DNA of 35,736 nucleotides from a virus, in IMG/VR virus record IMGVR_UViG_3300030339_000143, positions 1 to 35,736 of that record. The stretch is one strand, 5' to 3'. The position numbers and the translations under genes were made by a program. Shown here one piece after another: positions 1-35,736 of this stretch (position 1 is its first letter; the number at the start of each line of letters is the position of its first letter). Under the pieces are notes generated by a model. It ran no database searches and was not told where the DNA came from. It saw only the letters and a list, made by a program, of their open reading frames with translations.

Positions 1-206
1 CCCCTTAAACTATTTGTGTTTGAGGGGGTTTGAGAGGGGCAGAAAGAATCATCCAAAAACGCAAACGCGAAAACATTTTGTAAGTAGTTGATTGTTAATG
101 ATATGAGCGCACGACAAAAAACTTTTATTCACTTCTAATCGTGCAAGGCATTGAATAATGACTTAATACGCATTTAATTTATTGTGGTGGTGTTTAAATG
201 GACGTG

Positions 207-216
207 TGCAAAGATA
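207..216 (-). promoter_or_regulatory. Possible leftward host promoter -7 box
   Basis: The minus strand carries TATCTTTG followed by CAC, matching the Bacteroidota -7 consensus TAnnTTTG. It points out of the window to the left. No convincing TTTG -33 element is seen. It probably serves a host gene beyond the edge. The rest of 1-250 contains no ORF that looks like a gene. Confidence 0.3.
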
Positions 217-250
217 AGTATTTGATTTAATAATGGATGGCTTAAACGCG

Positions 251-288
251 AAAAGAGCGGGTATACTTAAATGTATATCCGCTCTTTT
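251..288. terminator. Bidirectional hairpin terminator, probably host
   Basis: AAAAGAGCGGGTATAC and its near-perfect complement GTATATCCGCTCTTTT surround a 6-base loop, giving a roughly 16-bp stem with A and T runs on the outside. It lies only 8 bases outside the proposed phage end at 297, so the phage may have inserted beside a host gene terminator. Confidence 0.7.
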
Positions 289-296
289 GCTTGAAA

Positions 297-360
297 TGTG
301 GTGTAAATATTATAATAGGTTACAAAAAAGGTGACAAAATAGGTGACAGTTTTAGTTAGT
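297..360. repeat. Candidate right (mom-side) phage end with transposase sites
   Basis: This stretch starts with TGTGGTGTAAAT (297-308). Three tandem 12-bp units follow: AGGTTACAAAAA (317-328), AGGTGACAAAAT (329-340) and AGGTGACAGTTT (341-352). The last unit is part of GGTGACAGTTTTAGTTAGT (342-360), which matches the inverted site at 35594-35611. Mu-type transposases bind several such sites near each end. The assignment is inference from paired similarity. Confidence 0.45.
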
Positions 361-416
361 GAAATGTGTTTTTTAGGTGAATATTTCTTTGTTACTTTGT
401 ATTGTAATTTACAACT

Positions 417-653
417 ATGCGAAGAAAAGAATTACTCATAAAACGCGACCAAGCAATTGTTACTAAGTTTCACGAACTTTATGACGTGAAACGCATGCGC
501 ATGGATGACGTTTTACGAATAATGTCTGAGCAACATTTCTACCTTGATACTACCTACATTTATGCTCGTATATTCTACTGTAAAGAGAATTATGAGTACT
601 ATAATAGCCTACTTGATGCAAAACAAAAGGCTAAACTTCAACCTCAAAATTGA
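417..653 (+). CDS. Small HTH-like protein at the phage end
   Basis: This 78-aa basic protein is the only rightward gene at this end of the phage, and its 3' end overlaps the convergent tail-terminator gene by about 23 bases. The stretch around residues 25-50 (RMRMDDVLRIMSEQHFYLD, then TTYIYARIFY) has the spacing of a helix-turn-helix, with a helix, a short turn and a second helix. It recalls small HTH-like proteins that I know from Bacteroidota mobile elements. It sits at the end where Mu carries accessory genes, so it may be expressed from the prophage. Its function is unknown; a regulator, or an antitoxin-like partner of the portal-linked toxin, are untested ideas. Confidence 0.6.
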   Translation: MRRKELLIKRDQAIVTKFHELYDVKRMRMDDVLRIMSEQHFYLDTTYIYARIFYCKENYEYYNSLLDAKQKAKLQPQN

Positions 654-1170
654 GTGATTCACCTGTGGGGTGAACAATCTCGCCAGTACTGATAGTTATT
701 TCATTGACATCTGCATCGTTATACTGTGGCATGGCACTGATATCATCTACTGTGCAATTGAATGATATACGGTACAGGTTACCGGCATCTCCACTATCCT
801 CACGTTTCATGTCTACACGACGCATGCCACTGTAGTTGGCACCTGAATTACCGTGGAATAGTTTGTGTATATCGGTTAGTCGCTTCAGGAAGTCTAATGC
901 ACTATCTTTATTGACTGAACCTACATACGTATCGCTGAATGTTTCGAAAAACAGATAGATGTCTATTTGTGTGTTGCAGGTTTGGCCTAGTAGGCCTTTA
1001 TCCTCTGTATCCAACATATTAAAGGCTATGAATGCAGCGGGTGTTGGGAATGGTAGTTCTGAAGTAAGGTAACTTACTTGTTCATGCCAAAGGTCGCACC
1101 ATTCTATTGATGGGATGTTTTCCGTTATCTGTTGGCTTAGTTCTAAATATAGATCGCTCCAGTATTCCAT
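631..1170 (-). CDS. Tail terminator-like / Mu gp37-like protein
   Basis: This 179-aa acidic protein is the last gene of the leftward head operon, directly after the gpG-like gene. In Mu-like and other myophages this place is taken by the tail terminator or tail-completion protein, a hexameric ring that stops tube polymerisation. Length and mixed alpha/beta character fit that role, with an early aromatic stretch (LTSELPFPTPAAFIAF), a central beta-rich region, and no membrane segment or signal peptide. The ATG at 1170 is preceded by an imperfect TTTAAA-N5-TTTATA motif (1181-1197). I assign the role by position and size rather than by a diagnostic motif. Confidence 0.5.
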   Translation of the reverse strand: MEYWSDLYLELSQQITENIPSIEWCDLWHEQVSYLTSELPFPTPAAFIAFNMLDTEDKGLLGQTCNTQIDIYLFFETFSDTYVGSVNKDSALDFLKRLTDIHKLFHGNSGANYSGMRRVDMKREDSGDAGNLYRISFNCTVDDISAMPQYNDADVNEITISTGEIVHPTGESLNFEVEV

Positions 1171-1180
1171 AATGGTATCG

Positions 1181-1197
1181 TTTAAATGCTATTTATA
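1181..1197. repeat. Imperfect TTTAAA-N5-TTTAAA motif (TTTATA)
   Basis: This is TTTAAA, five bases, then TTTATA, 11 bases from start to start. It lies just upstream of the start of the tail-terminator gene on the minus strand. It is a degenerate copy of the motif found perfectly at eight other places. Confidence 0.5.
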
Positions 1198-1208
1198 TAG
1201 TATTGGTA

Positions 1209-1817
1209 TTATTTGAAGTTGTTTGAATGTGGGTGTTCGACTGATTCGCGGAACTGTATTTCTACCTGACCTAACCACCATTTATCGAAACCTGACATCA
1301 TTATTTTACTTTCGCCCATGTATTGATGCTTTGGTATATTTATCTTATGGCCTACAGGAAGCAATGCCATTCGTCTAAAGAACATTGCTTTTACACTTAT
1401 AGCCTTGTTTGACTTATTGTAAGATGCTGCTGTACCTTCTTTGTTTAGCTTTACTTTTCCACTGAATTCGTAGAACTTTGCCCAAAAGAATTTTTTCATC
1501 TGGCGTGTTACGGTTATAGTTCCACCGTTGTTTTGTATCTCAGAGTATTCAGTATCTGATTCGATTACTATACGACGTTTACTTTGTTCGGCTTTGCGTA
1601 TGGACTGCATGAGTACTCCACGGTTGTACATGGTACGTTTACCGGCCATTGGGTTTGATGTTTTAGACCATGATACGAATGATGTATCGGTGAAACCGCC
1701 TTTTACAAATGATTCTTTGAAAAACTTTACGGATTCTGACGCGGCATAACGTTCGGCATTGGCGGTTAAATCTTTAGCCATTGCAAAAAAATTGGGTACT
1801 TTGTTTTTTTTATCCAT
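1209..1817 (-). CDS. Virion morphogenesis protein (Mu gpG-like)
   Basis: With the ATG at 1817 the product is about 202 aa and begins MDKKNKVPNFF. An in-frame TTG at 1871 would add 18 residues, but it lies in a hairpin and is unlikely to be used. Basic composition and the central stretch with SWSKTSNPMAGKRTMYNRG and later RMALLPVGHKINIP fit the phage virion morphogenesis family (Mu gpG, tail completion). That family commonly ends in a segment in which a planned ring residue binds the tail. It lies between the portal fusion and the tail-terminator-like gene, as expected for connector and tail-completion factors. A possible antisense RNA starts within its 5' end. Confidence 0.7.
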   Translation of the reverse strand: MDKKNKVPNFFAMAKDLTANAERYAASESVKFFKESFVKGGFTDTSFVSWSKTSNPMAGKRTMYNRGVLMQSIRKAEQSKRRIVIESDTEYSEIQNNGGTITVTRQMKKFFWAKFYEFSGKVKLNKEGTAASYNKSNKAISVKAMFFRRMALLPVGHKINIPKHQYMGESKIMMSGFDKWWLGQVEIQFRESVEHPHSNNFK

Positions 1818-1833
1818 AAATGTTGTATATTTG
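1800..1833 (+). promoter_or_regulatory. Candidate rightward promoter (TTTG-N22-TATATTTG)
   Basis: TATATTTG at 1826-1833 matches the Bacteroidota -7 box exactly, and TTTG at 1800-1803 lies 22 bases upstream, slightly longer than the usual 19-21. It points against the surrounding genes and would start a transcript near 1840 that runs into the hairpin at 1870-1903. Confidence 0.4.
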
Positions 1834-1837
1834 CACT

Positions 1838-1910
1838 CGATACAAAGCACTTCGGTACTGAGTATCTCCAAAGCGGATGGTAAATTTATTTACCGTCCGC
1901 TTTCTGTTTT
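1838..1910 (+). ncRNA. Candidate short structured antisense RNA
   Basis: On the plus strand GATAC (1839-1843) pairs with GTATC (1862-1866). These enclose an inner stem capped by a C-UUCG-G tetraloop (1850-1855). A 16-bp stem (1870-1885 with 1888-1903, one U-G wobble) follows, then CTGTTTT. With the promoter boxes at 1800-1833 this would give a transcript of about 70 bases, antisense to the portal end and the gpG start. The wobble pair forms only in the plus-strand RNA. No homologue is known to me, and the hairpin could equally be a processing site for the coding transcript. Confidence 0.35.
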
Positions 1911-4432
1911 AGCTTATTCAGGAAGCTTTCGAAGTCTTTACCGGCTATTTGTTTGCGGGTAATTTGTGCTACTTTGCTGCCTTTGATAATGATTACGCGC
2001 TCAATAGAGCTATTACGTTCGCCAGTGAGTGACCCGGATAACCTTCTTTTAATGTATTCGTCGGTAAATTGTGCCGTTGAAACGTCCAAAACAACTGTGT
2101 TTGCGCCTTGTTTGTCGGCACTTTTTATGTTGTTTTGCATGAAATTATCGAACTTACTTTCGCCTAAATAGGTTTTTAAATCGCCCAGGTTATTGGGTGA
2201 TCCGATTCCAAATTCGGGGTTTTTGTGGTTTTGCACTATTCCACCTTCGATATGGTGACGAATGTACATATCCTTACCCAATTCGTCGGCTATTTTCTTA
2301 GCAACTGCAATATTCTGACTCATATCGGCTACGTGTGCAAAGTCGTTTACTAATACTTTATTGCCTGATTTTGTATCAATAGCCTTATTGTAAGGTGAAA
2401 ATTGTTTCATTAATTCGGTGTTTTGACGCACTATTTGTATTGATTTTCCGGTGATACTTTCGAAATAACTGTGCTGATCGGAAATAAGTGTACCTGTAGT
2501 GTACGCATTTGTTGCCCATTTGGCATTGATGTTTGTCAGACCATGTTTTGTAACTTCATCGGTTGTTTGTTCCAACCAACAGCGGCAACCAGGGTCGAAC
2601 GGTGGTGTGTGCGTGCATTTGTTTACCGGCATAACTACACCTTCGTTTGCAGCATGTGACTCGCGAACATTCTCATCCTGCATAGTTCTTACTTTCAGGT
2701 TCGGGTATATGTCGATGTCTGCATTGAACTGAATAAAATCTTTAGCTGTGCTCGTTTTATTTGCAACAAACTTTGATTCAACGTTCATGTAGGTTTCATT
2801 GTGGAGGTTCACCAATTTTTTAGCCTCTGATATAAATACATCCTTATCTGATACTGACCGTTTAAGGTCATTTAAATGCTGCATCAGGTTGTTAGACTTT
2901 GCACCTGAAAACTTCAACAGGTTTTCGCGGAACTGGCGTGTTAGTTCCTCATCATAGTACCCTTTACCCCATGCAGCTTCAGCGGCCTTGCTTAGTGATG
3001 CATAGTTCTTCAGCACTAAATCTTTGTCGAGGTCTGACGGCTTTACTTCACCGTTGTAGATTTGGTTTGCAAGGCGTTCGATGGCTGCATCCCATGTGGC
3101 AGCATTCACCCCCTTCGACAGGCTCATGGAACTAGCGTAAATGTAACTTTTTGCGCCCGCTACGGACGCATTAGGCTTTTTTTTTTGAGTCTCCTGTACC
3201 TGAGGTGTAGCTGCAAGTGTTTCTTTTACAGTTGTGATTGGTAATCCGGTAAGTTCGGCAAGTTTTTCAGGGTCAAAATTGAATGCTGTAGACAAGTCTT
3301 TTACGGCTTGTATCTTTTCTTTTAGCGTAAGCGTTTCAGTTTCATCCCAATCGAATGTAAGGTTAGCCAATGGCGCATACACAGAACTCAACTTCACCAA
3401 TCGTGGCATTATTTCCTCATTCATGTAGAATTTAATAATCAACTTGTCAACTTGTATGCGATACTTCAACTGCCGTTCGTGTATTTCGGCTGCACCTACA
3501 AAGCTTTTTTCGTCTGTTATACCTGTACCTCCAAGTATCCGCTTGCTTAACTGACTGTCGCAAAATAGGTTCAACTTATCAAATGATTGATAGCCATCTG
3601 CATTAGTATCTTTGGCAATTTCAACCTTTTCGTTGCCCTTTAGAATGGCAAAGTGATTGGAACGGAATGACGTGAGCATTTTAAAAAGTTCCTGAGCGCG
3701 TGCATCGTCCTGACGGTCGGTAATGGCAAATACGGCAGGTACACCGAATTTTTCGATATAACTCATCCAAGAACCAAGACCAAGCTTCTTGGCCAGAATA
3801 ATCATTGCTAACTCGTTGAGCATTCCTAACTCATAGTCGTTACCAATCTGCACATAATAATTGGCATACGTTCCGGACTTGTATGATACGCCGGTAGTGT
3901 CGTATTCTTCTTTCACTACTATACCTTTAACCGGTAAGAAGTTTGATTGTGGAATCTCCGTTACACAGTTCAGTTCGCCTTTGTCGTTCAACTCAATCAT
4001 TTCAATAAGCTTTGTACCGTCGAAAGTACGCATACCCATTAGGCGAATTATATCTATATACCAAGGCCTTTCAAATAATTTATGCGCTTCCTCATCTTCT
4101 TTTTTTGATTTATCTTTTAGGTTGAAAGGAGCGCATTGTATTGGAAGTATGCGGCCATCAATGCATGATAACAGGTGTAAGTCTAATTTTAATGAGGCAA
4201 AAAAACGCATAAGTAAGCCGCGACGCGGGTCATCCGTAGCCGTTGCAGCCATGACGGCCGTAACCCAGTCGTCAATGGTTTTTGACGTGAAGTTAGTAGG
4301 TTGTTTTGTCCAGTCTAGTTTGCTAGCTGCATCTGTGCGTTTGTAATACTCACTGAATATTTTACCGCTATCTGCTTTGCCTAGAATGGAGGTAATTGCA
4401 GAATCAATAAATCTATCGAATATCTTAGCCAT
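1886..4432 (-). CDS. Portal-MuF head protein fused to C-terminal toxin-like domain
   Basis: This 848-aa fusion joins three parts. Residues 1 to about 410 look like a DUF935-type Mu gp29 portal, the dodecameric DNA gate. About 440-625 is a MuF/SPP1 gp7-like minor head domain ending in the typical CTHTPPFDPGCRCWLEQT (606-623). About 655-848 is an extra domain with AHVADMS, YIRHHIEGG and a C-terminal half (TVVLDVSTAQ, then RVIIIKG) that resembles CdiA C-terminal tRNase-like folds. MuF-linked C-terminal toxins are a known class of polymorphic toxin in phages; the toxin call here is inference. Residues 435-442 (SMSLSKGV) are encoded by a REP-like host repeat. The usual Mu portal is about 510 aa. 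The gene overlaps no partner, and no obvious immunity gene is adjacent. Confidence 0.85.
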   Translation of the reverse strand: MAKIFDRFIDSAITSILGKADSGKIFSEYYKRTDAASKLDWTKQPTNFTSKTIDDWVTAVMAATATDDPRRGLLMRFFASLKLDLHLLSCIDGRILPIQCAPFNLKDKSKKEDEEAHKLFERPWYIDIIRLMGMRTFDGTKLIEMIELNDKGELNCVTEIPQSNFLPVKGIVVKEEYDTTGVSYKSGTYANYYVQIGNDYELGMLNELAMIILAKKLGLGSWMSYIEKFGVPAVFAITDRQDDARAQELFKMLTSFRSNHFAILKGNEKVEIAKDTNADGYQSFDKLNLFCDSQLSKRILGGTGITDEKSFVGAAEIHERQLKYRIQVDKLIIKFYMNEEIMPRLVKLSSVYAPLANLTFDWDETETLTLKEKIQAVKDLSTAFNFDPEKLAELTGLPITTVKETLAATPQVQETQKKKPNASVAGAKSYIYASSMSLSKGVNAATWDAAIERLANQIYNGEVKPSDLDKDLVLKNYASLSKAAEAAWGKGYYDEELTRQFRENLLKFSGAKSNNLMQHLNDLKRSVSDKDVFISEAKKLVNLHNETYMNVESKFVANKTSTAKDFIQFNADIDIYPNLKVRTMQDENVRESHAANEGVVMPVNKCTHTPPFDPGCRCWLEQTTDEVTKHGLTNINAKWATNAYTTGTLISDQHSYFESITGKSIQIVRQNTELMKQFSPYNKAIDTKSGNKVLVNDFAHVADMSQNIAVAKKIADELGKDMYIRHHIEGGIVQNHKNPEFGIGSPNNLGDLKTYLGESKFDNFMQNNIKSADKQGANTVVLDVSTAQFTDEYIKRRLSGSLTGERNSSIERVIIIKGSKVAQITRKQIAGKDFESFLNKLKQKADGK
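3108..3132. repeat. REP-like repeat read in frame inside portal fusion
   Basis: CCCTTCGACAGGCTCATGGA is a near copy of the CCCTTCGAC(A/T)AGCTCAGGGAAC-type repeat common in Bacteroidota. It sits in the linker between portal and MuF domains and is translated on the minus strand as roughly SMSLSKGV. Related copies occur at 9772-9807 and 16871-16918. Confidence 0.6.
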
Positions 4433-4436
4433 AGTG

Positions 4437-4453
4437 TTTAAATGCTATTTAAA
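4437..4453. repeat. TTTAAA-N5-TTTAAA motif upstream of portal
   Basis: Two TTTAAA hexamers (4437-4442 and 4448-4453) are separated by TGCTA. They lie immediately upstream of the portal ATG on the minus strand, between the gp36-like stop and the portal start. Confidence 0.7.
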
Positions 4454-4877
4454 TGAAATTACTTTTGTTAGTTGTATTGCCGTAAAGGACCGGTGTTGTT
4501 TCGCCTGAAGCATCGGTTTGAAGTGGCACGCCTACCAATGACATTGCGCCTGATTGAATGCGTTCCAACTGCTTTGTGGCATCGGACATGAGCGTTACAT
4601 AGTCTTCGGGAACTTTGCGCGCTGCGTTGCGTTTTACGGCACGATAAACGACAATTTGAGCTATGATTTGCTTTAATATTCCGCTGGCCAGTGGTGTAGT
4701 TTCTGCGAATATCAGATCGGTTTTATACCTACCGGTAATATATGATATGACATACTCAATGGCTTTTGATTCTATGCCATCCAATATGTCTGAATTGCCT
4801 GCTATGTTAGCTGTACTTTCGTCGAGAAAGCGTTCTTGAATGACTTGTGCAAGGTCATTTTCATCAATGTATTTCAT
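4449..4877 (-). CDS. Mu gp36-like protein (DUF1320 family)
   Basis: This 142-aa protein begins MKYIDENDLAQVIQERFLDE and continues with a helical segment (IESKAIEYVISYITGRYKTD, about residues 35-54). It ends with a flexible tail rich in T, G and N. This pattern of a start helix, AIxxxxxYIxxRY and later VVYRAVKRNAARKVPEDY matches the DUF1320/Mu gp36 family, which is related to head-tail connector proteins. It is placed between terminase and portal, whereas Mu has it after the capsid gene. The stop lies in the TTTAAA motif that precedes the portal gene, so the pair is probably co-transcribed. Confidence 0.75.
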   Translation of the reverse strand: MKYIDENDLAQVIQERFLDESTANIAGNSDILDGIESKAIEYVISYITGRYKTDLIFAETTPLASGILKQIIAQIVVYRAVKRNAARKVPEDYVTLMSDATKQLERIQSGAMSLVGVPLQTDASGETTPVLYGNTTNKSNFI

Positions 4878-4878
4878 T

Positions 4879-6417
4879 TTATCTGATATTATAAGTGACT
4901 GTCATTTTACCTGTGTTCCAGGACTGATCTGTTTCGCGTCGTGTTGGAGTTGAGTACTTTTCGAGAGCTTCCAAAGCTTCAGTATCGGCATCCGGTGAAT
5001 CGTCGTGTTCGGTACTTCCTTCTTCTACGGCGCAAAGCTGCATAATTCCAACCTGGGTATCTGAGTGGCTTTTCAGCTTTTCGTTGTAATAAATACGTCC
5101 ATTTTGGTAGTATGGTTGTTTGGTAATCATACGCATGAGCTTATTTACTTTAGCAACCAATACTTTCATAAGATTTAAACAGATTCCGTATTCATATTCC
5201 ACCTCATCAATGGCTCGTTGTACTTCACCGTTCCAAAATTGTGATTCATATTGAAATAATGCATTAGTTCCAATTGGTAATTTTTTCTTGAAATCACACA
5301 TCCATGCAACTGCCTGTTTCATTTTAGATTGTTTGACATAGCAGTCGATCAGCCAGAAATTATTGTCGGTTGATAAACCCCATGCTTTGCAAGCATTATA
5401 GTCGGAGGTATCGTTGTCGGTATATGCTATATCCCAATGAATAATAATCATTTTGAACTCATTTAATGCCGGCATTTTACCCCACTGTATTTGTTTTTCG
5501 CTGAATATCTTACCCTGTAGGATAGATTCATGCAAATACTCTGAGTAAGCGGCAGGTATACCCATGTTTTTCTCCTGAAGCATATAATACTCGCGGCTAT
5601 ACATGGCAGGCCATGCAGGTTCATAGGTTACTTTGTTGTATGCTTTCACCTGATTGACTTTCCAGTCGGGGTGTTTTTCCTGTAGAATGGTTTGGGTCAT
5701 AACCCTTGCAAACTTATTGTTGGCATACAGTAACCGGCGTTTGTTTCCGGTCATGGTTGGCAGGATATCGCGCTCAATTTGTTCGGCCTGTTTGCGCATT
5801 CGTTTTGGGTTTCCGATTGTGTCAGGGGTTTCCAAATCATCAATAACCCATAGGTTTGGCCGACGGTGTTTGATACGTACGCCGCGTACTTTCTTTTTAA
5901 TACCGAATGCCTTACCAATAAATCGTTGGTCTAATGTATTGAAGTTTCCAAACTCCCATGAACCCTCACACTTTTGTACTCCAAAATCGTGAATGAGCAA
6001 TTGGTTACCTTCTAACTCAGCTTGAATATCGGCAAGAAGTTCCTGGGCACGTTCAACAGAATCGGACATAAGGCAAAGAAAAACATCCTCACCGCGCATC
6101 CATAACCACAATGGAATAATAACATCGCACCAAACTGACTTAGCCGCTCCACGAAACCACTCAAAGAACATTATAATCAGATCATCGTAGGCTACTTCAT
6201 TAGCTGCCATTTTCTGAAACTCGGCACATTCGGCAGTTGCATAGTGTGGTAGGTATGTTTCTACCATATAGACAATATCAAGTATTGCCCGCTTTTTGCG
6301 TGCCTGTTGTTCCGCTTTAGTCTCGAATGGGTTTACATCGTTTGACTTGCTTGTAATGTCAAGCTTAGCGAGGTATTGTTCGGCTAGTAGTTTGTCCTGG
6401 ACTCTTTTTGTTGCCAT
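4879..6417 (-). CDS. Terminase large subunit (Mu gp28-like)
   Basis: This 512-aa protein is the ATP-driven DNA packaging motor and headful nuclease. The ATPase part has a Walker A-like FRGAAKSV (88-95) and a Walker B-like LWVIDDLE (189-196). The RNase H-like nuclease half starts at IIIHWDIAYTDNDTSDY (324-340), with Asp329 as a likely metal ligand. The length is normal for the Mu gp28 group. It follows the small terminase gene by 40 bases and ends one base before the gp36-like start. The C-terminus (SPDADTEALEAL) resembles the usual end of the nuclease domain. Confidence is high from motif order and neighbours. Confidence 0.92.
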   Translation of the reverse strand: MATKRVQDKLLAEQYLAKLDITSKSNDVNPFETKAEQQARKKRAILDIVYMVETYLPHYATAECAEFQKMAANEVAYDDLIIMFFEWFRGAAKSVWCDVIIPLWLWMRGEDVFLCLMSDSVERAQELLADIQAELEGNQLLIHDFGVQKCEGSWEFGNFNTLDQRFIGKAFGIKKKVRGVRIKHRRPNLWVIDDLETPDTIGNPKRMRKQAEQIERDILPTMTGNKRRLLYANNKFARVMTQTILQEKHPDWKVNQVKAYNKVTYEPAWPAMYSREYYMLQEKNMGIPAAYSEYLHESILQGKIFSEKQIQWGKMPALNEFKMIIIHWDIAYTDNDTSDYNACKAWGLSTDNNFWLIDCYVKQSKMKQAVAWMCDFKKKLPIGTNALFQYESQFWNGEVQRAIDEVEYEYGICLNLMKVLVAKVNKLMRMITKQPYYQNGRIYYNEKLKSHSDTQVGIMQLCAVEEGSTEHDDSPDADTEALEALEKYSTPTRRETDQSWNTGKMTVTYNIR

Positions 6418-6457
6418 AGTTTATTATTTGGGGACTTTGGAGACGGTTGTGACGGTG

Positions 6458-7036
6458 TTATCCTAGCTCCTGTGTCTTTTTGCGAATATAGTATTGTTGG
6501 AAAGCGATAGTTTTTTCAAATAACTCAGGGTCGTGTTGACGCATGTCGGTAAATAGATCGTCCATCATGTTGATAAGTTCGCCCAGGGAGTATTTATTGT
6601 CTTTCTCCATCTCTCGAAGCGTTTTAGCCCACTTTGCTGAATTATCAGATAAGCGGTTAGCCTCAGATCGCAATTCAGCCTCTAATTTCTTATCGGTTGT
6701 CTTTACAGCATCACGTATTTCGTTTTCAATGTCTAAGCGACGTTCGGAATTAAGCCGGATTATTTGCTTGATGTTTTCAACCTCTGTACGTGATGACTGT
6801 TGTCGACCTTCACGTTGTTGCTTCCAACCTTCGGTGCGTGCCCAATCTGAGATAGTTTGTTCAGTAAGTCCAAGCAATTCGGCAGTTTCCTTTTGTGTTT
6901 TCCCCTGAATAACTATGTACTCATAAGCTGTAAACTTCAACTTTTGATATTCCTCTTTAGATAATTGTGGTTTACGAGGTGGTTTTGGAGTGTTGCGCTT
7001 CTGTTTCTTCATGGAATTACTTCTTTTTTTATGCAA
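6458..7036 (-). CDS. Terminase small subunit-like HTH protein
   Basis: This basic 192-aa protein has an N-terminal helix-turn-helix: QGKTQKETAELLGLTEQTIS, followed by DWARTEGWKQ. That is the usual start of the phage small terminase/DUF1804 group that recognises phage DNA for packaging. A long helical or coiled-coil region (about residues 75-150) fits oligomerisation. The second Met, MKKQKRNTPKPP at 7012, is an equally good start. It is the first gene of the leftward late operon, downstream of a promoter-like element at 7034-7065. If that element sets the transcript start near the first ATG, the Met at 7012 becomes more likely. Confidence 0.8.
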   Translation of the reverse strand: MHKKRSNSMKKQKRNTPKPPRKPQLSKEEYQKLKFTAYEYIVIQGKTQKETAELLGLTEQTISDWARTEGWKQQREGRQQSSRTEVENIKQIIRLNSERRLDIENEIRDAVKTTDKKLEAELRSEANRLSDNSAKWAKTLREMEKDNKYSLGELINMMDDLFTDMRQHDPELFEKTIAFQQYYIRKKTQELG

Positions 7037-7065
7037 AGTTGTACCTATTTACGGGTATTTGCAAA
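7034..7065 (-). promoter_or_regulatory. Leftward late promoter candidate
   Basis: On the minus strand TTTG (7062-7065) and CAACTTTG (7034-7041) are exactly 20 bases apart. The -7 box has one mismatch to TAnnTTTG. The expected transcript start is near or just inside the first terminase Met codon, which favours the downstream start at 7012. Confidence 0.5.
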
Positions 7066-7071
7066 ACATGA

Positions 7072-7128
7072 TTTTATCTACTATAAAAATTTTATGTTGA
7101 ATTATAAGATTTTTATGTTGTACTATAA
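7072..7128. promoter_or_regulatory. Three 21-bp repeats between divergent late operons
   Basis: TTTTATGTTGAATTATAA (7090-7107) and TTTTATGTTGTACTATAA (7111-7128) are direct repeats at exactly 21-bp spacing. A degenerate third copy, TTTTATCTACTATAA (7072-7086), keeps the same phase. Two helical turns apart and placed between two divergent late promoters, they look like binding sites for a late activator, the job of C protein in Mu. Confidence 0.6.
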
Positions 7129-7177
7129 AATATATAAGTGTATGAAATACTGATTTTTATAGACGAAAATAACGCTT

Positions 7178-7185
7178 TACATTTG
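7178..7185 (+). promoter_or_regulatory. Rightward late promoter -7 box
   Basis: TACATTTG matches the Bacteroidota -7 consensus exactly. The -33 region is only T-rich (no TTTG), consistent with a promoter that needs an activator bound at the 21-bp repeats upstream. It would give a leader of about 110 bases before the protease start at 7301. Confidence 0.5.
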
Positions 7186-7300
7186 CCTCGAAATCAAACA
7201 ACACGAAGTGGTATCAACTGATATCAAGTCTTGTCAGAAAAAGAAATATACGGTAAATGTATTATCATCTATTCTCTTAATTATTCGTAAAAACAGAATT

Positions 7301-8413
7301 ATGCCAGGATTACAAATTAGTATTAAAGCGGAAGGAACTCAAGGCCGAGTTGCCATTATTGGTAACATATCAGAATGGAATCAAAACAATGCCATTGATT
7401 TCAGGGAACGATGCCAGGCGGTGAAGGATGCCGGGGCAACCTCATGCCATGTGTACATTATGACTAATGGTGGTGACTGTTTTCAGGCGAATGAGATTTA
7501 CAATATCCTGGTTGAGCTATTTGGTGAGTATACCGGTGAGGGTGGAGCTATTGTTGCGAGTGCAGGAACTTACCTTGCTGTAAAGGCTTCGAATTTCACC
7601 ATGGCTAAGAATGGTCAGTTTATGGTTCACAAACCTTCCGGTTATGTTGGCGGCGATGAGACTGAAATGGAAAACTATTTGAAGTTGCTCAAGAACATGA
7701 CTACCTCTTACTACGAAACCTATAAGGCTAAACTGAAAAAGCCTGAAGCTGACTTTAAAGCTAAATGGGATGGTGGTGATTTTTGGATGACAGCACAGGA
7801 AGCAAAAGACTGGGGTTTTATTACTGACATTAAAGAACCTGTAAAGATTACCAAGGCTTTGGCAGATTCTATCAAAGCAATTGGTTCACCGCTAAATTTC
7901 TCACCCGAGGATATTATTAATTCACAATCAAATATTGAAAAAGAAATGAATTTACAAGCTATTGCTCTCACGCTCGGCTTAGATGCTAATGCATCCGAAG
8001 CTGATATCACTGCCCGTATTGCTGCTAATGCAAAGAAGGCTGCTGATTATGATGCCTTAGTAGCTGCTACAGCTCAAAAGGAAAAAACAGAAAAAGCGGA
8101 TAAAATCAAGGCTACCCTTGATAAGGCCGAAAAGGAACATCGCATTAAAGCGGACACACGTGCTAACTGGCAATCAATGCTAGAAGCAAACTATGAAACA
8201 ACTCTGAAAGTACTTGACAGTATTCAGGCTGTTGAAAAATTATCGACTGAAATTATTGCTTCAGCTGATGGCTTAGGTAAAACTTACCAAGGTAAGACTT
8301 TCGAACAATTACAGGATGAAAATCCTGATGCATTGGAAGCATTGATGAATGAAAATAAGGCTGCATACGATGCTCTTTTCGCAGACTATAAGACTCGGAA
8401 CAAAATAAAATAA
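7301..8413 (+). CDS. ClpP-like prohead protease with scaffold domain
   Basis: From the ATG at 7301 (MPGLQISIKAEG) the product is 370 aa; the in-frame extension back to 7208 lies in the leader and is unlikely. Residues 1 to about 200 are a ClpP/S49-type serine protease: TNGGDCFQANEIYNIL resembles the ClpP substrate strand, VASAG holds the probable nucleophile Ser87, and FMVHKPSG holds His110. Residues about 215-370 are helical and charged, rich in A, K and E, as in scaffolds. This mirrors Mu gpI, whose 3' part also encodes scaffold gpZ. The protease matures the prohead and removes the scaffold. The capsid gene follows after a hairpin. Confidence 0.88.
   Translation: MPGLQISIKAEGTQGRVAIIGNISEWNQNNAIDFRERCQAVKDAGATSCHVYIMTNGGDCFQANEIYNILVELFGEYTGEGGAIVASAGTYLAVKASNFTMAKNGQFMVHKPSGYVGGDETEMENYLKLLKNMTTSYYETYKAKLKKPEADFKAKWDGGDFWMTAQEAKDWGFITDIKEPVKITKALADSIKAIGSPLNFSPEDIINSQSNIEKEMNLQAIALTLGLDANASEADITARIAANAKKAADYDALVAATAQKEKTEKADKIKATLDKAEKEHRIKADTRANWQSMLEANYETTLKVLDSIQAVEKLSTEIIASADGLGKTYQGKTFEQLQDENPDALEALMNENKAAYDALFADYKTRNKIK
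7946..8413 (+). CDS. Possible nested scaffold protein (gpZ-like)
   Basis: An in-frame ATG at 7946 (MNLQAIALTLGLDANASEAD), preceded by GAAAAAGAA, could start a separate 155-aa scaffold equal to the C-terminal part of the protease gene. Mu and many other phages make the scaffold in this way. The N-terminus here resembles that of Mu-like capsid-scaffold segments, and the domain boundary coincides with the end of the protease fold. This is inference from family precedent; the A-rich upstream region is the only local evidence for initiation. Confidence 0.45.
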   Translation: MNLQAIALTLGLDANASEADITARIAANAKKAADYDALVAATAQKEKTEKADKIKATLDKAEKEHRIKADTRANWQSMLEANYETTLKVLDSIQAVEKLSTEIIASADGLGKTYQGKTFEQLQDENPDALEALMNENKAAYDALFADYKTRNKIK

Positions 8414-8432
8414 ACCAGCCGACTTAAAACTA

Positions 8433-8466
8433 ACTTTCCCAAAGTTGAAAGAAACTTTGGGAAAGT
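8433..8466. promoter_or_regulatory. 14-bp perfect hairpin between scaffold and capsid genes
   Basis: ACTTTCCCAAAGTT (8433-8446) and its exact complement (8453-8466) surround a 6-base loop. No T run follows on the plus strand, so it is more likely an RNA processing or stabilising hairpin that raises capsid expression over protease expression than a terminator. Confidence 0.65.
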
Positions 8467-8502
8467 ATATGGAAAAGAAGGTATAAAAAAGATTGAATAA
8501 TT

Positions 8503-9432
8503 ATGGCTACAACTGAAACCGGCAACTGGTTAAATCAATACGTTGCACCTCAATTGCTTCTTGAATTCAAGAACGATAAGGATGATTTTTTAGGCGTGTT
8601 GCCGGGTGCTAATCCAGCCGCTATCACTGCCGATGGTCTTCGCTTCAATAAGCTGATCAATAACGTAGGGTTCTATGTGAACAATACTGAAGGATTCACA
8701 GCTAAGAAGATGACAGGTTCAAAAACTTTTGTTCCATGGGAAAAGTATGATACTGACCCAACCGAAGTGGATGACGCTGAAATTCGTGGTTTGAATTATG
8801 ATAAACGTAATATGACCCGTGTTGCTCACTCTCAGGCTATGCGCCGTGGTATTCGTGACCATGTGATGTTTAAACTGGCTCCCGGTGATGATACTAGTGC
8901 AGACATGCCAGTTATGCGCACTACAGGTGCTGATGATGGTACCGGTCGTAAACGTTTGACGTTTGCTGACCTGATTAAGTACCTGGAAAAAATCAAAGGA
9001 TTGAACTTACCTGACGAAAGCCAGTATTTTATGATTCTTTGCCCTGAGCACTCAACTGATTTGATGCTTGACCGTGATTCAGCGGCATATTTTGCTGATA
9101 AAAACATCTTCTTTGATGTGACTACCGGTAAAGTGAAATCTGTTATGGGCTTCAAGTTCTTTGAAAACAACGCCGTATTGGCTTATACCTCTGCGGGTGT
9201 GAAGAAAGCCAAAGGTGCTGCGCTTGGTGCTACTGACCGTCGCGCATCGATGTTTTTCTATGCTCCTAACTCAGTGTATCACTTGGATAGCGTGAAAATT
9301 CTGTACAAACCGGAAACAATTGATACCAATTCAGCTGATCCGAAATCTGAATTCAGACTTCAGGTGTATGGTTTGATTGACCGCGTATACGAATATGGAT
9401 TCGGTGCATTGGTTAGCGGAATTGTAGCGTAA
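8503..9432 (+). CDS. Major capsid protein
   Basis: This 309-aa protein follows the protease/scaffold gene, the standard place of the major head protein (Mu gpT role). It begins MATTETGNWLNQYVAPQLL and has no signal peptide or membrane segment. Its size is that of HK97-fold capsid proteins. The late part (PNSVYHLDSVKILYKPE and FRLQVYGLIDRVYEYGFGAL) is typical of the C-terminal P-domain and A-domain strands of this fold in Bacteroidota phages. The leader between 8413 and 8503 holds a strong hairpin. Codon use and GC content are in line with the neighbours. The call rests on position, size and end structure. Confidence 0.85.
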   Translation: MATTETGNWLNQYVAPQLLLEFKNDKDDFLGVLPGANPAAITADGLRFNKLINNVGFYVNNTEGFTAKKMTGSKTFVPWEKYDTDPTEVDDAEIRGLNYDKRNMTRVAHSQAMRRGIRDHVMFKLAPGDDTSADMPVMRTTGADDGTGRKRLTFADLIKYLEKIKGLNLPDESQYFMILCPEHSTDLMLDRDSAAYFADKNIFFDVTTGKVKSVMGFKFFENNAVLAYTSAGVKKAKGAALGATDRRASMFFYAPNSVYHLDSVKILYKPETIDTNSADPKSEFRLQVYGLIDRVYEYGFGALVSGIVA

Positions 9433-9440
9433 CAGACCAC

Positions 9441-9496
9441 CAGTTATCAGTAAACAGTTATCAGTAATCAGTTTTAAACCTGACGGCTGATAACTG
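9441..9496. repeat. CAGTTATCAGTAA repeats with hairpin after capsid gene
   Basis: Two tandem 14-bp units of the CAGTTATCAGTAA(A/T) type (9441-9468) precede CTGATAACTG (9487-9496), which is the exact complement of CAGTTATCAG at 9441-9450. The same repeat family follows the tail-tube gene at about 11640-11669. It is a host-type short repeat, perhaps used here as a transcript-end hairpin. Confidence 0.6.
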
Positions 9497-9544
9497 AATA
9501 CAAATTGTAAAAAAGATTAGTATTCATTTTTTCATAAAACATAT

Positions 9545-9952
9545 ATGGAAACAAAAGCGAAATTAAATGTAGTGTCGAAAGATGATCAAAAGGCAATTGC
9601 TATTGATATTTTGAAACGCTACCCAAAGGCACAAAAGGTGTCGGTTGCTTCGGATGGTCAGGCTTTTATTACCGATGATGGTGATGCGGCTGCAAAGAAC
9701 CATTCAAAGGTAAATATCTACGGTAAAGAGTTGGAATTGTCAGCATTTACCCGCGATGGATTGAACGCCCCCCCTTCGGCAAGCTCAGGGAACGGCTCAG
9801 GGAACGGTCTCAAGAAAGCTGATGAATTGATTGCAGAAATTAAAGCTGCAACTACAGTGGAACAAGTTGCTGAGTTATTGGCCGGCGATACCAGAACTAC
9901 AGTTGTAGCAGCTGCCGAAAAACAAATCAAAAACATTAATACTCCAGCGTAA
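9545..9952 (+). CDS. Hypothetical head-tail region protein with REP-coded linker
   Basis: This 135-aa protein lies between the capsid and sheath genes. The N-terminal part (KDDQKAIAIDILKRYPKAQK) is helical. The middle, about residues 75-88 (PPSASSGNGSGNG), is a low-complexity linker encoded by a REP-like repeat. The C-terminus (KKADELIAEIKAATTVEQVA) looks like a small three-helix domain as in Mu gp35-like or HeH-type proteins. The stop codon overlaps the next start (TAATG). It may be a head decoration or head-tail joining factor; position suggests a structural role, and I do not recognise a defined family. Confidence 0.7.
   Translation: METKAKLNVVSKDDQKAIAIDILKRYPKAQKVSVASDGQAFITDDGDAAAKNHSKVNIYGKELELSAFTRDGLNAPPSASSGNGSGNGLKKADELIAEIKAATTVEQVAELLAGDTRTTVVAAAEKQIKNINTPA
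9772..9807. repeat. REP-like repeat read in frame
   Basis: CCCTTCGGCAAGCTCAGGGA followed by a partial second unit GCTCAGGGAACGG. It is the Bacteroidota CCCTTCGAC(A)AGCTCAGGGAAC-type repeat, here inside a coding gene, where it supplies the linker PPSASSGNGSGNG. A 13-base tail duplication (9782-9794 repeated at 9795-9807) is also visible. Confidence 0.65.
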
Positions 9953-11196
9953 TGAGTTTCAATGGTACATCGATAAATAAGCTGAATGGTGGTTTAGGTC
10001 GCACATCTGACAATGAGGATAGGGTCATTGTTTTGGTGTGCGGTTTAACTACAACGGGCACTGTAGTACACAAAACTGTGTATGAATTGCTCGACATGAC
10101 AGCGGTAGAAGCATTGGGCATAACTGCCGCTAGTGATGCTTTGAATGGCGAACTAACTCATTATCATTTGAGTGAAATGTTTCGCTTGTGCCCCGGATTC
10201 ACATTCCATTTATTGCCTGTGGCTAAAACTATTACGGTTGCCGATTTGGTGGCTGATGTTGCCATTCTTGGTGCAATTCGTGGTATTAAAGACAGGAATA
10301 TAATCGGTATTTCGGGAATTACTTCGGCTGCGCTGGACGTGATAAACGTGGATGTGTTGGCGTTGCAAGGTATGGTGAATGCATTTGCATTGGAGCATAT
10401 CCTGATTGACGGTGTGATACTGGAAGGTATAGCTAAAACATCAGCTGGGAATTTCTTTGCTGCCGGTGTAGATATATTCGACCTTAGAACTTTGGTTGCT
10501 GCCAATGTAAGTGTAGTGGTGGGAAGTGACCCGGCACAAATGGCATTGAATGCGGCTTATGCAAAACGCGCTGCCGTTGGTACTGTATTAGGGATGGCAG
10601 CTGTGCGGAAAGTTCATGAGGACTTGGGTTCTGTTGATATTGAAGTGAAGCCGTCGAGCCGTAAGGGTGAAGAAAGTTACTCACTTACCGATCAGATAAC
10701 CGGGCGTTGGCTTTCGGCCTCGTTGAGCGATGGAACTCCATTTGCCAACCTGACACTGGCACAGCAAAAGGCTTTGAGTAATAAAGGCTATATCTATGTT
10801 GGCTCTTTTGCTGACTTTAGCGGCTTTTATCTTTCGGGTTCTGCTACGGCAGTGACCATTTCGAGCGATTACGCTTACTTCAATCTGAATTGTATTTGGA
10901 ACAAAGCGGCTCGTATCATTCGCCGTACGTTGATTCCGAAGGTTCGTTCTAAAGTTCCGAAAGAAACGTCGACCGGCTATATTGCTTCAACATGGATTTC
11001 GAGTGCGCAACGTGCTGTACTGGACAAATTGCAACCAATGATCAATGCCGGTAATATTGATGCTGCTGATGTGTATATCAATCCCGCTCAAGTGGTGAAT
11101 GAAAGTACTCCAATGGCTATCAAGGCACAGGTACAAGTTGGTGACATTGTTCACGAATTTGATGTTGACTTAGGTTTAACTTCTAAAATTGAATAG
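9952..11196 (+). CDS. Tail sheath protein (DUF2586-like)
   Basis: The 414-aa product begins MSFNGTSINKLNGGLGRTSD and carries a central QALVGS-like region. It fits the DUF2586 family, which acts as a contractile tail sheath in Bacteroidota myophages. Supporting features are the N-terminal strand, the part RGIKDRNIIGISGI, a hub-like EDLGSVDIEVKPSSRKGEES and the C-terminal handshake strand (MAIKAQVQVGDIVHEFDVDL). The neighbouring tube gene, overlapping by one base, is the expected partner. The ATG overlaps the stop of the preceding gene. No signal peptide or membrane segment is seen. The sheath assignment is strong by gene order; the family name is from memory of the domain. Confidence 0.8.
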   Translation: MSFNGTSINKLNGGLGRTSDNEDRVIVLVCGLTTTGTVVHKTVYELLDMTAVEALGITAASDALNGELTHYHLSEMFRLCPGFTFHLLPVAKTITVADLVADVAILGAIRGIKDRNIIGISGITSAALDVINVDVLALQGMVNAFALEHILIDGVILEGIAKTSAGNFFAAGVDIFDLRTLVAANVSVVVGSDPAQMALNAAYAKRAAVGTVLGMAAVRKVHEDLGSVDIEVKPSSRKGEESYSLTDQITGRWLSASLSDGTPFANLTLAQQKALSNKGYIYVGSFADFSGFYLSGSATAVTISSDYAYFNLNCIWNKAARIIRRTLIPKVRSKVPKETSTGYIASTWISSAQRAVLDKLQPMINAGNIDAADVYINPAQVVNESTPMAIKAQVQVGDIVHEFDVDLGLTSKIE

Positions 11197-11633
11197 TGAT
11201 GAATAAACCAACTATTGTAAACAAATTAGGCAAAATGGCCGGATGGAACTCCATCACAATGAACCTACTTGGTCGTAATGTGGAAGGATTCACAGAGTTG
11301 TCGTATGATGATTCGGTGGAAATTGAAGGTGCGCCAGGAGCGGGTATGTTTTTCGTAGGCTACGGTACAGGAAAATATGCTGCAAAGTGTTCGATAACGC
11401 TTTATACAGAGGAATGGAACGCCATTCAGGCAGCATTGCCAAAAGGCAGCATGTTGAGCGATATCAAACCTTTTCCCATCATTGTGGAATACGAGTACGA
11501 TTTCAAGAAAGTAACTGATATCATCCCTTATTGCATGATTCAAGGTCGCGGTGTGGCTGTGAAGCAAGGCGATAAAACGATAGGTTACAAATCCGACTTG
11601 TTTGTTGGTGGAAAAATTGAGTGGAACGTGTAA
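11196..11633 (+). CDS. Tail tube protein
   Basis: This 145-aa protein directly follows the sheath with a one-base overlap, the normal place of the tube protein (Mu gpM role). It begins MMNKPTIVNKLGKMAGWNSI and is rich in beta strand: VEGFTELSYDDSVEIE, then CSITLYTEEWNAI and IQGRGVAVKQGDKTIGYKSD. This fits the beta-barrel tube fold of contractile tails that stacks as hexamers inside the sheath. Length is typical for the family. An alternative start at the second Met is equally possible. Downstream lie CAGTTATCAGTAA-type repeats and a 9-bp inverted repeat. Confidence 0.75.
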   Translation: MMNKPTIVNKLGKMAGWNSITMNLLGRNVEGFTELSYDDSVEIEGAPGAGMFFVGYGTGKYAAKCSITLYTEEWNAIQAALPKGSMLSDIKPFPIIVEYEYDFKKVTDIIPYCMIQGRGVAVKQGDKTIGYKSDLFVGGKIEWNV

Positions 11634-11640
11634 ACGGTGA

Positions 11641-11696
11641 TCAGTTATCAGTAAACAGTGATCAGTAAAATGGTCACTGTTTAAATACTATTTAAA
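11641..11696. repeat. Repeat cluster: CAGTTATCAGTAA units, hairpin and TTTAAA motif
   Basis: A CAGTTATCAGTAA-type unit is followed by AAACAGTGA (11653-11661) and its complement TCACTGTTT (11674-11682), forming a hairpin. TTTAAA-TACTA-TTTAAA follows at 11680-11696. The cluster fills the gap between tube and chaperone genes. Confidence 0.65.
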
Positions 11697-11726
11697 TAAC
11701 AAAATACAAATTCAAAAAATACGATT

Positions 11727-12263
11727 ATGAAATCAAATTTCAAATTCAAGTTATTGCTTTTAGTGGCTGTGATGGCTACAGCGTTTTTCTGTTTTGGTAA
11801 CGCTCAGGCGTGTACTTCAGTAGCGCATTTTGCGCAAAACATTTCGAGTGAACATGTGGGTTATGCATTGGCCGCTGTGGCTATTGTTCCACTTAGTGAG
11901 TATGTGAAAACTAATTGCACTATTACGGCTGATCAGATCAAAGATTTGACCTTAAAGCATGGTAAAATAAAGATTATGACAGTTGTTGTTGAACCACCTA
12001 CTTACGACGAGAAAGGTAATATTACAGATAAAGGTGAATTCTATAGTTATGCTGTGAAACGTCCGGATGCTAGTGTTATCAGATTATTGGTTGATTATGC
12101 CGAAAAAGGTGATAATGATGGATATTTGAAATGTGTTGTAGCTAATCTGATTGTTGCCGGTGATTTAAATATAATCGAAAGCGATGGTCTAGTCTATGTC
12201 GGCCTTATTTCTGAGGCTAAACAGATGGTGAAGCCTTATCAAAGTTTTTTAGTCAACGCATAA
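11727..12263 (+). CDS. Tail assembly chaperone, short form, with signal-peptide-like start
   Basis: The 178-aa zero-frame product has two parts. The portion from about residue 70 on (TADQIKDLTLKHGKIKIMTV, then DGLVYVGLISEAKQMVKPYQ) resembles the short tail assembly chaperone of Bacteroidota phages (lambda G / Mu gp41 role), which coats the tape measure before the tube forms. The first 70 residues are odd: MKSNFKFKLLLLVAVMATAF then CFGNAQA is a classical signal-peptide shape, and a second hydrophobic stretch follows (ALAAVAIVPL). A cytoplasmic chaperone would not need export, so this may be a fused membrane anchor. A -1 frameshift site is at 12245-12251. Confidence 0.75.
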   Translation: MKSNFKFKLLLLVAVMATAFFCFGNAQACTSVAHFAQNISSEHVGYALAAVAIVPLSEYVKTNCTITADQIKDLTLKHGKIKIMTVVVEPPTYDEKGNITDKGEFYSYAVKRPDASVIRLLVDYAEKGDNDGYLKCVVANLIVAGDLNIIESDGLVYVGLISEAKQMVKPYQSFLVNA

Positions 12264-12502
12264 AGAGAAACGTTCGAGAAATCGAAAGTAGTCTGATAAA
12301 ACAAGGCGATGCCATCATCCGTAAGGAATATGGCATTGAGCCTGAAACATTGGACTACGAAAGGTGGTGTAAGCTTTATGCTGAGTTCTTGTACATGAAC
12401 AAAGTAAACCACGCAAATAAAAAATCGGCCATCATATCAGCGGCCAACGTAATAGTAGAAGCATTCAACAATGTCAGCTCAAACAACCCAGTGGATTCTT
12501 GA
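11727..12502 (+). CDS. Tail assembly chaperone, long form made by -1 frameshift
   Basis: At T-TTT-TTA (12245-12251, in phase with codons AGT TTT TTA) a -1 slip continues into a frame open from 12251 to a TGA at 12500-12502. The fused protein would have 175 + 83 = 258 residues, ending in an acidic/basic helical tail (REIESSLIKQGDAIIRKEYG, then KKSAIISAANVIVEAFNNVS). The extension fills the otherwise geneless gap 12264-12470 and overlaps the tape-measure start by 32 bases, as for lambda GT and Mu gp41-42. The heptamer is the same as in HIV gag-pol. The join location assumes slippage at that heptamer. Confidence 0.85.
12245..12251 (+). promoter_or_regulatory. Programmed -1 frameshift site U UUU UUA
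   Basis: The heptamer TTTTTTA is in the phase needed for simultaneous slippage (third base of AGT, then TTT TTA). It lies four codons before the zero-frame stop. The -1 frame continues open for 83 codons. Confidence 0.85.
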
Positions 12503-14276
12503 ACTTATAGATAAAGTAACCGGTCCGATGAAAGGCGTTACAACCTCTATTGAAAAACCGCTTGCCGGTATCAATAAGTTGGAACTAAGTTCAGGTAAGG
12601 CAATGGATGCTATATCTAGTCAGGTACCTGGCGTTGGTAATGCAATAGGAATGTTGACAAATCCATATATGTTGGCCGCTGCGGGGGCTGCCGCTCTTGG
12701 GGCAGCTGCTTACAAAAGCATTGATATGGCACTTGGTTGGGACAGTGGACTTGCCAAAATAAATGTAACCGCTCAGTTGACAAAAAAAGAACTAACCGGT
12801 TTGTCTGATGAGCTGCTTACAATTGGTAAGGACAATGTTGCCCCAATAGAACAAATACCCGATGCATTTAATAAAATTATCAGTGCCGGTTTGGATGTGA
12901 ACACATCGCTTCAGGTACTTGAGCCAACATTGAAAGCTGCAAAGGCAGGTTTTACGGATGTGGGCGAAACCGGAAAGGCTGCTGTAGCTGTAATGAATTC
13001 GAGTGGTGAAGGCATCACGAAAGTATATGATGTGCTTTTTGCTACTTTGAATAAAGGTAATGCCGAATTTGGTGACGTAGCTCAATACTTGCCGAAACTG
13101 ATACCAATGGCACGAAATGCGGGTTTTGCACTTGGTGAAACAGCGGGTGCATGGGCTTACCTTACTGCCCAGGGACAAACTTCGGAACGTGCCACTACAT
13201 TGGCACAAAATGCAATGAAAGCATTGGCCGACCCTGTAAAGATTGCAGCATTCAAACAAATGGGTATTAATCTTTACGATAGTCACGGTAAGATTTTGCC
13301 ACTTGTAAGCATTATCGACAAACTTTCGTTGAAAACAAAAGGACTTAGTGACCTGAGTAGAGCAAAGTTTTTCGGTAATATCGGTTTAGATCAGGAAGCG
13401 GCTTCATTCTTTGCAACGGCCACTCAGGATGCACAAAAGTTTAGAGAAACGATTGATTTTACAACGAATAGCCAGGGACAACTTGGTGAGGCGTATAAGA
13501 ACTCAATGACTCCGCTTGACAGTTGGCATCAGTTGACAAATATGCTTCAGGGAAGTATGATGCAGCTTGGAGCGAAAGCATTACCGGTTATCAATTCTAT
13601 AGGTCAAGGGATACTTGATACAATCGCGTATTTCAAAAACCTGTACAACGAGTCGGCATTGTTCAGAGATATTCTTTCAGGGTTAGGTTATTTGGTTGAA
13701 GTCAGTTTTAATGCCATTGTTCGCCCAATACAAAATGCCTGGTACTTTGTAAAAGGTTTGTGGGGCGATATCACTTTACTTATTACGCAGATTGGTGCGC
13801 TTGGTGGTGGATGGGAAAACATGTACGCTAAAATAAAGCCAATTGTGTACTACATGAAAGATTTATTCGGTCAACTGGCCACTATCATGTACAAAGTGAT
13901 TACGTTGGATTTTAAAGGGGCTGTTGAGTCGTTCAAAGCATTTAAAATGCCAAACATGGCCGATATGCAAAAGCGCGTAACGGCCGACAATAACGCTTCA
14001 AAAATCAGTGATGATAAGAAGTCGATTGATTTGTCGAAAAAAGGTGTAACGCCAATTATACCAACTAAAAATTTGGATTTTGGAAAATCAGGTTCGGGCA
14101 AAGGCGGCCTATCAGGTTCGGGCGGTGGTGTAGGTGGTGCAAAAACCATTAATCAAAAGATTGAAATTAAAAATTACTTCAATGTATCAGGCGGTGGAGA
14201 TGTGCAGTCGATAGCCGAAACGGTTATCCGCGCCATTAATGACAGGCTAAGGGATGCAACGGTAGCACTTCAGTGA
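12471..14276 (+). CDS. Tail tape measure protein
   Basis: This 601-aa protein directly follows the tail assembly chaperone pair, whose frameshifted product overlaps its start. It sets tail length and is threaded in the tube. The N-terminal region has a hydrophobic Ala-rich segment (about 62-84, PYMLAAAGAAALGAAAYKSI). Then comes the TP901-type core (about 90-350), typical GLDVNTSLQVLEPTLKAAKA and AWAYLTAQGQTSERATTLAQ. A membrane-active hydrophobic stretch follows and a Gly-rich linker (GSGKGGLSGSGGGVGG) precedes a C-terminal domain. Its length predicts a tail near 90 nm by the usual 1.5 Angstrom per residue rule, an estimate only. It is followed by a CCCCC-repeat before the baseplate gene. Confidence 0.88.
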   Translation: MSAQTTQWILELIDKVTGPMKGVTTSIEKPLAGINKLELSSGKAMDAISSQVPGVGNAIGMLTNPYMLAAAGAAALGAAAYKSIDMALGWDSGLAKINVTAQLTKKELTGLSDELLTIGKDNVAPIEQIPDAFNKIISAGLDVNTSLQVLEPTLKAAKAGFTDVGETGKAAVAVMNSSGEGITKVYDVLFATLNKGNAEFGDVAQYLPKLIPMARNAGFALGETAGAWAYLTAQGQTSERATTLAQNAMKALADPVKIAAFKQMGINLYDSHGKILPLVSIIDKLSLKTKGLSDLSRAKFFGNIGLDQEAASFFATATQDAQKFRETIDFTTNSQGQLGEAYKNSMTPLDSWHQLTNMLQGSMMQLGAKALPVINSIGQGILDTIAYFKNLYNESALFRDILSGLGYLVEVSFNAIVRPIQNAWYFVKGLWGDITLLITQIGALGGGWENMYAKIKPIVYYMKDLFGQLATIMYKVITLDFKGAVESFKAFKMPNMADMQKRVTADNNASKISDDKKSIDLSKKGVTPIIPTKNLDFGKSGSGKGGLSGSGGGVGGAKTINQKIEIKNYFNVSGGGDVQSIAETVIRAINDRLRDATVALQ

Positions 14277-14282
14277 TAAGTG

Positions 14283-14309
14283 ACCCCCAACCCCCTAAAG
14301 GGGGCTTAA
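14283..14309. repeat. CCCCCAACCCCCTAAAGGGGG host-type repeat, copy 1
   Basis: ACCCCCAACCCCCTAAAGGG is a short repeat widespread in Bacteroidota, with a CCCCC-TAAA-GGGGG hairpin. It lies between the tape measure stop and the DUF6046-like start. Related copies are at 15925-15954 and 16526-16552. Confidence 0.7.
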
Positions 14310-14319
14310 AGAAAGAAAA

Positions 14320-14964
14320 ATGAACGACTATAACCCTATTATTAGTATTGGTACTGCGGTTGCATTGCTGCAAGATGTATTTGGACAGCCGGTATATTAT
14401 ATCCCTGGTATCAGCAACGATGCTGAACCGGATATGAGTTACAACATGTCTGTAGCCAGTGCTGAGGAATATGATCGGTTGAGTCAGTTTGGTACTCCTG
14501 TAGTGGGAACTTTCACCATAAAAGGTGGAAATTATAAGGTTTATGATAAAGTTTCCGGAAAACTTGTCGACAAAGAATATAGCGATTTTGAGTTCCCGTT
14601 GGCAACTATAGTTGATTTTTCGAGACCGAAAAGCATCACTAAAACACCAACGATTGGAAGTTCGGGAACGGTAAAAGAAATATTCGGGTTTGAGGATGCG
14701 AAAATTAGTATTCGCGGAATATGCATTGATGACCCGAGTCGAAAATCGTACAAGACAGCAAAGGAACAACAGGCTGCATTGTGGGCATTGAATGAAATAG
14801 CTGATTCACTGAGTATACTGAAGGGAAATATATTTCTCGAAAAGAATATAACACGTTTTGTGATGGAGGATATTCAGTTTAGTGCTGTGCAGGGTAAACC
14901 CGGTATGATCCAATTTGAGGTGCCGGCGGTAAGTGATGAGGATTTTTTGATTATGGATATTTAA
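14320..14964 (+). CDS. Baseplate/tail protein (DUF6046-like)
   Basis: This 214-aa protein lies between tape measure and hub gene, the place of the LysM-type adaptor/baseplate hub-associated proteins (Mu gp43 role). It has SSGTVKEIFGFEDAKISIRG, a strand-rich middle, and ends FEVPAVSDEDFLIMDI. I associate it with the DUF6046 family, common next to DUF2586 sheaths in Bacteroidota. No signal peptide, no membrane segment. The start at 14320 sits just after a CCCCC-TAAA-GGGGG hairpin and an AAAGAAAG stretch. The role follows from neighbours; the detailed function is unknown. Confidence 0.7.
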   Translation: MNDYNPIISIGTAVALLQDVFGQPVYYIPGISNDAEPDMSYNMSVASAEEYDRLSQFGTPVVGTFTIKGGNYKVYDKVSGKLVDKEYSDFEFPLATIVDFSRPKSITKTPTIGSSGTVKEIFGFEDAKISIRGICIDDPSRKSYKTAKEQQAALWALNEIADSLSILKGNIFLEKNITRFVMEDIQFSAVQGKPGMIQFEVPAVSDEDFLIMDI

Positions 14965-14974
14965 ACGCTGAATT

Positions 14975-15925
14975 ATGACATTTGCTTTTTATGGAGAAAT
15001 TGAATTTCCGGCTATCCGTAATCGGGCAAAAATAACGATACGAAAGTTTAGCAAGGTAAAGACAGAGTGTAGTTGGAAGAAATTGACTGATACGGCCAGT
15101 GTAACGCTGCCACGAAAGGTAAAAGATTTTGACCGGTACAAAGTGAATGATATTTTTCAGGCGGGCGACCCGGTGATTATTAAGTTAGGTTACGACGGTG
15201 ATCTATTCGAAGAATTTAGTGGATATATTTTCAAGATAACTACCGGAGTACCGATAGAGATAACGCTTGAGAACGAAATGTACATGCTGAAGCGCGAAAC
15301 GGTAAGTATAAGTAAAGCATCCTGCACGCTTAAACAATTACTCAATGAAATTGCACCGGGTTATACGGTTCTATGTGATAATACAGCTATCGGTTCGGTT
15401 CGCTACTCTAAAAAGTTGGTGAGCGAGATACTGGATGATCTGAAAAGTAAAATGGGTTTGTATACCTATTTCCGTGGCAAAACATTGGTTTGCGGGCGTA
15501 CTTCGATAGATGGCGGTAAGCGTGTGAAGGTAGTGCTTGAGAAACAAGCCCAGGAAACGCTGAAAGAAAAAAATATCGAACAGGTATATGTTCGACTTGA
15601 GAGCCTTCAGCGCAACGGTAAAATGCTGAAAGGTGAGAAAGGTGAAAAGAAAGGTAATACTATCAACATCAAACAACCGAACCTCACCAAAATCGAAATA
15701 CAAAAGATTGTTGATGATACTTACGATAAGGCAACAAAGCCGGGGCTGGATGGCGATTTGACACTTTTTGGTACTCCACGCCTTGAACATGGTATGGTGG
15801 TAGACTTGAAAAGTATGCTTTATCCCGAAAAGGATGGAGCTTATTATATCGACAGTGTAACAAAAACGGTGGAGATTGGACAAGGATATCGGCAGGTTGC
15901 TAAATTAGGCGACAAAACTAGTTAG
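14975..15925 (+). CDS. Baseplate hub protein (late control gpD-like)
   Basis: This 316-aa protein fits the position of Mu gp44/P2 gpD, the hub that joins tube to spike. It begins MTFAFYGEIEFPAIRNRAKI. The N-terminal beta part (DPVIIKLGYDGDLFEEFSGY) is followed by the gpD-type domain-swap strand region (ITLENEMYMLKRETV), then SKKLVSEILDDLKSKMGLYT, and a C-terminal barrel with GTPRLEHGMVVDLKSMLYPE. The pattern of a hub barrel with an RRxxx-like ligand loop is typical of this fold. It starts 10 bases after the previous stop. A CCCCC-TAAA-GGGGG repeat follows. The protein has neither signal peptide nor membrane segment. Confidence 0.8.
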   Translation: MTFAFYGEIEFPAIRNRAKITIRKFSKVKTECSWKKLTDTASVTLPRKVKDFDRYKVNDIFQAGDPVIIKLGYDGDLFEEFSGYIFKITTGVPIEITLENEMYMLKRETVSISKASCTLKQLLNEIAPGYTVLCDNTAIGSVRYSKKLVSEILDDLKSKMGLYTYFRGKTLVCGRTSIDGGKRVKVVLEKQAQETLKEKNIEQVYVRLESLQRNGKMLKGEKGEKKGNTINIKQPNLTKIEIQKIVDDTYDKATKPGLDGDLTLFGTPRLEHGMVVDLKSMLYPEKDGAYYIDSVTKTVEIGQGYRQVAKLGDKTS

Positions 15926-15954
15926 ACCCCCAACCCCCTAAAGGGGGCTTTAAG
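15925..15954. repeat. CCCCCAACCCCCTAAAGGGGG host-type repeat, copy 2
   Basis: It is nearly identical to copy 1 (GACCCCCAACCCCCTAAAGG), followed by GGGCTTTAAG. It begins at the hub stop codon and lies before the spike gene. The hairpin could end or punctuate transcripts. Confidence 0.7.
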
Positions 15955-16002
15955 AAAAAAAACAACGGCGCATTTTAAGCGTCACTAAACGATTTTAGGG
16001 TT

Positions 16003-16518
16003 ATGAGCTTGGAAACGGAGGCAAACGAATTTATGAGCCTATTTAAACGCCATTTAAACGGGTCTATGCAAGCGCAGATACGATGGGTAACATGCAAAAC
16101 CGTTGACTGGGCTAAAAAGACAATGGTTGCCGATGGTGTGAGTGATGAATTGCCTTATTATGATGTTGCTATCGGATTTGGATCGGTAGATATTAAGCCG
16201 GCTATTGATAGCGATTGTTTGATCGCAATTTTGGAGGGTCAGGAGTCGGTTGCTTTTTTGATATATGCCGTGGAAGCTGAGTTGATGGAGTTCAATGGTG
16301 GTGAGAATGGTGGAATGACCAATACTAAGGAGTTGAAAACACAACTTGCAAAGCTCACAAAACGAGTAGATGACGTGATTAGTGCAATTAATGGAGCTCC
16401 GGTTGCAACACCGGCAGACGGTGGAGCGGCAGCGCAGACGTACACAAAAACAAAATTAGCTTTGATTACGAGTAAGGAGGATTTCAAGGATATTGAGGAT
16501 TTAAAGATAACACATTAA
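16003..16518 (+). CDS. Baseplate spike-like protein (gpV position)
   Basis: This 171-aa protein lies directly downstream of the hub gene and upstream of a gp25-like wedge gene, the place of the baseplate spike (gpV / Mu gp45). The first half is a likely OB-fold strand-rich domain (NGSMQAQIRWVTCKTVDWAK, then ADGVSDELPYYDVAIGFGSV). A probable coiled coil (LKTQLAKLTKRVDDVISAIN, about residues 108-127) fits a trimeric needle. The gene carries a perfect TTTAAA-N5-TTTAAA at 16042-16058, coding FKRHLNG. The role is assigned by context and domain outline, without a clear tip motif. Confidence 0.7.
   Translation: MSLETEANEFMSLFKRHLNGSMQAQIRWVTCKTVDWAKKTMVADGVSDELPYYDVAIGFGSVDIKPAIDSDCLIAILEGQESVAFLIYAVEAELMEFNGGENGGMTNTKELKTQLAKLTKRVDDVISAINGAPVATPADGGAAAQTYTKTKLALITSKEDFKDIEDLKITH
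16042..16058. repeat. TTTAAA-N5-TTTAAA motif inside spike gene
   Basis: TTTAAACGCCATTTAAA is a perfect copy inside a coding region, where it encodes FKRHLN. It is found here in addition to the copies in front of genes. Confidence 0.7.
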
Positions 16519-16525
16519 TACAATT

Positions 16526-16552
16526 CACCCCAAACCCCTAAAGGGGCTTAAG
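16526..16552. repeat. CCCCAAACCCCTAAAGGGG repeat, copy 3
   Basis: A shorter variant of the repeat at 14283 and 15925, with a CCCC-TAAA-GGGG hairpin. It lies between the spike and the gp25-like gene. Three such repeats separate successive baseplate genes. Confidence 0.65.
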
Positions 16553-16554
16553 AT

Positions 16555-16866
16555 ATGAATAAGGATAGAAAAGGAATATTGTTGACACCTGATTTTGAAC
16601 TGGCCATAAATGTGGTAAGGGATGAGAATGGTTTGATTACTTCGGGCTTGGTAGTTGGAAATTCAATTGATCAGGATGCGGTAATTATCCTGAAGCTTCA
16701 ACAAGGCGATTTGAAAGAAGATCCTTTACTCGGTCCTGGTCTAACAAAATTTATCAGGGGTGGTGTTGATAAATCGCAAATTGATAATCGTATTCGTCAG
16801 CATTTTACGCGTGGTGGTATTGATTACGATGATTATAAGGATAGGATTCAAACAAGTATAAAATAA
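16555..16866 (+). CDS. Baseplate wedge protein (gp25-like)
   Basis: This 103-aa protein has the usual short length of gp25/GPW wedge proteins (Mu gp46 role). It includes the typical order LLTPDFELAINVVRDENGLI, then NSIDQDAVIILKLQQGDLKE and DPLLGPGLTKFIRGGVDKSQ. The last piece matches the G(x)G(xx)(F/L) ring-end region. It lies after the spike and before the lysis cassette. In the contractile baseplate it joins the tube-hub complex to the wedges. No membrane segment or signal peptide is visible. The assignment combines size, context and sequence pattern. Confidence 0.7.
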   Translation: MNKDRKGILLTPDFELAINVVRDENGLITSGLVVGNSIDQDAVIILKLQQGDLKEDPLLGPGLTKFIRGGVDKSQIDNRIRQHFTRGGIDYDDYKDRIQTSIK

Positions 16867-16867
16867 C

Positions 16868-16920
16868 CCTCCCCCTTCGACGCTCCCCTTCGACTACGCT
16901 CAGGGAACGTTGGAGCGTGG
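16868..16920. repeat. REP-like repeat with flanking inverted repeat
   Basis: CCCTTCGACTACGCTCAGGG and an upstream partial unit CCCCTTCGACGCTCC lie between the gp25-like and endolysin genes. ACGCTCC (16880-16886) pairs with GGAGCGT (16912-16918), so the whole can fold into a stem-loop. It is the same family as in the portal fusion and in the 9545-9952 gene. Confidence 0.65.
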
Positions 16921-16937
16921 GGATTAAAAACAATATT

Positions 16938-17348
16938 ATGGCAGATTATAAAACAGCAATTAAGCGCATACTTCAGCATGAAGGCGGCTATGTAAATGAC
17001 CCGAAAGATAACGGCGGTGAAACCTACAAAGGCATTAGCCGAAAGAACTGGCCGAAGTGGACGGGTTGGGCATTTGTGGATCATGCAAAGAAAACGCCCG
17101 GATTCGAAAAACAGTTGAATGCAAACGTGCAGCTTCAGGACTCTGTAATTTCTTTCTACAAGCGTGAGTTTTGGGATAAGATCGGCGGTGATATGATTGC
17201 CAGTCAGACCATATCAAATAATTTGGTAGATGCCGCAGTGAATGAGGGTATTCGCCCGGCAGTTAAGCGAGCTGAAAAAATAGTATTAATGGCCGAAAGC
17301 GGGGTGTTTAGTCCTGAGTTGGCCGAAAAATTGGGGGCTTTAGTATGA
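16938..17348 (+). CDS. Endolysin, GH108-type muramidase
   Basis: The likely ATG is at 16938 (MADYKTAIKRILQHEGGYVN); the in-frame ATG at 16917 would add 7 residues and lies in the repeat. The 136-aa product has the GH108 signature: EGGY, then DNGGETYKGISRKNWPKW, with Glu in HEGGY (about residue 15) as the catalytic acid. It hydrolyses the peptidoglycan glycan strand. The common C-terminal peptidoglycan-binding domain of this family is missing, and the protein is shorter than the typical 170-190 aa. The start of the next gene overlaps its stop by 4 bases. It opens a lysis cassette inserted between baseplate genes. Confidence 0.85.
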   Translation: MADYKTAIKRILQHEGGYVNDPKDNGGETYKGISRKNWPKWTGWAFVDHAKKTPGFEKQLNANVQLQDSVISFYKREFWDKIGGDMIASQTISNNLVDAAVNEGIRPAVKRAEKIVLMAESGVFSPELAEKLGALV

Positions 17349-17713
17349 AAAAGTTTATTTTAGTATGCTTAGTATTCAGTTCGTTATATTTATTATTGAT
17401 GTCATTTGATAGCTTGAGTGAAGGTTCAAATATAAATCATAGCATTGATTCAACGGATTACTACAAGGCTAAATGTGATACACTCACATTCCTGGCATCG
17501 CAGTACGAAAAGTTTCTTATTGATTATGAGAATGAACATACAGTTCTAAAGGATTCAATTAGCCGGTTGAACAAACGCCCAGTGATGACTGAGGCGCAAT
17601 TTATACAACTGTACAAATACGATAGGCTGCTGAAGTATTACAAAATATGCAAGAAAAAACCAAGCCAGTGGAAATATTACAAGGGTTGGAGCATTCGAGT
17701 TTTTGAACAATAA
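17345..17713 (+). CDS. Small membrane-anchored lysis protein (possible i-spanin)
   Basis: This 122-aa protein begins with a hydrophobic anchor (MKKFILVCLVFSSLYLLLMS, residues 1-20). A charged helical region follows that can form a coiled coil (FLASQYEKFLIDYENEHTVL, about 50-69). The cluster of small lysis genes and the 4-base overlap with the endolysin stop make an i-spanin (Rz-like) role plausible: an inner-membrane anchor reaching across the periplasm to an outer-membrane partner. The lipoprotein at 18265 is the matching candidate. The conserved end CKKKPSQWKYYKGWSI is unusual. There is no sequence proof of the function. Confidence 0.6.
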   Translation: MKKFILVCLVFSSLYLLLMSFDSLSEGSNINHSIDSTDYYKAKCDTLTFLASQYEKFLIDYENEHTVLKDSISRLNKRPVMTEAQFIQLYKYDRLLKYYKICKKKPSQWKYYKGWSIRVFEQ

Positions 17714-17726
17714 ATCATTTTGAGTT

Positions 17727-18275
17727 ATGAATAATTACATTACAAGATTCCTTGCTGCCTACGAATACAATTCTTTTGAAGAATTTGTGTTGTCTATTTT
17801 TCCAACATTCAAGTATCATTTGCAGTGGCTTATGTTGCTTATATCAGCAACTTCCGGCACAATGAATTACTTTTTCGGAATGAAGCCGGCTTTAGCCTTC
17901 GCGATGGCTGTAGCGGTAATTATTGAGGTTTATACCGGGATAAAGGCAAGTAAAAAAGAGGGTAAGAAATTCGAGTCGTTCAAGTTCTCGCGCTGTGTGA
18001 TTAAAATAGGCATTTGGCTATTGATACTGTACATTATTCATGCTTTCGAAAAAGAATACGAGTCCAGGACCAACCTTATACAAATGGCCGCTTATGCTTT
18101 CTTTAATTTCGTATACGTGGTTGCTCTTACAGGCTTTTTGGTCGAATACATTACTTCTATACTTGAGAATGTTGCCGTACTGCAAAACAAGCCCAAAACG
18201 CAAATAATTGAAGCCATTCAGGGTGGTTGGTCTAATTTGATAAACTCTATAAAACCAAAGAAAAATGAAAACTAA
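17727..18275 (+). CDS. Holin
   Basis: This 182-aa membrane protein has four predicted transmembrane segments: LMLLISATSGTMNYFFG (about 35-51), PALAFAMAVAVIIEVYTGI (53-71), GIWLLILYIIHAF (about 90-102) and AAYAFFNFVYVVALTGFLVE (about 114-133). It is preceded by an endolysin and followed by a lipoprotein gene, overlapping it by 11 bases. This layout and length match the phage holin 4 / toxin-secretion holin family of Bacteroidota. It would permeabilise the inner membrane at lysis time. The charged C-terminal tail (KPKTQIIEAI, then NSIKPKKNEN) is cytoplasmic and typical for holins. Confidence 0.8.
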   Translation: MNNYITRFLAAYEYNSFEEFVLSIFPTFKYHLQWLMLLISATSGTMNYFFGMKPALAFAMAVAVIIEVYTGIKASKKEGKKFESFKFSRCVIKIGIWLLILYIIHAFEKEYESRTNLIQMAAYAFFNFVYVVALTGFLVEYITSILENVAVLQNKPKTQIIEAIQGGWSNLINSIKPKKNEN

Positions 18276-18873
18276 ACTAAGATTATTACTCTCCATTTGC
18301 ACAATTACGATTGTGTTACTGGTTTCTGCTATTCTTTTTAGCGGTTGCCGAACTACTAAACAATCGACTAAAACGAGCGCAGAAACGACTTTAAAGTCTG
18401 ATTTGACAGCAAATCAAACCAATGCAGCTGCTTTGGATATTGAAAGTAAACTTTCAAAAACGGAAACCAACGACGGTAAAGTTACGAGTATTGATAACAG
18501 CATTGTCGATGAAGTCATTGAGGAAAACTCAACTAAAAACACTTTTTCGCCTCCTGATAGTACCGGTAAGCAATACCTGACATCACAGACGAATACTAAT
18601 AAAAAGACTCATAGAGGTAAGCAAACAGCAATTAAAACGGCTGCTGAGATAAAGGCTAAAGCGGTAACTAATGCTCAGAATAATGACAAATCGGACTATA
18701 AATCCGAAGCGTCCGTAAAGGACAAAAGCAAGGCAACTGATAAAACAAAGGTTGATGATAAAAAGGAAACTGAAACGCAAACGCCTGGTTTTATTACTGC
18801 ATTAGCTGTTATTCTCGGTTTAGCCGGTTGTTTTGGTATTTACTTGCTGTTTAAAAAGTATAAGGTTATTTGA
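18265..18873 (+). CDS. Lipoprotein with C-terminal TM, spanin-like
   Basis: This 202-aa protein has a lipoprotein signal with lipobox LFSGC (Cys28). A long Lys/Thr-rich and probably extended region follows (about 30-170), then a C-terminal transmembrane segment (PGFITALAVILGLAGCFGIY, about 175-194) and a basic tail FKKYKVI. An outer-membrane lipid anchor plus inner-membrane C-terminal segment is exactly the topology of unimolecular spanins such as T1 gp11, which fuse the two membranes at lysis. Classic two-component spanins would instead pair it with the protein at 17345. It overlaps the holin gene by 11 bases. The topology is inferred by eye. Confidence 0.6.
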   Translation: MKTKLRLLLSICTITIVLLVSAILFSGCRTTKQSTKTSAETTLKSDLTANQTNAAALDIESKLSKTETNDGKVTSIDNSIVDEVIEENSTKNTFSPPDSTGKQYLTSQTNTNKKTHRGKQTAIKTAAEIKAKAVTNAQNNDKSDYKSEASVKDKSKATDKTKVDDKKETETQTPGFITALAVILGLAGCFGIYLLFKKYKVI

Positions 18874-18921
18874 TTTTATCGCGAGGATCCACGCGATATC
18901 TTATTAGAAAAGTATTAGTAT

Positions 18922-19197
18922 ATGAAAGTCCTAGTCCTACAAGGTCAATCCATTTTTGATATCGCAGTTATATACCTCGGTTCTGCTGAAGGTGCTTATG
19001 CATTGGCTGCGTTCAATGGCATATCGGTAACCGATGTATTGATACCCGGACAGGAACTTGAATTACCACCGGTAGTGAGTCGTTCGATAGCTGAATACTA
19101 TTCTAACAAAGGTTCTCAACCGGCTACCGCTTCCGAACAAAATACAGATGAACCGTTGAGGGTTTTTCCTCTTGAATTTCCAATCGAATTTTCATAA
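18922..19197 (+). CDS. LysM-type tail protein
   Basis: This 91-aa protein starts MKVLVLQGQSIFDIAVIYLG. The first 50 residues look like a LysM repeat: GQSIFDIAVIYLGSAEGAYA, then LAAFNGISVTDVLIPGQELELP. That is the short peptidoglycan-binding module often found in phage tail protein X or baseplate adaptor proteins. It begins the second half of the baseplate genes, right after the lysis cassette. The C-terminal 35 residues are acidic and flexible (NTDEPLRVFPLEFP). It ends two bases before the next ATG. It may link the hub with the tail tube. Confidence 0.75.
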   Translation: MKVLVLQGQSIFDIAVIYLGSAEGAYALAAFNGISVTDVLIPGQELELPPVVSRSIAEYYSNKGSQPATASEQNTDEPLRVFPLEFPIEFS

Positions 19198-19199
19198 TT

Positions 19200-20042
19200 A
19201 TGGCACGCAGAACTTTCACCGAAATACTTACAGCTACCCGTCAAAGGTTTATTGAAAACCTGACTTTACAGGCCTATTATGGACTTGATGCATCACTGAC
19301 GTGGGATGAACAATTTTCAAAGTCGAGTTTTGAAGGTGCATTGACTTATGTTTCTTCGTATGTCGTATTTCTGTACGAAAGCATTGTGTACGACAAAGCT
19401 GATGAGGTTATGGCTACCATTGCCACAGAACATGAGTTCTCAGTGCCCTGGTATGCCGATCTAGCGTTAGCTTTTCAGTTAGGTGATGAGGTAGTGTATA
19501 ACGATACCACCCAAAAACACGACTATGCGGTTGTTGATGAGACTAAAAAAATAGTCAAATACTCACAAGTTCGTCGCAGGCAAATAAGTGGAGTTACAAA
19601 GCTTCAGGTATTTGCCACAAAGGCTAATAAAGTAGCACTCACGGTTGATGAGTTGAATGCATTTACGGCTTATGTAACCAAAAAAGGAGCTGCCGGCGAT
19701 CATTTCCAATTCATATCCCTGGCACCTGATCAACTGGTACTAAATATGAAAGTGTATTATGATCCTCAGATACTCAAATCTACTGGCGAAAAGCTAAGCG
19801 ACGGCACTAAGCCGGTTGATTTGGCCGTATCCGATTATTTGAATTCCATCAAATATGCCGGTGCGTTCAATCGTACCAAGCAAACAGATAGCATACAGTC
19901 GGCCGATGGTGTGATTGATGTCGTACTCGAAAACGTATTGCTTAACGGCGATTTAAACACCGATCGTGAATTTGAAAGTGCATCCGGTTTCTTTGTTGCC
20001 CAAACCATAAACGTAACTTATATATCAACCAATGCAGATTAA
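19200..20042 (+). CDS. Baseplate wedge J-like protein (Mu gp47 position)
   Basis: This 280-aa protein has the length and place of the baseplate J-like wedge (Mu gp47). The N-terminal part is helical (EILTATRQRFIENLTLQAYY). The middle has NKVALTVDELNAFTAYVTKK and GAAGDHFQFISLAPDQLVLN, followed by MKVYYDPQILKSTGEKLSDG. The latter resembles the loop and strand of J-like proteins that read VTKTGPAG...V. It ends four codons inside the next gene, overlapping it by 11 bases, which suggests coupling. It is smaller than typical J proteins of 350-400 aa. No membrane or signal segment is visible. Confidence 0.75.
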   Translation: MARRTFTEILTATRQRFIENLTLQAYYGLDASLTWDEQFSKSSFEGALTYVSSYVVFLYESIVYDKADEVMATIATEHEFSVPWYADLALAFQLGDEVVYNDTTQKHDYAVVDETKKIVKYSQVRRRQISGVTKLQVFATKANKVALTVDELNAFTAYVTKKGAAGDHFQFISLAPDQLVLNMKVYYDPQILKSTGEKLSDGTKPVDLAVSDYLNSIKYAGAFNRTKQTDSIQSADGVIDVVLENVLLNGDLNTDREFESASGFFVAQTINVTYISTNAD

Positions 20043-20676
20043 CCTCATAAAACTGATTAGTGATCTATTGATGACGTTTACGCGTGACAATAGGTTGATT
20101 GAGATCATTCGTGTATTGATTTCGGAGGCTGAGATATCGTTTAATTACTTCAATCTACAAATGCCTGATTGGTTGTATAAAGCTAAAGCAAACGCCTCTA
20201 TTGCATCGCTTGAGCATCATATTAAGCGTGAACTGGATGTAGATGTTCTTATCACAAATCTGGACGGAAAACCAATTGATTTTTTAGTGACTATTATCGG
20301 TTTTGGCGACAAAACATTGATATCAAAAATTATTGATACTTATGGACTAGCGGGACGGAGTTACGTTTTTGAAAATGGTGATATTACTTATTCGTGCGAG
20401 TTTATCAACCATGTATGCGAAAAACAATTAATAGACAATCTAGTAACAGGAGTACTAACAGAGAATTTGATTACTGTTACAAGTGCTCATCCTGTAGCAT
20501 CTAATGTTACAGTTACTATTTCGGTAGCTACTGAAAGTGATAATCAAATTTTGACGCTAATAATTCCACATGATCAAACTACTGCTGTTTTAACCGGAAC
20601 ATTTGCATCGCAGGATATTGCCAATATAACTGATGTAAACCCCAATAGTGATAGTTTATATAATTATATATACTAA
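20032..20676 (+). CDS. Baseplate/tail protein (Mu gp48 position)
   Basis: This 214-aa protein follows the J-like wedge with an 11-base overlap, the place of Mu gp48 or P2 gpI, which connects wedge and fibres. It starts MQINLIKLISDLLMTFTRDN. The first 100 residues are mainly helical, the rest beta-rich (TSAHPVASNVTVTISVATES, then ADHDQTTAVL-like strands). The stop overlaps the next ATG by one base. I do not recognise a specific family. The role is assigned by gene order. It is a hydrophilic protein with no export signal, so it is most probably part of the virion baseplate. Confidence 0.6.
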   Translation: MQINLIKLISDLLMTFTRDNRLIEIIRVLISEAEISFNYFNLQMPDWLYKAKANASIASLEHHIKRELDVDVLITNLDGKPIDFLVTIIGFGDKTLISKIIDTYGLAGRSYVFENGDITYSCEFINHVCEKQLIDNLVTGVLTENLITVTSAHPVASNVTVTISVATESDNQILTLIIPHDQTTAVLTGTFASQDIANITDVNPNSDSLYNYIY

Positions 20677-20975
20677 TGAATACAGGAAAAGAAAGATCAT
20701 TAACCATAAAGGTTGAAAAGAGATTAGGTGGTATTTTGCAACCGGGTTATCCGGTTATATACCAGGGAAGAAATCTGTTTTATTGGAATGAAATGATTTG
20801 GTCAGCAATTCCAATTGAGGAATTTCCATTTATGAGCGTTGCAGATTATAATGCTCGTTTGGCAGCATTCACAGCCTATGTAGAATCAATAGAATCAGGC
20901 TTAGTAATAGCAGAATCAATTATAGATGGTGGTGACGCCTATCGCGATAACTTAACAGCATGTCCAATCAGTTAA
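20676..20975 (+). CDS. Hypothetical protein before tail fibre
   Basis: This 99-aa protein follows the previous stop with a one-base overlap (TAATG) and precedes the tail fibre by 10 bases. It begins MNTGKERSLTIKVEKRLGGI and has strands around GYPVIYQGRNLFYWNEMIWS, then an acidic helix FMSVADYNARLAAFTAYVES. No signal peptide is visible. Its position suggests a fibre-attachment or fibre-chaperone role, but I do not recognise the family, and it may be a small structural element of the baseplate. Confidence 0.65.
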   Translation: MNTGKERSLTIKVEKRLGGILQPGYPVIYQGRNLFYWNEMIWSAIPIEEFPFMSVADYNARLAAFTAYVESIESGLVIAESIIDGGDAYRDNLTACPIS

Positions 20976-20985
20976 ACAAAATAGT

Positions 20986-23685
20986 ATGAGCATTCAATCT
21001 GTAAAAAACAAAATAGCTGCAATGGCAGCCAAAGTAGGGTTATATTCTATCTCTAAAGGTGACTTTTTCGGCACTCTGAACGATATGACCGATGAAATAA
21101 AAAAGGTCAATGATAATGTCAACTCAGTTGCAAAATCACTCATTTGGCAAGCTCCTGTGTCGGATGTTGCTGCATTGGCTACTACTTACCCAACACCAGT
21201 GCTTGGATGGGCTTCAATGGTTACATCGCTTGGGTTTGTGTATAGTTGGAATGGTACTGCATGGAAGGATACGGGGTTGAAAGCGTTTCCGGAGGATGTA
21301 TTGCAAAAGACATCACAAACTTTGACTAGCATAGAAAAAAATCAGGTTAGACTTAATGCTGAATTAGCACGAGAAAATATTCAATTAAAAGGAATAAAAA
21401 GCTCTAATGATGACCAGTCGAGATTAATTTCATCGGCTATTATTAAATTTGATTTATTTGTTTCCGATGTCACTCACGAATACGGAATTGATACTTTTGG
21501 CTATTATGATGGCATCTTTTACGCAAATGTTTTTGACCTAACGACTAATACTCTTTTATTTTCAATAAATAGATCTTTTACCGAAGCTCCAACAGGGTTA
21601 CAGGTGTTTGAAAATAATACAAGTAGCCTCAATTGGATGGTAAAATTTACTATTGACTGTGATGTTTGGGCAGGCTGGAGAGTTGGACATTCTGATGAAA
21701 GCAATCTTAAAATAATACCTAAAGATATAAAATCAGATGAGGCGTATTTATTCATTGATAAGTCAAATAAATTAGTATTGGATTCTCATTTTGCGGCTTT
21801 ATCAAACAAGGGAATATTGCGTCCAAAATTTTATACAAACGTTCAATTTGATGATTATGCAGCAAGGTCTATTGAGTCGATAGCGTTATTCGTATCAGAT
21901 GCGACGCATAATTATGCTATAACTCAATTCGGGTATATGGCATCTATTCAGGCGTTCTTGTTTGTAATTACCGACACAACATTAAACACAACGCTATGTG
22001 CTCAATACTTTGTGTTCGGTACCGCTCCAACAGGAATGCAGACATTCCAACTGTCTGGCGATGGATATTTCATCAAATGTATAGTTGATTGTGATAAATA
22101 TTATTCTTTGTATGGAAATACCGACTCAGCTCTTTCAACAGCTGAAATAGGCGTTAAATGCATTGATATTAAATCGGATGAAGCCCGTGTTTATTTCAAT
22201 ACAATTACACCAAATGTTGACTCTATAGCCAAAGTAACAGATATAAACATTTTGAAGGTAATCGGTGAAACTTGGACTGACTTTTTGTATTCCAATTACG
22301 TCGGCTATAGTAAGCCATCTGATAAAGACTGTTATTTGAAATCGTTGGAGTTTACAGGATATAATACAGGAGTTACGACTGATACGTTGATTGAATTTAG
22401 TTTACTGACAATCGATCAACGAAATTGGTTATTGCCCAGATTGACTTTCACATTAAAACCGTCGTCAATTTCACCATGTATGAAATTCGATTTTACCGGC
22501 TTAAAGATTAAAAAATATGCTGGAGAGATTCTTATGGTTAGATGTATTCCTACTGCCAATACTCTTGTGTTCTCTTTATCCGATGATTCATTTGATGCTG
22601 ATAATTTACTTGTCTATGGAGAACTAACCGGAACTGCCAATTATCATGCCACTAAGGGAGCGATCTATTGGAAAGAAGATGTACGTACTATAGATTCTAC
22701 CTTTGCTGAAAATACAGAACTTTCAGCAGCTAAAGAAACCATATCAGCGTTAAATGCTCAGGTTGCAAAAATGAATGTAATTAAAGATTCTATCACAGGA
22801 ACTAATTACAGACTCAAAGTGATAAACGGAAATATGTCAATATCATCCATGGAATATGCAAATGCATTGTTTATAGGACATTCTTACTTTAATGCAAGCG
22901 CTAATGGAGGTCTTGGAGTATCTGTAGAGCAGAACGATATTCCTCACTTAATGCTATCAACAATGAACTCTCAGCATACAATTTCAACTACTCCGAACAT
23001 TCAGGGTGGTGTAGACTTTGAACGTGGATATGATACCTATGACTTAACCTTATGGGATGTATCTCTTGTAACTACATTAAAAACTATTGTTATCTGTTTA
23101 GGTGCAAATGCAACATACAGTTCAACAATGCAAGCTAGATGGGAGGCAATGATTAATCACGTAAAAAGCAGGTGCCCAAATGCTGATATATACTGTTCGG
23201 ACGCATGGTGCGGTGGAGATGTTCATACTGCTATAAAAAACGCATGTTTAAACACAGCGGTTACATACGTGGACATGAACGGTAGCGGATATTTACCTAC
23301 AACGAAATTTAGCTTGGGTGATTATACATATAATCCTATAGATGGATACCAACCTATCACTAATACAGGCGTTGCTGCACATCCTAACGATTTTGGGTCT
23401 GCCATGATAACTGATGCTTACCTTGATGCTATGTCATATAATAAGACAACTAAACACAATATAATAATCAATAAATCAGGTATTGGAACAATTACAACAG
23501 CTTCGTTGGTTTGGCTTGAAAATGGGATTGTATCCTTGAAAATAACCGGAATATTATCTACAATTTCGGCAGTTGATTCCAATGGTGCTACTATTACATT
23601 AACTTCAAGAACTAATGCATACGGAAGTTATAGAACATTTATAATGCCAGATTCAGACGTTATCATTACTGCTGTATTTATTTGA
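20986..23685 (+). CDS. Tail fibre with SGNH esterase domain
   Basis: This 899-aa fibre contacts the host surface. Residues about 104-145 form a likely coiled coil (KTSQTLTSIEKNQVRLNAEL). About 150-262 and 295-410 are two copies of one module: both read LFVSD(V/A)TH, an FGY, an APTG(L/M)Q, an (I/V)DCD and end in IKSDEA. From about 621 lies an SGNH/GDSL hydrolase: IGHSYF (block I, Ser near 631), LGANAT (block III) and AAHPND (block V, His near 797), likely to deacetylate surface glycans. The C-terminal 75 residues (KHNIIINKSG, then TLTSRTNAYGSYRTF) are a beta-rich tip. The esterase call is from motifs only. Confidence 0.85.
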   Translation: MSIQSVKNKIAAMAAKVGLYSISKGDFFGTLNDMTDEIKKVNDNVNSVAKSLIWQAPVSDVAALATTYPTPVLGWASMVTSLGFVYSWNGTAWKDTGLKAFPEDVLQKTSQTLTSIEKNQVRLNAELARENIQLKGIKSSNDDQSRLISSAIIKFDLFVSDVTHEYGIDTFGYYDGIFYANVFDLTTNTLLFSINRSFTEAPTGLQVFENNTSSLNWMVKFTIDCDVWAGWRVGHSDESNLKIIPKDIKSDEAYLFIDKSNKLVLDSHFAALSNKGILRPKFYTNVQFDDYAARSIESIALFVSDATHNYAITQFGYMASIQAFLFVITDTTLNTTLCAQYFVFGTAPTGMQTFQLSGDGYFIKCIVDCDKYYSLYGNTDSALSTAEIGVKCIDIKSDEARVYFNTITPNVDSIAKVTDINILKVIGETWTDFLYSNYVGYSKPSDKDCYLKSLEFTGYNTGVTTDTLIEFSLLTIDQRNWLLPRLTFTLKPSSISPCMKFDFTGLKIKKYAGEILMVRCIPTANTLVFSLSDDSFDADNLLVYGELTGTANYHATKGAIYWKEDVRTIDSTFAENTELSAAKETISALNAQVAKMNVIKDSITGTNYRLKVINGNMSISSMEYANALFIGHSYFNASANGGLGVSVEQNDIPHLMLSTMNSQHTISTTPNIQGGVDFERGYDTYDLTLWDVSLVTTLKTIVICLGANATYSSTMQARWEAMINHVKSRCPNADIYCSDAWCGGDVHTAIKNACLNTAVTYVDMNGSGYLPTTKFSLGDYTYNPIDGYQPITNTGVAAHPNDFGSAMITDAYLDAMSYNKTTKHNIIINKSGIGTITTASLVWLENGIVSLKITGILSTISAVDSNGATITLTSRTNAYGSYRTFIMPDSDVIITAVFI

Positions 23686-23703
23686 TATTACAATAATGGT
23701 GGA

Positions 23704-23717
23704 GGCTTTTAAAAGCC
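23704..23717. repeat. GGCTTTTAAAAGCC palindrome
   Basis: A perfect 14-bp palindrome 18 bases after the fibre stop. It may punctuate the fibre transcript, although no long T run follows. Confidence 0.4.
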
Positions 23718-23734
23718 CCTAGTCATCTTGGAGA

Positions 23735-23830
23735 CTCTGACCTCTCCAAAACATAAATGCGACGTACCGCAACCCAGGGGCATAAAATGTCCTATGGTGC
23801 GGTACGTCGCATATTTTATTACTGTCAGAG
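23735..23830. repeat. Nested inverted-repeat element (REP/MITE-like) before methyltransferase
   Basis: CTCTGAC (23735-23741) and GTCAGAG (23824-23830) flank a perfect 15-bp inverted repeat. The arms are ATGCGACGTACCGCA at 23757-23771 and its complement at 23798-23812. The 26-base loop can itself pair (GGGCAT...ATGTCC). It has the structure of a short mobile repeat and lies between the tail fibre and the adenine methyltransferase. Confidence 0.65.
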
Positions 23831-23859
23831 GCTACAAAAGTAGCAATTATTAATTATAT

Positions 23860-24699
23860 ATGAAAATGAAAACAAAAAATTACACACAAGCCCCGCTGCC
23901 GTTTCAGGGTCAAAAACGGCGGTTTTTATCAGAGTTTAAAGCAGCTTTAAACGGCTTTAGAAGTGCACCACTATTCGTAGATTTGTTCGGTGGTAGTGGT
24001 TTGCTCAGTCACACCGTGAAGCAACTGTACCCGGGTGCAACGGTTGTTTACAATGATTTTGACGACTATCATTTGAGGTTGGCAAACATAGAACGCACCA
24101 ACGCGCTGCTGGCTCAGTTTCGCGTTATATTATCAGGTGAGTTACCTGATAAGATAATCAGCAAAGAGGACAAAGCGGCCATCTTAAAGGCCATACAAGC
24201 GGAACAAAAGCGCAGCGGGTATATTGATTATATCACTATCTCGTCAAGCCTGTTGTTCTCAATGAACTACGCCACAAATTACGATGATATGGCCAAACAA
24301 ACCATGTACAATTGCGTGCGAAAGAATGATTATGAAGATGCCAGGGACTACCTTCAGGGCGTAGAGATCGTAAAGCAAGATTATAGGGAATTATTCGAAC
24401 GATATAAACATATTACTGGCGTTGTGTTCCTGGTCGACCCGCCGTACCTGAGCACTGATTGTACTACCTATTCAAGTTACTGGCGGTTGGGTAACTACCT
24501 TGATGTGCTTACAGTTCTGAAGGGAACGAGTTACTTTTACTTCACTTCGAATAAAAGCAGCATCATTGAGTTCACCGACTGGGTAGAAAAGAATCTAGGG
24601 GCTGATAATCCGTTTACCGGTGCAACTAAGAAAGAAGTGGCTGCACGAATGAATCATAATGCCGGGTATACTGATATAATGCTTTATAAACGTGTTTAA
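23860..24699 (+). CDS. Dam-like adenine-specific DNA methyltransferase
   Basis: This 279-aa D12-class N6-adenine methyltransferase has motif X/AdoMet start LPFQGQKRRF (13-22), motif I FVDLFGGSGLLS (39-50) and catalytic motif IV VDPPYLS (192-198). It transfers a methyl group from AdoMet to adenine in phage or host DNA, probably protecting phage DNA from restriction. It is the last rightward late gene, behind a nested inverted-repeat element, and ends at a bidirectional terminator. A perfect TTTAAA-N5-TTTAAA motif lies inside the gene at 23935-23951. The target sequence is unknown. Confidence 0.9.
   Translation: MKMKTKNYTQAPLPFQGQKRRFLSEFKAALNGFRSAPLFVDLFGGSGLLSHTVKQLYPGATVVYNDFDDYHLRLANIERTNALLAQFRVILSGELPDKIISKEDKAAILKAIQAEQKRSGYIDYITISSSLLFSMNYATNYDDMAKQTMYNCVRKNDYEDARDYLQGVEIVKQDYRELFERYKHITGVVFLVDPPYLSTDCTTYSSYWRLGNYLDVLTVLKGTSYFYFTSNKSSIIEFTDWVEKNLGADNPFTGATKKEVAARMNHNAGYTDIMLYKRV
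23935..23951. repeat. TTTAAA-N5-TTTAAA motif inside methyltransferase gene
   Basis: TTTAAAGCAGCTTTAAA encodes FKAALN. It is a perfect copy with the same 11-base spacing as elsewhere. Confidence 0.65.
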
Positions 24700-24703
24700 A
24701 TAA

Positions 24704-24731
24704 CAAAAGGCAGCCGTGTGGCTGCCTTTTG
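24704..24731. terminator. Bidirectional terminator between convergent genes
   Basis: CAAAAGGCAGCC (24704-24715) and its exact complement (24720-24731) surround a 4-base loop, GTGT. T runs occur on both strands. It lies between the rightward methyltransferase and the leftward exported-protein gene. Confidence 0.9.
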
Positions 24732-24735
24732 TTTG

Positions 24736-25206
24736 TTACATTGAAATTGTCCAGATACTTTCACCGACTTTTTTGAACATTAAATGTTGTTCACCGATAT
24801 TGTATGTTTGATAACCAACTTTTATAATATCATCTTCAGTTGCAGTTGGATTAATGAATTTTTTCCAAAAAGGGAACAAATCTAAGAACTTACCTTGAGT
24901 AAATTTTACTGTGTACTGAGTTGTCCCTTTAATTTCTAAGTCTTTGTTTTCACCGATGACAGTTGTATTTACTAATACCGGTATTACGTCTGTACTATCG
25001 TTTACATTTACATATTTCACGATATAAGAAGTCTTAGCATCTCTATGCCTGTTTATTGATTGAAATTTGAACGTTCGTTTTGCATTTGAAACGATACTAT
25101 CAGTCGTTTGTCGTACATCATTGATGTTTTTAAATGCGAACTGAAGCGTTTGTGCACTGCAAATGAATGCAATTGATAGGAAGAAAAGAGTTAGTTTTGT
25201 TTTCAT
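24736..25206 (-). CDS. Exported protein of unknown function
   Basis: This 156-aa protein has a clear signal peptide: MKTKLTLFFLSIAFICSAQT, with a cleavage site after SA-Q. The mature part is basic and beta-rich (RHRDAKTSYIVKYVNVNDST, then TTVIGENKDLEIKGTTQYTV). It has its own -7 box (25224-25231, minus strand) and a dedicated terminator, which suggests expression from the prophage, independent of the middle operon. Such isolated exported proteins in prophages often change the cell envelope or block superinfection, but nothing here proves this. Confidence 0.75.
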   Translation of the reverse strand: MKTKLTLFFLSIAFICSAQTLQFAFKNINDVRQTTDSIVSNAKRTFKFQSINRHRDAKTSYIVKYVNVNDSTDVIPVLVNTTVIGENKDLEIKGTTQYTVKFTQGKFLDLFPFWKKFINPTATEDDIIKVGYQTYNIGEQHLMFKKVGESIWTISM

Positions 25207-25223
25207 AGATTCTGTTTTTTTTG

Positions 25224-25231
25224 CAAATATA
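25224..25231 (-). promoter_or_regulatory. Promoter -7 box of exported-protein gene
   Basis: TATATTTG on the minus strand, followed by CAAAAAAAACAG, matches the Bacteroidota -7 consensus. The ATG lies 17 bases downstream. No clear TTTG is seen at -33. Confidence 0.5.
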
Positions 25232-25232
25232 G

Positions 25233-25604
25233 TTATTTTTCTTGTTCTGATATGTATTTCTTCTCAAGTTCAATAATCCAGTTGTAAATAATTTTCCATT
25301 CAGGTAATCCACCAACTTGCTTGTCATCAACATAAACATGTGCGTATACCTTACGACTGTTATTGTTGTACTTAGCTATGCTAGTAGGTTCGTTATCATT
25401 GACCCGGTCGAATGGAATATCGTTTTGAAGTAAAAAATTTACAGCATCAACCAATTGTTGCCCACTTCTACAAGTGTTTATTATGATGTAGTGGCCGTCT
25501 GTTTTCAACATTTGAATATATTGTTTTGAACCATGAACTAAACCATCAATATTGGGAAATTGTCCGTGAATTATTGTTCCGTCAAAGTCTATTGCAAGTA
25601 TCAT
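25233..25604 (-). CDS. HAD-superfamily phosphatase-like protein
   Basis: This 123-aa protein has the HAD motifs: motif I DFDGT (6-10) with nucleophile Asp6 and acid/base Asp8, motif II NTCRSG (43-48, Thr44) and a late YVDDKQVGG (about 91-99) that supplies acidic metal ligands. This small cap-less type is common in Bacteroidota and resembles the BT0820-type hydrolases. Its substrate is unknown. It lies between the GemA-like gene and the exported-protein gene in the middle group. A nucleotide or DNA-end phosphate role would fit the phage context but is a guess. Confidence 0.8.
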   Translation of the reverse strand: MILAIDFDGTIIHGQFPNIDGLVHGSKQYIQMLKTDGHYIIINTCRSGQQLVDAVNFLLQNDIPFDRVNDNEPTSIAKYNNNSRKVYAHVYVDDKQVGGLPEWKIIYNWIIELEKKYISEQEK

Positions 25605-25610
25605 AATTTG

Positions 25611-26138
25611 TTAGTTTTGAATGGCTTTTTCCACCACTTTAGTTTTTATATTTTTTTCGTTATCCCGGATAGCGCAAAGCTGATAAAACAGTTTTCGGAG
25701 TGATTCTACAGTATTGAATGTACCAATGCCGCGTTTATTGATCAATCCGTTTTTGCGTTGTTCTTCGCTAAGAACCCACTGGTAGCGTGGTGCGGATAGT
25801 TCGTTGTTTATAGCACTCCAGTCTTTTGGGGTGGATTTAAACCCGCGTTCGCCCATTACCTGAAGGCATTTATTGCGCAGCTGCCTGATCTGATGTTCTT
25901 CGGGGTTCTGTGTTGGCGATAACGGTCTGCGTTGTGCCGGCACTCCACGTTTACCAAGTCGTGCCTGGGCTTCAGTTATCAGGCGGTCAATCTGCGATTC
26001 GTTGAGCTGCGTAGTGCTTTCGCAACCTGAGAACGTGGCTTCAACGATCACATCTTTGTACTTTTCTTCGCCCAACGATAACAGTAGCTTATGGTACTGT
26101 TGTCGTTTTTGCTTGAGTTTAATTTCTTGTTCGTCCAT
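25611..26138 (-). CDS. GemA/Mu gp16-like regulatory protein
   Basis: This 175-aa basic protein has the arrangement of the Mu gp16/GemA family (DUF1018). It has an N-terminal basic helix (QEIKLKQKRQQYHKLLLSLG), a stretch ATFSGCESTTQLNESQIDRL (residues 34-53), and a C-terminal part with GIGTFNTVESLRKLFYQLCA. GemA in Mu modulates host gene expression and DNA topology. The ATG at 26138 is 1 base from a perfect TTTAAA-N5-TTTAAA motif (26140-26156). It follows a small hypothetical gene and precedes the HAD gene by 7 bases. Family assignment is by pattern memory. Confidence 0.75.
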   Translation of the reverse strand: MDEQEIKLKQKRQQYHKLLLSLGEEKYKDVIVEATFSGCESTTQLNESQIDRLITEAQARLGKRGVPAQRRPLSPTQNPEEHQIRQLRNKCLQVMGERGFKSTPKDWSAINNELSAPRYQWVLSEEQRKNGLINKRGIGTFNTVESLRKLFYQLCAIRDNEKNIKTKVVEKAIQN

Positions 26139-26139
26139 G

Positions 26140-26156
26140 TTTAAATGTCATTTAAA
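26140..26156. repeat. TTTAAA-N5-TTTAAA motif upstream of gemA-like gene
   Basis: TTTAAATGTCATTTAAA begins one base upstream of the ATG on the minus strand. It is a perfect copy of the repeated motif. Confidence 0.7.
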
Positions 26157-26161
26157 TGGGT

Positions 26162-26425
26162 TTATTTTAAGTTTGAATGTATGTACTCGTTGATTTCGTC
26201 AGCATTTTTATTGCTTATCAAACATTTGTACTTTGGTTTGCCGCTTTCGGTTCGCTTTCGTTCGGTTATTCCACCTTTCTCGCTGTCGATATTGAAGAAA
26301 AAGCGATAAATAGTGTCGACCCGGTTATCATATACCCACCCGATGGAGTTCGGAACGTCGTTTTTACCGACTCGTTTCCAGTGTACCGGTGTGTGGATTT
26401 GTGGGAAAAATTCTTCTGAGGTCAT
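26162..26425 (-). CDS. Hypothetical early/middle protein
   Basis: This 87-aa basic protein starts MTSEEFFPQIHTPVHWKRVG. It has GKPKYKCLISNKNADEINEY near its end. It is the first gene of the leftward middle group, downstream of the terminator at 26743-26780, so it needs its own promoter; none is clear in 26426-26585. No family is recognised. By position it could be a late activator (the Mor/C role) that binds the 21-bp repeats at 7072-7128, but it has no obvious HTH and this is speculation. Confidence 0.65.
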   Translation of the reverse strand: MTSEEFFPQIHTPVHWKRVGKNDVPNSIGWVYDNRVDTIYRFFFNIDSEKGGITERKRTESGKPKYKCLISNKNADEINEYIHSNLK

Positions 26426-26513
26426 GATTTTATTTCTTTTATTACACTAAAATAATTGGCATGATTATAACGGTCTGAAATACAGCGTTTAAAAAACGAT
26501 GCTTTTTTTGTCC

Positions 26514-26544
26514 TTTGAGCAACTGAAAATAGTCAGTAGCTTCG
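26514..26544 (+). promoter_or_regulatory. Candidate promoter for 49-aa peptide
   Basis: TTTG (26514-26517) and TAGCTTCG (26537-26544, one mismatch to TAnnTTTG) are separated by 19 bases, the usual Bacteroidota spacing. The ATG at 26586 is about 35 bases beyond the expected transcript start. Confidence 0.4.
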
Positions 26545-26585
26545 CTTGCGAACGGATTCACAATTAATTTTAAACGTGAAATCCG

Positions 26586-26735
26586 ATGAAACAAAAAAAG
26601 AAACACCCAAAGACATCTAATAGCAAAAAAGAATCCTTTGTAGAAAAGGTTTGTTTACAGATTGCTATTAAACTAGTATTGCACATCATTAAAGTATATG
26701 TATATCCTTTAGTAAAGTCGTTTTTAGACCTTTAA
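26586..26735 (+). CDS. Small membrane-type peptide, 49 aa
   Basis: The ORF encodes MKQKKKHPKTSNSKKESFVE followed by a hydrophobic stretch around VCLQIAIKLVLHIIKVYVYP. A highly basic N-terminus and a helix with both hydrophobic and basic faces point to a membrane peptide. It lies on the plus strand in the gap between the early and middle operons, opposite to both. A promoter-like pair with 19-base spacing precedes it. The stop is followed directly by the T-run side of the leftward terminator. It could be a toxin-like or envelope peptide expressed from the prophage; this is inference. Confidence 0.45.
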   Translation: MKQKKKHPKTSNSKKESFVEKVCLQIAIKLVLHIIKVYVYPLVKSFLDL

Positions 26736-26780
26736 AAAAAGCCCTGAAACAAAGCCAAATGTGGTAGGCTTTGTTTCAGG
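26734..26780 (-). terminator. Leftward terminator of the early operon
   Basis: A perfect 14-bp stem (26743-26756 CCTGAAACAAAGCC with 26767-26780) is followed on the minus strand by seven T residues (26734-26740). It ends the long early operon. Confidence 0.88.
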
Positions 26781-26812
26781 CTGCTCAACGCTTTGAGTCA
26801 GTTGCTTAATGT

Positions 26813-27226
26813 TTAGTAGCGTAAATCAGTCCAATGAATAAGTTTTCCGATAAATTTTTTGTCGAACCATTTAAAGAAGTCTGCTGTAGAGTCAAAGCCA
26901 TCGTTTTCGGCTAAAGTATCTAACTTCTTAGAACGGGTTATCTGGAATACCTTATTATATCTGCCTATTAGCTTATGATCAACATATACGTAAGCGTTAT
27001 TACCTATCCAATAAATATTAATGCTTTGCGTTCCTGTACAATCGTTATTGTAGAAGTTATCAAATGACTTGGTTCTTACGCCGTGACAGTGATTTATTCG
27101 CCTTCCGGTATGCCATCTGTCGTGGTGATCAACACGGATTGTGTGCTTCTTGTGACCGTTTATTATTTTGTGGTCGAATTCCGTTGGTTTATTCCAAGGG
27201 AATAGTTTTTTGTAGCCTAGTATCAT
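26813..27226 (-). CDS. ASCH-like domain protein
   Basis: This 137-aa protein starts MILGYKKLFPWNKPTEFDHK and continues IINGHKKHTIRVDHHDRWHT, with the pattern G-x-K-x-x-T-I-R of the ASCH/PUA-like RNA-binding fold. The later part (LAENDGFDSTADFFKWFDKK) and the end GKLIHWTDLRY match phage proteins of this kind in Bacteroidota. It may bind RNA, or act on nucleotides or base modification. It is the last gene of the early operon, 11 bases after the cytosine methyltransferase and upstream of the terminator. The family call is tentative. Confidence 0.55.
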   Translation of the reverse strand: MILGYKKLFPWNKPTEFDHKIINGHKKHTIRVDHHDRWHTGRRINHCHGVRTKSFDNFYNNDCTGTQSINIYWIGNNAYVYVDHKLIGRYNKVFQITRSKKLDTLAENDGFDSTADFFKWFDKKFIGKLIHWTDLRY

Positions 27227-27237
27227 GTTATTATAAT

Positions 27238-27852
27238 TTAATGATTTGCTTTATAAAATGCATTTGCAAAACCTTCTGGTGTCATACTTCTAAGTTCTTT
27301 TGTCTTTTCTGACTTACCGCCTAGTTGTTGCAGCCATGAGCCTTGTTTGCAGCTTCTTATTGGTTCAACTATGTTTGTTGGTTCAGGTCTATTGAATTCA
27401 CCCCATAGACCTGTTTTCTTTGTGTACGCATCTCCATACCAATAAGGCTGAAAATACCAGGGTTTACCTATTTGTGGTATTAGCTTCGGTAAGCGTCCAA
27501 CAGGGTTTTCGAGTGCCCAAAAGTCTGGTTTGCATAAGTCAACTATTCTAAGTGTTTGCCAAACCATATTAAGGCTCTTTGCGGTTTGTCCTGATAAGTC
27601 TTTTTTACCCCAGTATTGTGCCCCTGAAACTGCAAAGTCAGTACATGGTGGTGCTGCTAAAATACCGTCTACAGTACCATAATTATCAAATATATTCTCG
27701 TAGAAATACTCAGCACATGCATCTTCAATATCACTGAAGTGAGAAAATAAATCACATGTGTGTTTTATATCCCATAAAATAACATCATGCCCATGTTCAG
27801 CGTATGGCATTGCCCAGTTTCCTGAGAAATCGAATAGTGATAGAATTACCAT
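27238..27852 (-). CDS. Cytosine-C5 DNA methyltransferase-like protein
   Basis: This 204-aa protein has the C5 methyltransferase signature in short form. Motif I-like LSLFDFSGNWAMPY is at 4-17, motif IV APPCTDFAVSG (catalytic Cys) at about 66-76, motif VI ENPVG (about 115-119) and a motif X-like RSMTPEGFANAFYKAN at the end (about 188-203). A compact target-recognition region is squeezed in between, so the enzyme is shorter than usual. It would methylate cytosine in a sequence not known here. The upstream region holds a TTTAAA-N5-TTTAAA motif. The phage also has an adenine methyltransferase at 23860. Confidence 0.85.
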   Translation of the reverse strand: MVILSLFDFSGNWAMPYAEHGHDVILWDIKHTCDLFSHFSDIEDACAEYFYENIFDNYGTVDGILAAPPCTDFAVSGAQYWGKKDLSGQTAKSLNMVWQTLRIVDLCKPDFWALENPVGRLPKLIPQIGKPWYFQPYWYGDAYTKKTGLWGEFNRPEPTNIVEPIRSCKQGSWLQQLGGKSEKTKELRSMTPEGFANAFYKANH

Positions 27853-27861
27853 AATATTTCA

Positions 27862-27878
27862 TTTAAATGGTGTTTAAA
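27862..27878. repeat. TTTAAA-N5-TTTAAA motif upstream of cytosine methyltransferase
   Basis: TTTAAATGGTGTTTAAA is a perfect copy with 11-base spacing, 9 bases upstream of the methyltransferase ATG on the minus strand. Confidence 0.7.
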
Positions 27879-27946
27879 TATACCGGCCATCGCTATGGTT
27901 ATCGGTTTGCGCTCGTGCAGGTGATCAAACCCGCAAAAGCTATGTA

Positions 27947-28198
27947 TTAGTCTATTTTGTCCTCTACCACTATAAATCCACAAGGAATTTTTTTTATCTC
28001 AATGATAGTGACTTGTAGCGTTCCGTATTCAGGCTTCTTTAATTGTTTTGACACAAATTCAATGACTTGCTTCTTTATCTTTTCATCTTTACAAGTCTTG
28101 CCTTTAGGAAGGAATATTCCAGTAGACGTTAGTGGCTTGTATCTTACCGGACTGTCCTTTTCGGTAATGATTTCGGCTTTGTATCTTACTTTGTACAT
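27947..28198 (-). CDS. Hypothetical protein
   Basis: This 83-aa basic protein starts MYKVRYKAEIITEKDSPVRY and ends PCGFIVVEDKID. It overlaps the stop of the DUF3164-like gene by 13 bases, which suggests translational coupling, and is separated from the methyltransferase gene by about 95 bases. No signal or membrane segment. No family is recognised. Its place in the early operon suggests a role in host takeover or phage DNA replication, but nothing in the sequence narrows this down. Confidence 0.6.
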   Translation of the reverse strand: MYKVRYKAEIITEKDSPVRYKPLTSTGIFLPKGKTCKDEKIKKQVIEFVSKQLKKPEYGTLQVTIIEIKKIPCGFIVVEDKID

Positions 28199-28911
28199 GA
28201 CTCGTCGTTTTCGGGTTCTTTTTCAGTTTCAGCAACCGGTTCATCTTCTAAGTCGAATGCTGAAATGCTGAGCGGTAGTGAATGCCACTTGTTATTCTCG
28301 TCTTTGAACTTTACCTCAACGAATTGGCAGCTTTTTACCGGCCGGTAGCTTTCTTCAATGATACGTACACCGTCGTTTAGTTCTTCGTCTTGTTCCTCGT
28401 TGGCATATTGACGAAGTTCCAACACGCGTGAGGGTTTTAGATTGCCTTTTGCGTCGGTTCTGAGTAGCGCGCTTACAATTTTCTTGAATTTCTCTGCACC
28501 TTCAGTACCGGTTAGCTTGGTCATGTAGTTGGTTACTTTCTCCATTCCGGCACTAAAGGTATCATCGTAACCATCTGTTACGCGGTATCCTATTTTAATG
28601 CTGATCGTTCCGGCCATATCGGTGAAGGTGTGGCTTTGTTGACCCTCTTTTACGCCGTATATTTCGGCTTTCATTTCTACGATTGCATTGAAATTATCGA
28701 AAACCAGTTTTTTTACGTTCAGAATGTGTTTTGAAAGTCCTACTAATGGTTTAAATGTGTCTTTCACGGTGTCGCTTGCAAGTATCTTGTACTCCTCGCG
28801 TAGGTTCTTAGTAGCCTGTTTCTTTGCCTTTTCGGCTGCATCAATCTGCTTCTTAAGTTCTACGATTTGTGCTGGTGTCAACTGGGTGACGTCAATTGTT
28901 TTTGTTTCCAT
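28186..28911 (-). CDS. DUF3164-like early protein
   Basis: This 241-aa protein starts METKTIDVTQLTPAQIVELK with a helical N-terminus (KQIDAAEKAKKQATKNLREE). It continues with FTDMAGTISIKIGYRVTDGY and a stretch FKKIVSALLRTDAKGNLKPS (about residues 140-159), which matches my memory of DUF3164, a family found in Mu-like phages after the transposition genes. The acidic C-terminus (EPVAETEKEPENDESC) is flexible. Its function is unknown. It lies between a tandem pair of small membrane peptides and a small hypothetical gene. Confidence 0.75.
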   Translation of the reverse strand: METKTIDVTQLTPAQIVELKKQIDAAEKAKKQATKNLREEYKILASDTVKDTFKPLVGLSKHILNVKKLVFDNFNAIVEMKAEIYGVKEGQQSHTFTDMAGTISIKIGYRVTDGYDDTFSAGMEKVTNYMTKLTGTEGAEKFKKIVSALLRTDAKGNLKPSRVLELRQYANEEQDEELNDGVRIIEESYRPVKSCQFVEVKFKDENNKWHSLPLSISAFDLEDEPVAETEKEPENDESCTK

Positions 28912-28922
28912 TTTTGTGGGTT

Positions 28923-29081
28923 TTATATAAATAAAAAATAAATTGCTGTTGCTACTGCTGATAAACCCGCTCCTATTGTAGCCCCTATAGCGGATGAGAT
29001 GAATGTGAATGCGGTCATGTCAATGTCTTCGTCGAATAAATAGTCCTGTTCGTAATCAGGTATTTGCGGTGTTTTATTCAT
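28923..29081 (-). CDS. Small membrane protein, 52 aa
   Basis: The frame starts at the ATG at 29081: MNKTPQIPDYEQDYLFDEDI. It ends with a Gly/Ala-rich helix (SSAIGATIGAGLSAVATAIY) followed by FLFI and a stop at 28923. The acidic N-terminus and single transmembrane helix define a small membrane protein. Its start overlaps the stop of the preceding 33-aa peptide gene by 8 bases. It is part of the early operon. The function is not known; roles in superinfection exclusion or host membrane control are possible. Confidence 0.6.
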   Translation of the reverse strand: MNKTPQIPDYEQDYLFDEDIDMTAFTFISSAIGATIGAGLSAVATAIYFLFI

Positions 29082-29175
29082 AATTTCTATTCATATATAG
29101 TTTAATTACTAAGACTATAACCAGTCCGAATGCTATGCCTATAGGCGCGTAGATAAAGTAATCAGTTGCTGCCAT
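29074..29175 (-). CDS. Small membrane peptide, 33 aa
   Basis: The peptide begins MAATDYFIYAPIGIAFGLVI and ends VLVIKLYMNRNYE. It is one transmembrane helix (about residues 9-27) with a short basic tail. Its ATG lies inside the 3' end of the 29162 gene (14-base overlap) and its stop overlaps the next small gene by 8 bases. The tight nesting of three genes argues for translation. Such short genes are easily missed by annotation. Confidence 0.55.
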   Translation of the reverse strand: MAATDYFIYAPIGIAFGLVIVLVIKLYMNRNYE

Positions 29176-29413
29176 GTAGTCGGATATTTAAGTTATTGTA
29201 TTCGCTTACATATTCGGCAAACTTCGGGTCTAGGGAGGAAGTTTCGAGTATCAGTTCTTCCAATTCGAGAAAGCGACTCTTTTCGTTTTGCTTGCGAATG
29301 CGTTCTTTCGCTTCAAATACCTGACTCAACGAGTTGTGTGAACTTTCCTTGGTGAATTGCTCAGGGTTTGTTTCGCGCATTCGGGTGTTTTCTTTTCTGA
29401 AGTTGTTTGGCAT
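29162..29413 (-). CDS. Hypothetical acidic/basic small protein
   Basis: This 83-aa charged protein starts MPNNFRKENTRMRETNPEQF and is highly helical (VFEAKERIRKQNEKSRFLEL, then EELILETSSL). A coiled coil is likely. It lies 3 bases downstream of the MuB-like gene and overlaps the next small membrane gene by 14 bases. It is probably an early accessory factor; its function is unknown. No membrane or signal segment is seen. Confidence 0.65.
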   Translation of the reverse strand: MPNNFRKENTRMRETNPEQFTKESSHNSLSQVFEAKERIRKQNEKSRFLELEELILETSSLDPKFAEYVSEYNNLNIRLHGSN

Positions 29414-29416
29414 AAT

Positions 29417-30361
29417 CTATAGATTTAAAGCGTTATAGTTTATTTTCGACTCCATTTCTGTCATCCGAACCATGTCAATACAGTCCTTAATACCTCGGAA
29501 GGTCTTTTTTACCAACCAACTGCGTGATACCAGTTCTTTGTGTTTGCTGCGCCCCATCAGGATATCAAGCGTTGCCTTGTCGGTGATGCCGTTGGCCTGA
29601 AATATTTGTTCAGCTTCCAGTTCGGTAGGTTTTTCAAGATATTCGGGCAGCATAAACAAGCGGTCGCGGGTCTCTGAGAATAGATGGCGGTCGCGGCTTG
29701 CACCTCTGTTTAGGTTATTGACAAAGTAGGGAGTTCCGGCGAATACAATGCCGCACAAGTCTTTAAATGCTGTCATTACATCTTTGATAATGGTGACGTT
29801 GTGACCCTCAAGGCTCGAAACCTCGTCGATACAAACAAGTATGTTTGCTTTGGTGACGTGTTTGCGCATTTCCATCAGCTGTGAACTGATCGTTCCGGTT
29901 TTGTAGCAGTCAATGGCTTGCATTAAACCCGAAATAAACTGTTTGTTAGTCCTGATCATGGAAGCATCGAAGTACACAACTTTGAAGCGTTGTTCGCTTT
30001 CGATGTGGCGTTTGTAGCTATCCAACGCAAATGTTTTACCCAATCCACCTTCACCTACCACGGCAATGGCTTTCTTCAGTTCATAGGCACGTTCGCAGCT
30101 TTCCCATACCTTTTTTAGGTTGGCGGTTGCTACGCCTTTGTACCGGCTTGCCGATTCGATATACTTTTCGATAGTTTCCCAACTTTCAGCACCTACCATA
30201 CCGGGCTTATCCCAGTTGTTTTTTACGTGACTGAACTTGCTACCATTGGTAAACTTCAAGCGTTTAACTGCAAACTCATTACCGCTTAGTCCGGAAGCTT
30301 CTTGCATGGCGATAATCTGGTCGCGCAACGCTTGTTTTTGTTCTTGTGAAAATTCTTTCAT
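29417..30361 (-). CDS. MuB-like AAA ATPase (transposition protein)
   Basis: The 314-aa ATPase has Walker A GEGGLGKT (103-110), Walker B ILVCIDE (174-180) and a sensor-like GIVFAGTP (204-211). The N-terminal 70 residues form a helical region (QKQALRDQIIAMQEASGLSG), as in MuB-type proteins. MuB binds DNA, selects targets, stimulates the transposase and gives target immunity. The order transposase, small protein, MuB-like ATPase is typical of transposable phages. A 10-bp inverted repeat (30381-30424) lies in front of the gene. Confidence 0.9.
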   Translation of the reverse strand: MKEFSQEQKQALRDQIIAMQEASGLSGNEFAVKRLKFTNGSKFSHVKNNWDKPGMVGAESWETIEKYIESASRYKGVATANLKKVWESCERAYELKKAIAVVGEGGLGKTFALDSYKRHIESEQRFKVVYFDASMIRTNKQFISGLMQAIDCYKTGTISSQLMEMRKHVTKANILVCIDEVSSLEGHNVTIIKDVMTAFKDLCGIVFAGTPYFVNNLNRGASRDRHLFSETRDRLFMLPEYLEKPTELEAEQIFQANGITDKATLDILMGRSKHKELVSRSWLVKKTFRGIKDCIDMVRMTEMESKINYNALNL

Positions 30362-30380
30362 ATCTTTGTTTTTTGTTTGT

Positions 30381-30424
30381 GAACCCTATATTCAGTAGTT
30401 TCGAAGCGGCTGTGTATAGGGTTC
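30381..30424 (-). promoter_or_regulatory. Hairpin upstream of MuB-like gene
   Basis: GAACCCTATA (30381-30390) and TATAGGGTTC (30415-30424) are exact complements enclosing 24 bases. On the minus-strand transcript it lies about 20 bases in front of the ATPase start and could act as a leader hairpin. No T run marks a terminator. Confidence 0.55.
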
Positions 30425-30444
30425 TGTTTGTATTATTGTTTGTA

Positions 30445-30654
30445 TTAAAATGCAAGCCATTTAGTTGGAATTAAATAATTATTCCCTTTCTTTTTGTATT
30501 CAATTGTTGATAGTTTTCCTAAATGGCATTTGCGTTTATCTATATCATAAACTTGTACTACCGAACCATTAGGTACATCGAGAATGGAAATACTTTCTAG
30601 TTGTTCTAATGAAGCAATTACTATTGCCGTTGATGTCAACATGCTTTTTTTCAT
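30445..30654 (-). CDS. Hypothetical protein between transposase and MuB-like gene
   Basis: This 69-aa protein starts MKKSMLTSTAIVIASLEQLE and continues SISILDVPNGSVVQVYDIDK. The start overlaps the transposase stop by four bases (ATGA type), so it is probably coupled. The middle is beta-rich and the end is basic (YKKKGNNYLIPTKWLAF). It may be a small regulator of transposition, in view of its place between the two transposition genes. I do not recognise it as a known family. Confidence 0.7.
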   Translation of the reverse strand: MKKSMLTSTAIVIASLEQLESISILDVPNGSVVQVYDIDKRKCHLGKLSTIEYKKKGNNYLIPTKWLAF

Positions 30655-32699
30655 CTTCCAATATTTAAAAGTTTGCGTTCAGTGTCGGTATATCCATCGC
30701 CTATACCGTTGCGTTTATCCTCTTGTTGATTGTTGCGCGCATTTTCTTGCGATTTTGGAGTATCCCACCATCCCATACCTTCAGTACCGGTTGCTTTCAA
30801 CTCACTAAGTATTGTCATTTGGCGTTCCAATTCGTTGATTGAGTACGTTACTCCAAACTCGGTTTGTTTTTCCTTAAATGCCACTTTCTTGCTGTTTTCG
30901 CCCTCTTTAAGGTCGGCAATACATGCGCTGTAGCGTTCTTTTTCGTAGGCGTGAGCTACTACCACTCCGTTTTTCAATAGCATACACATTTCTGGCTTAG
31001 CCATATCAATGCGAATGTTGAATTTTTCGCCAAGATGTTCATTGGCGAACATAAAGTCGCCCACGCTATCGGGGTCGGGAACAATGAACTTGTATTTCTT
31101 TTTATCTATTTCCAGTTCAATGCCCTGAGTGCTATATTTGTATTGCTCGCGTAGTTCGATTACAAACAGACTCAGCTTATCGAAATAGTTCATTTTAGCG
31201 CGTTTATCGTGTTGAACGCTCACGTATCGGTGTAACTTGCTGTCGCCTACAAAGCGGCCAAATGAGTCGCGTTTCTCGCCGCGTACGTTCCATTCATTCA
31301 CCGCTTTGTTGAATTCGTCAATCACTTCGTAGAATGACGGTAACAGATCGGTATTTTTGCTCAGTTCCTTCAGTAGTTCCGGATTGGCTTTTGAGTTCAA
31401 TCGCTTGGTGTCAATGTTACCGCCTTTGAAGTTCTCACGTTTGCGCAAAACCCGTTGTTGGAAATGTCCGATAATTGACTCTACGTACTTCGAACGGCCT
31501 TTGTACGGCTCACAAGGGAAGTGCACGCGGCTCATATTGCTCATTAGTGCCTGTACTGCAAAACTCACGTTGGCACTTGAATTATCGTACTGTATCTGAT
31601 ACGGTTTGTTGCCGTGCAGCTCAATGGCATTTTTCAAGGCTTCGGTAACCATGCCGCTTGTTTCGGCAAATGCTATAGAGTGGCCAATGATAGCCCCGGT
31701 ATGTGCATCGGTTACAAAATAGGCATACAAATCGCTTTGAACCTTACCCTTATCATCGCGGTAATACAGCTGAGTAGTTGTACCGTCGATACTCCAAAGT
31801 GCATCGGGGAACGATGGTGCATCGCGCTGCATAAGCGGTTGTAAATCGTTGTCGCCGGCTAACTTTCCGTGTCGGGCGTAATACCATACTTTTTTTACCT
31901 TTGGTATGTTCAGATAAGCCTTTACGGCCGATGTTGTCATATTTGGTTTACCTACTGCATCTGCCCAGTCGTTGTACATCATGCTCACATCTTCCCAACT
32001 GTATTTTACGCGGTTGGATGCGAGTTCTATCATCTTTGCATGTACCTGAGCATCGGCCATCTCGCGGTTTACGTTTCCAACGCCTTTGTGTACGAGGCTG
32101 TCAATACCGTTTCGTTTGTATTCCACGGCATTGCGCATCAGTACACGTAGATTGCTGATTGTTCCTTTCTTCCACCGGATGAGCGGAACTTGTAAACTTT
32201 GCTCGTTTAAACAGCATTTAAATGCTGCATCTCGGAAGTCGTCAACGCTCTTGTAACCAACCGAACGCACTTTGCGTGTGTCGTATTCGTTCAGCAACCG
32301 CAACCAACCCGCAGCGCGTGCCAATTGGTGTACTTCGGTAGCTGTATAAAGTTGCGTTTCCATAAGCGTTTTAATATCCTCAGCACTGGCCGATACGTAT
32401 CCGGGCAATTGTTCTGCAATAGCTTCGAGTACTTTGCTATTCTTATCGGTTTCTTTGCTCGAAAGGTAAACTTCAGGTTCTACGCCTTTGCATAGTATAT
32501 TACGAACCAATGTTTTATATTTTACGAGCAACGAATCGTAGTGTATGAATATCTGACGGCCAATCTTGTGATGCTCCCAACAGTACACCTCGCCTTTGCG
32601 CTGTCCGCTAATGGCGCGCTTCAAATAACCGGCTGTCAACCCGCATTGCTCAAGCTCTGGTATAGTGAGTGAAAGTATATTGTTACTGTAAATTGGCAT
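30651..32699 (-). CDS. Mu A-like DDE transposase
   Basis: This 682-aa enzyme integrates and replicates the phage by transposition. It has an N-terminal DNA-binding region (GLTAGYLKRAISGQRKGEVY, about 20-39), a middle end-binding region and an rve-type catalytic core with Asp305 (LWSIDGTTT), Asp372 (QIQYDNSSAN) and Glu407 (SKYVESIIGHFQ), i.e. D-D-34-E. Beyond is a mu-C-like barrel and a flexible C-terminus that could contact the ATPase (EKQTEFGVTYSINELERQMT). Length is close to MuA (663 aa). Upstream lies a tRNA 3'-half remnant. Confidence is high. Confidence 0.95.
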   Translation of the reverse strand: MPIYSNNILSLTIPELEQCGLTAGYLKRAISGQRKGEVYCWEHHKIGRQIFIHYDSLLVKYKTLVRNILCKGVEPEVYLSSKETDKNSKVLEAIAEQLPGYVSASAEDIKTLMETQLYTATEVHQLARAAGWLRLLNEYDTRKVRSVGYKSVDDFRDAAFKCCLNEQSLQVPLIRWKKGTISNLRVLMRNAVEYKRNGIDSLVHKGVGNVNREMADAQVHAKMIELASNRVKYSWEDVSMMYNDWADAVGKPNMTTSAVKAYLNIPKVKKVWYYARHGKLAGDNDLQPLMQRDAPSFPDALWSIDGTTTQLYYRDDKGKVQSDLYAYFVTDAHTGAIIGHSIAFAETSGMVTEALKNAIELHGNKPYQIQYDNSSANVSFAVQALMSNMSRVHFPCEPYKGRSKYVESIIGHFQQRVLRKRENFKGGNIDTKRLNSKANPELLKELSKNTDLLPSFYEVIDEFNKAVNEWNVRGEKRDSFGRFVGDSKLHRYVSVQHDKRAKMNYFDKLSLFVIELREQYKYSTQGIELEIDKKKYKFIVPDPDSVGDFMFANEHLGEKFNIRIDMAKPEMCMLLKNGVVVAHAYEKERYSACIADLKEGENSKKVAFKEKQTEFGVTYSINELERQMTILSELKATGTEGMGWWDTPKSQENARNNQQEDKRNGIGDGYTDTERKLLNIGR
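32206..32222. repeat. TTTAAA-N5-TTTAAA motif inside transposase gene
   Basis: TTTAAACAGCATTTAAA is a perfect copy inside the transposase gene. The minus strand reads FKCCLN. Confidence 0.65.
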
Positions 32700-32713
32700 G
32701 TGCTATAATTTGT

Positions 32714-32757
32714 GTTCCATCCCGGGAATCGAACCCGGGTTAAACCGTTTAGGAGAA
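32714..32757 (-). other. tRNA-Arg-like 3' half remnant
   Basis: On the minus strand the T arm CCCGGGTTCGATTCCCGGG (complement of 32721-32739) is perfect and is followed by a GATGGAAC acceptor-like end. Upstream of it, CTCCTAA looks like an anticodon loop with anticodon CCT (Arg). The 5' half is missing: the sequence before it is the coding end of the preceding gene, and no matching GTTCCATC acceptor strand is found. It is a captured tRNA 3' end or a tRNA-like decoy, not a working tRNA gene. Confidence 0.6.
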
Positions 32758-32758
32758 T

Positions 32759-33061
32759 TTATCTTATGTGTTCTACTACACCATTTTCATCAGGTTTTCC
32801 CCATTCTCTACTTTGATTGATATGAAATTTTTTCATAGCTACAAAGTATAAATCATCCATATTAAAACCTGCAATTCTTGCTGAATCCATTAGAAGTAAA
32901 AGACAATCTGCGTATTCTGTAATATCATACGGTTGTTCTATAACTTCCTGAACTTCTTTTTTCAAGTGATGTAGTGGTGCTTTTGGTTCTCTTATACCAA
33001 ATGTTTTGTCTGACCACTCTCCGTGAGTTTTTTGGAATTGTGTAAAATCTAAATTGCTCAT
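32759..33061 (-). CDS. DUF550 / MazG-like dNTP pyrophosphohydrolase
   Basis: The 100-aa protein matches the dATP/dGTP diphosphohydrolase family (DUF550, MazG-like). It has FGIREPKAPLHHLKKEVQEV, then EYADCLLLLMDSARIAGFNM and a late HINQSREWGKPDENGVVEHI. The EVQEV and EYAD acids would bind the metal ion. It cleaves dNTPs to dNMP and pyrophosphate. The known MazZ form serves the Z-genome pathway together with PurZ, but there is no purZ in this window. It starts in the preceding gene's stop (overlap of four bases) and is followed by the tRNA-like remnant. Confidence 0.85.
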   Translation of the reverse strand: MSNLDFTQFQKTHGEWSDKTFGIREPKAPLHHLKKEVQEVIEQPYDITEYADCLLLLMDSARIAGFNMDDLYFVAMKKFHINQSREWGKPDENGVVEHIR

Positions 33062-33282
33062 GGCTGAAAGTTTTTAAGTGATTTACTAGTGAATTTATGA
33101 TTGATTTGAACATTTAGACAAAGTCTCTCTGTAATTGCCATTATGATAATTGGACCCGATTGAGTGATCAATTCTACATTTTCAGGGTTATATAAGAATG
33201 TGATTTGACTTTCAATTAAAAATGGAATTATTTGTACTATTTCAGATTTCAATCCTTTTACCGTTGATATTGTATTTGTCAT
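33058..33282 (-). CDS. Hypothetical protein
   Basis: This 74-aa protein starts MTNTISTVKGLKSEIVQIIP. Its middle (VELITQSGPIIIMAITERLC) has hydrophobic strands and helices, its end is basic. It overlaps the next gene start by four bases on one side and shares one base with the preceding stop on the other, which supports tight coupling in the early operon. No function is recognised. Confidence 0.65.
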   Translation of the reverse strand: MTNTISTVKGLKSEIVQIIPFLIESQITFLYNPENVELITQSGPIIIMAITERLCLNVQINHKFTSKSLKNFQP

Positions 33283-33737
33283 TATTCCTGAGCTTTAAGT
33301 GATTGATTGTTTTGTTCTTCGTAAATATCATTGTAGTGTTTGAAAGTCTCACCTACACATTCATTGATCAGATAAGTAATGAACTCACGCACTGCGCTTG
33401 GTAATACTGATACTTTGTAGTGTATATGCAAATACTGTTTAGAAATGCTTTTTGCATTGAACATATCCATTATGATTAGTTGGTCGATGGGGCTTGATTT
33501 AAGCTTCAGTTTTCCGTTGTTGGATACTCGCGCACGTTCGGTATTGAAATGCGTTACTTTGTCGCTGATACATTGGTGTAGATAGCTGTCGTTCATCAGT
33601 TCTTCTACTGTTTCGAACTTTGGCAGCTCTATGGGTTGTTTTTTACTCTTTTTGTATGTTGACTCTTCAGTTACTTTTTGTATACCTGGTCTGTGTTTTT
33701 CTTCAGAACCAGTTGATTTTTTATGATTATGTTCCAT
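33282..33737 (-). CDS. Hypothetical basic protein
   Basis: This 151-aa protein begins with a charged flexible segment (KKSTGSEEKHRPGIQKVTEE) and then helical parts (YLHQCISDKVTHFNTERARV, SAVREFITYLINECVGETFK). It lies directly downstream of the RecA-fold ATPase gene (5-base gap). It may be a partner in replication or transposition. I do not recognise the family. No signal or membrane segment is seen. Confidence 0.65.
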   Translation of the reverse strand: MEHNHKKSTGSEEKHRPGIQKVTEESTYKKSKKQPIELPKFETVEELMNDSYLHQCISDKVTHFNTERARVSNNGKLKLKSSPIDQLIIMDMFNAKSISKQYLHIHYKVSVLPSAVREFITYLINECVGETFKHYNDIYEEQNNQSLKAQE

Positions 33738-33742
33738 GGTTA

Positions 33743-34333
33743 TTAAAATAATTGTTGTTGACCGTTACTTGAATCCAATACTCTCATGCTATCAGCTGCG
33801 CTGTAGCGTCCGTGAACGTATGCACGGCCTTGTTTTACTTCAATGAGCACATCTACCTCATGTTTCCATTTCGTGATACTTTCGCCCATTTGCATAATCA
33901 GGTGCCAGGATAGTTTACGGCGGCGAAACTTATGGCGCAATGCTTCAAAATCGTTGTAAGTCATCTGTACATGTTGTATCGAATCAATGATCACAAACCG
34001 ATATCCACCGTTTTGGATAAATTTTTCGATCTCAGCAATGTTTTTGGAGTGGATAAAGCGTACTTTTTCGGAAGTTACACCACAGTGGCTAATGCGTTGC
34101 TGAAGTGTTTTAGAGTTCAAGCGTTCCTCAGCCGAAACGTATAGCACACGGCCATACTGGCTAACATACTGTGCAAACTTGGCGCAATAAGTAGATTTAC
34201 CCGATTTAGCTTCACCACGTATAAGGGTCGAAAAGCGAATGTCCGGTTCACCTAGTATCTTTTGCCAGTCGCCTTCAAACGGGTAGCATTCTACTGTTCG
34301 TTCGGTGATTTGAGATGGTGATAGGGTTTTCAT
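33743..34333 (-). CDS. RecA-fold / AAA ATPase
   Basis: This 196-aa ATPase has Walker A GEAKSGKS (40-47) and Walker B VIIDS (114-118), and QMGESITKWKHEVDVLIEVK has the pattern of a RecA-core sensor strand. It lacks an obvious helicase domain and resembles the C-terminal domain of replicative helicases or RadA/Sms-type ATPases. It may act in recombination or early replication. It lies near the start of the early operon. Its ATG lies in the TTTAAA motif (34333-34349), and the stop is five bases before the next start. Confidence 0.8.
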   Translation of the reverse strand: MKTLSPSQITERTVECYPFEGDWQKILGEPDIRFSTLIRGEAKSGKSTYCAKFAQYVSQYGRVLYVSAEERLNSKTLQQRISHCGVTSEKVRFIHSKNIAEIEKFIQNGGYRFVIIDSIQHVQMTYNDFEALRHKFRRRKLSWHLIMQMGESITKWKHEVDVLIEVKQGRAYVHGRYSAADSMRVLDSSNGQQQLF

Positions 34334-34349
34334 TTAAATGCTGTTTAAA
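34333..34349. repeat. TTTAAA-N5-TTTAAA motif at ATPase start
   Basis: TTTAAATGCTGTTTAAA is a perfect copy. It overlaps the start of the RecA-fold gene and the stop of the 41-aa peptide gene, both on the minus strand. Confidence 0.7.
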
Positions 34350-34470
34350 TTACTTTTATAATAATGCGAATGAAAATTTGACCGAAATACGCTGCCGGTA
34401 GTAATACAGCAGCCATTTGGAATGGGTGGTTTTTAAAGCTGCGAATGAGCTTAATTAGTAGTTTCTTCAT
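34345..34470 (-). CDS. Small membrane peptide, 41 aa
   Basis: The frame starts at 34470 (MKKLLIKLIRSFKNHPFQMA) and continues with AVLLPAAYFGQIFIRIIIKV. Its basic start and a hydrophobic second half mark a membrane peptide. It overlaps the stop of the preceding gene by 20 bases and ends inside a TTTAAA motif. It has the third highest density of Ile and Leu among the small genes here. Function unknown. Confidence 0.45.
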   Translation of the reverse strand: MKKLLIKLIRSFKNHPFQMAAVLLPAAYFGQIFIRIIIKVI

Positions 34471-34687
34471 GATTTGTATTTTTAGATGGATTGTCAATCA
34501 TGTCGTAGTATATGTTTGCAGCTTCAATCACTATCTCTTTCATTGTCCGTGTGCCGTTCAATTGCTGACGAATAGTGTCTTTAGTGTACGTTTTAAGTCC
34601 ACGCGACTTAGCAAGTTTGTTCACAATATGCATGATACATAAAGTATCACCATGTTGTTTTTTTTCGATAATCTGTTGTGCATTCAT
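34451..34687 (-). CDS. Early regulator-like protein (Ner position)
   Basis: This 78-aa protein is the first gene of the early operon, opposite the repressor, the place of Ner/Cro in Mu. It starts MNAQQIIEKKQHGDTLCIMH, and the stretch KDTIRQQLNGTRTMKEIVIE (about 41-60) looks like a helix-turn-helix followed by a helix. It could turn down repressor or early transcription. The ATG is about 30 bases beyond the early promoter -7 box. The regulator role is inferred from place and outline. Confidence 0.65.
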   Translation of the reverse strand: MNAQQIIEKKQHGDTLCIMHIVNKLAKSRGLKTYTKDTIRQQLNGTRTMKEIVIEAANIYYDMIDNPSKNTNHEETTN

Positions 34688-34719
34688 ATTTTTTTATACT
34701 TTTGTATCGTAATACGGTG

Positions 34720-34751
34720 CAAATATCGAAATTTGTTTCGACAACACCAAA
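34720..34751 (-). promoter_or_regulatory. Early promoter (TTTG-N20-GATATTTG)
   Basis: On the minus strand TTTG (34748-34751) is 20 bases from GATATTTG (34720-34727, one mismatch to TAnnTTTG). It drives the early operon and is overlapped by short palindromes that are likely repressor operators. Confidence 0.6.
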
Positions 34752-34796
34752 CAAAATCGCAACAAAATACGATTTATTTCGAATTATTTTACGAAT
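34727..34796. promoter_or_regulatory. Probable repressor operators in divergent early region
   Basis: CGAAATTTGTTTCG (34727-34740) is a near-perfect palindrome overlapping the early promoter. Further short inverted repeats with TTCG and CGAA half-sites follow (AAATCGCAACAAAATACGATTT, given here as halves AAATCG and CGATTT, and TTCGAATTATTTTACGAA at about 34778-34795). These are the likely sites bound by the S24 repressor and the regulator opposite it. Confidence 0.55.
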
Positions 34797-35528
34797 ATGA
34801 ATGAATTGACGGATATCTCAACGAGAATAAGGGAGTTAGTGGATCATTTTGCCGAGGGCAAAAACACTAAGTTCGCTGAACTTGTAGGTACTAGTGAGGC
34901 AAATATCCGTAATTATACAGATAATGGTAAGTTACCGAAGTATGATTTCATCTATAAGGTGTGTTCTAAGCTCGAAATAAGTTACGAGTGGTTTATCCTT
35001 GGCATCGGTTCGAAGTTTGACAAGAAGAAAAGCAGCTACATCAAAGAGCCGGATGTATTGGTTTTGAATGACAATAAAGCGCACGCAAAAAAGATAGACA
35101 AGCAATTAATACCTATCTATAACATATCAGCAGCGGCCGGCTTGGTATCGCTACTCAATGAACCAAACAACTACATCCCGGTTGATTACATATCATTGCC
35201 TAACCTCGGCAAGGTTGACGGAGGTTTATTTGCAGTTGGAGACTCAATGTACCCACTAGTAAAGTCGGGTGATATCGTTGTATACAGGCGCATACACGAT
35301 ATGATAAACAACATATTTTGGGGCGAAATGTACCTGTTATCGTACGACTTAGAAGGTGAGGAATACATCGTTATCAAATACATACACCGTTCTGACATAG
35401 AAGGACATATAAAGCTAGTCAGTCAGAACCAATACCACGGTCCAAAAGACATACCACTAACGCACGTTCGTGCCCTGGCACAGATAAAGGCATCTGTACG
35501 CTTCAATGCAATAAGGCCAAGCCATTAA
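34797..35528 (+). CDS. S24/LexA-type phage repressor
   Basis: This 243-aa protein has an N-terminal HTH (TKFAELVGTSEANIRNYTDN, about 24-43) and a C-terminal S24 peptidase domain. The likely cleavage site is AAAG (112-115), nucleophile Ser150 in VGDSMYP and Lys194 in IVIKYIHRSD. It represses the early operon and is expected to cleave itself on RecA activation during DNA damage. Mu itself has a different, non-S24 repressor, so this prophage is probably SOS inducible. It is divergent from the early operon and ends near the proposed phage end. Confidence 0.92.
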   Translation: MNELTDISTRIRELVDHFAEGKNTKFAELVGTSEANIRNYTDNGKLPKYDFIYKVCSKLEISYEWFILGIGSKFDKKKSSYIKEPDVLVLNDNKAHAKKIDKQLIPIYNISAAAGLVSLLNEPNNYIPVDYISLPNLGKVDGGLFAVGDSMYPLVKSGDIVVYRRIHDMINNIFWGEMYLLSYDLEGEEYIVIKYIHRSDIEGHIKLVSQNQYHGPKDIPLTHVRALAQIKASVRFNAIRPSH

Positions 35529-35593
35529 AAAGTATTATAATGCTGAATACAAGCACATTGCAAATGCGCTCAACTGAGTAATTTTGGCACAAA

Positions 35594-35663
35594 ATTAACA
35601 AAAGTGTCGCCCCTTACCCGCATACGCTTGTAAAAAGCACGTTATACCCCAATTTACGACACA
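35594..35663. repeat. Candidate left (repressor-side) phage end with transposase sites
   Basis: Read inward, TGTGTCGTAAAT (complement of 35652-35663) matches TGTGGTGTAAAT at 297. About 52 bases inside is GGCGACACTTTTGTTAAT (complement of 35594-35611), close to GGTGACAGTTTTAGTTAGT at 342-360. The spacing is similar at both ends. A TTTTGTGCC (complement of 35584-35592) may be a further site. Inference by pairwise similarity. Confidence 0.45.
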
Positions 35664-35691
35664 AACATACTATAACCATCCAACAATAAAA

Positions 35692-35721
35692 AATCGTGTA
35701 CATGGTTAAATATACACGATT
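35692..35721. terminator. Hairpin at right edge, probably host
   Basis: AATCGTGTA (35692-35700) and TACACGATT (35713-35721) form a 9-bp stem with a 12-base loop. A run of A precedes it, so it would end leftward transcripts best. It is outside the proposed phage end, so it is probably part of the host flank. The remainder of 35529-35736 shows no gene. Confidence 0.5.
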
Positions 35722-35736
35722 CGTAGGAGAAAATAT

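Follow-up and report, generated by a model that had tools for sequence, protein, structure and literature searches.

A candidate tail-assembly chaperone pair of the lambda G/GT kind, expressed by a predicted -1 frameshift and carrying a signal-peptide-like leader, in a contractile-tailed phage of Bacteroidota

As shown in Table 1, a putative tail-assembly chaperone gene with two reading frames lies between the tail tube and tape-measure genes of IMG/VR record IMGVR_UViG_3300030339_000143, a phage of Bacteroidota with a contractile tail. The whole 35,736-nt record was analysed and is called the window here. This 35.7-kb window is that of a Mu-like contractile phage, with a Mu portal, Mu gp36, an integrase-core transposase and an AAA protein, and family profile matches were also obtained for a DUF2586 sheath, tube, tape-measure and baseplate proteins. 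The order sheath, tube, chaperone, tape measure is kept among relatives. A search of the phage collection for distant DNA relatives of the window returned no match. The 93-base spacer between the tube and chaperone genes (11634-11726) holds repeated GTGATCAGT-like words. The corresponding spacer measures ~0-30 bases in most relatives whose chaperone lacks the leader described below, and 18-207 bases in leader carriers.

Table 1. Features of the chaperone locus and its neighbours in the window.
Feature	Coordinates	Strand	Basis
Tail sheath, contractile tail	9952..11196	+	PF10758 DUF2586 E 7e-34; phrog_907 tail sheath
Tail tube protein, upstream of chaperone	11196..11633	+	phrog_4579 'tail protein' E 7e-23
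Zero-frame gene (G-like), putative 178-aa tail-assembly chaperone with N-terminal leader	11727..12263	+	Position; core fold
N-terminal leader, ~residues 1-65	11727..11922	+	Hydropathy, alignment, charge pattern, absence elsewhere
Putative chaperone core, ~residues 66-178	11923..12260	+	AlphaFold2; alignment with leaderless relatives
Slippery heptamer T TTT TTA, in phase	12245..12251	+	Direct reading; all 32 distinct clade members
Zero-frame stop TAA, 9 bases past heptamer	12261..12263	+	Spacing fixed in clade
-1 frame extension (T-like), 83 codons plus stop, predicted helical hairpin	12251..12502	+	
Tail tape-measure protein	12471..14276	+	phrog_1533 E 3e-39; PF10145 E 2e-31

The 3′ end of the zero-frame gene reads CAA AGT TTT TTA GTC AAC GCA TAA. 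The zero-frame codons of the heptamer are TTT TTA, as tandem -1 slippage requires. The -1 frame entered there runs open for 83 codons to a stop at 12500-12502, fills an apparent gap of 207 bases (12264-12470) and overlaps the tape-measure gene by 32 bases from its ATG at 12471. Fusion of the two frames gives a product with a computed length of 258 aa. The original prediction had proposed U UUU UUA in the correct phase, the 83-codon open frame, the filled gap, the overlap with the tape-measure start and the 258-aa product, and all of these were borne out. As a plain string, TTTTTTA is present in 31 copies in the window, where 27.6 are expected. Because the string is common in this AT-rich DNA, the weight of the heptamer comes from its phase, position and conservation. 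Given a Phe-Leu pair, TTT plus TTA after an NNT codon is expected from codon usage in only ~5% of sequences.

Loci were collected through sheath, tape-measure, chaperone and extension queries, and 58 distinct chaperone loci were resolved by script. The heptamer was TTTTTTA in 32, AAAAAAG in 17 and AAAAAAA in 4, while 5 had none by the rule applied; the last group includes phage fF4 (MN850656), counted there through a wrong ORF choice by the script, with the slip site G GGA AAG. TTTTTTA lies exactly 9 bases ahead of the zero-frame stop in 32/32 distinct clade genes, and AAAAAAG lies 3 bases ahead of it in the 17 distinct loci that have it. The clade set was picked by the heptamer TTTTTTA and the 9-base spacing, and it takes in every resolved locus with a sheath identity of at least ~54% to that of the window, so its conservation is not a product of choice. 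The original prediction had put forward a comparison of both frames in relatives as a check. The -1 frame proved to be uninterrupted in all 32 distinct genes, reaching into or near the tape-measure start. Two of the clade's loci belong to cultured hosts, L050 to Marinilabilia salmonicolor JCM 21150 and L048 to Carboxylicivirga linearis. More distant relatives, among them named phages of the Winoviridae, retain the two-frame architecture, for the most part with A AAA AAG as heptamer.

Among relatives, the two frames and the slip site are conserved, with purifying selection. The pN/pS pooled over close pairs was 0.20 for the extension and 0.24 for the core, values that rest on nine pairs of which one (L045/L051) is probably not truly close, and by this measure the extension evolves under purifying selection. 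Pooled over all pairs, pS was 0.32 in the last six zero-frame codons, which hold the heptamer, vs 0.78 in the core, as would follow from constraint on the nucleotide sequence itself. The -1 frame might instead be a separate small gene, translated from its own start (TTG 12350) or by reinitiation after termination at the zero-frame stop, with the heptamer idle. A 50-aa TTG ORF at 12350-12502 does appear in the ORF listing, and the record of pippi8-1 gives part of the extension a gene of its own, gp39. However, conservation of the -1 frame starts near the heptamer, well upstream of 12350, selection on the frame is like that on the core, and heptamer, phase and 9-base spacing are common to 32 sequences. 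We consider a separate gene very improbable. Judged from sequence comparison, a -1 frameshift at this locus is close to certain, and its kind is an ordinary, conserved phage trick.

No common stem was found when a stimulatory RNA fold was sought in the 60 bases past the heptamer of the 32 sequences (mean z -0.19). A TTCGA-GAAA-TCGAA hairpin of the window was considered as a stimulator and rejected, being present only in the window and its near-copy. With no conserved downstream structure, the ribosome seems to rely on the heptamer and the sequence right around it for slipping. The fixed distance between heptamer and stop may reflect a protein constraint (SFLxxA) or a slowing role, two possibilities that the data do not separate. 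In E. coli constructs, U UUU UUA is reported to shift far less readily than A AAA AAG (PMC5009743), so the frameshift rate is likely to be low, in agreement with the low GT:G ratio of lambda. Three Bacteroides-type relatives (L040, L052, L092) keep the -1 extension, and an in-phase XXXYYYZ heptamer was not found in them. In L040 and L052 a short run of T seems to be the place where the frame changes, so a one-tRNA slip may be used.

The core was modelled by AlphaFold2 as a helix, a beta hairpin and further helices, with pLDDT mostly 76-93 and 64 over the last 8 residues. When the model was compared with 999 solved chains, 3FGX ranked first (Z 7.5, rmsd 2.5, 86 residues), 3KLU second (Z 3.9) and 2OB9 sixth (Z 2.3). 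Among the matches listed by Foldseek, 3FGX had by far the highest probability (0.90, E 0.21). The three chains are given as phage tail-assembly chaperones in PMC9603447, which cites Pell et al. 2013 on this point. The Z-scores are modest, yet three chaperones in the top six are a specific result, and the model suggests that the core has the tail-assembly chaperone fold. The predicted core aligns with HK97 gp13 (2OB9), B. subtilis YqbN (3KLU) and G. stearothermophilus RBSTP2171 (3FGX) at 10-14% identity, and the alignment starts past the leader. Sequence searches of solved structures with profile A1 gave no match, and none of the curated families found names the short form or the extension. The only family that matched, phrog_19076, has no function named and was hit by 12 of 15 members; the window protein had no match.

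Two further observations concern the core. In many Marinilabiliales-type members (L017, L022, L023, L027, L048, L051, L074 and others) the core hairpin has an insertion of ~40-60 residues that separates its two strands. The window copy (L001) and that of IMGVR_UViG_3300028862_000168 (L004) are nearly identical in leader and extension (dS 0.04-0.12), whereas their cores are strongly diverged (dS 0.69), which suggests recombination inside the chaperone gene.

The open -1 frame, purifying selection, the gene order and the resemblance of the core to solved chaperones all support the lambda G/GT-type arrangement named in the original prediction. We estimate a probability of about 0.93 that the locus encodes a tail-assembly chaperone pair of the lambda gpG/gpGT kind through a -1 frameshift, and the window would thereby add a member to that kind. 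The lambda chaperones were described by Levin, Hendrix & Casjens 1993, and their conservation in dsDNA tailed phages by Xu, Hendrix & Duda 2004, both as cited in PMC5009743 and PMC3711429. By analogy with the lambda mechanism (PMC5009743), most ribosomes would stop at the zero-frame stop and release the 178-aa short form, and a minority would slip back one base on U UUU UUA to make the 258-aa form with its 83-residue helical extension. The short form would coat the tape-measure protein, the extended form would recruit tube subunits, and the tail would polymerise around the tape measure. As in lambda, a zero-frame gene lies between tube and tape measure, with a -1 slip near its 3′ end and a conserved -1 extension. 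Unlike in lambda, the heptamer is T TTT TTA, the tail is contractile, the zero-frame protein begins with a signal-like leader of ~65 residues, and it has no sequence match to a named chaperone family.

Named relatives include phages of the Winoviridae. Winogradskyella phage Peternella (MT732475) and Flavobacterium phages pippi8-1 (NC_048830) and FPSV-S1 (MK764442) share the gene order, the two-frame chaperone and the -1 extension. They differ from the window in having the slip site A AAA AAG 3 bases before the stop and in being leaderless. No frameshift annotation or joined CDS is present in these three records or in that of fF4, so that published records of related phages omit half of a tail gene. 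The extension is unannotated in them, or a separate small gene in pippi8-1 and perhaps fF4.

The original prediction overlooked the leader of the zero-frame protein, which is signal-peptide-like. It opens MKSNFKFKLLLLVAVMATAFFCFGNAQA and consists of a helix resembling a signal peptide or transmembrane segment (residues 6-24) and a second apolar stretch, GYALAAVAIVPLSEYV (~43-60). It is present in 29/32 distinct T TTT TTA loci and in one more genome (L107), and missing from all A-rich-heptamer loci examined, as from every other related chaperone looked at. Related leaderless chaperones are mostly ~100-130 aa long and start just ahead of the core. In a tree from core plus extension, the leaderless L049 and L083 nest among leader carriers, so the leader has probably been lost at least twice, with core and frameshift retained. 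It is conserved through the whole clade, with these probable losses. By simple hydropathy and charge, the signal-peptide pattern (positive n-region, apolar h-region, polar c-region) is conserved as a type.

Two origins or roles proposed for the leader were rejected. It does not appear to be a recently fused host gene, as two host genomes had no homologue better than E 0.37. Nor does it accompany tape measures richer in membrane segments; the trend is reversed, with means of 1.2 apolar segments with the leader and 2.1 without, both uncorrected for kinship.

A membrane-targeting-like segment is a surprise on an assembly factor whose site of action is taken to be the cytoplasm. One tentative reading, which supplements the explanation as a frameshifted chaperone and does not compete with it, is that the protein is Sec-targeted to the inner membrane. 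A cleaved Sec signal peptide or an anchor, followed by the second stretch as stop-transfer segment, would target or tether the chaperone there with its core still cytoplasmic, and, in contrast to lambda, the membrane would then be the site of tape-measure coating and tail initiation. The charges of the 29 leaders are consistent with this, being positive in the n-region (29/29), neutral or negative in the loop (28/29) and positive after the second stretch (29/29), although the last positive residues belong partly to the core itself. Several members, including the window, have Q beside the likely cleavage point (residues 25-27), as do most substrates of signal peptidase I in Bacteroidetes (PMC5837995). 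The window chaperone has an N-terminal hydropathy (2.74) that equals that of two small proteins encoded after the endolysin (2.73, 2.85) and exceeds that of the window's other structural proteins. Against an inner-membrane location, the second stretch is just marginally hydrophobic in many members, AlphaFold2 confidence is <50 for residues 17-53, and leaderless members have the same core and frameshift.

It is unlikely, in our judgement, that the leader lies outside the functional chaperone, either because it causes some of the protein to be fully exported or because the true start is downstream. The leaderless L049, L083 and L066 do begin near alignment residue 60. However, the leader is in frame and opens with ATG in 29/29 carriers, purifying selection acts on it (pN/pS 0.52 for its signal part and 0.30 for its middle), and internal start codons are not conserved in position. 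Export of the whole protein would moreover separate the chaperone from the tape measure.

Insertion of the leader into the membrane might also tug on the nascent chain and so stimulate frameshifting. Such stimulation has been demonstrated for the alphavirus structural polyprotein (PMC8682741), which has the same slip site, U UUU UUA, and likewise a membrane segment upstream. The alphavirus segments, however, lie within ~160 bases of the slip site, and the apolar segment of the window ends ~340 bases upstream, a distance that is greater still in members with insertions. Leaderless members also keep the frameshift site. An alphavirus-like role is therefore highly unlikely.

If the leader works as a membrane-targeting segment, tail assembly in the phages of this clade would be membrane-associated. 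Searches of the open-access literature gave no case of a signal peptide or membrane anchor on a tail chaperone, and in that literature a gene with such a leader would be a variant not yet described.

The two small proteins used above for the hydropathy comparison are encoded at 17345-17713 and 18265-18873, directly after a GH108 endolysin, and have signal-like N-termini. The second carries a lipobox-like LFSGC. Both are probably lysis genes.
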